The translations under genes were made by a program, and so were the position numbers. This document shows, one piece after another, positions 1 to 49,675 of a stretch of DNA of 49,675 nt (its first letter is position 1; every line of letters starts with the position of its first letter). The notes below the pieces were generated by a model. That model made no database searches and was not told the DNA's origin. It saw nothing but the letters and a program-made list of their open reading frames with translations. This DNA comes from Desulfopila aestuarii DSM 18488 (GTDB lineage Bacteria > Desulfobacterota > Desulfobulbia > Desulfobulbales > Desulfocapsaceae): the NCBI GenBank assembly GCA_945863875.1, contig CAMBBS010000033.1:1-49675 (forward strand), given 5' to 3'.

Positions 1-290
1 CCAGGAAATGGCATCTGGTAGTGCGGCGTGAAATAAATTCCCCTGAGAAAATCAGGTAGAGCTTGAGTGATGCTCCCAGCGACACCCCGACCAAAAGGCT
101 CGCGTTCATGCAAACTCAGCGATACTGGGTGGAACGGCCATTTCAGGATGCAAAAAACCAATGTGGACTTGGAGGGTATCAGGCTCGTGGTTGGCTCGCC
201 TGGCACCGAAAAAGACGACCGTCAATCGACTTCGCCTATAGAAAACAACAAGAACACGGGCTGTTGCGCCTAGCCACATGATCCCCAAAG
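1..290 (+). pseudogene. IS701-type (SRSO17 DDE) transposase remnant
   Basis: The reading frame beginning at base 3 gives KWHLVVRREINSPEK, then an in-frame TAG at 57-59, then SLSDAPSDTPTKRLAFMQ and YWVERPFQDAKNQCGLGGYQ, ending in a GWLAWH motif. This order matches the C-terminal third of SRSO17-type IS701 family transposases, where the VERPFQDAK segment carries the last catalytic acidic residue. After GWLAWH the family's usual hydrophobic helix is replaced by unrelated residues, so the frame or the sequence has drifted. The internal stop, the missing N-terminus beyond the window edge and the lost C-terminus show a dead copy. Bases 290-438 hold no gene I can recognise. Confidence 0.75.
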
Positions 291-438
291 CAGAATTTAA
301 AAGCGATTTCTTATCACCCAGTTCACCTCACCAACTGCACAGCCCTCCAGGCGAAGGGTTTTGTTCATCTCGCCGGTCACCAGTTTGCATGGATCGTCAG
401 AGGAATGCCAATCTGGTGAAATGGCTGGTTCGACCATT

Positions 439-864
439 TCAATTTTCACCGTTTACTACTGGAACTTCGCTTCTTTTTGCAGCCGCCAATAAATTTTTAT
501 CAAGTGTGGCAATAGGTAATCCTTTTCTCATGGCAAGGTCCAAATATGATGCATCGTAGCTGGAAAGGTTGTGTTTACGGGCTAATGCAAAAATTTCTTT
601 AATCATCCTTTCCGGTGTCTCTTGATCAACAATGATTGGAAGCTCAGTAAGTAGAGCAATGAAACGCATGCTACCCGCCTCACCAATTCTTTTTTTCCGT
701 TCAGCCACCAATAAAACATTAGTAACCTCTAATGGCCAAATGGATGGGACGAACGCGGTAGCGCCACTAAGTTTATCCAGTATATAATCAGAATATTGAC
801 TGTTTTCATTCTTAAAACACCACGTCATAACCACGGAATTGTCGATAACAAAATCATCACTCAT
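439..864 (-). CDS. vapC: PIN-domain toxin (VapC-type ribonuclease)
   Basis: This 141-aa protein is a typical full-length PIN domain. The acidic residues expected at the metal site are present: D8 in FVIDNS, E46 in PLEVTNV, D104 in SSYDASYLDLA and D122 in IATLDKNL. Members of this family cleave RNA, often tRNA or rRNA, when released from their antitoxin. The start codon abuts the stop codon of the upstream antitoxin gene with no gap, the usual layout of a translationally coupled toxin-antitoxin pair. It appears intact. The RNA target cannot be read from sequence. It could also be a PIN nuclease without toxicity, but the partner gene makes toxin the best call. Confidence 0.85.
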   Translation of the reverse strand: MSDDFVIDNSVVMTWCFKNENSQYSDYILDKLSGATAFVPSIWPLEVTNVLLVAERKKRIGEAGSMRFIALLTELPIIVDQETPERMIKEIFALARKHNLSSYDASYLDLAMRKGLPIATLDKNLLAAAKRSEVPVVNGEN

Positions 865-1104
865 TTATCGCCTTCCTTCTTCAATCATATCTCGAATTGA
901 AAGCTCCTTAAGAGTGTTTTTCTCACGGAATTCGCGTAATTCAGTGATAACCTTACGCGGGTCGGTCTTTCTTGATGGTAATGGCGGTTGCAAAACAGCG
1001 ACTGGTACACCATGTTTTGTAATAGTTATCCGTTCTCCTTTGATTACACGCTCAAGCAGTTTGGGTAAATGTGTTTTGGCTTCATATGCACCAACTGTTT
1101 CCAT
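865..1104 (-). CDS. Phd/YefM-type antitoxin
   Basis: A 79-aa protein starting METVGAYEAKTHLPKLLERV, a classic Phd/YefM N-terminus that forms the dimeric DNA-binding part; ITITKHGVPVAVLQP is the characteristic following strand. The charged C-terminal half (KELSIRDMIEEGRR) would be the toxin-binding tail. It directly precedes the PIN toxin gene on the same strand and shares its transcription unit. Antitoxins of this family neutralise the toxin and repress their own promoter, and an inverted repeat lies just upstream at 1125-1149. Phd-type antitoxins pairing with PIN toxins is a common combination, so no anomaly is implied. Confidence 0.85.
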   Translation of the reverse strand: METVGAYEAKTHLPKLLERVIKGERITITKHGVPVAVLQPPLPSRKTDPRKVITELREFREKNTLKELSIRDMIEEGRR

Positions 1105-1124
1105 AATGCACCTCCCGCGAAAAT

Positions 1125-1149
1125 TTAGACTAGTTTTAGATCAGTCTAA
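1125..1149. promoter_or_regulatory. Inverted repeat upstream of the toxin-antitoxin pair, candidate operator
   Basis: TTAGACT at 1125-1131 is matched by AGTCTAA at 1143-1149, a perfect 7-bp inverted repeat with an 11-bp spacer, 21 bp upstream of the antitoxin start. Autoregulation of such operons through palindromic promoter sites is established for the family. That this particular repeat is the operator is inference. Confidence 0.45.
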
Positions 1150-1233
1150 TTGAAAGCGTTCAACCTGTCAAGTCTCGACTTAAGTTTGCCGGTGTCCGGC
1201 GGAATTCCTGAATCGGCCAGAGTCCGCAAGGCC

Positions 1234-1404
1234 TCATAATTTTCTTCTTTGGCTTCTGCCTTCTGGCATTTTGCGCCGCTGGGTGCCGTCGCTGTTTTCC
1301 AGGCAGCCGCTGACGTGAAGCTGGTCGTAATTGTGCAGAAAATTATCCGGCATCCCGGCGGTAAAGGGACCAAAGGCCTTCAGGCAAGGGCTTTTCAGTC
1401 TCAT
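1234..1404 (-). pseudogene. yhaN: Truncated 5' end of yhaN (SMC-like ATPase partner of YhaO)
   Basis: An ATG overlaps the yhaO stop (ATGA at 1404-1401). The frame reads MRLKSPCLKAFGPFT, the recognisable N-terminus of YhaN/SbcC-like AAA proteins, whose next residues normally lead into the P-loop. Here the match ends after about 15 residues, the remaining 41 residues are unrelated, and a TGA ends the frame at codon 57. A full YhaN is many hundreds of residues, so the ATPase has been lost. The following minus-strand open frame (1146-1373, ending in LKSRLDRLNAFN) is not a family I recognise and may be the sequence to which yhaN was joined by deletion. Confidence 0.7.
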
Positions 1405-2660
1405 TTTGGTTCTCCGTGGCGGAGCAGCCGGGCGCGTAACAGCTCCTGCACCTGGCTGCGCAGTTCACTGATTTTCTCCGGGAAGGAGGCCAGGAAGGGT
1501 TCGTCCCCGCCGGAGATCTCCGCGGGCAGCTTGTTGTTTAAACTGGCCAGTTCCGGGACCAGTTCAACCAGGGTCTCGCCGTCAAATTCGAATTGCTCGA
1601 TGGAGTGCAGGAGTCCGGTCAGGGCGGTATCGCCAGCACCGCTCACATCAGGGTCGATTGGCCGAGTCGTCCGGAATTTCACCTTTTCCAGCCAGAGATT
1701 ACCAAGTCCCGCACCAATGCCCCGGAACTCTTCGGTCCACTGGGCGGTACGCTCAAGCAGCAGGGTATGCACCGGACACTGTCCGGTCAGAATCAGACGC
1801 AGGGCGAGGGGGCGGCCATCCGCCTCGATATGTTCGATCTCAAAGGCCTGTCGGACAACATCGTAGACCCTCTGCGCCGTATCGCAGTGGGACAGATCCA
1901 CCTCACAGCCGGTCCAGCGGAGGACGTCAAGTTGATGTTCCCGGACATCGGTGATCCGGCCATCCTCGACGGTAATAAGCGTTGCGCCTTTTGCGCCGGT
2001 TTCCCGAATATGGCGGCCCTGGATATTGCCGGGAAAAACTATCCATGGATCATCGGCGACAACCTCGCGTTTATGCACATGTCCCAGGGCCCAGTAGTCA
2101 TAGCCCTTTGATTGTAACTCATCCAGGGTGCACGGGGCGTACTCCTCGTGTCCCTGTCGACCGGTGAGAGAAGTGTGCAGCAGGCCGATATTGAAGTAGC
2201 CGGGCTGGCAGGGGGGATACTGCAGGGCCAGGTTCTCGGTCACCGCGCGGGAGGGATAGCTTCGGCCGTGGATGATGACGCCGAGAGTCTCCAAACGTAT
2301 CGACTGGGCTTTTTGTGCAGAAAAAAGAGTGACGTTATCCGGCAGCGGCATGGTTTTGGTGATCTGATTGGCGGCATCGTGATTGCCGGAAACAATAAAG
2401 ACGGCAATCCCCGCCCGGTGCAGCTTACCCATCCGACCGGCAAAGAACAGGCCGGTGTTGTAGTCTTTCCAGTCAACGTCATAGAGATCGCCGGCAATGA
2501 GCAGGAAATCGACGGCCTCGTCGATGGCCAGGTCAATGCAGTTGTCAAAGGCTCGCCGCGTTGCCCCGCGAATCTCCTCGACCGGGGCGTCCGCATGGGC
2601 CTCCAATCCTTTCAAGGGGCTGTCGAGATGGATGTCGGCGGTGTGGAGAAAGCGAAACAT
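1401..2660 (-). CDS. yhaO: YhaO-type DNA repair metallophosphoesterase (SbcD/Mre11-like)
   Basis: A 419-aa protein. The calcineurin-like phosphoesterase motifs are in order at the N-terminus: FLHTADIHLDSP, LLIAGDLYDVDW, FIVSGNHDA, NIGLLHTSL and WALGHVHKRE. These give the D-x-H, G-D-x-x-D, G-N-H-D, H and G-H-x-H metal ligands. The C-terminal 170 residues form the capping region seen in YhaO. Such proteins are DNA nucleases that work with the SMC-like ATPase YhaN, as Mre11 works with Rad50. The start is preceded by AAAGG about 7 nt upstream. The partner gene immediately downstream is truncated, so this nuclease is probably orphaned. Intact by length and motifs. Confidence 0.85.
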   Translation of the reverse strand: MFRFLHTADIHLDSPLKGLEAHADAPVEEIRGATRRAFDNCIDLAIDEAVDFLLIAGDLYDVDWKDYNTGLFFAGRMGKLHRAGIAVFIVSGNHDAANQITKTMPLPDNVTLFSAQKAQSIRLETLGVIIHGRSYPSRAVTENLALQYPPCQPGYFNIGLLHTSLTGRQGHEEYAPCTLDELQSKGYDYWALGHVHKREVVADDPWIVFPGNIQGRHIRETGAKGATLITVEDGRITDVREHQLDVLRWTGCEVDLSHCDTAQRVYDVVRQAFEIEHIEADGRPLALRLILTGQCPVHTLLLERTAQWTEEFRGIGAGLGNLWLEKVKFRTTRPIDPDVSGAGDTALTGLLHSIEQFEFDGETLVELVPELASLNNKLPAEISGGDEPFLASFPEKISELRSQVQELLRARLLRHGEPK

Positions 2661-2997
2661 CTGTTGCCTTTACGAGTAAAAGTTTCCCGGATATTGCTCT
2701 GTTGAACGTGATGGAGTGTGGGTGGGTGATAAGAAATCGCTTTCGAAGGTGTTCCTAAAAAATCGGCCTCCTGATCGAAGCCACTGCATTTACGGACATC
2801 ATCGTATTCTTTTCAGTCCGATCTTACAAGATTTTTGTTTGACCGCTATGCTCTTGTTATGTCCCCTGCCTTCCCGATCCACTATGGGTTCACGCCGACT
2901 CTGCGAGGCGGCAGTTTTGTCAAAATTATAATTCCACGAACATCAACTACTTGATATCATAGTATTTCAAGCAGGAGCTCCTATGGCAACCCTCGTC
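2661..2997. other. Gene-free stretch between yhaO and the IS91 relic
   Basis: No coding region is convincing here. Near its right end a ribosome binding site (CAGGAG at 2972-2977) precedes an ATG at 2983. AGGAGCTCCT at 2973-2982 is a perfect 10-bp palindrome. Only about five codons (MATLV) lie before the IS91 terminus near 2998, so this may be the stub of a gene cut by that element. That is inference. Confidence 0.35.
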
Positions 2998-3009
2998 CCT
3001 TCGATTCAA

Positions 3010-3297
3010 TCACAGCGCTTGCACATCAACAAAAGGTTCTTCATAGTCAGGCCAACCATCGTCATATGGCCCTACAATCGTCTCAATAATATTTGAGAGA
3101 GACGGGGGAGCCTTTTCCCGCTTCGGCTTGGCCTCCTTATATAAGCCAAGAGGATCAAGTATCTTCTTGATCACTTTCCTCTCATAGATGAAGGTGATAA
3201 TTTTCATCAGGGCACGACAATGAGGGCAAAGAAGTGGGTCCACCTCCCAGACTTTTTTGATACACTCTCGCCAAATCAAAGGTGGCACCTTTTTTGT
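3010..3297 (-). pseudogene. IS91 transposase, C-terminal portion
   Basis: The minus-strand frame reads KVPPLIWRECIKKVWEVDPL, then LCPHCRALMKIITFI and, at the end, YDDGWPDYEEPFVDVQAL followed by TGA. This is the conserved C-terminal zinc segment and tail of IS91 transposases. In intact relatives it follows directly after the part now found at 4337-4582. The approximately 1 kb separating the two carries the ISAzo13-type transposase on the opposite strand, so the IS91 gene appears to have been split by insertion. An almost identical tail, DYEEPIVDVQAL, is found at 8575-8658 on the plus strand. Confidence 0.8.
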
Positions 3298-3376
3298 CTT
3301 GAAACCGCTTAGGGAGTTGGGAAATACTAAAATACCGATTATGATGTTTGGATACTGCAAAAAGGAGGATCTGTGT

Positions 3377-4310
3377 ATGAAGACATCAACTTTGGTTCGG
3401 AATGGAATAGCTCCAGAATTAGTCGGCTTGATTTCACGTTTGGTTGATTTGGTACCCTGGCCTGCAAGGCGGTGTGCGATGGGAGATGTGACACTGGCGC
3501 TACTGGACGGCAAGCATCGTTTAGCTGAGGATGTGTTCGGATGGGGCCGATCTACTGTGGAAGTCGGGATCAAAGAATTCCAAACCGGCTTTTTGTGTGT
3601 AAACGATATATCCGCACGACAGAAACCGAAGGCGGAAGAGAAGAACCCAGCGCTGCTTGCCGAAATCCGCGCTATTGTGGAACCACATTGTGAATCTGAA
3701 TCTCATCTGCGTACAACCTTGCTCTACACAACCATGACTGCTCAAGCAGTATACGACGCTCTTGTCAAAAAGGGATGGTCAGCAGAATCATTGCCAACAG
3801 TGCGCACGATTTCCAACATCCTTATTCGTCATGATTATCGATTGCGCACTGTGGCGAAAACAAAGGTCCAAAAAAAACCGAAGCAACCGACGCAATCTTT
3901 GAAAACGTCTGGCAGATGAACGCTCAGGCAGATACTGATCCAGAAACCATGAGAATCAGCATAGACACAAAGGCAACTGTCACTGTTGGTGAATATTCCA
4001 GAGGCGGCCGCTCGCGTGGCCTAAATGCTGTCGAGGCATTGGATCATGGATATGTGCCCCAAAGAAAAATTGATTCCTGGCGGCATCCTGGAACCGGTTA
4101 CTGGCAGGTCGTTCTTATTTTTTGGCACCAGTTACAAAACCAGCGACTTCCTTTGTCGACGGCCTTTTTCTCTGCTGGGAAGAGAGAAAGCGGGATCTTT
4201 GGGATGTGAAACAGACAGCTTGTCATTAATGTTGATAACAGACCGGAATGCAGCGGACGCCGTACCCAATTCCTGAGGAGGTTGACAGAATTTGCCGATT
4301 TGACATTTCT
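3377..4310 (+). pseudogene. ISAzo13-type transposase, multiply frameshifted
   Basis: The frame starts at ATG 3377 with a strong AAAGGAGGA site at 3361-3369. It reads through ARRCAMGDVTLALLDGKHRL and SLPTVRTISNILIRHDYRLR, then shifts frame near 3890 into DAIFENVWQMNAQADTDPET and ISIDTKATVTVGEYSRGGRS. It shifts again near 4045 into CPKEKLIPGGILEPVTGRSF, and again before VDNRPECSGRRTQFLRRL at about 4230. The D-T-K and VDNxPE motifs are the first two acidic positions of the ISAzo13 DDE domain. The last third, with the catalytic Glu, is missing. At least three frameshifts show it cannot make a transposase. Confidence 0.75.
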
Positions 4311-4336
4311 AAAATGGTGGGATATAAAACTTTCCC

Positions 4337-5189
4337 CTAAAACGGTAAATATGTAACTTCTGAATCCCTTACGTCAATTATCTCGTTCTCCGCTACCTTC
4401 TTTTGCTCGCCTTCTTCCTTGAGCTTCTCGGCCTTGCTTCTGTCGCCCCGCATCCGGTTCGAATACCAACCCACATACCTCACCATCTGCGCCAACCGAT
4501 CGGGGATATGTTGCGTGACTGCCGCGATAAATTCCACCGGCGAAAATGTTTGGAAATTGCGTTTGTTGCCGCCGTGGCTCATCTATCGAACGATAGATTA
4601 TCGTCCCGGTCTTCTTGATAAAGTTGAGTTTGGTCAGCGAAAAGGTATTGCGGATTATGTATTGGGCAACATTTTCAGCACCGAGGCGCGGAACATTTCG
4701 GCCAGGGGGCGAATAGCCACCTTTGGCAAGACATAAAAATATCCACTCTCGGTAGGGAGTTCATCCGCCACCAGGGCATGAATATGCGGATGCCATTTGG
4801 CATAGTCTCCGAAGGTCTGAATAGCCAAGGCAATTCCCGGTATCCCTGACTTTTTACCGAGGGTTATCCTGCAAATGGCTACCGACCTGGATAACCTTTT
4901 TTGCATGGCACGAAGGACAAAACCACCGGCCACGGCAACTGAAAGCAAGCAGATACTCATGCTGACAATCCGGACAACGCACCCGGGCGAAGCCCTGATG
5001 AAGGTCGCCACATTCCAGGTATTTTCTTGCTATATGCGAGATTACCGGCCGATAGAATCCGTATTGACGTGCAAAAAGATCGTCATAGCGTTCTTCGAAT
5101 TCGTCGAAGTGTTCATTCAATAACTGCCAAAACGGCGATTCACACGTCTTCCTGCCTCTGTACTCTTCCGCCTCGTCGCTCCAAGGCAT
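4337..5189 (-). pseudogene. IS91 transposase, N-terminal and catalytic portions (frameshifted)
   Basis: Three minus-strand pieces lie in different frames. At 4854-5189 is the zinc-binding N-terminus (RVRCPDCQHEYLLAFSCRGR, then WFCPSCHAKK). Between 4655 and about 4860 is KSGIPGIALAIQTFGDYAKW, then HPHIHALVADE, the His-hydrophobe-His core of Y2/HUH rolling-circle transposases. At 4337-4582 is MSHGGNKRNFQTFSPVEFIA with VRYVGWYSNRMRGD, the usual region after the tyrosine motif. The frames do not join, and sequence is missing between the zinc region and the HUH segment and around the catalytic tyrosines. The gene is dead. Confidence 0.8.
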
Positions 5190-5341
5190 TGCAGCTCCTT
5201 TGTGTTATTGTCAAAGGCTGCAATGTACGGAATCGAGCAACCATTTTTCTTACGCTCTTTGCGACCGAGGAAAACACGGCAAGGAAGATGGGGTCAATTA
5301 AATTAAAAATAATTCTTTCAGTTTTTTATTCACAAAAGTCA

Positions 5342-5370
5342 TTGACGACGATTCCGCTATAGCCAATAAT
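5342..5370 (+). promoter_or_regulatory. Candidate sigma70 promoter for the SNF2 helicase gene
   Basis: TTGACG (5342-5347), a 17-bp spacer and AATAAT (5365-5370) lie 65 bp upstream of the helicase start. Spacing is ideal and the boxes are fair. The assignment is inference from sequence. Confidence 0.45.
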
Positions 5371-5435
5371 GTGGTCGCTCTCGATAATGGGCGCATTGCA
5401 CAACGCGAAAAATCTGTATGGTGCACAGTTAACAT

Positions 5436-8400
5436 ATGTATAATTTCAAAAACGAAAGTATTCCAGTATTCTTGCCGGTCCTGGAAGGAGTCCAGCTGCA
5501 GCCATGGTTTTCAACAGCCATGCTTGACAAGGGCCTGGGGTTGATACGCGGTAATAAAATTAAAGGCTTTCACTGCATCAGGAATGCGGTTGGGGCGCTT
5601 ATCGACCAGGGGGCTATTGTAACTCTGCAGTTTGATAAAAACGCGAAATTACACCAGGGATTTACCATCCGGAATAGCCATTGTGGTCTCTGCCGTCACA
5701 AGCCAAACGCAAATAGTTGTGAGCATTTGGCCGCGTTAGCTATCCTCAGCCTGATGGTCCCGATGGGACAGTTAAAGGCGGTTCCGATACCCCTTGCCTT
5801 TGCCGAAAGCTACTGGTTGAAAATTGGTCTTTTCCTCTATGAATGGCTGAGCCGGACGAACTATACGGTTCGTCGTACTCCCGGAGAGGGATGTTCCCTT
5901 TGGCATATAGTTCCTGCTGAAGGGGGCATGCAGGTGACCATTCCGGATTCCTGGTTACTACAGGGAGAACACCTTTTCCCAGGTAAGCCTCGGAAAACGA
6001 GTACGGTAGAGCCAAAGGAAAATTTTGCTCTGCTCATCAATCAACTGCAGATCAGGACCATGACCACAGGCGAACGTCAGCTCGAGCAGGCAGGGCACTG
6101 CAGCATCGGGTGGCAAAGGGATACCTCCTTCTGGATCTGGCTTGCGCGGATGCTTTACACTCTCCACGGGGACAGACTCCCGGAATTTCATCGAGATCCG
6201 GCCTCGTCCAGCTTCTTTCTCAAGATTGGTGACAAGATCGAACCGGGGGCATTAACGATCTTTCTGCCGCGGGCCAAAACCTGGGAAATAGTAAGGAGCA
6301 TCCCTTTTCCTTCGGAAATTGTAAACATATTACCTGCGGCCAGGGAAGGCTCCCGCGTCTTTTTTAACGAGGAAAATAGCCTGGAGGTCAGACCATGTCT
6401 GCATCTGGAAGACGGTAGAATCCTTGACCGGCAGGACTTGGCAGAAAATCGCTTTTCCGGGGTATTTTATCTTGATGGTGAGGGTTTTCTGCCAACCAAT
6501 CGTCTCCCGCCTGAGGGAATATTCAGCAATCCCTCCCAACCGGTGTCGACTCTCCCCCTCCTTGGTTTCCTGCAAAATGAAGAAACGCGGGATACTCCGT
6601 TTACCGTGGCCGCCAATGATATTCCCGCCTTTCTGCATGCAAACAATAAGCCGTTGCATTTTCCGGACAATATTATCGATCCGGATCTTTTGCAGCTGCA
6701 GATCCGTGAATTTCCCGATGAGCTGGTCATTGACTCCTTTGAAGAACGGGATGACTGGTGCTATCTGTCCTGCCATTACGGCCTCGGCAATAGCTGTATC
6801 AGCTTAAATGATATTTTGCAGGCCAGAAAACAAAATATGACCATTCTTCCAGGTAGACAGTGGCTACAGATCGATGGCACCCCGCTGTCCTGGCTCTACG
6901 AACTGGCCGAAGACCGTTTCGATGCCGACGGCTCCGGTAAAGTACGCCTCAGCTACCGTGAGATGCTGGCGCTCACGGCGGTCATCCCCGAGGTCAAGAT
7001 TTCCATCAAGAAGAAACTTCTCCGGCAACGGCTTGAGACTCTGCTTAATGTGGACTGCTGGACCGACGACACATCACTCACCCAGATACCCGGCCATCTG
7101 CGTTCGTATCAGCGCAACGGCCTGGCCTGGTTGAACAGGCTGTTCAGGCTGGGAATCGGGGGACTTCTGGCCGATGATATGGGTCTTGGCAAAACCCATC
7201 AAGGGTTAGCGCTGCTGCAGGCCGCCGCCCAGGACGGCAAGAAACGCCGGATGCTGGTGGTCTGCCCTGCCTCGGTGCTACTGAACTGGGCGGAAAAAAT
7301 CGACGAATTTTATCCGGGCCTGGAATATGGCATCTACTATGGGCCACAACGGGACCTGCCCCAGGTGCAAGAACATGGAATACTCCTCACCACCTATGGT
7401 GTCGTCAGGCAGGACGTGGATCAGTTACGGATGTGCCCCTTTGACATCATCCTTCTCGACGAGATTCAAAATCTAAAAAACCGTAAAACGGATATACACC
7501 AGGCGGTAGCCAGTCTGAATGGCCGAGTGAAGATCGGATTGACCGGGACGCCCGTCGAAAACTCCCTGCAGGATCTCCGGTCGCTGTTTGATATCTGTCT
7601 GCCGGGTCTTTTGGGCAGCGAGCGGCAATTTGACCGGCTCTATGTGCAGCCGATAACCGAAAACAGCAACTCCGAAGTACGCGAGCGGCTCGGTCGTCTC
7701 ATCCATCCTTTTATCCTCAGGAGAAGCAGAGGACAGGTATTGACAGAATTACCCGATATAATAGAAGATAATCGCCTATGCGAGCTGAGCGACGACCAGA
7801 TCAGCCTCTACCGAGAGGTCATCCAGGAGAGGGAGAAAGATCTTGAGGGGCTGGAAAGTGATACGGCTGTCATCCCGTACATGAATATCCTCGCCACCAT
7901 CACCCGGCTGAAGCAGATCTGCTGCCATCCATGCCTGGTGCAAGGATGTGAAGATCCCAAAGAGTACAGCAGCGGCAAATGGGACCTGTTTGTCGAACTC
8001 ACCGAGGAGCTGCTGGCCGCCGATATGAAATTTGTCGTTTTCAGTCAGTATACCGGCATGTTGGAACTTATCGAAAAACACCTGCAACGGGCCGGGATCC
8101 GTTTTGCCGGCCTGAAAGGAAATATGGCGGTCGGCAAGCGACAGAAGATGATTGACGAGTTCAACAAAGATCCGGACTGCCGGGTCTTCTGCGCCAGTCT
8201 TCTGGCGGGCGGTATCGGCATCGATCTGACCAGTGCCCAGGCGGTCATTCACTATGATCGCTGGTGGAACCAGGCCCGGGAAGAACAGGCCACCGCCCGT
8301 GTTCATCGGATGGGACAAAAAAACGTGGTCCAAGTCTTCCGACTGATCACCAAGGGAACCCTGGAAGAAAAAATCCATCAGCTGATAACTAAAAAGCGCG

Positions 8401-8507
8401 AACTGGCGACCTCTCTCATTCAGGAAGATGAGGCCGGAATCATCAAACAGATGGACCGAAAACAATTAGCCGAGCTGTTCCAGTTTTCACCGGTCCTCTC
8501 TCCATGA
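5436..8507 (+). CDS. SWIM zinc-finger SNF2-family DNA helicase/translocase
   Basis: An intact 1023-aa protein. Residues about 80-100 hold a SWIM-like zinc site (C83, C86, C95, H97 in HCGLCRHKPNANSCEH). A long middle region of no recognised family leads to the SNF2 motor: motif I DDMGLGKT near residue 580, motif II LLDEIQNLKN near 675, motif III LTGTPVENS near 700, and the helicase-C motifs near 920-958 (ASLLAGGIGIDLTSAQ and ATARVHRMGQ). Such enzymes translocate on double-stranded DNA using ATP to remodel protein-DNA complexes. An in-frame TAA at 5430 makes ATG 5436 the first possible start, although no clear ribosome binding site precedes it. The gene stands alone between two IS91 relics. Confidence 0.9.
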   Translation: MYNFKNESIPVFLPVLEGVQLQPWFSTAMLDKGLGLIRGNKIKGFHCIRNAVGALIDQGAIVTLQFDKNAKLHQGFTIRNSHCGLCRHKPNANSCEHLAALAILSLMVPMGQLKAVPIPLAFAESYWLKIGLFLYEWLSRTNYTVRRTPGEGCSLWHIVPAEGGMQVTIPDSWLLQGEHLFPGKPRKTSTVEPKENFALLINQLQIRTMTTGERQLEQAGHCSIGWQRDTSFWIWLARMLYTLHGDRLPEFHRDPASSSFFLKIGDKIEPGALTIFLPRAKTWEIVRSIPFPSEIVNILPAAREGSRVFFNEENSLEVRPCLHLEDGRILDRQDLAENRFSGVFYLDGEGFLPTNRLPPEGIFSNPSQPVSTLPLLGFLQNEETRDTPFTVAANDIPAFLHANNKPLHFPDNIIDPDLLQLQIREFPDELVIDSFEERDDWCYLSCHYGLGNSCISLNDILQARKQNMTILPGRQWLQIDGTPLSWLYELAEDRFDADGSGKVRLSYREMLALTAVIPEVKISIKKKLLRQRLETLLNVDCWTDDTSLTQIPGHLRSYQRNGLAWLNRLFRLGIGGLLADDMGLGKTHQGLALLQAAAQDGKKRRMLVVCPASVLLNWAEKIDEFYPGLEYGIYYGPQRDLPQVQEHGILLTTYGVVRQDVDQLRMCPFDIILLDEIQNLKNRKTDIHQAVASLNGRVKIGLTGTPVENSLQDLRSLFDICLPGLLGSERQFDRLYVQPITENSNSEVRERLGRLIHPFILRRSRGQVLTELPDIIEDNRLCELSDDQISLYREVIQEREKDLEGLESDTAVIPYMNILATITRLKQICCHPCLVQGCEDPKEYSSGKWDLFVELTEELLAADMKFVVFSQYTGMLELIEKHLQRAGIRFAGLKGNMAVGKRQKMIDEFNKDPDCRVFCASLLAGGIGIDLTSAQAVIHYDRWWNQAREEQATARVHRMGQKNVVQVFRLITKGTLEEKIHQLITKKRELATSLIQEDEAGIIKQMDRKQLAELFQFSPVLSP

Positions 8508-8519
8508 TCGAGGAGAGAA

Positions 8520-8547
8520 AGTGTCAATCCTTAGAGTGTCAACCCTT
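8520..8547 (+). repeat. Two imperfect 13-bp direct repeats
   Basis: AGTGTCAATCCTT (8520-8532) and AGTGTCAACCCTT (8535-8547) differ at one base and sit 15 bp apart just downstream of the helicase gene. No function is known; they could be a duplication scar at the IS91 junction. Confidence 0.5.
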
Positions 8548-8574
8548 TAATCTTCAAGGCTTTATGGCATTTTT

Positions 8575-8670
8575 ATTGAATCATATGATGATGGCCGGAG
8601 TCTATCGCTTACCTTGCCTGACTATGAGGAGCCCATTGTTGATGTGCAAGCGTTGTGATTGCATGGAAGG
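8575..8670 (+). pseudogene. Second IS91 transposase tail
   Basis: The frame IESYDDGRSLSLTLPDYEEP followed by IVDVQAL and TGA (8656-8658) matches the C-terminus of the IS91 relic at 3010 (YDDGWPDYEEPFVDVQAL). The 12 bases after the stop also match that copy nearly base for base and then diverge at about 8670, which marks the element's 3' terminus. It points right, whereas the first copy points left. The rest of the transposase is absent. Confidence 0.75.
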
Positions 8671-9282
8671 TTAAATCTCAACCAGAAATTTAATTGCCAA
8701 TTCGAGCTGTATCTGGCAATGATTATTTCCAGTTATTGCAACCACCTGACCCGATATCTGAAAACCCTGGGGCACAAAGCGCCGAAACCCGCCGTCTCCG
8801 ATTATTTCGCATGGTTCGAAGACGCCTGCGTTCTTTTTACGGTGCGCATCTTTGACGCCTCGCCGGCGAGGGCCAATACCAACCCCAAGAAGATTTACTG
8901 CGTTGATCACGCGCTGGTGACGTCGATCAGCTCCGGCATTCTGGTCAACTCGGGTCATCTTCTGGAAAACCTGTTGTTCACTGCGCTGCGCCGGGTCACG
9001 CCGGAGATCTTTTCCTACAAGACCAGGGCGGGCCGGGAGGTTGATTTCATTGCCGGACGACAGGGGTCGTCCCGTGTGCTTGTTCAGGTTTGTCAATCGA
9101 TGGCCGACCAGCAAACCCGCAAGCGGGAAATCGCCGCTCTTGCCGAAGCCATGACCGAACTGAAACTGTCGCAAGGCATTATCGTAACGCGTAACGAGGA
9201 AGAGCAGATACAGGTCGATTCCGGAAAGATTGATGTGGTGCCAGCCTGGCGGTTTCTGCTGAATATGCCGGAAAGCACCTGA
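8671..9282 (+). pseudogene. DUF4143 ATPase C-terminal fragment, 5' truncated
   Basis: The open frame (from 8659) carries YCNHLTRYLKTLGHKAPKPA, then FAWFEDACVLFTVRIF, CVDHALVTSISSG, LLENLLFTALRR and SYKTRAGREVDFIA. These are the hallmarks of the DUF4143 C-terminal half of AAA_14-type ATPases, ending in a restriction-endonuclease-like fold with D and K positions. The P-loop ATPase half that should precede it is missing, and the frame runs directly into the IS91 terminus at 8670. The gene was therefore truncated at the IS boundary. The first dozen residues of the open frame are transposon-derived. Any expressed fragment would lack ATP binding. Confidence 0.75.
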
Positions 9283-9339
9283 CATCTATGCCTCGGACCT
9301 TCCCTGGCCCTCAGGCGTCGGATGCATTGAACATAATGG

Positions 9340-9429
9340 GTGAGCAAAAAAATCACGAAAGATTGGTCTGCAAAGGATACGATGTTAGCCGTGAATGAAG
9401 CGGCTTCGACCAGGAAGTCTGTTTTTTAG
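9340..9429 (+). pseudogene. Possible transposase N-terminal stub
   Basis: A 29-codon frame from GTG reads VSKKITKDWSAKDTMLAVNE and ends at TAG 9427. This resembles the helix-turn-helix start of some IS3-type OrfA proteins. It is too short to be sure; nothing else in 9283-9503 looks coding. Confidence 0.25.
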
Positions 9430-9503
9430 GAATGACTTGAAAAGCGATGTCTCATCAGAACCTCCACAAAACAGCAGGTTTGAAGTCAATAGTGAAGGCG
9501 TGA

Positions 9504-9524
9504 GCGCCGTATCAGTAACGGCGC
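9504..9524 (-). terminator. Stem-loop spanning the ctlX stop codon
   Basis: GCGCCGT (9504-9510) and ACGGCGC (9518-9524) form a perfect 7-bp GC-rich stem with a 7-nt loop that contains the ctlX TGA. No U-tract follows on the minus strand, so it may stabilise the mRNA end or act as a weak terminator rather than a classic intrinsic terminator. Confidence 0.4.
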
Positions 9525-10444
9525 GCTAAATGAATTCCCGCCAGCATACAGCGTATCGAGCCGCCGGCCAGCTCGATGGCAGGCACCGGCAATTCGACAA
9601 TCTTCGCCGACTCTTCGATGAAAGATTTCTGCTCTTTGCTGAGAGATGCCGCAGCCCGAGCGGAAATTGCCAGAATACGCCGGCTGCCGGCGGATAATTC
9701 GATGGCATTGCCGGCAAATTCGCTTATCTGACGGCTATCCAGATCAATAACTCTTCGCCCCATGTCGGCAAGTCTTGCCCTGATTTCCTCACGCCGGTTC
9801 GGATCGCGGATAATGTCAAAGCCGACCATGGCAAAGTCGGTGGCGATACACATCATCACATTGGTATGGTAGATTGCCTTGCCCTGCTCGTCGGCGGTCT
9901 CGAAGGCCATTGGTTCAAAGTTGAAATGGGTGCAGAAACGTTCGAGGGGGATCGGATCGGCTCTGTTTGAGCGGGCGGTATACGCCACTCGGGCGATATG
10001 ATCGAGAACCATCGCCCCGGTGCCTTCAAGGAAGAGATTGTCATATTCCAGGCAGGAATAATCGATGGCATCCTGCACGCGGTATTCGGCCTTGAGCATC
10101 TCAATGATATCGTATCGTCTTTCCCGGCGGCGGCTGGGGTTGTACATCGGATAGATGGCCACATGACCCCCGGGATGGGTGGAGAACCAGTTGTTTGGGA
10201 AGACGGAGTCAGGTGTTTCATTTTCGCCCCGGTCCTCAAAAATATGCACCTTCACCCCTTCCTCCTCGAGCCGGGCGGCAACCGCCGTCACTTCGTCATA
10301 GGCTGCTCTGGCGATCTCTTTTGCCGACAGTTCGCCATCCGTTCTTTGAAAGGCGTTGTCCTTGGCGGTTTCCGGATTGGGGTGAAATCGGTGCGGTCGG
10401 ATCATGACCACCGCGCCGGGGGCCTGGATATATCTTGATGTCAT
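9512..10444 (-). CDS. ctlX: CtlX-type citrulline/arginine-family hydrolase
   Basis: A 310-aa member of the amidinotransferase/deiminase (pentein) superfamily, closest in style to CtlX. Visible motifs are VVMIRPHRFHPNPETAKDN at the N-terminus, DSVFPNNWFSTHPGG (substrate Asp/Asn region), LFLEGTGAMVLDH, IYHTNVMMCIA with the catalytic His, and ELAGGSIRCMLAGIH with the catalytic Cys near the C-terminus. Enzymes of this type hydrolyse guanidino or ureido groups; CtlX has been linked to citrulline use. GGGAG lies about 9 nt before the start. It is the second gene after a small conserved protein, next to an arginine-decarboxylase operon, which fits a role in arginine-related nitrogen metabolism. The exact substrate is not readable from sequence. 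Confidence 0.85.
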   Translation of the reverse strand: MTSRYIQAPGAVVMIRPHRFHPNPETAKDNAFQRTDGELSAKEIARAAYDEVTAVAARLEEEGVKVHIFEDRGENETPDSVFPNNWFSTHPGGHVAIYPMYNPSRRRERRYDIIEMLKAEYRVQDAIDYSCLEYDNLFLEGTGAMVLDHIARVAYTARSNRADPIPLERFCTHFNFEPMAFETADEQGKAIYHTNVMMCIATDFAMVGFDIIRDPNRREEIRARLADMGRRVIDLDSRQISEFAGNAIELSAGSRRILAISARAAASLSKEQKSFIEESAKIVELPVPAIELAGGSIRCMLAGIHLARRY

Positions 10445-10500
10445 AACGGGGTCTCCCTGGGAGGCTATTCTCGGACAATCTCCTGTGAAATGGATGGTTT

Positions 10501-10872
10501 TTACAGGGTAAACGATCTGGCCTGGGCAACCTCGATGGCCAGTGTCGAGCGCGAGTTGGCATCCATCGGCAGCTGTTTCTTCTCACACCACAGAGGGAAG
10601 GTTTCCGGATCGATGAAGACCTTGATGACCTGATCCCCCGCCGCTTCGATTTCGGCTTTTTTCTCCTCGGCACGGCTGAGCCAGTGCGCATAGGTCGGCG
10701 GCAGCAGCGCGGCATCATCGAACATGCCGAGAAGCTGTGCGTAGTGCTCCTCTTTATACCAGACCAGGGCCTGAATCATTGGCTGCCTGGCCGGTTCCTT
10801 TTTTTTAACCGTTTTTTCTTTCAGTCTGGCGATTGTCTTTCCCGATCCGGTGTGACTTGTCTTTTTGACCAC
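10501..10872 (-). CDS. Small conserved protein of unknown function upstream of ctlX
   Basis: I chose the GTG at 10872 because CAGGAG sits 6 nt before it. This gives 123 aa with a basic, lysine-rich N-terminal 30 residues. An alternative ATG at 10779 gives a 92-aa form beginning MIQALVWYKEEHYAQLL, which lacks a good ribosome site. The body is mixed alpha/beta with conserved-looking segments PPTYAHWLSRAEEKKAEIEA, KVFIDPETFPLWCEKK and STLAIEVAQARSF. No catalytic motif, signal peptide or membrane segment is visible. It lies 56 bp upstream of ctlX on the same strand, so the two are probably co-transcribed. Confidence 0.65.
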   Translation of the reverse strand: MVKKTSHTGSGKTIARLKEKTVKKKEPARQPMIQALVWYKEEHYAQLLGMFDDAALLPPTYAHWLSRAEEKKAEIEAAGDQVIKVFIDPETFPLWCEKKQLPMDANSRSTLAIEVAQARSFTL

Positions 10873-11244
10873 GAAAATCTCCTGATATGTTATATGCGAC
10901 AGCCCATGGACAGTGCATGCTCTGGTTGTAAACATGTCCTCGAAATATATGGCTGCAGAACATAATCCCTCGACGAGGGGATGTAAAGCAGGACGACGAT
11001 TGCATATGAGTGGAACCGATATATCCCTTGGCTTGGTGTATCCGGTCATCGCACCAGCCAATCCCTTAAAACGAAGAGCAGTTGCGTAAACAGAGAATCG
11101 GGTAATATTAATTTTCCATGAGTTTTCAGTGGATTTCATTGACGGCAACTGTCGGTTTCTAGTACTTTATGAGGTTTATGGAGAGGAAAAAGAACAAGGT
11201 GGCGTTCGCCCTCTGTCTCATTTCAAGGTGTAGGTGGAAATAGT
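10873..11244. promoter_or_regulatory. Divergent intergenic region between the ctlX and speA operons
   Basis: No gene is convincing here. A 13-bp palindrome CCCTCGACGAGGG at 10967-10979 lies about 95 bp upstream of the small gene preceding ctlX and is a candidate regulator site. Promoters for both directions should be in this region or just to its right, but I see no strong pair of boxes for the minus-strand operon. Confidence 0.4.
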
Positions 11245-11273
11245 GTTGACCTGATCCGGTCAACATATATTTT
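11245..11273 (+). promoter_or_regulatory. Palindrome overlapping a candidate speA promoter
   Basis: GTTGACC (11245-11251) and GGTCAAC (11258-11264) form a perfect 7-bp inverted repeat around TGATCC. The left arm contains TTGACC, a good -35 box, and TATTTT at 11268-11273 follows with a 16-bp spacer. A repressor bound to this palindrome would block the promoter. Site and promoter are inferred. Confidence 0.45.
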
Positions 11274-11288
11274 ACAAGTGTTTTTATT

Positions 11289-11316
11289 GCCGGCCAGTTT
11301 CTGGTCCGGCGTTTTT
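11289..11316 (+). terminator. Terminator-like hairpin in the speA leader
   Basis: GCCGG-CCAG and CTGG-T-CCGGC (11289-11310) pair into a GC-rich stem with one bulge and a TTT loop. GTTTTT follows at 11311-11316, the form of an intrinsic terminator. It ends only 5 bp before the speA ATG, and no ribosome binding site is evident between them. This raises the possibility of attenuation or another leader-based control. Confidence 0.5.
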
Positions 11317-11321
11317 GTGAA

Positions 11322-13247
11322 ATGGTGGAAGAATTGGCTGATTTTTTTGAACGTTGGACGGTTGAAAAGTCGTCGGAGTTGTATCGGGTCGCTGAATGGA
11401 GCGGCGGATATTTCAGAGTTTCCGAAAACGGCGACATGCTCGTGCAGCCGTCACCAAAGGCGAGCGATCGGGCCGTCTCAATCCCGGAAATTGTCGAAGG
11501 ACTGAAGGAACGTGGCCTCGACATGCCTGTCCTGCTGCGCATAGAAAATATCCTTGATGCGCAGATCTCCGAACTGAATGAAACCTTCATCGCGGCGATG
11601 AAGGATCTTGGTTATCACGGTAATTTCATGGGGGCCTATCCGATCAAGGTCAACCAGCAAAAACAGGTGATCGACGCCATGGTCCACTATGGTGCGCCGT
11701 ATCACCATGGTCTCGAGGCCGGCAGTAAGGCCGAGCTGATTGCCGCCATGGGCATGATGGTCGACAAGCAGGCGCCGCTTATCTGCAACGGCTACAAGGA
11801 TGAAGAGTTTGTTGATCTGGCTCTGCATGCGATGAAACTCGGTTTTCGCTGTATTCTCGTAGTGGAAATGCCGAGTGAGCTGCCGCTGATTATCGAGCGA
11901 TCCCGTGCCCTTGGGACGAAACCGGTCCTGGGCGTACGTATAAAGCTGGCCATGCAGGGCGGAGGACACTGGGCGGAATCGGGCGGGGAACGATCCATTT
12001 TCGGCCTGAATACCACCCAGCTGATTCATGCGGTCGACCTGCTGCAAAAAGAGGGCATGCTCGACTGTCTGCAGATGGTGCACTATCACCTAGGCTCGCA
12101 GATATCCAATATTCGCGAGATTCGTACGGCGGTCGGCGAGGCCTGTCGAGTCTATGCCGGGCTGGTGAAAGAGGGGGCAGCCATGCAGTATATCGATCTG
12201 GGCGGTGGCCTCGCCGTTGACTATGACGGCTCCCAGTCGAATTTTCTCAGCAGCCGGAACTACACCCTCAACGAATATTGCACGGATATTATCGAGGCGG
12301 TGATGACCACGCTTGACGAGGAGGACATTCCGCATCCGACAATTATCACCGAAACCGGCCGGGCCCTGGTCGCCTACTATTCCGTCCTGCTCTTCAATGT
12401 CCTCGATAAGACGGTCTTTGAACCGGACTCCCTGCCGGAGAAACTGCCTGAAGATGGCCCACCCCAGTTGATCAATATGCTGGAATCGATGGAAAACCTG
12501 TCGATTCGTAATCTCCAGGAGACCTTGAACGATGCCATTTACTATCGTGATGAGGTGCGCCAGCTGTTTAACCGCGGCCAGATCACCCTGCGGGAAAGGT
12601 CCCTTGCCGAAAATCTGTTCTGGACCATCCTCAACCGTATCCTCAAGACCGGCAAGGAGCTGAAAAACGCCCCGGCTGAGATCAATGAAATCGAGCGCCT
12701 GCTCTCCGATATCTACTATTGTAATTTCAGTTTGTTTCAATCGCTGCCGGACAGCTGGGCCATCGACCAGCTCTTCCCGGTCATGCCTATTCATCGGCTC
12801 AATGAAAAGCCGACGCGAAATGCCATCATTGCCGATATCACCTGCGACTGTGACGGCAAGATCGATCGTTTCGTCGACCGCTTCGGTGCCAAACGTTTTC
12901 TGCCGCTGCATGAAATGAACGATTCCGAGGAATATTATCTGGGGGTTTTTCTTGTCGGTGCCTACCAGGAAACCCTGGGCGATCTGCATAATCTTCTTGG
13001 CGATACCAACGTGGTGACGGTCAGTCTGCACCAGGACGGGAAATATGATTTTTCCGGCGAACTCGAGGGCGATACGGTGGCCGATATCCTGTCCTATGTC
13101 GAATATGATCCGAAACGGCTGTTGATGAAGTTTCGAAAAACGGCGGAAACCGCAGTCAAGGAAGGTCTGATTTCGCCCCTTGAGCGGAAAGAGGTAATGC
13201 AGGCTTATGAGGCGGGGTTGCGCGGGTATACTTATTTTGAACGATAA
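11322..13247 (+). CDS. speA: Biosynthetic arginine decarboxylase
   Basis: A 641-aa protein of the usual SpeA length. It is a PLP fold-III decarboxylase converting arginine to agmatine. The PLP lysine is K109 in GAYPIKVNQQKQV; the glycine loop LGGGLAVDYDGS and the C-terminal catalytic ITCDCDGKIDRF segment are present. The N-terminus ERWTVEKSSELYRVAEWSGG matches bacterial SpeA starts, so ATG 11322 is about right, though no Shine-Dalgarno is visible and a terminator-like hairpin ends just upstream. It is the first gene of a tight four-gene operon that continues into polyamine synthesis, with 16 bp to the next start. Confidence 0.95.
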   Translation: MVEELADFFERWTVEKSSELYRVAEWSGGYFRVSENGDMLVQPSPKASDRAVSIPEIVEGLKERGLDMPVLLRIENILDAQISELNETFIAAMKDLGYHGNFMGAYPIKVNQQKQVIDAMVHYGAPYHHGLEAGSKAELIAAMGMMVDKQAPLICNGYKDEEFVDLALHAMKLGFRCILVVEMPSELPLIIERSRALGTKPVLGVRIKLAMQGGGHWAESGGERSIFGLNTTQLIHAVDLLQKEGMLDCLQMVHYHLGSQISNIREIRTAVGEACRVYAGLVKEGAAMQYIDLGGGLAVDYDGSQSNFLSSRNYTLNEYCTDIIEAVMTTLDEEDIPHPTIITETGRALVAYYSVLLFNVLDKTVFEPDSLPEKLPEDGPPQLINMLESMENLSIRNLQETLNDAIYYRDEVRQLFNRGQITLRERSLAENLFWTILNRILKTGKELKNAPAEINEIERLLSDIYYCNFSLFQSLPDSWAIDQLFPVMPIHRLNEKPTRNAIIADITCDCDGKIDRFVDRFGAKRFLPLHEMNDSEEYYLGVFLVGAYQETLGDLHNLLGDTNVVTVSLHQDGKYDFSGELEGDTVADILSYVEYDPKRLLMKFRKTAETAVKEGLISPLERKEVMQAYEAGLRGYTYFER

Positions 13248-13263
13248 CATCAGGGAGGTCGGG

Positions 13264-14457
13264 ATGGCGAAGATATTGATTATCGGCGCCGGCGGAGTTG
13301 CCGGGGTGACGGCGCATAAGTGCGCTTTTCTTGCAGACAGTTTTACGGAAATTGTCCTTGCCAGCAGGACGCTGGCCAAATGTGAGGCGATTGCCGCGGG
13401 TATCAAAGAGCGCACCGGCAGAACCATTGCCGTACGGCAGCTCGATGCCGATAAGGTCGACCAGACTGTCGCGCTGATCAACGAGGTGCAGCCGGACCTG
13501 CTCGTCAATCTGGCCCTGCCGTACCAGGATCTGGCGCTGATGGACGCCTGTCTGGCAACCGGCATTGATTATCTCGATACCGCCAATTACGAGCCGCCGG
13601 ATGTGGCCAAGTTCGAGTACAGATGGCAGTGGGCCTATCGGGAACGTTTTGCCAAGGCCGGACTGATGGCCCTGCTCGGTTCCGGCTTTGATCCGGGGGT
13701 GACCAATGTTTTCTGCGCCTGGGCACAGAAGCACCACTTTGATGAAATCCATGAGCTGGATATCATTGACTGCAATGCCGGAGATCACGGACAGCATTTC
13801 GCCACCAACTTCAACCCGGAGATAAATATCCGCGAGATCACCCAGCGGGGGCGTTACTGGGAGCATGGCGAGTGGGTGGAGACTGACCCGCTGTCCTGGT
13901 CCATGAACTATGATTTTCCGGATGGTATCGGACCGAAAAAATGTTTTCTGATGTACCATGAAGAGCTGGAGTCGCTGGTCATGCATCTGCGCGGGCTGAA
14001 GCGGGCGAGGTTCTGGATGACCTTTGGCGAACAGTATCTCACCCATCTGCGGGTCCTGGAAAATGTCGGCATGACCCGCATCGATCCGGTGGAGTTTGAC
14101 GGTCGGCAGATCATCCCCATCCAGTTTTTGAAAAAAGTGCTGCCCGAGCCTTCGTCGCTTGGCCCGTTGACCAAAGGCAAGACCTGTATCGGCTGTGTTA
14201 TGAAAGGTATCAAGGATGGCAAAGAGAAAAAGCTTTATGTCTATAATATCTGCAGCCACGAAGAGGCGTACCGGGAAGTTGGTTCCCAGGCGATCAGCTA
14301 TACCACCGGCGTGCCGGCGATGATCGGCGCCAAGCTGATGCTCGATAAAACCTGGCACCGGCCCGGGGTGTGGCATATGGAACAGTTCGATCCCGATCCG
14401 TTTATGGACGCCCTGAATCGTTACGGCCTGCCATGGACCGCCGTTGAATTAAAATGA
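13264..14457 (+). CDS. Carboxynorspermidine/carboxyspermidine synthase (saccharopine dehydrogenase family)
   Basis: A 397-aa NAD(P)-dependent protein. The Rossmann glycine motif is at the N-terminus (ILIIGAGGVAGVTAHKCA), followed by IVLASRTLAKCEAIA and LVNLALPYQDLALMDACL, typical of the saccharopine-dehydrogenase fold. In the operon context it is the enzyme that reductively condenses a diamine (putrescine or diaminopropane) with aspartate semialdehyde. ATG 13264 has GGGAGG 7 nt upstream; upstream in-frame codons overlap speA and are not needed. Its stop overlaps the nspC start (ATGA), indicating translational coupling. The choice between the spermidine and norspermidine product cannot be made from sequence. 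Confidence 0.9.
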   Translation: MAKILIIGAGGVAGVTAHKCAFLADSFTEIVLASRTLAKCEAIAAGIKERTGRTIAVRQLDADKVDQTVALINEVQPDLLVNLALPYQDLALMDACLATGIDYLDTANYEPPDVAKFEYRWQWAYRERFAKAGLMALLGSGFDPGVTNVFCAWAQKHHFDEIHELDIIDCNAGDHGQHFATNFNPEINIREITQRGRYWEHGEWVETDPLSWSMNYDFPDGIGPKKCFLMYHEELESLVMHLRGLKRARFWMTFGEQYLTHLRVLENVGMTRIDPVEFDGRQIIPIQFLKKVLPEPSSLGPLTKGKTCIGCVMKGIKDGKEKKLYVYNICSHEEAYREVGSQAISYTTGVPAMIGAKLMLDKTWHRPGVWHMEQFDPDPFMDALNRYGLPWTAVELK

Positions 14458-15632
14458 ACGGCGCTCGGCAATACCGTTTTGATCCCGCGCGGCTGAACAC
14501 CCCCTGTTACCTGGTGGATGCCGGCCTGCTGCGGCACAATCTGCAGATCCTCGGGGAGGTGAAGGCGCAGACCGGCTGCAAGATACTGCTGGCCCTGAAG
14601 TGTTTTGCCATGTTCCGGCTGTTTCCGCTTATTGCCGGGACGCTGGATGGGGTCTGTGCCAGCTCCCCCCATGAGGCGCGACTTGGTTTTGAGGAGTTCG
14701 GCAAAGAGGTGCATACCTTCGGCGCCGCCTATTCCCTTGCCGATATGCGGGAACTCTGTCGCACCTCGGACCATATTCTGTTTAACTCCTGTGCCCAGCT
14801 TGAACGATTCAAACCGATGATTATGGACCACGCTGCCCGGTCCGGCAAGGAAATCGAGCTGGGCATTCGTATTAATCCGGAGCACAGTGAGGGGGCGGTG
14901 GCGATGTACGATCCCTGCGCACCGGGATCCCGTCTCGGCCTTCGGCGGGACCAGCTGCGCGAGGTGGGGCAGGAGCTGCTGCACGGCGTGACCGGCCTGC
15001 ACTGGCATAACCTGTGTGAGCAGGATGCCGATTGTCTCGAACGGACGGTCCGCGCGGTGGAGGAGCGCTTTGGTGACCTGATTCCCCGGATGCGCTATGT
15101 CAATTTCGGCGGTGGACATCATATCACCCGGCCCGGCTATGATCTTCCGCGGCTGATCCGGGTTATCAACGAGTTTAAAACGAAGTGGGGCGTGCAGGTC
15201 TATCTCGAGCCGGGGGAGGCGGTGGCCCTCAACTGCGGCTACCTGGTCAGTACGGTGCTCGATGTGCTGCACGCCGATATCGATATTGCCATCATCGACG
15301 CTTCGGTGCCGGCGCATATGCCTGATGTGCTGGAAATGCCCTATCGGCCGCATATTATCGGCGCAGGCGAACCGGGAGAAAAAGTGCATTCCTGCCGGAT
15401 CGGCGGCTTGTCCTGTCTCGCCGGTGATGTGGCGGGAACGTACTCCTTTGACCAGCCGCTGGCGGTGGGAGACCGCCTGGTGTTCAGTGATATGGCCATT
15501 TACACCATGGTCAAGAACAACACCTTCAACGGGGTGGGTTTGCCCTCCATGTACCTCTACGAGCCGGATGACGACAGCTATGAGTGTGTTCGATCATTTG
15601 GCTATGAAGATTTTAAAAACAGGTTGTCGTAG
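14454..15632 (+). CDS. nspC: Carboxynorspermidine/carboxyspermidine decarboxylase
   Basis: A 392-aa fold-III PLP decarboxylase. The PLP lysine is K49 in ILLALKCFAMF. Other landmarks are HTFGAAYSLADM, GLHWHNLCEQ, NFGGGHHITR, VYLEPGEAV, HMPDVLEMPYRPH and SCLAGDVAGTYSF, where the CLAGD segment supplies the catalytic Cys/Asp. It removes the carboxyl group from the product of the preceding synthase to give (nor)spermidine. The segment before HMPDVLE reads IDASVPA, whereas relatives as I remember them often have a Cys here; this is worth an alignment check. It is coupled to the upstream gene by a 4-bp overlap and followed after 12 bp by speB. Confidence 0.92.
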   Translation: MNGARQYRFDPARLNTPCYLVDAGLLRHNLQILGEVKAQTGCKILLALKCFAMFRLFPLIAGTLDGVCASSPHEARLGFEEFGKEVHTFGAAYSLADMRELCRTSDHILFNSCAQLERFKPMIMDHAARSGKEIELGIRINPEHSEGAVAMYDPCAPGSRLGLRRDQLREVGQELLHGVTGLHWHNLCEQDADCLERTVRAVEERFGDLIPRMRYVNFGGGHHITRPGYDLPRLIRVINEFKTKWGVQVYLEPGEAVALNCGYLVSTVLDVLHADIDIAIIDASVPAHMPDVLEMPYRPHIIGAGEPGEKVHSCRIGGLSCLAGDVAGTYSFDQPLAVGDRLVFSDMAIYTMVKNNTFNGVGLPSMYLYEPDDDSYECVRSFGYEDFKNRLS

Positions 15633-15644
15633 GAGAAGAAAATC

Positions 15645-16583
15645 GTGCAGACGGACAATTTCCCCGCTTTTCTCGAGTCGGAGTCAGCCGGGCAGGAAGA
15701 GCACACCAAGAGTGATTCGCTCTTTCATATCATCCCCGTGCCACTGGAACAGACCGTCTCCTACGGCGGTGGAACGGCCGGGGGCCCCGCGGCCATCCTC
15801 GAGGCCTCGCAGCAGCTGGAGCGCTGGGATGGTTTTTCCGAGCCGATTAGTGCCGGAATTGATACCGGGCCATGTATCGACTGTTCCGGTGATATCACAG
15901 TCATTTTCGGGCGTATTGAAAAGGCCGTGCTGGCCATCGCCGAACGCGACAAAATACCCGTGGTGCTCGGCGGCGAGCATACGGTCAGCCTGGCGCCGAT
16001 ACGGGTTCTGGCCAGGAGATACTCCGAGCCGATCGGTATCGTCCAGCTCGATGCCCATGCCGACCTGCGCGACAGCTACGGGGGGTCCCCCTTCAGCCAT
16101 GCCTGTGTCATGCGCCGGGCTCTCGAGGAGTGCGGCTGCCGGTTGTTTCAGTTCGGGGTGCGCGCTCTGTGCCGGGCGGAGGTCGAGTACCGTACCACGC
16201 ATCGGGTCGGCCATCTCGACGGCCGGGCGATTGCCACCGCCAACCTCGCCGATTTTGTCTTGCCCGCTGATTTCCCGCACAATATCTATCTGACTCTTGA
16301 TGTCGACGGTCTTGACCCGTCCGTCATCGGCGCCACCGGAACGCCCGTACCCGGTGGGGCAAGCTGGCACCAGACCCTGATCTTTCTCGAACGGGCCATC
16401 GCCGGCAGGAACGTTGTTGGTTTTGATCTGGTTGAGCTGGCTCCGAGGCAGGGTGACCATGGTTCTGATTTTGCCGCAGCGCAGCTGGTGTATACAGTTA
16501 TGGGTATAATCTGCCGTAATCTGGGTATGCACGAAGAGGCTGTCCGAGAATGCCCTTTTCCCGCTCAAAAAAAAGGCTCTTGA
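15645..16583 (+). CDS. speB: Agmatinase
   Basis: A 312-aa ureohydrolase that would convert agmatine to putrescine and urea. Mn-binding motifs are complete: VVLGGEHTVS, VQLDAHADLRDSYGG and LTLDVDGLDPSVIGATGTP; the SYGGGTAGGP segment near residue 40 is also typical. The GTG start at 15645 is supported by AGGAGAAG 7 nt upstream. It completes the arginine-agmatine-putrescine route begun by speA in the same operon. The other enzymes of the arginase superfamily (arginase, formiminoglutamase) are less likely given speA. It ends 7 bp from a convergent kinase gene, and no clear terminator is visible between them. Confidence 0.92.
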   Translation: MQTDNFPAFLESESAGQEEHTKSDSLFHIIPVPLEQTVSYGGGTAGGPAAILEASQQLERWDGFSEPISAGIDTGPCIDCSGDITVIFGRIEKAVLAIAERDKIPVVLGGEHTVSLAPIRVLARRYSEPIGIVQLDAHADLRDSYGGSPFSHACVMRRALEECGCRLFQFGVRALCRAEVEYRTTHRVGHLDGRAIATANLADFVLPADFPHNIYLTLDVDGLDPSVIGATGTPVPGGASWHQTLIFLERAIAGRNVVGFDLVELAPRQGDHGSDFAAAQLVYTVMGIICRNLGMHEEAVRECPFPAQKKGS

Positions 16584-16590
16584 CTGTCTT

Positions 16591-19338
16591 TTACTGCTCT
16601 CGGTGAATGTGCAATACAAAGTCGTGCAGTAATGTGCGCTGTTCTTTTGTTTGCTCGAAAAGCAGCTGAATTTTCTCCATGTCCTGTGCCCTGGCAGCTG
16701 TTTCCATTTCGCTGACGATCTGAAAAAGCATGTCGGCACAGACATTGCCGGCGGCCCCTTTGAGCTGGTGGGCAATTCGCTGTATTGCCGGAAAATCCAG
16801 GTCGGCAAGTGTTGTTGCCAGCTGCGCGACCTGCTCGGTCAGGTTGACAAGGAACGCAGAAAAAATGTGCATGGCCAGAGGCCGGTCACCAAGCAGCTTG
16901 GCGACGAAACTCTCGTAGTCAAGCACTTGCGCATATGGCCCGACGGGAGATGGCTGGTCCTCGACAATTTCTTCTGGCAATGGGCTTGTTAGTAAACGCT
17001 GCACAGCCGTTTTCAGCCGTATCGGGTCGATCGGTTTGGGGATATAGTCATTCATGCCGACGGCCAGATACTGTTCTCTGTCGCCTTTCATGGCGTGGGC
17101 GGTCAGGGCGATGATCGGAACGGCGTCGTCGAGAACTCCCGAGGTCCCGGAGCGGATTCGCCTGGTCGTCTCCACTCCGTCGAGTTTCGGCATCTGGATA
17201 TCCATCAGGACAACATTGCAGCGTTGCTGCTGCAATGTTCTGATCGCCTCTGCACCATTGCTGACGATATTGATGTTGTGATAGCCGAGAGTCTTCAATA
17301 TCCCGCTGACAACCATCTGATTGATGAGATTGTCCTCGACCAGAAGAATGTGTTCGGGCCTCCTGAGGTTCTTTTCCGGAGCTGGTTCTGCGGCGGCCGC
17401 TGGTGCAGAACCGTCGACGGGTGATGCAGCGATAAGCGCCTTGACGGCACGCAGCAGGTCAAAATAGCGGAGTGGTTTTTTAAGAGCGGTGGAAAAATTG
17501 CCGGCATGGCTATACCTGTCGCTGGCAGACGGTACAGGCGGCATCAGCAGTACGCTCTTTCGCGCGGGAAAGAAGGTGCCCTTTCTGTCGTTTGCGGTAA
17601 TAAGCGCCTCATCGATGAAGACGATGTCGAGCGGCGTGGCCTGGTCGGCGAATTGCCGGAGCAGAGTCATGGCCGAGGGTCCATCGCTGCTCTGACTGAT
17701 CCGGGCACCCCACTGTTCGAACTGCCGGCAAAGCATGGCCCGGCAGGTCTCATTGTCGTCGACCACGAGGATGTGCAGACCGTTCAGTTGCCTGGATAAT
17801 TGCGGCTTCGGGAGGGACAGGGGTTGTTTCTCGAGGCGGACCGTAAACCAGAAAAGAGCGCCGTCCTGTCCGTTGCTTGCCACTCCGATTTCGCCGCCCA
17901 TAAGTTCCGCCAAGGCCTTGGAAATGGCCAGCCCAAGGCCGGTGCCGCCGAATATTCGGCTGGTTGAGCTGTCCGCCTGGGTGAAACTGTCAAAGAGATT
18001 GCCCTGTGATGCGGCAGGGATGCCGATCCCCGTGTCTTTGACGGTAACTTGCAGGAGGACATCTTCGGCAGACTCGTCGCGGCTGTCAATAAGGATGGAA
18101 ATTTCACCCTGCGTGGTAAACTTGCAGGCATTACCGACCAGGTTAAGCAGAATCTGACGCAGACGGCCGGGATCACCGAGTAGCTGGGTCGGGGTTTTTG
18201 GTGCAATGGCACAGATCAGTTCCAGCTCTTTGTCATTGACATTGGCACTGACCATATCGATGAGACCGTCGAGCAGTTCATGCAGGTCGAAACTGAGCCG
18301 GTCCAGTTCAAGTTTGCCGACTTCGATCTTCGAGAAATCAAGAATATCATTGATGATAAACAGGAGAGAGCTGCTGCTTTTCTGCAGGGCTTGCACATAC
18401 TCCCGCTGGGTCGCGGTCAAAGGTGTGTCGGCGAGGAGTGACGATATGCCGATGACCCCGCTCATTGGGGTACGGAGTTCATGACTCATGTTGGCGAGAA
18501 AGGTACTCTTGGCCCGGTTGGCGCTTTCTGCCTGTTCTTTGGCCAAGGTCAGTTCCTCCGTTCGCTTTTGCACTATCTCTTCAAGGTGGTCTCGATGTTG
18601 TTTCAGCTCGGCCCGGCTTTTCTGGAGATTGTTGGACATGTCGTTAAAGGCTTGACCGATCTCGCCGATTTCGTCCTGTCGAGCCATGTTGACTGTTTCG
18701 CCAAGATGGCCGCTTGCAACTCGGTGCATGGCATCTCTTAAGACGGTGAGCGGGGTGATAATGGAATGAAAAAGGAAATAATTAAAAAGGAGCAGGATAA
18801 GAATACTTGCCGCAAGAGTGGTAAAACCAAAAAAAACCAGACTGCGGATGTTTCCATCTCTAATTGTTGCCAAATCGTAATAAATGGCGATGTACCCGAG
18901 GTTTTCGCCGATCACTTCAAGGCGGTTGAGATACATGCCGGTCAACCTGCCGTCCAGGTCGAATTGTTTGAAAGAGTGGCCGTTGCCGTTTTCCGGGACA
19001 TCCTCCGGCTGGTAAAGATGCGGGTTCTGTACCCCTGAACAGAGTTTTTTCTCCCCCTGCACAGAGTAGAGGCAGACCAGTGTGATCTCCTTTATGGCCT
19101 CCTGGATATCATCAAGCGAGGATTGCAGCGCTCTTTCCTGGTTGGCAAACAGCTCATTCGCCAGGTCATTACGTTTCTGCTGGTACAGAGTATCGACAAG
19201 CAGTTCCGTCCTTGCTATCTGCTCTTGAAAGATGTCCTGCAGAACAGGATATTGTAGAATAATTCCCGCCAGAGCGGCGAGGAGTACCGTAATAATGGTC
19301 GCCGTGTTTATTTTAAAAGGAAGGCTATAGATCTTCAT
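16591..19338 (-). CDS. Hybrid sensor histidine kinase (HAMP-HisKA-HATPase-REC-REC-Hpt)
   Basis: A 915-aa membrane phosphorelay protein. A transmembrane helix at about 11-30 and another at 166-190 enclose a roughly 130-residue periplasmic sensor. HAMP and coiled coil follow (190-265), then HisKA with H286 in [11 protein letters not shown], and HATPase with N403 and DTGIGI at 435-440. The first receiver (about 522-640) has D527/D528, D576 and K620; the second (about 662-780) has phosphoacceptor D713 in [12 protein letters not shown] and K768. The Hpt domain has H857 in [10 protein letters not shown]. No output domain is present, so it must pass phosphate to an unlinked regulator. It is the last gene of an operon with two periplasmic binding proteins, which are plausible ligand carriers for its sensor domain. 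Confidence 0.93.
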
Positions 19339-19359
19339 GCAGGTACGTTCCGGCCAGCT

Positions 19360-20487
19360 TTATTGAGATATCCGCTGTTTATGCGGGGAAGGGACCCCGT
19401 CGTGTATTTCTATCATAGATGCCGGTTTGGTTGTATTGCCCTGCGCGTCAAACTTAATTTCACCGGTCACTCCTTGAAATCCTTGTAAACCGTGCAAGGC
19501 ATTGCGGATAGCCGTACTGTCGGTGGTTCCTGCCTTTGTAACGGCAGCGGCCAGAATCTGCACGGCGTCGTAGGCGAGGGCAGTCGCGGCGACGATTTCA
19601 CCGGTATGGCCGTATTTCTCGATAAATGCCCTGGAGCGAGGATCTTGATGGGTCGGCAGCCAGTGGCTGAGATAATATCCCCGTCTGATTTTGTTACCGC
19701 CGGAAATGAAAAAGCCGGCATTATCCCAGCCGTCGCTGCCGATTGGAGTTGCCTTGCTTCCAGCGTCCTGAAGCTTTATGGCGATTACGCCGCTTTCGTT
19801 ATGGCCGGAAAGAAAGACAATGTCGGTGTCAGCGGCAAGTGCCTCCTGTACTTGTGGTAAGTAATCGGAATCCCCTGCTTTGTATTCTATTTCTCTGACT
19901 ATTTTCCCGCCCAGCGACTGAAAGCTCCGGTTGAAGATCTCTGTGAGATTGAGGCTGAAATCACTGGCGATGTCGACAAAAACCAGGGCTGTCCGCGCCT
20001 CGAGTTCCTCGAAGGCAAATCGGGCCAGTACGCCGCCCTGGAAAGTATCATCATAACAAACCCGGAAGATGTGATCGCCAATGGCCGTCAGCGACGGGGT
20101 TGTGGAATTTGTCGCAATCATGGGGATGTTGTTCTTTTCGGCCACCTTGGCTATGGCAAGGGAATGGGAGCTCCACACGGAACCGATAATCGCCGTCACC
20201 CCGGCGGCGGCCGCCTGTTCAGCGGCCAGATGGGAGCCTATTGGGGAACTGTTGTTATCCAGAAGGAGCAGTTCCACTTGTTGTCCCATCATCCCTCCTT
20301 CCCGATTAATTTCATCCACGGCCAGCTCTGTGCCGAGAATGGCCGGTTTGTTTGATTGCGCCGCTTTGCCTGAAAGGGAAAAAATCGCCGCAATTTTAAT
20401 TGGTTCGGCAGTTGTCTGAGAAGCCGTGGCCAGAAGCAATGCAACGAGCAACACAAAGAGACGGCCGTTTTCGCATGATGTGGACAT
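19360..20487 (-). CDS. LivK-type periplasmic substrate-binding protein (second of two)
   Basis: A 375-aa protein with a signal peptide (hydrophobic run LFVLLVALLLATASQ, cleavage near TTAEP). The mature start IKIAAIFSLSGKAAQSNKPA is characteristic of type I periplasmic binding proteins of the branched-chain amino acid/urea/amide class. TAIIGSVWSSHSLAIAKVAE and FRVCYDDTFQGGVLARFA are further landmarks. It is clearly paralogous to the neighbour at 20500-21696. No ABC permease or ATPase genes lie nearby; instead a hybrid kinase begins 21 bp downstream. A role as ligand-binding partner of that kinase is therefore inferred, though it could serve a transporter encoded elsewhere. The ligand is unknown. 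Confidence 0.88.
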   Translation of the reverse strand: MSTSCENGRLFVLLVALLLATASQTTAEPIKIAAIFSLSGKAAQSNKPAILGTELAVDEINREGGMMGQQVELLLLDNNSSPIGSHLAAEQAAAAGVTAIIGSVWSSHSLAIAKVAEKNNIPMIATNSTTPSLTAIGDHIFRVCYDDTFQGGVLARFAFEELEARTALVFVDIASDFSLNLTEIFNRSFQSLGGKIVREIEYKAGDSDYLPQVQEALAADTDIVFLSGHNESGVIAIKLQDAGSKATPIGSDGWDNAGFFISGGNKIRRGYYLSHWLPTHQDPRSRAFIEKYGHTGEIVAATALAYDAVQILAAAVTKAGTTDSTAIRNALHGLQGFQGVTGEIKFDAQGNTTKPASMIEIHDGVPSPHKQRISQ

Positions 20488-20499
20488 AGGTTGATTCGG

Positions 20500-21696
20500 C
20501 TAGGGAATAATGGTCTTTTTGAAAACGGCCTTTTCGTCCTCAAAGGCTATAATTATGATGCCCTTGCGCAGAGGATCGCCGTTATCATCAAAGGTAATTT
20601 TTCCGGTAGCCCCGGGGAAATCTCTTGTTGACGAAAGTGCGTCGCGGATCGCTTTGCGGTCAAGAGTACCGGCCCGGGTAATTGCTTCGGCAAAGAGCAT
20701 CACCGCATCGTAGGCCAGGGGGCTGCTGTTGTTGACAATCTCTTTTTTATGGGCGGCGAAATACAGATCCTGCATACGGTGACTCGCCGCAAAAGGCACC
20801 TGCGGATGCCATGGTGCGGACTGGTAACTGCCTTTGATGGCCGATCCGGCGTATTTTTCGATTTCATCCCAGGCATCTCCGCCAAGAAAAATTGTCGACA
20901 GCCCCATCTTGGTGGCCTGTTTAATAAAAAGCCCACTATCTCTGGTATATCCGGGCAGATAGACGACATCGGCTTTGAGCTGGATGAGTTCGTTGATGTT
21001 TTTTGAAAAGTCGGTGGCGTTGCCTCGATAGAAAAGTTCGGAGAGGATCCGGCCGCCTGTTTGCTGAAAAGCGTTACTGAAAAACCGGCCGAGGGTGGTG
21101 CTGTAATCCTCGTCGATATTGGTGACGACAATACCAGTCTTCGCATGCAGCTCCTCCGAGGCAAATTTAGCCATGGCGACGCCCTGGAAAGAATCGACAA
21201 AGCAGGCGCGGAAAATATAATCTCTGTCCCTGGTCACCGCAGGGTTTGTTGAACCTGGGCTGATCATCGGTATCCCGGCCCCCTGGAGGATCGGCGCGAT
21301 GATCAGGGAATGCGAACTCCAGTGCGCCCCGATAACCGCGGTCATGTCCTGTTGAACAATTTGATGCGCTGCCTGGGCCGAGCCGATTGGGGTGCTGCGA
21401 TTGTCAAAAACGATCAGTTCTAAGGGCCTGCCGAGGACTCCGCCGTTGTCGTTGACGTGCCTGACGGCCAGCTGGGTCATTTCGAGCATCGGTTGATTAT
21501 GGGGCGCGGCAAGGCCTGTTAGCGAGAAAATGGCGCCGATTTTAATCGGCTTTTTTTCGGCAATTTCTCCCGCCGCAGTATACCCAGGCAGAAGCAGAGA
21601 GAGGGGTGTCAACAATAAAAGCAGATGAAAAATTCGTTGTCGAAGGAGAAGCAGATGGATATTGAAACAAAAGTGCACGTGTTTACATACCCGCAT
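20500..21696 (-). CDS. LivK-type periplasmic substrate-binding protein (first of two)
   Basis: A 398-aa protein. A long N-terminal hydrophobic segment (IFHLLLLLTPLSLLLPGYTA) acts as signal peptide. The mature domain begins IKIGAIFSLTGLAAPHNQPM and continues with MTAVIGAHWSSHSLIIAPIL, YIFRACFVDSFQGVAMAKFA and GNATDFSKNINELI. It aligns by eye along its whole length with the downstream paralogue, so the pair arose by tandem duplication and probably binds related but different ligands. The start is uncertain: ATG 21696 has only AAGGG 12 nt upstream and would leave an unusually long leader, and the end of an IS605 relic lies about 20 bp before it. The native promoter may have been displaced. Confidence 0.85.
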   Translation of the reverse strand: MRVCKHVHFCFNIHLLLLRQRIFHLLLLLTPLSLLLPGYTAAGEIAEKKPIKIGAIFSLTGLAAPHNQPMLEMTQLAVRHVNDNGGVLGRPLELIVFDNRSTPIGSAQAAHQIVQQDMTAVIGAHWSSHSLIIAPILQGAGIPMISPGSTNPAVTRDRDYIFRACFVDSFQGVAMAKFASEELHAKTGIVVTNIDEDYSTTLGRFFSNAFQQTGGRILSELFYRGNATDFSKNINELIQLKADVVYLPGYTRDSGLFIKQATKMGLSTIFLGGDAWDEIEKYAGSAIKGSYQSAPWHPQVPFAASHRMQDLYFAAHKKEIVNNSSPLAYDAVMLFAEAITRAGTLDRKAIRDALSSTRDFPGATGKITFDDNGDPLRKGIIIIAFEDEKAVFKKTIIP

Positions 21697-21717
21697 CGGT
21701 AAAAGACCCTTCTGAAT

Positions 21718-21764
21718 TTGCCATTCTCCCCGGCCTGAAGACCAAGGATTTCACCAGCACCTGC
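21718..21764 (-). ncRNA. 3' end of a TnpB reRNA (omega-RNA) at the element's right end
   Basis: On the minus strand CCTTGG and CCGGGG pair (with two G-T wobbles) around TCTTCAGG, then GAGAATGGCAA ends the element. This matches the conserved 3' scaffold of reRNAs, which overlap the tnpB 3' end and take the flanking bases as guide. The flank here would read ATTCAGAAGGGTCTTTTACC, which lies just upstream of the binding-protein gene start. Whether any RNA is still made is unknown. Confidence 0.5.
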
Positions 21765-22303
21765 GCATGGGCTTCTGGGCAGTTGCTTTGGTGGATTCCT
21801 GCCGCTGGCAACATGACGGCACCCCTCACTTCACAGGCAAACCGGGCATGTCCTGCCCTTTTGCTATGTATGGCGCCAACCGGATCGGCGTGTTCCTCGA
21901 AACCGTCATTCCAGGCCAGCTTGTACTCAAGTTGCCTGGGAAACTCGAACCATCGCTGGCCGAAGATGGAGCTGTTCAACCGGGACTTGGCCCGGATCTT
22001 GTTGCCTGGTGCCTCGCTTGTTGCCGATGCCGATCTGGACATATCCCTTCTCTTCAAATGTTCAGCTTCCCGCTCGGTCTGAATCGAGACAGACCAATGA
22101 TCCCCCCGCCTGGACACGGTGACATTTCCTGATGTTGCCTCGATCTCCCGGCTGTTGATAAACCGAACCCATCCTTTCTTGGGCAGGAAAACCAGAGCCC
22201 CATCCAGCTTGAAACCTTGCGGGTATCGTGAGGAATCGATGCCCTGGCTTTTTTTCTTGAACCGGGGAAACGGCTGCGGATTTTTTTGATCTTGTTTGAC
22301 CTT
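21730..22303 (-). pseudogene. tnpB: TnpB (IS605 OrfB) remnant with internal deletions
   Basis: The minus-strand frame reads NPQPFPRFKKKSQGIDSSRY, then FLPKKGWVRFINSREIEATS and VTVSRRGDHWSVSIQTERE, the N-terminal half of TnpB. It then jumps to NKIRAKSRLNSSIFGQRWFE and RQLEYKLAWND, which lie near the second RuvC motif, then to EEHADPVGAIHSKRAGHARF, which is the third RuvC segment (normally NADxVGAxN). The first RuvC aspartate region and the Cys-x2-Cys zinc finger pair are missing, so RNA-guided cleavage is not possible. The C-terminal residues KSLVFRPGRMAN are encoded by the reRNA-like end, as is normal for this family. Confidence 0.8.
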
Positions 22304-22342
22304 CAGCCTTTATTTATATGCCTTGCGTATCTTCATAAGGTG

Positions 22343-22618
22343 AATTTACATTGGTCTATCGAGAAAAACAATGGGATTCGCACAGGAAGACATCGCGTTT
22401 TCAATATGCGCGTCCCTCTGGCTTTTGTGACCGGATACCGGAAAAAAGTGCTGGACGGAAAAGCTGTCGAAATACTTCGGGAATCTTTTGGTGGGATCTG
22501 CCGGAAGTCTGCAGCTGAACTGATCGAGACGAACGGCGCAGAGGACCATGCTTCTCTGCGCCGCTGCGCCGATCTCCTTTATCCGGCACTATGTCGAACA
22601 GCAACAGACACCGGATGA
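22343..22618 (+). pseudogene. tnpA: TnpA (IS200-type Y1 transposase) remnant
   Basis: The frame IRTGRHRVFNMRVPLAFVTG followed by YRKKVLDGKAVEILRESFGG and CRKSAAELIETNGAEDH matches the first half of IS200/IS605 TnpA. The expected HUH sequence (DDHVHLL) and the tyrosine helix are deleted. A different frame at about 22560-22615 then gives APISFIRHYVEQQQTPD, the C-terminal TnpA segment. The internal deletion and frameshift make it non-functional. It faces away from the tnpB remnant, the normal IS605 layout. Confidence 0.7.
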
Positions 22619-22634
22619 ACAGCTTACCCCCTGC

Positions 22635-22658
22635 AGCCCCGACCTGAAGGACCGGGCT
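22635..22658 (+). repeat. Left-end palindrome of the IS605-type relic
   Basis: AGCCC (22635-22639) and GGGCT (22654-22658) form the outer stem, with CCT and AGG near the tip, followed by TTACGGCGC. Subterminal hairpins of this kind are TnpA recognition sites. The boundary of the element here is approximate. From 22680 to 22990 I see no gene or RNA. Confidence 0.4.
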
Positions 22659-22990
22659 TTACGGCGCGTCTTTGGTAAAATGTATTTAAAAGAGCAGGGG
22701 GACAATGTGGAGCAGATATTTCGGAGTATCCCCCGTCTATCTCGGTGTTTCGTTGGTTTGATGCAAGAGTCGTCTGTTGACTTTGGCGTAGCCATCCCTA
22801 TTTTTAGGCAAGGCAAGCTCCAGCATAAGTGACAAATTAATTACATAATCGTACTGATGTTGAGAATAAACACCCCGTTTTGAAGTGATTGGGAGTCGTA
22901 TTGATTTCGGCCTACACGTGGCAACTATTTTAATGCATCCCGGCTTATTTTCCGTTTACCGGGGTTAGATCAGGCGATAAAGGAATTTGA

Positions 22991-23629
22991 ATGTCTATCA
23001 TCACAATTACCAGAGGATCATACAGCCGGGGAAAAGAAGTAGCCGAAAGATTGGCCAAGAAATTGGGCTACGAGTGTATAGCGCGAGATATTCTACTAGA
23101 GGCATCAGAAGAATATAATATCCCCGAGATCAAGCTCATAAGGGCATTACATGATTCACCGAAAGTTCTTGAACGATTTTTTGGCGGTTCGGAGCGCTAT
23201 GTGAAATACTATCGCTCGGCGCTCCTGCAGCATGCCCGCAAGGACAATATCGTCTATCATGGTCTGGCCGGCCATTTCTTTCTCAAAGATATTCCCCATG
23301 TCCTCAAAATCAGAATCAATGCCGATATAAATACTCGGGTGAAGGAGGAAATGGCCAGGGAAAACATCTCTGCCGAGGATGCGCTGTATATTTTAAAGAA
23401 AGATGATGAAGAACGCCGAAAATGGGGTATTCAGGTGCATGGCATGGACCCCTGGGACAGCCGCCTGTACGATCTGGTCATCAATATCTGTACATTGTCG
23501 CTTGAAGATGCGGTCGACCTCATATACGGGGTGCTGCAAAAGCCTACCTTCCAAACAACTCCAGAGTCTCAAGCATTGGTGGAGCGCCTGGCAACCTTGG
23601 CTCAAAAGGAGTCTGCAGCTTACACTTGA
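22991..23629 (+). CDS. Cytidylate kinase-like family protein
   Basis: A 212-aa protein beginning MSIITITRGSYSRGKEVAER, the start of the cytidylate-kinase-like family (Cytidylate_kin2). In this family the loop TRGSYSRGKEVAERLA takes the place of a standard GxxGxGK P-loop. Other landmarks are YECIARDILLEASEEYNI, NIVYHGLAGHFFLKDIPHVL, LKIRINADINTRV and DEERRKWGIQVHGMDPWDSR, the last resembling the LID region. Members are presumed nucleoside-monophosphate or small-molecule kinases; the substrate is not established. An AAAGGAATTTGA region precedes the start. The gene is intact but bracketed on both sides by relics of IS200/IS605-superfamily elements. Confidence 0.75.
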   Translation: MSIITITRGSYSRGKEVAERLAKKLGYECIARDILLEASEEYNIPEIKLIRALHDSPKVLERFFGGSERYVKYYRSALLQHARKDNIVYHGLAGHFFLKDIPHVLKIRINADINTRVKEEMARENISAEDALYILKKDDEERRKWGIQVHGMDPWDSRLYDLVINICTLSLEDAVDLIYGVLQKPTFQTTPESQALVERLATLAQKESAAYT

Positions 23630-23656
23630 TGGACTTATTTTTCCGTAATAGTATAA

Positions 23657-23750
23657 TGGTCAACTACCCTGCCCAGAAGTCGGAGCTTGTGAAAGCAAGT
23701 TGCTCTGTTGACCAGGCACAGCCAGGGCCGCAAGGCTAACGGGCTACGTT
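23657..23750 (+). ncRNA. Omega-RNA (HEARO-like) candidate of an IscB element
   Basis: TGGTCAAC (23657-23664) and GTTGACCA (23707-23714) form a perfect 8-bp outer stem. Inside, CTTG-TGAAAG-CAAG makes a hairpin. Downstream, GCC-GCAA-GGC (23727-23736) is a tetraloop hairpin, and GGGC at 23741-23744 can pair with GCCC at 23671-23674 as a pseudoknot. Position just upstream of the iscB remnant is where IscB guide RNAs lie. The family assignment rests on structure and context; a covariance search would be decisive. Confidence 0.55.
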
Positions 23751-23762
23751 AAGAAAGAAGAG

Positions 23763-24287
23763 AGAGGCACTCTGGAATGCTCCACCGGTTCCAGGCTCTG
23801 CGACGAGTGGTTAAACAGGTTGCAGGCATTCGGCCTGCAGGTTTCCTTCTGGGCCGGAGGAAGAACCAAGTATAACCGGACGAACCAAAGCTACGGAAAA
23901 TCCCATTGGCTTGATGCCGTTTATGTCGGTGCAACAGGCGGGCGTGTCCATATTCCGCCGGGACTGCAACCTCTCCATGTTTCTGCCGCTGGCAGAGGAT
24001 CACGGCAGATGTGCCGGGTGGATACATATGGTTTTCCTCGAACGTCAGCGAAATCAATAACAGTTGTCAAGGGATGTAAAACCGGGGATCTGGTCAAGGC
24101 CCTGGTCAACATAGGCAAAAAGCCCGGGACGCATGCTGGCAGGGCGTCTGTCCGAAAGTCCGGCAGTTTCAATATCAAGGCAGAAGCGGGTACAATACAC
24201 GGGATTGCATGGAAACATTGCTCTCTTTTGCAGCGTGCCGATGGATACAACTACTACAGAGGAGACAGCGTTTCCTCCTCCACCTGA
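23763..24287 (+). pseudogene. iscB: IscB C-terminal fragment (N-terminus, HNH and RuvC I-II deleted)
   Basis: The frame reads LCDEWLNRLQAFGLQVSFWA, then GGRTKYNRTNQSYGKSHWLD, corresponding to the RuvC-III region with its H-x-x-D. It continues into SAAGRGSRQMCRVDTYGFPR, KTGDLVKALVNIGKKPG, AGRASVRKSGSFNIKAEA and HGIAWKHCSLLQRADGYNY, the conserved C-terminal domain of IscB, the ancestor of Cas9. The PLMP domain, the first RuvC segments, the bridge helix and the HNH nuclease should lie between the omega-RNA and this point but are absent. The gap between the RNA candidate and this fragment is only about 20 bp. It cannot cleave DNA but might still bind RNA. Confidence 0.8.
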
Positions 24288-24308
24288 AGGAAGAGGTAGC
24301 CACGCTGT
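24265..24308 (+). repeat. Right-end palindrome of the IscB element
   Basis: ACAGCGT (24265-24271) and ACGCTGT (24302-24308) form a perfect 7-bp outer stem enclosing CCTC/GAGG and CCT/AGG stems. Nested imperfect palindromes at the ends are the TnpA sites of IS200/IS605-superfamily elements. The macro-domain start codon follows 8 bp later. Confidence 0.55.
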
Positions 24309-24316
24309 AATCTTAG

Positions 24317-24772
24317 ATGAAGACCGTAGAAGGAGATTTACTCACCCTGGCCCTGGAGGGTCAATTTGATGTCATTGTCCATGGCTGCAATTGTTTCTGC
24401 ACCATGGGCGCCGGGATAGCCCGAGCCATTCAGGAGGAATTCCCCGAGGCATATGCCGCGGATCTGGTCACCATCAAAGGCGACAGGAACAAGTTGGGGG
24501 ATTTCAGTTTCGCCACGGTCAAACGCGATGGCCGTGAAATTACCATCGTCAACGGTTACACCCAGTTCCATTTCCATGGGGATTCGGTTCTGGTCGATTA
24601 CCATGCGGTGCAAAACCTTTGCAAAAAAATTCGTGGCCTGTTTTCCGGCAAGCGCATCGGCTACCCGAAGATTGGTGGTGGCCTTGCCGGGGGAGACTGG
24701 CAAAAGATCGCCAGCATTATTGACCAGGAACTGGCTGGAGAAGACCACACCCTGGTCATTTATGTGCCATGA
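24317..24772 (+). CDS. Macro-domain protein (ADP-ribose-binding, Poa1-like)
   Basis: A 151-aa stand-alone macro domain. MKTVEGDLLTLALEGQFDVI followed by VHGCNCFCTMGAGIARAIQE is the ADP-ribose-binding start. TIVNGYTQFHFHG and IGYPKIGGGLAGGDW form the second loop with the G-G-G-L-A-G-G phosphate-binding stretch. Such proteins hydrolyse ADP-ribose-1''-phosphate or remove ADP-ribose from proteins or nucleic acids. The ATG lies 8 bp after the IscB element's terminal palindrome and has no Shine-Dalgarno, so the transposon seems to have replaced its 5' region. It is convergent with the next gene, with 15 bp between. Confidence 0.85.
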   Translation: MKTVEGDLLTLALEGQFDVIVHGCNCFCTMGAGIARAIQEEFPEAYAADLVTIKGDRNKLGDFSFATVKRDGREITIVNGYTQFHFHGDSVLVDYHAVQNLCKKIRGLFSGKRIGYPKIGGGLAGGDWQKIASIIDQELAGEDHTLVIYVP

Positions 24773-24787
24773 CTCTTTTCGGCGCGA

Positions 24788-27622
<2,835 letters not shown>

Positions 27623-27653
27623 GGGTGACCTCGTAAAAAGAGTTATTCTTATT

Positions 27654-27668
27654 TGAGAATTATACTCA
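27654..27668. promoter_or_regulatory. Palindrome upstream of the D-lactate dehydrogenase-type gene
   Basis: TGAGAATTATACTCA is a 15-bp imperfect palindrome 32 bp upstream of the start, with 4-bp perfect outer arms. It agrees with the 7-1-7 Fur consensus at 11 of 14 arm positions. An iron-regulated promoter is possible for an Fe-S enzyme but unproven; AT-rich promoter sequence could give this by chance. Confidence 0.25.
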
Positions 27669-27820
27669 TTTCGCCAGGTATTTTCAGCGGAAAAGCATCA
27701 CTCATTTGTAATATTTGTCCAAAGGCGTTAGAATCAGATCGAATTTGTGCATGTTACCCGTCGTAATTGACAGAAAATCACTTTTACAATGATAGCCAAA
27801 CAGCTTCCCTGGAGAACGCC

Positions 27821-28096
27821 ATGGTCACATCTTTCATACTCATGAACGTCGAGCGATCAAAAATCAACGAGGTGGCCGAACAGCTGGAGAGCATCCCGGG
27901 GATATCGGAGGTCTATTCAGTGAGCGGCAATTATGACCTGGTTGCCATCGTCCGGGTTGCGACAAACGAAGAGCTGGCAAACCTTGTGACAAAAAAGATG
28001 CATGCGATAAAAGAAATCACCAAAACCGAGACGATGCTCGCTTTTAAGGCCTATTCCAAGCACGACCTGGAGGCGATGTTTTCCGTGGGAATGTAA
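27821..28096 (+). CDS. Stand-alone Lrp/AsnC ligand-binding (RAM) domain protein
   Basis: ATG 27821 with GGAG 10 nt upstream gives 91 aa; the longer open frame starting at 27767 has no support. VTSFILMNVERSKINEVAEQ, then GISEVYSVSGNYDLVAIVRV and ITKTETMLAFKAYSKHDLEA, are the full Lrp/AsnC effector-binding fold without a DNA-binding helix-turn-helix. Such small proteins form oligomers that bind amino acids or related ligands and may modulate full-length Lrp proteins. It is divergent from the D-lactate dehydrogenase-type gene, with about 200 bp between. Confidence 0.85.
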   Translation: MVTSFILMNVERSKINEVAEQLESIPGISEVYSVSGNYDLVAIVRVATNEELANLVTKKMHAIKEITKTETMLAFKAYSKHDLEAMFSVGM

Positions 28097-28099
28097 ATA

Positions 28100-28678
28100 T
28101 CATCTCTGTGTGCAGTGGGGGCAGCTATTGATGCCAAAGTGCGGGTTGTCGTTATTTTCCAGCAGCTCGTCCAGGCTTTGCCATTGCCCGTCATACCTGT
28201 TCAATATTTTCCGGCAGCTCGGACAGATCTCGACCCCACTCTCGAGTATTTCCAGCTGATTTAACGCCTCACGCAACTCAACCACCGACTCTGAAAGTGA
28301 AGACTGGGTACGAACCAGTCTTTCAGCGACCCGGGTCCGTGCCCGAAGCTCATCGTCATTAAAAGGCTTGGTCATGTAATCGTCGGCACCAGCGTCAAAG
28401 CCCCGAACAATATCTGTTTTGCTATCACGACCGGTCAGCAGGATGATATAGGGCGGGTTTTCAACCTCCATCTCTTTCACCCGCCGACACACTTCGACGC
28501 CATCAAGCAGGGGCATTTCCCAATCAAGAATAGCAATATGCGGTGCGTCCGGCCTCTGGAGCCGTGCCAGGGCCTCTTCTCCATTGGTCACACTCTCCAC
28601 GCGATATCCCCAATTTTCCAGACAGACCTGAACCATCATCCGCGTGGTAAATTCGTCTTCAGCTATCAGTATTTTCAC
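28100..28678 (-). CDS. Response regulator with C-terminal zinc-ribbon-like tail
   Basis: I chose GTG 28678, giving 192 aa starting (M)KILIAEDEFTTRMMVQV, because a G-rich GGGGGGA lies just upstream and the receiver begins exactly there; an upstream GTG at 28717 is possible. The CheY-like receiver has E7/D8, phosphoacceptor D52 in AILDWEMPLLDG, T82 and K104 in YMTKPFNDDE. A coiled region follows (about 110-150), then CPSCRKI and, 40 residues later, CPHC, which together could bind one zinc. There is no DNA-binding or enzymatic output domain. Its kinase is not obvious; the hybrid kinase at 16591 is 9 kb away. Confidence 0.85.
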   Translation of the reverse strand: MKILIAEDEFTTRMMVQVCLENWGYRVESVTNGEEALARLQRPDAPHIAILDWEMPLLDGVEVCRRVKEMEVENPPYIILLTGRDSKTDIVRGFDAGADDYMTKPFNDDELRARTRVAERLVRTQSSLSESVVELREALNQLEILESGVEICPSCRKILNRYDGQWQSLDELLENNDNPHFGINSCPHCTQR

Positions 28679-28948
28679 ATTCCCCCCAGTACAAATTTTT
28701 TCCCAGCCGTTACCCACCGGGAGATGGCCTTTGCTAAGTCACGAGCCTGATTTTTAATTCTCTCCCGCCTTGACTTTTTGGTGTTGCGATGTCAATACAT
28801 CAACAGGCGGAATTATTCCTGCCGGCATTCCTGCCGGCACTGCATACAGTGTTATCATATTCTTTATATTCCAATATTTCCTCGTACCATGTCAAGGAAG
28901 ATCGACCAAGAGAACTAGCCGAGACACGGAGCACTTAGCCCAAGCCCC

Positions 28949-29794
28949 ATGGATATAACCTCATACTTTGCATTAAAAACCCGGTTTATTGCTGCGTTCC
29001 GGTCCGATGAATCGCCATCAGGCCCGGCTATCTGGTTTATCTTTCAAGGCGAAAAATTGCTGGTAGCAATACAGGACAACAACACCAATGACATCTGCAC
29101 GCGTTCTCCGCAGCAGCTGGGTCTCGTGCCGATTTTCCGTCAGTTTCTCGGCCAATACGGCACGACCAACTGTTTTGTTGCCGAGGTCGCGGAGAAGACT
29201 TCCCCACCACCTTCAACGCGGTTCACCGGACTCAGAACCCTGTTTGGGACGGTAGAGGACGATCTGTTTATTCTCGCGGGACGGGCGGTGCAGATCCTGC
29301 ACTGGCACAGAGAACACCAGTTCTGTGGAAAATGCGGCACAGCTATGCAGAATCGCCAGACCGAACTGGCCAGGATCTGTCCAGCCTGCGGTTTCGTCAG
29401 CTTTCCCCGGCTGTCTCCGGCGGTGATCATGGCGGTTACCAAGGAGGACCATATCCTCCTGGCCCGGGCGCCCCGCTTCCCTTCTGGAATGTTCAGCACC
29501 CTGGCCGGTTTTGTCGAACCGGGAGAAACTCTTGAGGAGGCGGTGGAACGGGAGGTCCGGGAAGAGGTAAATATCCGCATCGGCAATATCCGCTACGTCG
29601 CCAGCCAGCCATGGCCCTTCCCCCATTCGATCATGATCGGTTTTTCCGCGACGTATCTTGACGGCGAGATAGAAGTCGACAATGATGAGATAGAGGATGC
29701 CAGGTGGTTTTCAGCGCAGGACCTTCCACTGCTGCCGTCAAAAATTACCATTGCCCGGCTGCTGATCGACAATTTTATCACAAGCTGCACGTAA
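28949..29794 (+). CDS. nudC: NADH pyrophosphatase / NAD-cap hydrolase
   Basis: A 281-aa protein with the full NudC plan: a divergent N-terminal domain and a zinc ribbon (FCGKCGTAM ... ICPACGFVSFP). The Nudix box is GFVEPGETLEEAVEREVREE followed by V. Downstream of it, SQPWPFPHSIMIGF is the diagnostic NudC motif. The family hydrolyses NADH to NMNH and AMP and removes NAD caps from RNA. A leading stretch from 28720 to 28948 shows no gene. The downstream HD-GYP gene is on the same strand after 157 bp and probably has its own promoter. Confidence 0.93.
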   Translation: MDITSYFALKTRFIAAFRSDESPSGPAIWFIFQGEKLLVAIQDNNTNDICTRSPQQLGLVPIFRQFLGQYGTTNCFVAEVAEKTSPPPSTRFTGLRTLFGTVEDDLFILAGRAVQILHWHREHQFCGKCGTAMQNRQTELARICPACGFVSFPRLSPAVIMAVTKEDHILLARAPRFPSGMFSTLAGFVEPGETLEEAVEREVREEVNIRIGNIRYVASQPWPFPHSIMIGFSATYLDGEIEVDNDEIEDARWFSAQDLPLLPSKITIARLLIDNFITSCT

Positions 29795-29951
29795 ATGCAC
29801 TTCGCCCCTTGATTTGACACCGAAAAAAATATTTAATGTGCTAAAATTGGTGTCCCTGGCATGGACATAAAGTACTGCAATATCGTTCTCTTCAAAAGAG
29901 GACGTCGATTCAACAAACTATCGCCGACAGAGCTGTAAAGTAAAAAAAACC

Positions 29952-31244
29952 ATGGAAAACTGGGCAATGACCGATACTCACCTCGACGAGGATTACCATG
30001 GGCGCATCCTCCTGTCCGACGGGTATTCCGTCGCCTTGAGACACCGTCTTGCAGAGTGCATCACATGCTACCAAGCCTTTGAGAATACCGGTAGCCCAGC
30101 CATGCTCTATATCGCGGCCTGGAAGGGCAACGACCAAAGAATCTGGTATGAATATGCCGCGAGATATTTCATCACTCTTTTTGGCTGCAGGCAGGATGAA
30201 ATTGCCGACGTTTTCCGAAAAAGTATTATCGATCGGCGTATATATCAGGATCGGGATGGAGAGATCGGCTTGGAAAAACAGGTGAAGTCCCACCATGAGA
30301 TCAGCAGCGCATGGGAAGAATTACGGCAGGAAGGGGTGAAGTCCGGAACAATTGAGGCTATATACAAAATCAATCTTGGCCAGGGCAACAGGATCTGGCT
30401 CAAAGACCAGGCAACCATCGAGGTATACCAGCAGGACAATATATATTTGTCATTAGGCATATTGACCATCGTTTCCAAAGAATTAGCGGCGGAAGACAAG
30501 TTAAAAAAGCACCATGATCTGCTGGAAAATATTGTCGAGGAACGTACCGCTGAATTGCGAAGACTAAACAGCGAGCTGCAGCAGGAAATTGAAGAACGGA
30601 AACGCACCCAGAATAAACTCAACCGCAGTTACCTGCAATTACAGCAAAGTCTCGACGAAATTGTCAAAGCGATGTCCCTCACCCTGGAGGAACGAGACCC
30701 CTATACCGCCGGTCATCAAAGACGTACCACCGACCTTTCCCTGGCAATTGCCAGGGAGATGGGACTGCCTGAGCATGAGACAAAGGGTCTGCAAATGGCC
30801 GGATTAATTCATGATATGGGCAAGATATCCGTCCCGGGTGAGATTCTCAGTAAACCTGGCTCTCTCAACGATGCAGAGCTGCAGTTGATCAGGCGACATC
30901 CCCAGGTGGCCTATGATATCTTGCACCAGATAGATTTCCCCTGGCGTGTAGATCAAATTGTCCTGCAGCACCATGAAAAGATTGATGGTTCAGGTTACCC
31001 CCAGGGACTTTCCGGGACAGAGATCCTCTTGGAATCGAGGATCCTGTGTGTCGCCGATGTCGTCGAGACGATGGAAACCCATCGGCCCTACCGACCAAGC
31101 CTGGGCAGAGCCGCCGCCCTGGAGGAAATAACCAGAAACAGGGGCATTCTCTATGATCCGGAGGTCGTTGACGCCTGTCTCAAACTGTTTCAAAAAACAG
31201 ATTTCCAGTATTCAACAGGCTCTGCCGCCTCGACGAGTACCTAA
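29952..31244 (+). CDS. HD-GYP cyclic-di-GMP phosphodiesterase with N-terminal sensor region
   Basis: A 430-aa cytoplasmic protein with no membrane segment. Residues 1-175 form a sensor region (AAWKGNDQRIWYEYAARYFI and later KINLGQGNRIWLKDQATI look PAS-like). A coiled coil follows (about 178-225, LENIVEERTAELRRLNSELQ). The HD-GYP domain spans about 230-415 with TAGHQRRT, GLIHDMGKISVP, RRHPQVAYDIL, LQHHEKIDGSGYPQGL and CVADVVETMETHRPY. The HHEKIDGSGYP form of the signature keeps the metal ligands and the GYP triad, so it should degrade c-di-GMP. It ends 19 bp from the convergent tolC-like gene. Confidence 0.9.
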   Translation: MENWAMTDTHLDEDYHGRILLSDGYSVALRHRLAECITCYQAFENTGSPAMLYIAAWKGNDQRIWYEYAARYFITLFGCRQDEIADVFRKSIIDRRIYQDRDGEIGLEKQVKSHHEISSAWEELRQEGVKSGTIEAIYKINLGQGNRIWLKDQATIEVYQQDNIYLSLGILTIVSKELAAEDKLKKHHDLLENIVEERTAELRRLNSELQQEIEERKRTQNKLNRSYLQLQQSLDEIVKAMSLTLEERDPYTAGHQRRTTDLSLAIAREMGLPEHETKGLQMAGLIHDMGKISVPGEILSKPGSLNDAELQLIRRHPQVAYDILHQIDFPWRVDQIVLQHHEKIDGSGYPQGLSGTEILLESRILCVADVVETMETHRPYRPSLGRAAALEEITRNRGILYDPEVVDACLKLFQKTDFQYSTGSAASTST

Positions 31245-31263
31245 AAAGCAGCAAGAAGCGGTA

Positions 31264-32520
31264 CTAGAAGCCGTCGATCATACGGGTCAATTGAAAATTA
31301 TTCAAAAAAGCCGTTCGCAGCACCGCCACTTCATTATACTGCGCCCTGGACAGGCTGGTGATCGCATCGAGCAGATCGGATTCTCTCTCCAACCCTTCGT
31401 TGTATTTGAGCTGGGTAATGCGCAGGTTTTCTTCAGCCTGCTCAATGGAGCGCTTGGCGACCTCGACGTTTTCAAGGCTGACGACAAAGTCAATATGCAG
31501 ATTTGTCACCTGATTACTGAGTTCATTCTTCAGCTCGTCCAGTTCATACTGCACCGATCGGGTTTCGAGTTTCGCCCGGGCGACCGTTGCCTCGGTATAG
31601 AAGCCCTGGAAAAGATTCATTGACATGACCAGCTGGGCCCGCAGTTCATCGTCTTCCATCGAGCCGGCGCCACTGATATAGTTATCATCATACCTGCGGT
31701 AACTGCCCACCACATCAACACGCGGGTAATAATCGCTCAACTCTGCCTCCGCCTTGGCGGCACTAACCTCAATAACTGCCTCCAAGGCTCTTATCTCACT
31801 TCTTTGGGCCAGCATTTTCCTGGTATGTTCATCTTTGTCCATAAGCGGAGGCAGCTTTTTGAAATCGGCAAAATCCAGCTCCGCCAGGGCGATATCGCTG
31901 CCCACCTGTCGAGAAAGTATATTGACACTCTTTTTCAAATCGGCATCGGCGGCCTTTAAAGTGATATCAGCGTTATCGTAATCGACACGAAACTTCAACA
32001 GCTCATTCTTGCCGATAAGGCCGACCTGATACCTGCTTTCTCCGTCCTGATAGACCTTTTCCAGCGTCTGAAACGCCGCTTCCGCTACTTTGCGATTGGC
32101 CTGCCGCTCGGTGACCCCCAGATAGGCGAGAGCGACATTGAGCTGAATATCCTGTTTGACACTCTGCAGCCGATGCTTTTCATATTCTTGCTGCTTTTCA
32201 GCCGACAGCAAGGTGTATTTATCACGAAAGCCGGCAAAAAGATTATAGCTTACGCTGCCTACGGCTATAGAATTCTCCTTGTCCTCAAAAAGACCTGCTT
32301 CATCAAGGGAATTGGCCGTGTAGGCGATATCCACTGAAGGATAATAACCGCTCCTGGCCCGGACGATATCCTGTTCACTCTGCTCGAGAATAGTCATGTA
32401 CTGACGAATCACCTGCCGGTTTCCCAAGGCCATGGCCTGCATCTCGGCAAGATCGATCGCATAAACGGCAGGCGCACCAAGTACCAGCAGGGTAGTAATA
32501 AAGAGACTATACAGCTTCAT
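31264..32520 (-). CDS. TolC-family outer-membrane efflux protein
   Basis: ATG 32520 is chosen because AAAGGAGT lies 8 nt upstream; it gives 418 aa beginning with a signal peptide (KLYSLFITTLLVLGAPAVYA) cut before IDLAEMQ. The body has the two long helical OEP repeats, for example YYPSVDIAYTANSLDEAG and YYPRVDVVGSYRRYDDNY, with the heptad-rich helices between them. It would form the outer-membrane channel of the tripartite pump encoded just upstream. Its start lies inside the end of the RND pump gene (14-bp overlap), indicating translational coupling. Substrates are unknown. Confidence 0.9.
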   Translation of the reverse strand: MKLYSLFITTLLVLGAPAVYAIDLAEMQAMALGNRQVIRQYMTILEQSEQDIVRARSGYYPSVDIAYTANSLDEAGLFEDKENSIAVGSVSYNLFAGFRDKYTLLSAEKQQEYEKHRLQSVKQDIQLNVALAYLGVTERQANRKVAEAAFQTLEKVYQDGESRYQVGLIGKNELLKFRVDYDNADITLKAADADLKKSVNILSRQVGSDIALAELDFADFKKLPPLMDKDEHTRKMLAQRSEIRALEAVIEVSAAKAEAELSDYYPRVDVVGSYRRYDDNYISGAGSMEDDELRAQLVMSMNLFQGFYTEATVARAKLETRSVQYELDELKNELSNQVTNLHIDFVVSLENVEVAKRSIEQAEENLRITQLKYNEGLERESDLLDAITSLSRAQYNEVAVLRTAFLNNFQLTRMIDGF

Positions 32521-35500
32521 TTGTTCGACTCCTTTCAAATCGTATAACAAAGGCTAACAGGGCGGGGATGACAAAGAGCGTAAACATGGTCGATACAGCC
32601 AGCCCACCCAATAAAATACTTCCAAGACCACGATATAATTCACTCCCCGATCCGGTGGCCACCACCAGCGGGGTCATGGCCAGCACACTGGTGGTCGCGC
32701 TCATGAAAATCGGACGAATCCTCGTTCGTACCGCTTCAGAAATCGCTTCCAGTCCAACCAAGCCATTATACCGGACGTTATTGAGAGACTGGTGGACAAT
32801 AAGTATAGCATTATTGACCACGGTACCAATCAGAATAATAAAGCCGAGCATCGCCAGGACATCAAAGCCCTGAAGGGTGACAAAGGTATTGACCAGCGTC
32901 AGACCGATAAACCCGCCGGCAGCCGCAAGGGGAACGGTAAATAAAATGATCAGCGGATAAACAAAATTTTCAAACAAGGCCGCCAGAAGCAGGTAGGTGA
33001 TCAGCAGCGCCAGCAGCAAATTCCATTTCAGGGCCTCCCCGGTGGCCACAAGTTTATCGGCATTGCCGCCGATGCTGATCGTCACATCTTTGAGTTTACC
33101 GGCGGCGGTGAGCGGCTGGACCAGCTCGTTTTCGATGATTTCGATGGCTGTCTGCAACGGCAGGTCGGCCGGTGGCGTGACCTGCAGGGTAATCGTCCGT
33201 TTCCGCTCCAGGTGGTTGATCTGCGGCATACTCTGGCTGTATTGCAGGTCAGCCACATCACCCACCTTGATCAGGTCACCAAAATTATTGACGATGGTCG
33301 CCTGGAGAATGTTTTCCGGGCTATCGAATTCCTTATCACTGCCCTTCAACACCAGATCGATCTTTTTAATGCCTTCCGGGCTATAGTCATCGATCCGGCG
33401 CCCATCCATGAGAATGTCCACATAGGTGCCGAGATCCTGCTCGGAAAGGCCGTTGGCAGCAAGTTTTTCTTTTTTGGGAATGACAAGAATCTCCGGGTAA
33501 CTCGTTTCAAGTGATGGAATTGGCCGCACCTGGGCTCCCGGTATTTTTTGATTCACTCCGCCGAAAAGGGTCATCGCCGACGCGGCGATAGCTTCTATCT
33601 GTTCCCCGGAGATATTCACTTCAACAGTCCGCCCCTGGCCGAGTCCCTGTTCGAAGATGCCCGCCTGGATGCTGACACCGAAGATGCCGGGAATGGCCTG
33701 CATAATCCTGGTAAAAAGGGGAATCAGCTCAGCGCCCCGGGTTTCATGGATGGACATGGCGCCAAAGAGGGTAAAGCGGTCGGCACCGACGAAAAACATC
33801 TGCTTGATCTTCGGAAAGCCGTCTTTGCCGTCCTCGGCAAAATAGGGTTTCGCCTCCTCATAAATCCCCGCCCCCATTTCTTTGAATTTATCGACGGAAT
33901 ACCCGGGAGGGGGAATAAGAATGTTGAGGATGAAGTTCCTGTTGCCCTGGGGCAGGTATTCCGCCGGCGGTTTCAAAACATAGATAAAACCGACGGACAG
34001 GGAGGTGAAAAGCGTCACCGTCACCAGCCGGGTAAAGATATTTTTCAGACAGAAATTGGACACCGTCATCAACCCCCTGGCCAGCCAGGGTCCGAGGTAG
34101 CTCCTCTGCAGTTTGTTTGGTTCTTTGACTTTTGCATCTCGATAGAAGAGATGTATCAGGGTTGGAATAACGGTAATCGAAACCAGCAGACTGATCAGGA
34201 TGGAAAAGGTGATGGCTATGGCGATATCGCGAAAGAGCTGTCCCGCCTCTTCCTGCATAAAGATAACCGGCAGGAAAACGGCAACCGTTGTCGCGGTGGA
34301 GGCAAAGACCGCCCCCCACACCTCTTTGGCCCCGTCAAGAGCAGCGCTGTAGGCGGTTTTGCCCATTTGGCGATGCCGATCGATGTTTTCCAAAACGACA
34401 ATTGAGTTGTCCACCAGCATGCCCACAGCAAAAGAGATGCCAGCAAGACTGACCACGTTGAGATTTCTCCCGGCCAGGTAGAGAAAAATGAAGGTGCCGA
34501 TGACCGAGATGGGGATGGCCACCGCCGTCGTCAGGGTGGTACGCACACTGCGCAGAAAGACAAGAAGAACGGCAATTGCCAGGAGGGCGCCGATCAATAC
34601 ATTCTTTTTTACCAGATCGATGGCCGCAGTGATATAGGAACGCTGGTCGTACACCAGCTCGATATACAGTCCCTGGTCAGCGAGGATCTTCTCATTGAGG
34701 CGATTGATCTCTTCTTCAACCCGATCACTCATTTCCAGTACATTCGCGCCGGTCTCCTTGCGCAGGCCGACCACCATGATCTGCTCGCCATTATGCAGTA
34801 CCGCGGCGGACTCTTTTTTATAGTCCTTGTCGATGGTGGCGATATCTCGTAAATAGACCCTTTTCAAGCCATCGTCATAAACCACCACATCCAGCGCCTC
34901 GGCCGTACTCTGAAACTGGCCGATGGTGCGAATCCGATAATTTTTCCGGCCGATCCCCAGCACCCCGGCCGAGGTAGTGGTATTGGCCTGCTGAATGATA
35001 CCCGATACCTGCTTGATGGTAATTTTGTTCTGCGCCATCTTTTCCATATCCAGGGTAACATGCAGCTCATCCTCGGTACCGCCGAAGACAAACATCGACC
35101 CGACCCCTTTTATCCTTTCAAAATGCTGCCGGATATTATCTTCAAAGAAGGTCAAGTAGTGGGTAATGTTTTCCGGATTATCTTTTTTCGGCCTGACCAC
35201 CATCCAGATAATCGGCGAATTGTTCGCCCCCGCCGCTTCAATCAGCGGCTCGTCGGCATTGTCCGGATAATTCGACACCTCGTTGAGCTTGTTGGAAACC
35301 CTGAGCAGGGCATCTTCCACCACCGTCTCCAGGGCAAAGGACAACGTAATCTCGCCAAAACTGTTGTAGCTGGAACTTTCCATCTTGGTCAGTCCCTGCA
35401 AGCCTTTCAGGGTCTCTTCCTGCTTTTCGATGATTTCTTTTTCTATCTCAAAGGGAGTGGCGCCGTTCCATGTGGTCTGCACGGTAATCTGCGGCGTTTC

Positions 35501-35620
35501 GACATCGGGAGTAAGCTGGACCGGGAGTTTATTCAGGCCGATCAACCCAAAGGTAACCACGAGAATTACCGCCACCGCCACCGACACCGGCTTTTTTAAG
35601 GCATATTCGACGATATCCAT
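32507..35620 (-). CDS. RND efflux transporter permease (AcrB/HAE1-type)
   Basis: ATG 35620 is preceded by GGGAGA and gives 1037 aa. The first transmembrane helix follows MDIVEYALKKPVSVAVAVIL, then LPVQLTPDVETPQITVQTTW, an N-terminus typical of the family. Helices 2-6 cluster around VLIGALLAIAVLLVFLRSVR, AVAIPISVIGTFIFLYLAGR and AGISFAVGMLVDNSIVVLEN. The aspartate of GMLVDNSIVVLENIDRH is the conserved proton-relay position. The second half repeats the pattern (ALLITYLLLAALFENFVYPL, GFIILIGTVVNNAILIVHQS). It exports small molecules by proton exchange with the adaptor and TolC-like neighbours. The AcrB-type second Asp/Lys positions were not aligned. Confidence 0.92.
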   Translation of the reverse strand: MDIVEYALKKPVSVAVAVILVVTFGLIGLNKLPVQLTPDVETPQITVQTTWNGATPFEIEKEIIEKQEETLKGLQGLTKMESSSYNSFGEITLSFALETVVEDALLRVSNKLNEVSNYPDNADEPLIEAAGANNSPIIWMVVRPKKDNPENITHYLTFFEDNIRQHFERIKGVGSMFVFGGTEDELHVTLDMEKMAQNKITIKQVSGIIQQANTTTSAGVLGIGRKNYRIRTIGQFQSTAEALDVVVYDDGLKRVYLRDIATIDKDYKKESAAVLHNGEQIMVVGLRKETGANVLEMSDRVEEEINRLNEKILADQGLYIELVYDQRSYITAAIDLVKKNVLIGALLAIAVLLVFLRSVRTTLTTAVAIPISVIGTFIFLYLAGRNLNVVSLAGISFAVGMLVDNSIVVLENIDRHRQMGKTAYSAALDGAKEVWGAVFASTATTVAVFLPVIFMQEEAGQLFRDIAIAITFSILISLLVSITVIPTLIHLFYRDAKVKEPNKLQRSYLGPWLARGLMTVSNFCLKNIFTRLVTVTLFTSLSVGFIYVLKPPAEYLPQGNRNFILNILIPPPGYSVDKFKEMGAGIYEEAKPYFAEDGKDGFPKIKQMFFVGADRFTLFGAMSIHETRGAELIPLFTRIMQAIPGIFGVSIQAGIFEQGLGQGRTVEVNISGEQIEAIAASAMTLFGGVNQKIPGAQVRPIPSLETSYPEILVIPKKEKLAANGLSEQDLGTYVDILMDGRRIDDYSPEGIKKIDLVLKGSDKEFDSPENILQATIVNNFGDLIKVGDVADLQYSQSMPQINHLERKRTITLQVTPPADLPLQTAIEIIENELVQPLTAAGKLKDVTISIGGNADKLVATGEALKWNLLLALLITYLLLAALFENFVYPLIILFTVPLAAAGGFIGLTLVNTFVTLQGFDVLAMLGFIILIGTVVNNAILIVHQSLNNVRYNGLVGLEAISEAVRTRIRPIFMSATTSVLAMTPLVVATGSGSELYRGLGSILLGGLAVSTMFTLFVIPALLAFVIRFERSRTNEAV

Positions 35621-35621
35621 G

Positions 35622-36686
35622 TTATTCTCCCGCAACAACAACCGGCTGATCCGGCCGCAGGCGTTCATTACCTTCGATCACTACCGGCAGACCTGGAACA
35701 ATATAGGGATTGTCGACCGCAACCTTCCGGCCAAGATAGGCAACAATGTTGACCGGGAGAATGGCGGCCTTGCCCTCTTTGACCGTGTAGACAAAATCCT
35801 TGCCCTGAAATTTGATCACCGCCGCCCGGCTGAGGACACTGAGCTGGAGTTTTTCACTGCTCGGCACAAAAACATTGGCGGACATATTCTGGGCGACGAA
35901 ATCCATCGGCGGAATCTTGATTTTCAAAAAGACATTTTTGGTTTTCAGGTCGGCAACCGGATCAATACCGATAACTGTTCCCTCCACCTCGCGGTTATAG
36001 GCATTCAGGACCACCTCCAGCGGCTCGCCGATTTGAATAAACTGCAGGAGATTTTCAGCAATAGGTGCTCGCACGAACAGGTCACTGCTCGAACCGATGC
36101 TCACCAGCAGGTTCCCCGGCTGCACCCAGGCCCCCGAGTCGACATTTTTATTCAGCACAACACCGCTGAAAGGTGCCTTGATGACCGATCTTCGCTGCTG
36201 AATGAGCAGCTTGGCCAGAGTATCTTCAACCACCTGTTTTTCCTTGCCGGCATCCTGGTAATGATAGAGGGCGTCGTCAAAATCTTTTTCGCTCACCCCG
36301 GAACTTTGAAAGAGCCGGTCGAGTCTCTTAAAATTTTTCTCGGTCGTATGAATACGTAGTTCAATTTGGGCGATACGGGTTCTGGTCAAGGCAATTTCCC
36401 GTTCGAGGATTTCGGTGTTGAGCTGCACCAGGACATCGCCTTTCTCGACATGGTCGCCCTGACTGACCTTAACCTCTTCGACCAGCCCGACCACCTCGGT
36501 GGATATCTCACTCACCCTTTCATAATAGAGAATACCGGTCACCGACTGGGTCGTCGAAACTTCTTCAGTCCGCACCTGCCCGACAACCACCTTGGCCGGC
36601 GGCGGACCTTCTGCATAGACCAAAGGACAACATGCCAACATGCCTATAATCAATAAAATGCCTCGCACAGTTTTCCCCCTTCCCAT
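35622..36686 (-). CDS. RND efflux periplasmic adaptor (membrane fusion protein)
   Basis: A 354-aa exported protein with signal segment ILLIIGMLACCPLVYA. The lipoyl/barrel-sandwich halves are TEVVGLVEEVKVSQGDHVEK with GDVLVQLNTE, and later VIKAPFSGVVLNKNVDSGAW with VQPGNLLVSIG; between them is a helical hairpin of about 75 residues. A beta-barrel and a membrane-proximal domain follow. It bridges the RND pump and the TolC-family channel. Its ATG overlaps the marR stop (TAATG), and the RND start follows its stop by 1 bp, so the four genes form one tightly coupled operon. Confidence 0.92.
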   Translation of the reverse strand: MGRGKTVRGILLIIGMLACCPLVYAEGPPPAKVVVGQVRTEEVSTTQSVTGILYYERVSEISTEVVGLVEEVKVSQGDHVEKGDVLVQLNTEILEREIALTRTRIAQIELRIHTTEKNFKRLDRLFQSSGVSEKDFDDALYHYQDAGKEKQVVEDTLAKLLIQQRRSVIKAPFSGVVLNKNVDSGAWVQPGNLLVSIGSSSDLFVRAPIAENLLQFIQIGEPLEVVLNAYNREVEGTVIGIDPVADLKTKNVFLKIKIPPMDFVAQNMSANVFVPSSEKLQLSVLSRAAVIKFQGKDFVYTVKEGKAAILPVNIVAYLGRKVAVDNPYIVPGLPVVIEGNERLRPDQPVVVAGE

Positions 36687-37126
36687 TATTTTTCCGACAT
36701 CTTTTCGATATTTTCTCTGATTCCCTTAAGCACTTCGACTGCAACCAGCTGCTTTTCCACCTCAATGCCGTTGACCAGTTCAGAACGTAAGCCGTCAAAC
36801 AGATTTATCACCTCATCATGCAGCGCTTTGCCTTCCTTGGTCAGAAAAACGAGACTGGATCGTCTGTCATCCGGATTAAGCTGACGGACAATTCTGTTTT
36901 TTTTCTCCAGACGGTCGAGGATCCTGGTCATATTGGCCGGGCTCTTGCCGGTAAACAGACTCAGTCTGTTCTGGGGTTGCCCACCATCTCCTTCGATTTG
37001 TTTCAATACCTGCAGCTGTTCGACGGTAAGATCGTAGGTTTTCAGCCGCTGATCGGCATAGCTGCGCATGGCCTGGCCGGTGAGGGCGATCAACCGCCAA
37101 AAAGATTCTTCACCCGTGGTCTTCAT
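36686..37126 (-). CDS. MarR-family regulator of the efflux operon
   Basis: A 146-aa winged-helix protein. LTVEQLQVLKQIEGDGGQPQ with NRLSLFTGKSPANMTRILDR is the recognition helix region, and LEKKNRIVRQLNPDDRRSSL followed by VFLTKEGK is the MarR wing with the invariant D-x-R-S motif. MarR proteins usually repress their own operon until a ligand binds. GGGAGATAAAG precedes the start. It is the first gene of marR-MFP-RND-tolC and presumably controls it; a sigma70 promoter lies 31 bp upstream. Confidence 0.92.
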   Translation of the reverse strand: MKTTGEESFWRLIALTGQAMRSYADQRLKTYDLTVEQLQVLKQIEGDGGQPQNRLSLFTGKSPANMTRILDRLEKKNRIVRQLNPDDRRSSLVFLTKEGKALHDEVINLFDGLRSELVNGIEVEKQLVAVEVLKGIRENIEKMSEK

Positions 37127-37156
37127 CTTTATCTCCCTAATAGTTAACGAGGCAAC

Positions 37157-37185
37157 AATTTACGCGGTATCAATTATTCTGTCAA
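37157..37185 (-). promoter_or_regulatory. Sigma70 promoter of the marR efflux operon
   Basis: On the minus strand the -35 box TTGACA (37185-37180) is a consensus match, the spacer is 17 bp, and TAAATT (37162-37157) is a near-consensus -10 box. The mRNA would start around 37150, giving a 25-nt leader before the marR ATG. No clear MarR palindrome was identified. Confidence 0.7.
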
Positions 37186-37221
37186 GCAAAGGTAAAAAAG
37201 GGGCAAATTTTTACGTGGATC

Positions 37222-37250
37222 TGGACAGTGCCGCGCAGAAGTACTATTCT
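37222..37250 (+). promoter_or_regulatory. Candidate sigma70 promoter of the lemA operon
   Basis: TGGACA (37222-37227), a 17-bp spacer and TATTCT (37245-37250) lie about 60 bp before the lemA start and diverge from the marR promoter. Confidence 0.5.
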
Positions 37251-37311
37251 AAGCTACGAGAATAAATAACAAACTAGCATCCCCCTATCATCTCACCTGG
37301 CAGGAGAAACC

Positions 37312-37896
37312 ATGCAACGTCTTCGACGATCTACCCTACTCTGCTGCACCCTTTTTCTCCTTGCCGGCTGTGGTTATAACTCTCTGCAGATCCAGGAAGA
37401 AGCGGTCTTCAAAGCCTGGGCCGACGTTGAATCCACCCTCCAGCGCAGAGGTGATCTCGTACCTAACCTTGTGGAAACAGTCAGGGGCTATGCCAGACAT
37501 GAAGCCGAAACCCTCGAGGCAGTCATCAACGCCAGGTCAAAGGCAACATCGATGCAGCTTCGGCAAGACGACTTGAGCAACCCGGCGGCCATGGCCCAAT
37601 TCCAGCAGGCCCAAGGCGGCCTCAGTTCGGCTCTTGGCAGACTTATGCTGGTGGTCGAGCGGTATCCCGATCTGAAAGCGAACCAGAATTTTCTTGATCT
37701 GCAGACCCAGCTTGAAGGAACGGAAAACCGGATAAATGTCGCCCGCCAGCGTTACAACCAGGCGGTCGAAACTTTTAACGGCGCCATTCGCAAGTTCCCC
37801 GCCAGCCTCACCAACAGCATGCTCCTTCATCTGGAGAGAAAGGAATATTTCAAAGCCGACGAAGAGGCAAAGGCCGTCCCCAAGGTTAAATTTTAA
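37312..37896 (+). CDS. lemA: LemA-family lipoprotein
   Basis: A 194-aa protein. The leader has a lipobox ([12 protein letters not shown]), so the mature protein is probably a lipoprotein. The LemA core is clear: [80 protein letters not shown] and [11 protein letters not shown]. The strong SD GGCAGGAGAAA precedes ATG 37312. LemA proteins are helical membrane-attached proteins of poorly defined function and are often paired with TPM-domain proteins, as here, where the next gene begins 12 bp downstream. Confidence 0.93.
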
Positions 37897-37908
37897 AGCA
37901 GGCCGGCC

Positions 37909-38778
37909 ATGACGAATACCACTGGGATATCGGCCCATCGGTTCTTGTTGATGCTTTTCTTGCTGCTGCTGCAGGCTGCACCGGCAACCGCCAGGGACAT
38001 ACCGTCTCTGACCGCCAGGGTCAATGATTATGCCGCCATGCTTTCCCCGGCCACCAGGCAGCAGCTCGAAAGCGTCCTGACCTCGCTGGAAAAGGAGGAA
38101 TCGACACAACTGGCGGTTCTGACCATTGATTCCCTGCAGGGCGAAAATCTTGAGGAATTCTCTCTTAAAGTCGTAGAAAAGTGGCGGCTAGGCCAAAAAG
38201 GGCTGGATAACGGCGTCCTGCTGCTCATCGCTAAAAATGATCGAAAGCTGCGCATTGAGGTCGGCTACGGCCTTGAAGGCGTGCTGACCGATCTGACCAG
38301 CGGACGGATCATCCGCGACATTATTACGCCGCAATTTAAAAACGGTAACTTTGACCAGGGCGTCATCGATGGCGTGTCGGCGATGATCGCCGCCGTGCGT
38401 GGAGAATTCAGCGCCCAGACGGCTATCTCTGCCGGTAAACAGTCAGCAGATGACCTCAGCGGCTTCGTCGTGTTTCTTTTATTTATCCTGTTTAATATCG
38501 GCAGAATACTCGGCCGCAATAAAATGGTCGCCGCATCGCTCACTGCGGTCATCGCGCCGGTCATCGGCAGCTTATTTTTGGGCTTCCAATGGCTGCTCTT
38601 TCTGGCACTCATTCCGGCGGGATTTCTCGCAGGCTTTCTAGCCAGTTTATTCTTGGCTCATATCGGCTCATCCGGCGGCTTTCGCGGTTACTCATCCGGC
38701 GGTTTTAGCCGCGGTGGCGGAGGTTTCAGCGGGGGCGGCGGGGGTTTTGGCGGCGGCGGCTCTTCAGGAGGATGGTAA
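37909..38778 (+). CDS. TPM-domain (YgcG-type) membrane protein with Gly-rich tail
   Basis: A 289-aa protein with signal peptide (RFLLMLFLLLLQAAPATA). The TPM domain spans about 30-175 (RVNDYAAMLSPATRQQLESV, LTIDSLQGENLEEFSLKVVE, LIAKNDRKLRIEVGYGLEGV, IRDIITPQFKNGNFDQGVID). One or two membrane helices follow (about 185-250), then a tail made almost only of Gly and Ser ending in SSGGW. This is the YgcG/TPM_phosphatase layout seen beside lemA. The role is likely envelope-related but unproven. The stop is followed within 2 bp by the next TPM gene's start. Confidence 0.9.
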   Translation: MTNTTGISAHRFLLMLFLLLLQAAPATARDIPSLTARVNDYAAMLSPATRQQLESVLTSLEKEESTQLAVLTIDSLQGENLEEFSLKVVEKWRLGQKGLDNGVLLLIAKNDRKLRIEVGYGLEGVLTDLTSGRIIRDIITPQFKNGNFDQGVIDGVSAMIAAVRGEFSAQTAISAGKQSADDLSGFVVFLLFILFNIGRILGRNKMVAASLTAVIAPVIGSLFLGFQWLLFLALIPAGFLAGFLASLFLAHIGSSGGFRGYSSGGFSRGGGGFSGGGGGFGGGGSSGGW

Positions 38779-38779
38779 G

Positions 38780-39439
38780 GTGCAGCAGAAAAAAACACTG
38801 GCGGAAAAGTTTCTGACCCCAGCCGAACAACAGCAGGTAACCGAGGTCGTCCAGGAAGTCGAACGTACCACCTCCGGCGAGATTGTGCCGATGATTGTTT
38901 CCCGCAGCCATGACTATCCGACGGCGGCGGTGTCCTGTACTGTCTCCATGGTGCTGCCGCTGGCCCTGCTGCTGACCAATCTCATCGGCGAACGAATCTG
39001 GATCGGTGCAAATAATATGTGGCTTTTTCTCGCCCTCTTTGCAGGATGCCATGCTTTGCTCTATCCGCTGGTGAAACGCTCGGATCGCCTGAACTCTTTT
39101 TTTCTGAATCACCGGCAGGCCGAGCAGGAGGTAGAGAAAGGCGCGCTCTCGGCTTTTTACACGGAACAACTGAATAAAACCCGAGATGCAAACGGCATCC
39201 TGCTGTACATCTCGGTCATGGAACAGAAGGTGTGGATACTTGGCGATGCCGGCATAAATGCCCTAATAGACCAGGTGGAATGGGATTCGGTGGTTGACGC
39301 GCTGACTGCCGGGATTAAAGACGGCACCGCGGCCGATGCGCTTTGTGTGGCGGTGCGTCGGGTTGGACATATCCTGCAGACCCATTTCCCTTATCAAAAA
39401 GATGATACGGACGAATTACATAACCTTATCGTGCGCTGA
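38780..39439 (+). CDS. Second TPM-domain protein
   Basis: GTG 38780 is chosen because AGGAGG lies 8 nt upstream, inside the end of the previous gene; it gives 219 aa. TPAEQQQVTEVVQEVERTTS with GEIVPMIVSRSHDYP begins a short TPM-like domain. Two membrane helices follow near residues 50-100 (VSCTVSMVLPLALLLTNLIG, MWLFLALFAGCHALLY). The second half (ALSAFYTEQLNKTRDANGIL, LGDAGINALIDQVEWDSVVD) resembles the TPM C-terminal half. No signal peptide is seen. It completes the lemA-TPM-TPM operon. Confidence 0.85.
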   Translation: MQQKKTLAEKFLTPAEQQQVTEVVQEVERTTSGEIVPMIVSRSHDYPTAAVSCTVSMVLPLALLLTNLIGERIWIGANNMWLFLALFAGCHALLYPLVKRSDRLNSFFLNHRQAEQEVEKGALSAFYTEQLNKTRDANGILLYISVMEQKVWILGDAGINALIDQVEWDSVVDALTAGIKDGTAADALCVAVRRVGHILQTHFPYQKDDTDELHNLIVR

Positions 39440-39520
39440 ACTGTTTGCCAAGATAACGATTCTGATCTGCGGACGCAACCCGACAACGGCCGCAGCCGGC
39501 AGGACACGCTGCACTATCGG

Positions 39521-39853
39521 CTATTCGCCCCCCTCCCCCTCGAGAATATCCCGGCACCAGGAGATGGCGGCCATAGCCTGGGGAAAGCCGACGGTTGAAA
39601 TGAGCAGGAGCAGGGTGTGATAAATCTCTTCCCGGGTCGCGCCGGCTTTGAGAGCCCGACGGGTATGGGAATGGACGGATCCCTCCGATCTTGATGCCGC
39701 CGCTGCCGCAAGCTGTACGAGCTGGCTGGTTTTTTCATCGAGGGGACCAAGCCCCCTGACGGTTGTCCCCAAATTTTCCAACGCTGCAATAACTTCAGGG
39801 TAACGCTTAGAAATATCATGATAGGTTCTGCTTGGGGTATGATCTTTTGCCAT
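39521..39853 (-). CDS. Carboxymuconolactone decarboxylase-family protein
   Basis: ATG 39853 is preceded by AGGAGG and gives 110 aa. The AhpD-like fold is visible in YPEVIAALENLGTTVRGLGP, KTSQLVQLAAAAASRSEGSV, HSHTRRALKAGATREEIYHT and GFPQAMAAISWCRDIL. The conserved His of HSHTRRAL remains, but the Cys-x-x-Cys found in peroxidase-type members is replaced by SEGSVHSH, so disulfide chemistry is unlikely. Function is not assignable. It is convergent with the TPM operon. Confidence 0.88.
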   Translation of the reverse strand: MAKDHTPSRTYHDISKRYPEVIAALENLGTTVRGLGPLDEKTSQLVQLAAAAASRSEGSVHSHTRRALKAGATREEIYHTLLLLISTVGFPQAMAAISWCRDILEGEGGE

Positions 39854-40038
39854 AATGTATCCTCCTGTCTTCAATTGGTAAAAAAGGGGTTCCGAGTTGC
39901 AAGCCTTTCTCCACCCACTCCAGCATATTGTGCGGAAAAAGAAAATCCATTTATAACTTTTCCATGCATTTTATACAAGACAGTACTTTTCAGGGATGAA
40001 GGCACATGCACTTTGCCGCAGCCATGTTTTTTCTGCTT

Positions 40039-41170
40039 TCATACGACCATTTTCCAAAGCGGCACCATCCTGACGTCAAGGATATCGGACCGTCTCAGCT
40101 TAACAGCAAAGGTCTCGATTCCATAGTTCTCAACAGAAAAAGAGTCGGTCAACGCACCCGCCTTGTCCTCGATCTCCCCGGCAAGCTCCTGCAGGGCGTT
40201 TGGTATTTCCTCGACATCCTGAGCAACACGCCGGACATCACTTTTTTCCTTGGCCACCCGACCAATACGGCGCATTCTGGTTGTTGCTCGGCCGATATTG
40301 CTGGCGGAAAAAGACTTTCCACGGAAAAAAACCCCGACCGCCGCAACGCCAAAGGAAATAAGCGTATCCGTCGTTTTCGTCTGCACATCTCCTTGTTCTT
40401 TTTCCAACCGGGCGAGGGCATTGTTCAGTTTTTGCTCCAGACGATCTTGCCGCAACTGTTCTGTGCCCATCTCTTTTTACCGGCACAGGAAGTCATTAAA
40501 ACCGACCTTCACATCCTTCAATGTGGGCAAAAGAGGAGGGCAAGGGATAATAGTAACTGCCAGCCGGAACACGCCGCGTACAGTCTGCCAGACCACAGGA
40601 ACCGATCTCCGCCCTTTCCCAATCCGGCCGGGCTAACGACTCATCCAGATACAGGCCCAGACCGATCTTGTGGACCACATCAATATTTCGTTTTGCGTTA
40701 AAAAACCGAACCGGCGCCTCGGCGGCAAGCCAGGGCGCACAACGGACCTCTTCCCTGACAACATTCTGCAGATGATACAGCGGTTCAATAGCCTGGGACA
40801 GAAGGGGCGGAAGACCTGCACCCATTTTTTCCGCCGGCATATGTGCCGAAGGGTGCCTCTGCGCCTCGGCCGAGGTTGCCGTCAACGGCCTTCCCTGGTT
40901 CGATTTTCTTGCCGGCCATGAGTCTTTTAATATCATCATTTGACAAACCTTTATACTCAAGATCGACCGGATTCTGGGTGGCGAGAACCATCCCTATTCC
41001 ATAGGCACGGGCCTGTTTCAGCAGGAGCATCATCGGTTTCCTCGATGTGGGGTGACGATCGGCGGGAAATATACGACGTAGCTCCCTGTTGTCGCATCCA
41101 GCCGATAATCTGGTTGAGCAGCACGGTGACAAAGAGCATTCCGGTCAAGATACAACAGGCCTAATTTTTC
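40039..41170 (-). pseudogene. HerA/DUF87-type ATPase remnant
   Basis: Minus-strand pieces in several frames match one family of large DUF87 ATP-binding proteins. [16 protein letters not shown] lies near 41110, and [20 protein letters not shown] followed by [14 protein letters not shown] at about 41025-40940 is the helicase-like C-terminal core. APWLAAEAPVRFFNAKRNID is at about 40720. LARLEKEQGDVQTKTTDTLI and FRGKSFSASNIGRATTRMRR lie at 40039-40470 (the coiled C-terminal domain). The N-terminal Walker region is absent and at least three frame changes occur. The family is often found in mobile or defence contexts. Confidence 0.65.
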
Positions 41171-41546
41171 ATACAGAGAGGTGGCATCCATGCGGCATTT
41201 GCTCCTTTGCAGGCGGCAAATCCCCCCAAAGAAAGGTTTTGTTGTCCAGATAACACGAAAATTTAATATACCAACGGCCTGTTAGCTCCTCTCTTCGCAA
41301 CTGTCCCTTGAAAAATAGTTTTGAGTATTTACATTTGCCCGTAAAGATGGTTTTCTTTGTAATAATTATTCACCTGTTATTCAGGGTACTTTCACTGGTC
41401 GAACTCTTTGCGGTGGGAGGGTCAAGGAAGACGATGCCTCCAATTGCGCCAATTGACCCTGACATGGGGCACCGCTTTTGTTGATATGACGGACAAGACG
41501 GGTAAGAACCTCCAAAACTTCACTACCTGATGGTTTTTTAGCTGAT
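41171..41546. promoter_or_regulatory. Leader and promoter region of the nqr operon
   Basis: No protein gene is convincing in these 376 bp. The right half is structured (see 41410-41475). AT-rich segments between 41260 and 41390 could hold the promoter, but no pair of boxes stands out. No ribosome binding site is visible directly before the nqrA ATG. Confidence 0.45.
41410..41475 (+). promoter_or_regulatory. Long nested inverted repeat in the nqrA leader
   Basis: GCGGT (41410-41414) pairs with ACCGC (41471-41475), and inside it AGGGTCAA (41418-41425) pairs perfectly with TTGACCCT (41453-41460). The enclosed part contains CAATTG twice. TTTTG follows the outer stem. In RNA this makes an extended arm about 70 nt upstream of nqrA. 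It might be a regulatory leader, a processed terminator or a DNA-level binding site. Confidence 0.45.
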
Positions 41547-42893
41547 ATGCAGACGATTTCTCTACAAAAAGGGCTCGACATCCCCATTTCCGGCAGTCCA
41601 GAGCAAAAAATCCGCCAGGGCAATGCTATTCGCCAGGTGGCCCTTATCGGTGATGATTACATCGGCATGAAACCCACCATGCTGGTGAACCCTGGAGACA
41701 GGGTCACCCTTGGCCAAAAGTTGTTCACCGACAAGAAAAACGTCGGCGTCATCTTTACATCACCGGGATGCGGCAGGGTGAATTCGGTCAACAGGGGTGA
41801 CAGGCGTAAATTCGATTCGATTATTATCGACCTGGATGGTGACGAGGCCGTCACCTTCTGCGACCCCACCGAACAACCGGAGCGGCTCGAACCACAAACC
41901 ATCCGCGAGCGGCTGATCAGTTCCGGGCTGTGGACCGCTTTTCGCACGCGTCCCTACGGCAAGACTCCGGCCATAGATTCCGAGCCGGCCTCTTTATTTA
42001 TTACCGCCATGGACACTTCACCGCTGGCGGCCGACCCGGGCGTCATCATCGATGCGTACCAGGCGGCGCTGCAACTCGGCCTGAAGATTCTTCAGCGGCT
42101 GGTCACCGGCCCCGTCCACTACTGCACCAGCGCAGAAAGACTGCAGCCATATGAAGAAATAGATGGACTGACCTACTGGTCCTTCCAGGGCCCCCATCCG
42201 GCCGGACTGCCTTCGACACATATCCATTTCATCGATCCGGTGCACGAGAACAAGACGGTCTGGCATCTGGGCTACCAGGATGTCATCGCTATCGGCCACC
42301 TCTTTCTCACCGGTCAGCTGCTCACCGAGCGGGTCGTCGCCCTGGCCGGTGCCGGGGTCATTCAGCCGTCACTGATAAAAACCAGGACAGGTGCCTCCCT
42401 GACCGAGCTATGCCGAAGAGAACTGTCCCTTGACGAACTAAGGGTTATCTCCGGTTCGGTCCTCAGCGGCCGCGAAGCACGCGGCAATTTCACGTTCCTC
42501 GGTCGCTTTCATGATCAGGTATCGGTCATCCCGGACGCCAGCGGTCGCTCTCTCTTCAACTGGCTCCTGCCGGGGAAGGGTCGTTTTTCCATCAGACCGG
42601 TTTTTGCCTCGGCGTACATAAAAAAAATGACCTTCCCCATGAATACGGCACTCTGGGGGGGAAAAAGGGCTATTTACCCACTAGGCACCTACGACGAGGT
42701 TATGCCTCTGGACATTATTGCCACCTCGCTGCTCAAGTCCATTTCTATTGGCGACACGGAGAAATCCAAGGCCCTCGGCGCGTTGGAACTCATTGAGGAT
42801 GACCTCGGCCTCTGCGGCTTTGTCTGTCCGGGGAAAAACACGTTCGGCCCGGTGCTGCGCGAGGTACTGAGCGCCATCGAACTCGGGGGATAA
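41547..42893 (+). CDS. nqrA: Na+-translocating NADH:quinone reductase subunit A
   Basis: A 448-aa protein of normal NqrA length. ISLQKGLDIPISGSPEQKIR is the conserved start. LIGDDYIGMKPTMLVNPGDR with VTLGQKLFTDKKNVGVIFTS is the Rnf-C-like barrel-sandwich region, and ALAGAGVIQPSLIKTRTGAS plus RVISGSVLSGREA are typical of the central part. It is the peripheral cytoplasmic subunit of NQR, associated with quinone binding. It heads a complete nqrABCDEF operon; the long structured leader and the missing Shine-Dalgarno are notable. Gap to nqrB is 69 bp. Confidence 0.95.
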   Translation: MQTISLQKGLDIPISGSPEQKIRQGNAIRQVALIGDDYIGMKPTMLVNPGDRVTLGQKLFTDKKNVGVIFTSPGCGRVNSVNRGDRRKFDSIIIDLDGDEAVTFCDPTEQPERLEPQTIRERLISSGLWTAFRTRPYGKTPAIDSEPASLFITAMDTSPLAADPGVIIDAYQAALQLGLKILQRLVTGPVHYCTSAERLQPYEEIDGLTYWSFQGPHPAGLPSTHIHFIDPVHENKTVWHLGYQDVIAIGHLFLTGQLLTERVVALAGAGVIQPSLIKTRTGASLTELCRRELSLDELRVISGSVLSGREARGNFTFLGRFHDQVSVIPDASGRSLFNWLLPGKGRFSIRPVFASAYIKKMTFPMNTALWGGKRAIYPLGTYDEVMPLDIIATSLLKSISIGDTEKSKALGALELIEDDLGLCGFVCPGKNTFGPVLREVLSAIELGG

Positions 42894-42962
42894 GACATCG
42901 CAGTGCTCCATTGGGAAATACTCATTAGTGACAACACTTTTACATAAGGTGATAGGCGACAG

Positions 42963-44171
42963 ATGAAATTCTTAAGCAAAATCATGCTGCAGGCAGGACG
43001 CTATTTTGAAAAAGACGGCCCACTTGCCCGCTGGTATCCACTCTATGAAGCCTTTGATTCCTTTCTCTTCGGCTCCAACCAGACGACGAAAATAGCCCCG
43101 CACATCCGGGATTCGATTGACCTGAAGCGGATCATGACCACGGTGTTGATAGCTCTTTTGCCCTGTACCCTGATGGCCATGTGGAATACCGGCTACCAGG
43201 CGAATATGGTCATCGAGGCGATGGCCCTTGCCGGGCCGGATGGCTGGCGGGGGGCGATCATGTCCCTTGTCGGCTACGATCCATCCAGCCTTCTCTCAAA
43301 TTTTCTCCATGGCGCCCTCTACTTTCTGCCGATTTATATCGTCACCATGGCGGTCGGCTCCTTCTGGGAAGGGGTTTTCAACCTGGTCCGCGGCCATGAA
43401 TTTTCCGAGGCGTTTTTAGTCACCGGCTTGCTCTTTACCCTGACGCTGCCGGCCACTATTCCCCTCTGGCAGGTGGCGGTGGGGGTCAGTTTCGGGCTGA
43501 TATTTGCCAAGGAGGTTTTCGGCGGCGTGGGCCGCAATTTCATAAACCCCGCCCTGGCCTCCCGGGCTTTCCTCTACTTTGCCTATCCGGCCCAGATGAC
43601 CGGTGATATGATCTGGACCGCCGTCGACGGCGTCTCCGGGGCGACGGCACTCGCCCAGTTTGCCGCCGCACAACCGGGCCAGGTCATGGCATCGATAAAT
43701 GTCACCTGGGCCCAGACCTTTCTCGGCACCATCTCCGGATCCATGGGCGAGACATCAACTCTGGCCTGCCTGGTCGGTGCTGTGATCCTCCTGATAACCC
43801 GGATTGCCCCCTGGCGGGTCATGGCCTCGACCCTTCTTGGCGCTATGATCTGTGCTTCGTTCTATTATTTCTCCGGCAGCGACATCAATCCCCTGTGGGC
43901 AATTCCACCCCATTGGCACCTGGTCCTCGGCGGCTTCGCCTTTGGCCTGGTTTTCATGGCCACCGACCCGGTTTCCGCCGCCCATACGCACCCTGGCCAG
44001 TGGATGTACGGTCTGCTGGTCGGGGTACTGGCCATCATGATCCGAGTGTCCAATCCGGCCTTCCCCGAAGGGGTCATGCTGGCCATTATCCTGGGTAATG
44101 TCTTTGCTCCGCTTTTTGACTACTTTGTTATCCAGGCCAACATAAAGAGAAGGATGCTGCGACATGGCTGA
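42963..44171 (+). CDS. nqrB: Na+-translocating NADH:quinone reductase subunit B
   Basis: A 402-aa integral membrane protein with about ten hydrophobic helices. GRYFEKDGPLARWYPLYEAF is the usual N-terminal region. FMN is covalently bound to the threonine of the S-G-A-T motif, here T228 in VDGVSGATALAQ. VFGGVGRNFINPALASRAFL and GFVFMATDP-like AFGLVFMATDPVSAAHT are further NqrB landmarks. It carries part of the Na+ path and riboflavin/FMN electron route. The stop overlaps nqrC by 8 bp. Confidence 0.96.
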   Translation: MKFLSKIMLQAGRYFEKDGPLARWYPLYEAFDSFLFGSNQTTKIAPHIRDSIDLKRIMTTVLIALLPCTLMAMWNTGYQANMVIEAMALAGPDGWRGAIMSLVGYDPSSLLSNFLHGALYFLPIYIVTMAVGSFWEGVFNLVRGHEFSEAFLVTGLLFTLTLPATIPLWQVAVGVSFGLIFAKEVFGGVGRNFINPALASRAFLYFAYPAQMTGDMIWTAVDGVSGATALAQFAAAQPGQVMASINVTWAQTFLGTISGSMGETSTLACLVGAVILLITRIAPWRVMASTLLGAMICASFYYFSGSDINPLWAIPPHWHLVLGGFAFGLVFMATDPVSAAHTHPGQWMYGLLVGVLAIMIRVSNPAFPEGVMLAIILGNVFAPLFDYFVIQANIKRRMLRHG

Positions 44172-44946
44172 AGAAAACGCTCTTAAACCCTTTTATTCCG
44201 TGCTGGTGTTAGCCTTTGTCTGCTCGGCTCTGGTCGCCGGCGCCGCCGTCGGGCTGCGTCCGCTGCAGGAAACCAACCAGATCCTCGACCGCCAAAAAAA
44301 TATTCTCTATGCCGCCGAGCTTTTCGAAGAAGGTAAAACCATGGAAGAGATGTTTGCCCCCATCGAAACGAAAATTGTCGAGCTGGCCAGCGGAAAATTT
44401 GTCCCGCAAGGGACGATCGACCCGGAATCGTACAAGCAACTGAAGGCGGCACTGTCCGATGACACCGGCCGGCAATTAACCAGGGAAGAGGACATCGCCA
44501 AAATTCGCTATCAGGAGAAGTATTCCCTCGTCTATCTGGTGAAGGAGGGGCAGACAATCAGACAGATCATTCTGCCGGTACGCGGCAAGGGTCTCTGGTC
44601 GACCATGTATGCCTATGTTGCCCTCGATAGCGACCTGGCAACCATTCGTGGCGTGTCTTTTTATGAACATGGAGAAACACCCGGTCTCGGAGGAGAGATT
44701 GAAAATCGCCAATGGCAGGAGCAATGGCAGGGCAAACAGCTCTATGACGACAGCGGCCGGATGGCCCTGCAATTCGTCAAGGGCAAAGCTGCCGGCGAAG
44801 ATCCGGCCATCTCCCACCAGATCGATGGACTCTCCGGTGCAACCCTGACAACCAACGGCGTCAACAACCTTATGGAATTCTGGTTTGGCGACCACGGGTT
44901 CAAACCTTTTTTCAACCAATTGAAGAAGGAAAACGCCAATGGCTGA
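44164..44946 (+). CDS. nqrC: Na+-translocating NADH:quinone reductase subunit C
   Basis: A 260-aa protein with one N-terminal membrane helix ([20 protein letters not shown]) and a periplasmic FMN domain. The covalent flavin site is T227 in the SGAT motif of [36 protein letters not shown] with [20 protein letters not shown] is the conserved FMN-binding-domain region. ApbE-type flavin transferase is needed for maturation but is not in this window. It overlaps both nqrB and nqrD by 8 bp. Confidence 0.96.
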
Positions 44947-45562
44947 AACAAAAACCGAGCTGCTCACCCTCTCCATTTTTAAACGTAACCCGATCGCCCT
45001 GCTCGTGCTCGGCATCTGCTCGGCCCTGGCGACCACCGGTCAGATGACCACGGCCTTCGTCATGTCGATCTGCGTTACCCTGGTGGTCGCCTTTTCCAGC
45101 CTGACCATCAGCATTGTCCGTTTCCAGATACCGAGCAGTGTGCGCATCGGCCTGCAGATCATGGTCATCGCCACCTTGGTCATTCTGGTTGATCAGATCC
45201 TCAAGGCCTTCTATTTTGAACTGTCCAAACAGCTTTCAATCTATGTCGGACTGATCATCACCAACTGCATCGTCATGGGCCGGGCCGAAGGTTTTGCCAT
45301 GTCCAATCCGCCGATTGCCAGCTTTGCCGACGGCATTGGCAACGGCCTCGGTTACGGCTTCATTCTCATGTCGGTGGCCTTTGTTCGAGAACTTTTCGGG
45401 TCAGGGAGCCTGTTCGGCACAGAAATTCTGCCTTTGACCACCAACGGCGGCTGGTACCTGCGCAATGGCCTTCTAGTCCTGCCGGCCAGCGCTTTTTTCC
45501 TCATCGCCCTGCTGATCTGGCTCCTGCGAACCATTGATCCCAGCCAACAGGAGAAAGACTGA
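44939..45562 (+). CDS. nqrD: Na+-translocating NADH:quinone reductase subunit D
   Basis: A 207-aa membrane protein with six hydrophobic helices. [20 protein letters not shown] begins the NqrD/RnfE family; [20 protein letters not shown] carries the conserved Cys of the membrane-embedded iron centre shared with Nqr[21 protein letters not shown] and [12 protein letters not shown] are also typical. Its final base is the first base of the nqrE start codon. Confidence 0.96.
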
Positions 45563-46170
45563 TGTCCCATTATCTCGATATAATAATCCGCTCGATCTTT
45601 CTGGAGAACCTGCCGCTCAGTTTTTTCCTCGGCATGTGCACCTTTCTGGCGATCTCCAAGCAGGTGAAAACCGCAATGGGCCTTGGCGCCGCGGTGCTGT
45701 TTATCCAGGTGATAACCGTGCCCATCAATAATTTAATCCTCACCTATGTCCTCAAACCGGGGGCCCTGGCCTGGGCCGGGCAGCCGGATCTGGATCTCAG
45801 TTTCCTCGGCCTGCTCACCTACATCGCCATCATCGCTGCAGTGGTACAGATTCTGGAAATGTTCCTCGATCGGTTTATCCCTTCGCTGTACAACACCCTA
45901 GGCATCTTTCTGCCCCTTTTGACGGTCAACTGCGCCATCTTCGGCGGTACGCTCTTTATGGTTGAACGGGATTACACCTTTGGTGAATCCGTCGCCTACG
46001 GGTTCGGTTCGGGGGCGGGTTTTTTTCTCGCCGTGGTCTGTCTCGGCGGCATCAGGGAAAGGCTGGAATATGCCGATCCTCCGGCAGGATTGAAAGGACT
46101 TGGCCTGACCTTTATCTCGGCCGGCCTGATGGCCATCGCCTTCATGGGCTTGGCGGGATTGGAAATGTGA
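45562..46170 (+). CDS. nqrE: Na+-translocating NADH:quinone reductase subunit E
   Basis: A 202-aa membrane protein of the NqrE/RnfA family. [20 protein letters not shown] contains the first conserved Cys region, and [20 protein letters not shown] contains the second Cys (VNCAIFGG) that, with NqrD, binds the membrane iron centre. [20 protein letters not shown] is the next helix. A 69-bp gap with GGGAG separates it from nqrF. Confidence 0.96.
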
Positions 46171-46239
46171 GAGAAGCAGCAATCCAGACACAGTCGAGGA
46201 ACAATAGAGGAACAAACGGTGCAATAATGGGAGTAGCGG

Positions 46240-47460
46240 ATGACTGAAATATATTACGGGGTGAGCTGTTTTCTGGCTATTCAGTTCGTGCTGGTGACCA
46301 TTATCGTCATCGCGAAAAAGACCCTGCTGCCCAGTGGTGAAATTACCATCAATATTAACGAAGAAAAGACATTCCAGGCCAAGCCGGGCGGGAAACTGCT
46401 GACCACCCTCTCCGACCAGGGGATTATCCTCTCCTCCGCCTGTGGAGGTGGGGGGAGCTGCGGCCAGTGCCGCTGCATCGTCAAGGAAGGTGGTGGCGCC
46501 ATCCTGCCCACGGAAAAAGGCAAGATCAACAACCGCGACGCCAAACGGGGGGTGCGCCTCTCCTGCCAGGTGGCGGTGAAAAGGGATCTGCGTATTATAA
46601 TCCCGCCGGAAATGCTTGAAGCCAAAAAATGGCACGGCAAGGTTATCTCAAACAACAATGTCGCCACCTTTATCAAGGAACTGGTGATCGGTCTGCCGGA
46701 AGGAGATAGTGTCGACTTCAAGGCCGGTGGTTTTATTCAGATCGAAGTTCCACCCCATACCCTGGAATACCAGAACTTTGACATCGATGAACGTTTTCTT
46801 GCCGACTGGACGAAATTCAAGATGTTTCAGTATAAATCCCATGTCTATAATCCGGTGACCAGGGCCTACTCCATGGCCAACTATCCGGGAGAAAAAGGCA
46901 TCATAAAATTGAATGTACGTATCGCCACTCCTCCGCCCGGGCAAGCTGTTCTTCCCCCCGGTCAGGTATCTTCCTATATTTTCAATCTCCAGCCGGGAGA
47001 TGAAGTGACCATCAGCGGCCCCTTCGGCGAATTCTTCATGGACGACAGCGATTCCGAAATCATCCTGATCGGTGGTGGCGCTGGAATGGCGCCGCTGCGC
47101 AGCCATGTTTTTGACCTTTTCAAGGGGAAAAAAACCAAGCGCAAGGTCTCGTTCTGGTATGGCGGCAGAAGCCTGAAGGAGGTCTTTTACACCGATCAAT
47201 TCAAGGAAATTGACGAAAATAACAAGAACTTCTCCTTCCATCTGGCACTATCCGATCCCCTGCCGGAGGACAACTGGAGCGGGCACACCGGCTTTATTCA
47301 TAATGTGCTGTATGACCAGTACCTGAAAGATCACCCGGCACCGGAGGATGTCAATTACTATTTATGCGGCCCCCCAATGATGAACCAGGCTGTTTTTGAC
47401 ATGCTCGACAGGCTTGGCGTGGAAGCAGAAAATATTCACTGCGACGACTTTGGCGGATAA
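46240..47460 (+). CDS. nqrF: Na+-translocating NADH:quinone reductase subunit F
   Basis: A 406-aa NADH-oxidising subunit. An N-terminal helix (residues about 7-28) anchors it. The 2Fe-2S ferredoxin domain has C68, C74, C77 and C109 ([15 protein letters not shown] and RLSCQVAV). The FAD domain has [14 protein letters not shown], and the NADH domain has [34 protein letters not shown] and [17 protein letters not shown] with the acidic C-terminus CDDFGG. It accepts hydride from NADH and feeds electrons to the iron centre and flavins of the complex. The following small gene may help maturation. Confidence 0.96.
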
Positions 47461-47484
47461 GCTCAGAGTGCTTACATTCCCTTC

Positions 47485-47712
47485 ATGACAATTTTCATTC
47501 TGACACTGATCATTACCTTTTCTCTTCTGCTGCTCACTGCGGTGCTTATCAGTTACTGCAAGAGAAGACAGAACCGCACCAGCCACGGCTTAACCGGCAT
47601 GTGCCATAAAAGCGGCGGTGCCATGAATAGTTGCTGCAGTGCACAGTTTCTCAATCATTCCGCAAAAAGCGGCAAAGACGGCGACTACCTGCAGCCGACC
47701 CAAGAAAGATAA
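47485..47712 (+). CDS. Candidate NqrM-like NQR maturation protein
   Basis: A 75-aa protein 24 bp after nqrF. Residues 2-24 are a membrane helix (FILTLIITFSLLLLTAVLIS), followed by C25 and a cluster GMCHKSGGAMNSCC. NqrM proteins are short, have one N-terminal helix followed by about four cysteines, and are needed to insert the NqrDE iron centre. Position directly after nqrF matches. The Cys spacing differs from the Vibrio-type protein as I remember it, so the call is probable, not certain. No strong ribosome site is visible. Confidence 0.55.
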   Translation: MTIFILTLIITFSLLLLTAVLISYCKRRQNRTSHGLTGMCHKSGGAMNSCCSAQFLNHSAKSGKDGDYLQPTQER

Positions 47713-47751
47713 GGTTAGCCTGCCCTTTACCCATAAGTATGCCAAATAACT

Positions 47752-49675
47752 CTACCCATCCTCTAGCAGAGCAAAGCCCATGCACATAAACTGAAGCGCT
47801 GCGTACCCCTGCCAAAGAATTTGATGCCCTGGGGGCGGGTCGTTTTTGCGTCCGAGATATCCTCCGATCTTGGCCACAAGCTGCACAGCTTCACCAAGTA
47901 ACATGGGCGGTTTTATACTTTTTTTTAGCGTAGGCCTGCAAGGTTCTTAATTCTATATCCGAAAACAGAACTTCAGCCGGCAATTCCGGAACTTCTCTAC
48001 CCAGCAGGGTCATCAGCATGATCCGCCAGGCGATGACAAGATTGATGGCAATCACCCGGCGCAATCGTTCAGCGGTTTTGTGAGCCAGATCTTCGATACG
48101 GCAACCTGATTTAAGCACACGGTGCCAGTCTTCGATACGCCACTGCAGAACGTACCAGCGCAAGCACTGTTCGGCATTTGCAGCCGAGGTGATTACGATG
48201 ATTGTCAACAAAAACCACTCTACGGCTTTGGTATCGGCAGGCGGGTTTTCTTCCACGGCATGAACCAGCCAAAGGTCAATGGGCTCCTTGTCGCCGAGGT
48301 AGTGCGCCGGACGAAGTTGGATACGAAGAAAACGTACTGCGATATCTGCCAGGCGCCCTGGCCTTGCGGACCGGGCCTTTTGCTTGCTTTTCTTCAGCCG
48401 GGCGCTTTGGCGGGGGATGTTGATTTGACCCCGACTCGCAACGGGTGCCTGACGGGCTGTCTCGAATAGTTTGAAAGGTTCTTCCGAAGTGTTCCGGTTA
48501 TGCCTGGCGCGTACCAACAGTTCGACGCAACGGTTTCGGCGTTGTTCATCGAGCAGCTCAAAAAAATCCGCTTCCGGCTCACAGACGTGAACCAGCCTTG
48601 TCCGAGGCAACCTGGCAGACAGTGCGGCCAAGTCGCGGTGATGTTCCAGCCAGACAAAGGTCTTTTTCTCTTCGATAGGGATGACATGGGCCGAACGTTT
48701 TTCCTCTTCAGATTTGCTTTGGGGAGCGATACATTGGGCATGAACAACCCCCAAAGGCAGCCCGTTGGGAGCCACTGCCAACGTGGAGTGCAGATACAGC
48801 CCCCGGCTCTTGGCCCCGGTCTGGTTGCTTCCAAGCTCCCCCGGGCCGCTGCATTTCGACAGGTTGGTGTAATTTAAATCACTGCCGTCCTGAATGCAGA
48901 GCACGGTTTTTGTCCCATCATCCGCCCCACGGTACGTTCACGGTGGGGGGCCAGGATGTTGGGCATGCTCACCGCCGAGTCTTCCGGCTGATCTATCATG
49001 CGATAATAGGCTTTGACTTTCGGCCAATCGCCCTTTGCCACTCCGCTAAAGGTGCGACTTGGAACTCGTTTTCCGTCCAGTGCTCATTCTCCAATCCCTG
49101 GACCGGTGTTAATGCACCGAGACCGGCATCGGGGGATAAGCCTATTCGTTTCCTGAACTCTTTTTCAAGCGGGTAAACATAAATCGCCTTTATGCTCAGT
49201 GTCGCCTGATTAAAACGATCCTGTCTTCCGCGTCCCTTGGTGGCGCCAATATGAATCCAATTTGCGGCCCGATAGCACGTCCCCGAATAGTGCTGGGTGT
49301 CCACAAAACTCTCTACCAGGTATGGCCGGTAGCCGTACTGCTGCTCAAAATCGGTTGGCAAAGAAGCAATGCTCATCCCCAAAACCTTGGATGCGAGATT
49401 GCCACATTGCACACTGGGGCGAATCAGAAAGCGGCTCATTGCCACCACGGCATGTAAATGAGCCTGACGCTGCTCACCATTCCACCCGATCCACTTATCC
49501 CGGTTGGCCAGTTGCAAGGCCGCTGCACCAAATCCAAAACCGCCGAGCCAGCCATGTTCTGAGGCGATGAGATAGCGCAACTGCCGTCCCACCAAAGGCC
49601 CTGCACCTTGAGGATGTTCGCCAATCATCCGTTCATTCCAGATCCGCATGTGATCAGGGTTTGTCACCAATATCA
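47752..49675 (-). pseudogene. Transposase with DruA-like (DUF4338) N-terminus and IS4/Tn5-type DDE domain, frameshifted, partial
   Basis: The minus-strand frame enters from beyond the window. It reads WNERMIGEHPQGAGPLVGRQ, RYLIASEHGWLGGFGFGAAA, SRFLIRPSVQCGNLASKVLG and YRPYLVESFVDTQHYSGTCY, the DUF4338/DruA-like domain. Near 49070 a frame change leads to TFSGVAKGDWPKVKAYYRMI, and near 48920 a 1-nt loss leads to VLCIQDGSDLNYTNLSKCSG, the first DDE aspartate of Tn5-like transposases. WYVLQWRIEDWHRVLKSG is the YREK signature. Near 47900 a third change leads to AKIGGYLGRKNDPPPGHQIL and the true C-terminus at 47752. Three frame changes make it a dead copy. Confidence 0.8.

Follow-up and report, generated by a model that had tools for sequence, protein, structure and literature searches.

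An internally deleted IscB/HEARO element in Desulfopila aestuarii, one of a family of shortened copies

Between a cytidylate-kinase-like gene and a macro-domain gene of Desulfopila aestuarii DSM 18488 stands the shell of an IscB element, in which the first part of an omega-RNA runs directly into the end of the nuclease gene. The question is whether such a shell is a passive mini-element or an RNA-binding derivative, the two possibilities raised in an earlier note on this DNA, or simply a dying copy. The locus was analysed within a stretch of 49,675 nucleotides of contig CAMBBS010000033.1 (hereafter “the window”; positions are counted from its first letter), and compared with the other copies in the same genome and with relatives elsewhere. 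We consider it very probable that the window copy is a case of ordinary decay, an IscB element that lost its middle between 11-bp repeats and is now dead or nearly immobile; what can be read off directly are its two ends and its target, the repeat, the missing stretch and a junction that was found nowhere else.

Table 1. Features of the window copy and of its neighbours (positions in the window).
Feature	Positions	Strand	Remark
Cytidylate-kinase-like gene, left flank	22991..23629	+	PF13189
Whole IscB/HEARO insertion, internally deleted, 658 bp	23659..24316	+	Ends align with other copies
Retained 5' part of omega-RNA (HEARO)	23659..23826	+	Cut within 3' hairpin
Left-end hairpin region	23667..23683	+	Mutated tip; the family has CCTGAAGG
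Deletion junction, remaining copy of 11-bp direct repeat	23816..23826	+	One substitution relative to full copy
RuvC-III and C-terminal (TID) coding remnant	23820..24287	+	Open from TTG; no ATG before RuvC-III
Right-end hairpin (CCTCCTCCACCTGAAGGAAGAGG)	24274..24296	+	As in most other copies
ATGA at right junction	24317..24320	+	Likely insertion target/TAM; also start codon of next gene
Macro-domain gene, start codon abutted by element	24317..24772	+	PF01661; same start in genus-mates

Extent, junction and site of the window copy

The left end of the window copy reads GTCAAC and its right end TTAG, followed immediately by ATGA, in line with the other copies (25 left and 25 right ends were compared), which corrects the span of 23657-24308 given in the earlier note to 23659-24316. 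With precise ends common to the family and flanks that differ from copy to copy, this is an IscB/HEARO element, and it is gutted as had been described: both ends are present and the middle is gone.

The loss could be measured against an intact copy in the same genome (C4:61379-62971), which has a complete omega-RNA (154.7 bits) and encodes an IscB of 435 aa, in which Pfam recognises RRXRR and HNH domains and which scores 446 bits for IscB in NCBIfam. Mapped on this copy, the window copy keeps positions 62-230 and 1160-1668, and 940 bp are absent; the comparison bears out the claim that PLMP, RuvC-I, RuvC-II, the bridge helix and HNH are all missing, domain names which, apart from RRXRR and HNH (from Pfam), are those that we presume to apply. 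The DNA of the window element matches many places in its own genome, often in two pieces, one covering about 30-197 of the query and the other about 187-681, and the overlap of 11 bases between the pieces marks the junction. The corresponding breakpoints in the intact copy are two perfect copies of CAGGTTGAAGG (11/11), the first within the 3' hairpin of the omega-RNA and the second just before RuvC-III; the junction (23816-23826) sits inside that hairpin, and the coding part does not begin about 20 bp after the RNA, as the earlier note had it. Among 5000 random pairs of breakpoints, exact microhomology averaged 0.69, reaching at least 6 in 11 pairs and at least 9 in none. The 20 junctions listed from the 22 deletion events of the family show alignment overlaps of at least 4 bases in 14 cases, of 2 bases in one and of none in five; of the overlaps of at least 4 bases, two match the C4 copy exactly (the window copy and one of C5) and twelve contain mismatches to it (for example 7/10 or 6/10), since the C4 copy is not the parent of these twelve.

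The last base of the insertion is followed at once by the start codon of the macro-domain gene. Four genus-mates align with this gene from base 1, and in two others the alignment starts at bases 26 and 35; in six same-genus genomes the gene is present with no element before it (one has a run of N upstream). A clean empty site was looked for among the genus-mates and rejected: the macro gene stands there without an element, but the upstream sequence is dissimilar, and the site is therefore not strictly an empty one.

Other traces of mobile DNA occur in the window. What is left of a Y1 transposase gene of IS200-like type (22397-22552) lies about 1 kb to the left of the IscB element and is followed by a hairpin at about 22638-22658 (22397-22680 overall), which resembles both the hairpins 3' of the Y1 gene in loci L053-L056 and the left-end hairpin of IscB. 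Broken transposase-like reading frames are found in pieces at 3010-3573 and 4337-5189, presumably IS91-like, and at the end of the window (47891-49670), where we take them to be of transposase type.

On the reading that we prefer, a complete or already shortened IscB element would have inserted in front of the ATGA of the macro-domain gene, at its border with the upstream region, and the stretch between the two repeats would have been lost by slippage or by short-repeat recombination, probably after the insertion. The truncated RNA would be unable to guide, the coding remnant would go untranslated, and the damage to its left hairpin would leave the copy with little or no mobility; those copies that have both ends were presumably mobilised by a putative Y1-type transposase acting in trans. 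Against decay speak the open frame of the window copy, its intact right end and the slight decay of the RNA part that was kept, and a single occurrence cannot prove that the window copy stayed put after its deletion.

Copies in the genome, their ends and their targets

The window copy is one of 29 elements in a burst within this genome, and deleted copies outnumber the single one verified as intact. Chaining of BLAST pieces gave 34 fragments, and five pairs at contig ends were merged over identical overlaps of 142-163 columns (L031-L039, L040-L043, L042-L024, L044-L023, and L034 with L045, L034 fitting L047 equally well). A complete IscB was verified in one element of the 29, that of C4; the C77 element, a possible second case, runs off its contig after 154 codons. 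We counted 22 distinct internal deletion events over the 29 elements. The omega-RNA span is whole in 20 of them and cut in five (the window copy, C18, C72, C53+55 and C5), and by our count the left part is absent from four (C87, the second C29 copy, C24 and C12).

Several deletions are common to loci with different left flanks, namely one of 108 bp (12/29 elements), one of 270 bp (8/29) and one of 174 bp (6/29); further deletions of 240 and 116 bp are repeated in three elements each, and those of 180, 312 and 177 bp in two each, while C18 and C72 have in common a deletion that also cuts the omega-RNA, with left breakpoints in its 3' hairpin. Deletions within the reading frame that occur in at least two elements (108, 270, 174, 240, 180, 312 and 116 bp) keep the frame in 6/7 cases, against 2/11 for those seen once (Fisher exact p 0.013), in a post hoc test on small numbers that excludes the four events touching the omega-RNA, the window's included. 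Translation gives five open shortened IscBs that end at the natural stop (285, 309, 309, 340 and 399 aa); L026 encodes one more, of 287 aa, which reaches that stop through a changed frame. A 6-bp loss seems to be common to the 270- and 174-bp deletions. The 108- and 270-bp deletions occur together, each alone, or not at all, combinations that are not tree-like and therefore point to recombination or gene conversion between copies, or to recurrent deletion at the same short repeats; for this reason common junctions are no proof of descent. That junctions recur at different loci nevertheless means that deleted derivatives of this family evidently spread. Mixes of deletion markers of this non-tree-like kind were seen in L021, L023, L025, L027 and other loci of the genome.

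The foremost alternative to decay is that the window copy is a passive but mobile mini-element, for which two ends would suffice and a transposase would act in trans, giving a stable non-autonomous form; we regard this as unlikely. Deletions common to several loci favour it, including the one that cuts the omega-RNA of both C18 and C72, although common junctions could in part reflect recurrent deletion at the same short repeats. Eight other deletions have one junction at two or more sites; the window junction (230/1160) is found in 1/29 elements of the genome, and its exact pattern gave 0 matches in genome_contigs and viral_contigs, both of which may leave out the genome itself. The earlier note had made the same junction elsewhere, together with transcription, its test, and by the first of these two measures the result is decay. 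Its passive mini-element holds in so far as the genome has deleted copies with common junctions; it does not fit a window copy with a unique junction, a cut RNA and a damaged left hairpin.

The terminal palindromes, which had seemed to be kept, were so at one end. The right end is intact, as a mini-element would need, and its hairpin is like that of other copies; the tip of the left hairpin has one substitution and a one-base deletion, and its DNA fold, predicted at -0.40 kcal/mol, is tied for the weakest of the 25 left ends. The hairpin core CCTGAAGG is found in 18/25 left and 22/25 right ends. The genome has 25 Y1_Tnp matches. A BLAST comparison of eight Y1 loci with the IscB element yielded nothing beyond matches of 11-17 bases (E 0.036 or worse), save for the IscB copy in L042. 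In the IS200-like loci L053-L056, a hairpin like that of the IscB left end follows the Y1 gene on its 3' side, with CCTGAAGG exact in L056 and variants in L053, L054 and L055. This likeness would argue for movement of a mini-element in trans; against it, the outer ends of these loci differ from IscB ends, hairpin aside.

ATGA (or GTGA) at the right junction is a feature of HEARO elements. Here the junction reads ATGA in 23/25, GTGA in 1/25 and TTGA in 1/25 (27 loci were lined up, of which L038 and L048, both without a right end, are left out); the 25 left ends each have a different flank and begin with GTCAAC or a close variant. The junction codon opens a reading frame of at least 50 codons in 21/25 and of at least 100 codons in 18/25, compared with 162 and 88, respectively, of the 440 ATGA sites on both strands of the window. 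Where both flanks were present (20 elements), 17 have a frame of at least 50 codons at the junction, and in 13/20 the junction codon is also the first ATG after an in-frame stop, against 64/440 in the control (Fisher 9e-7); this test was devised post hoc, and the preference is overstated because the control contains ATGA inside genes, where insertion is counter-selected. The joined left flank of the window element is open and has two upstream ATGs, which keeps this element out of the 13. At loci L021-L051 of the genome and at window position 24317, IscB elements stand directly before ATGA starts with the omega-RNA oriented towards the gene, and several relatives (L091, L093, L094, L101, L104 and L123), judged by eye, look alike in this placement. 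For TnpB, the flank serves as guide and the junction motif as TAM (PMC11870625), and HEARO RNAs have a 5' spacer (PMC9755519); by analogy, we presume that ATGA is the TAM and the left flank the guide.

What remains of the guide RNA and of the nuclease

No Rfam family matched the whole window at gathering thresholds. A permissive search over 23400-24500 returned HEARO (RF02033) as its sole match, at 23659-23894 with 66 bits and E 7.5e-13, the weakest of 23 matches in the genome, the best of which has 154.7 bits. The covariance model proposed in the earlier note thus did find its target, at a score below the gathering score of 83; the E-value makes homology to HEARO sure and the window copy a partial one. 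The omega-RNA-like structure that the note had described is there, with the outer GTCAAC/GTTGAC stem and two inner hairpins at the left end of the element, as in HEARO RNAs, from which it differs in being cut in the 3' hairpin. The full omega-RNA has 66 pairs; 33 of them are retained with both sides, the 3' side is gone from the other 33, and the window copy is without the 3' hairpin and closing stem of a complete structure. Standard pairs make up 28/33 of those kept, about as in the full copy (29/33), and the kept RNA part is therefore little decayed, with mutations of its own in the 5' domain. The covariance match runs on into RuvC-III sequence, with many non-standard pairs there. Folding of the window RNA does not surpass that of shuffled sequences (z -0.11), and the full copy has no more than a modest advantage (z -1.29).

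Any shortening of the long 3' hairpin of the OrufIscB RNA led to a loss of function (PMC13180657). Judged by position, this hairpin probably corresponds to the one cut in the window copy, whose truncated RNA should not work as a guide. The same source describes an OrufIscB RNA artificially split in this hairpin, in which a 35-nt RNA supplied in trans restored up to 20% activity; the window copy is broken within the 3' hairpin, and C18 and C72 have their left breakpoints there. One could accordingly picture a split omega-RNA, in which the 5' two thirds from the window copy and a 3' part from another copy would join in trans on intact IscB and guide it to the element's own empty site. We think this very improbable: the 5' domain of the window copy is mutated, and special sparing of the omega-RNA from deletion was ruled out, as 4/22 events touch it against 3.87 expected under size-matched random placement.

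Compensatory changes were also considered as proof of working omega-RNAs and set aside, the evidence being mixed. In 20 complete omega-RNAs, the covariation score and the cells changed on both sides were each reached by 6/500 shuffles; the number of pairs changed on both sides was four, reached by 36/500 shuffles, and one of six slid versions also had four, with a lower score. Since the rows are related, we draw nothing from this test.

A misjoining of two copies at the repeat during assembly is scarcely to be expected either; the assembly is a draft of 93 contigs with many copies at contig ends, yet a repeat of 11 bp is shorter than the words that assemblers usually employ.

Downstream of the junction, the RuvC-III and C-terminal part recognised in the earlier note is indeed derived from IscB (NF040563; RRXRR PF14239 with HNH): the remnant matches NF040563 at profile positions 275-314 of 314 only, with 30 bits against a cut-off of 175. 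It gave no match in a Pfam search and 0 matches in a PDB search, and the window copy has not the PLMP, split RuvC, bridge helix and HNH that make up an IscB nuclease. The frame is stop-free over 155 codons, the first possible start being TTG at 23820. From BLAST-projected alignments across 29 elements, dN/dS is 0.93 for RuvC-III/TID (full-copy coordinates 1161-1629; bootstrap 0.67-1.31) and 0.49 (0.32-0.79), about 0.47-0.49, for the N-terminal part (327-794); C-terminal values are 0.89 in nine open-ORF copies and 0.98 in 14 disrupted ones, a grouping of our own. The RuvC-III/TID region evolves near-neutrally across the family in this genome, and these values show no sign that selection maintains the retained protein part. 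An RNA-binding derivative, or any small RNA- or TAM-binding protein under selection, is for all its open frame barely conceivable with no ATG before RuvC-III and with dN/dS so near one in all copies and in the open-ORF copies alike.

Relatives and the meaning of the deletion series

Among 57 genomes searched (the genome itself and 56 relatives, 14 of the same genus), HEARO at E 0.001 or better was found in the genome itself and in one same-family genome only, and in none of the 14 genus-mates, under stricter filters that weak copies may escape. The lone HEARO of the same-family genome (G031:C69:22385-22596; L085, L060) has no IscB among the reading frames listed around it. Six peptide patterns yielded 65 relatives of the intact IscB, 32 of them cyanobacterial by title and the rest scattered; one from a deltaproteobacterial MAG (L126) matches the intact IscB at 64% over residues 1-291. 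In Scytonema NIES-4073 and Microseira wollei, which have 61 HEARO matches each, complete IscBs are fewer than HEAROs among the matches listed, from which reduced copies seem a common state in such genomes. Of 30 HEARO-centred loci from four genomes, 16 have no match to the IscB query within flanks of up to about 1.5 kb. At L164 (Iningainema), IscB residues 1-72 and 269-425 lie about ten bases apart, which makes this an independent internal deletion.

IsrB proteins are IscB relatives without HNH that retain PLMP, RuvC and the bridge helix; the window copy is likewise a shortened IscB, but is also without the gene start. The high-copy HEARO genomes of Scytonema NIES-4073 and Microseira wollei resemble that of D. 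aestuarii in having the coding part reduced or absent, whereas here a ladder of 22 internal deletions stands beside an intact copy in one genome. No description of such a series was found in literature titles and abstracts, a weak negative, since most subscription papers lie outside that coverage.

A wider reading, which we hold to be rather doubtful, is that IscB was shortened while spreading: mostly frame-keeping deletions would have been carried to new sites, and forms of 285-399 aa without the bridge helix, HNH and/or parts of RuvC, and with the omega-RNA kept, would still aid their own spread or stay. The window copy would then be an end stage, its omega-RNA split in the 3' hairpin and at most working in trans.

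The interest lies in the family rather than in the window copy; almost every copy in the genome is shortened. The family amounts to a series of deletions made by nature in a small RNA-guided nuclease, with an intact copy beside them, and a comparison of its common and unique junctions might show which regions of IscB and the omega-RNA can be lost without stopping the spread. A second point open to test is the insertion before start codons, in which the left flank would be the guide and ATGA the TAM.
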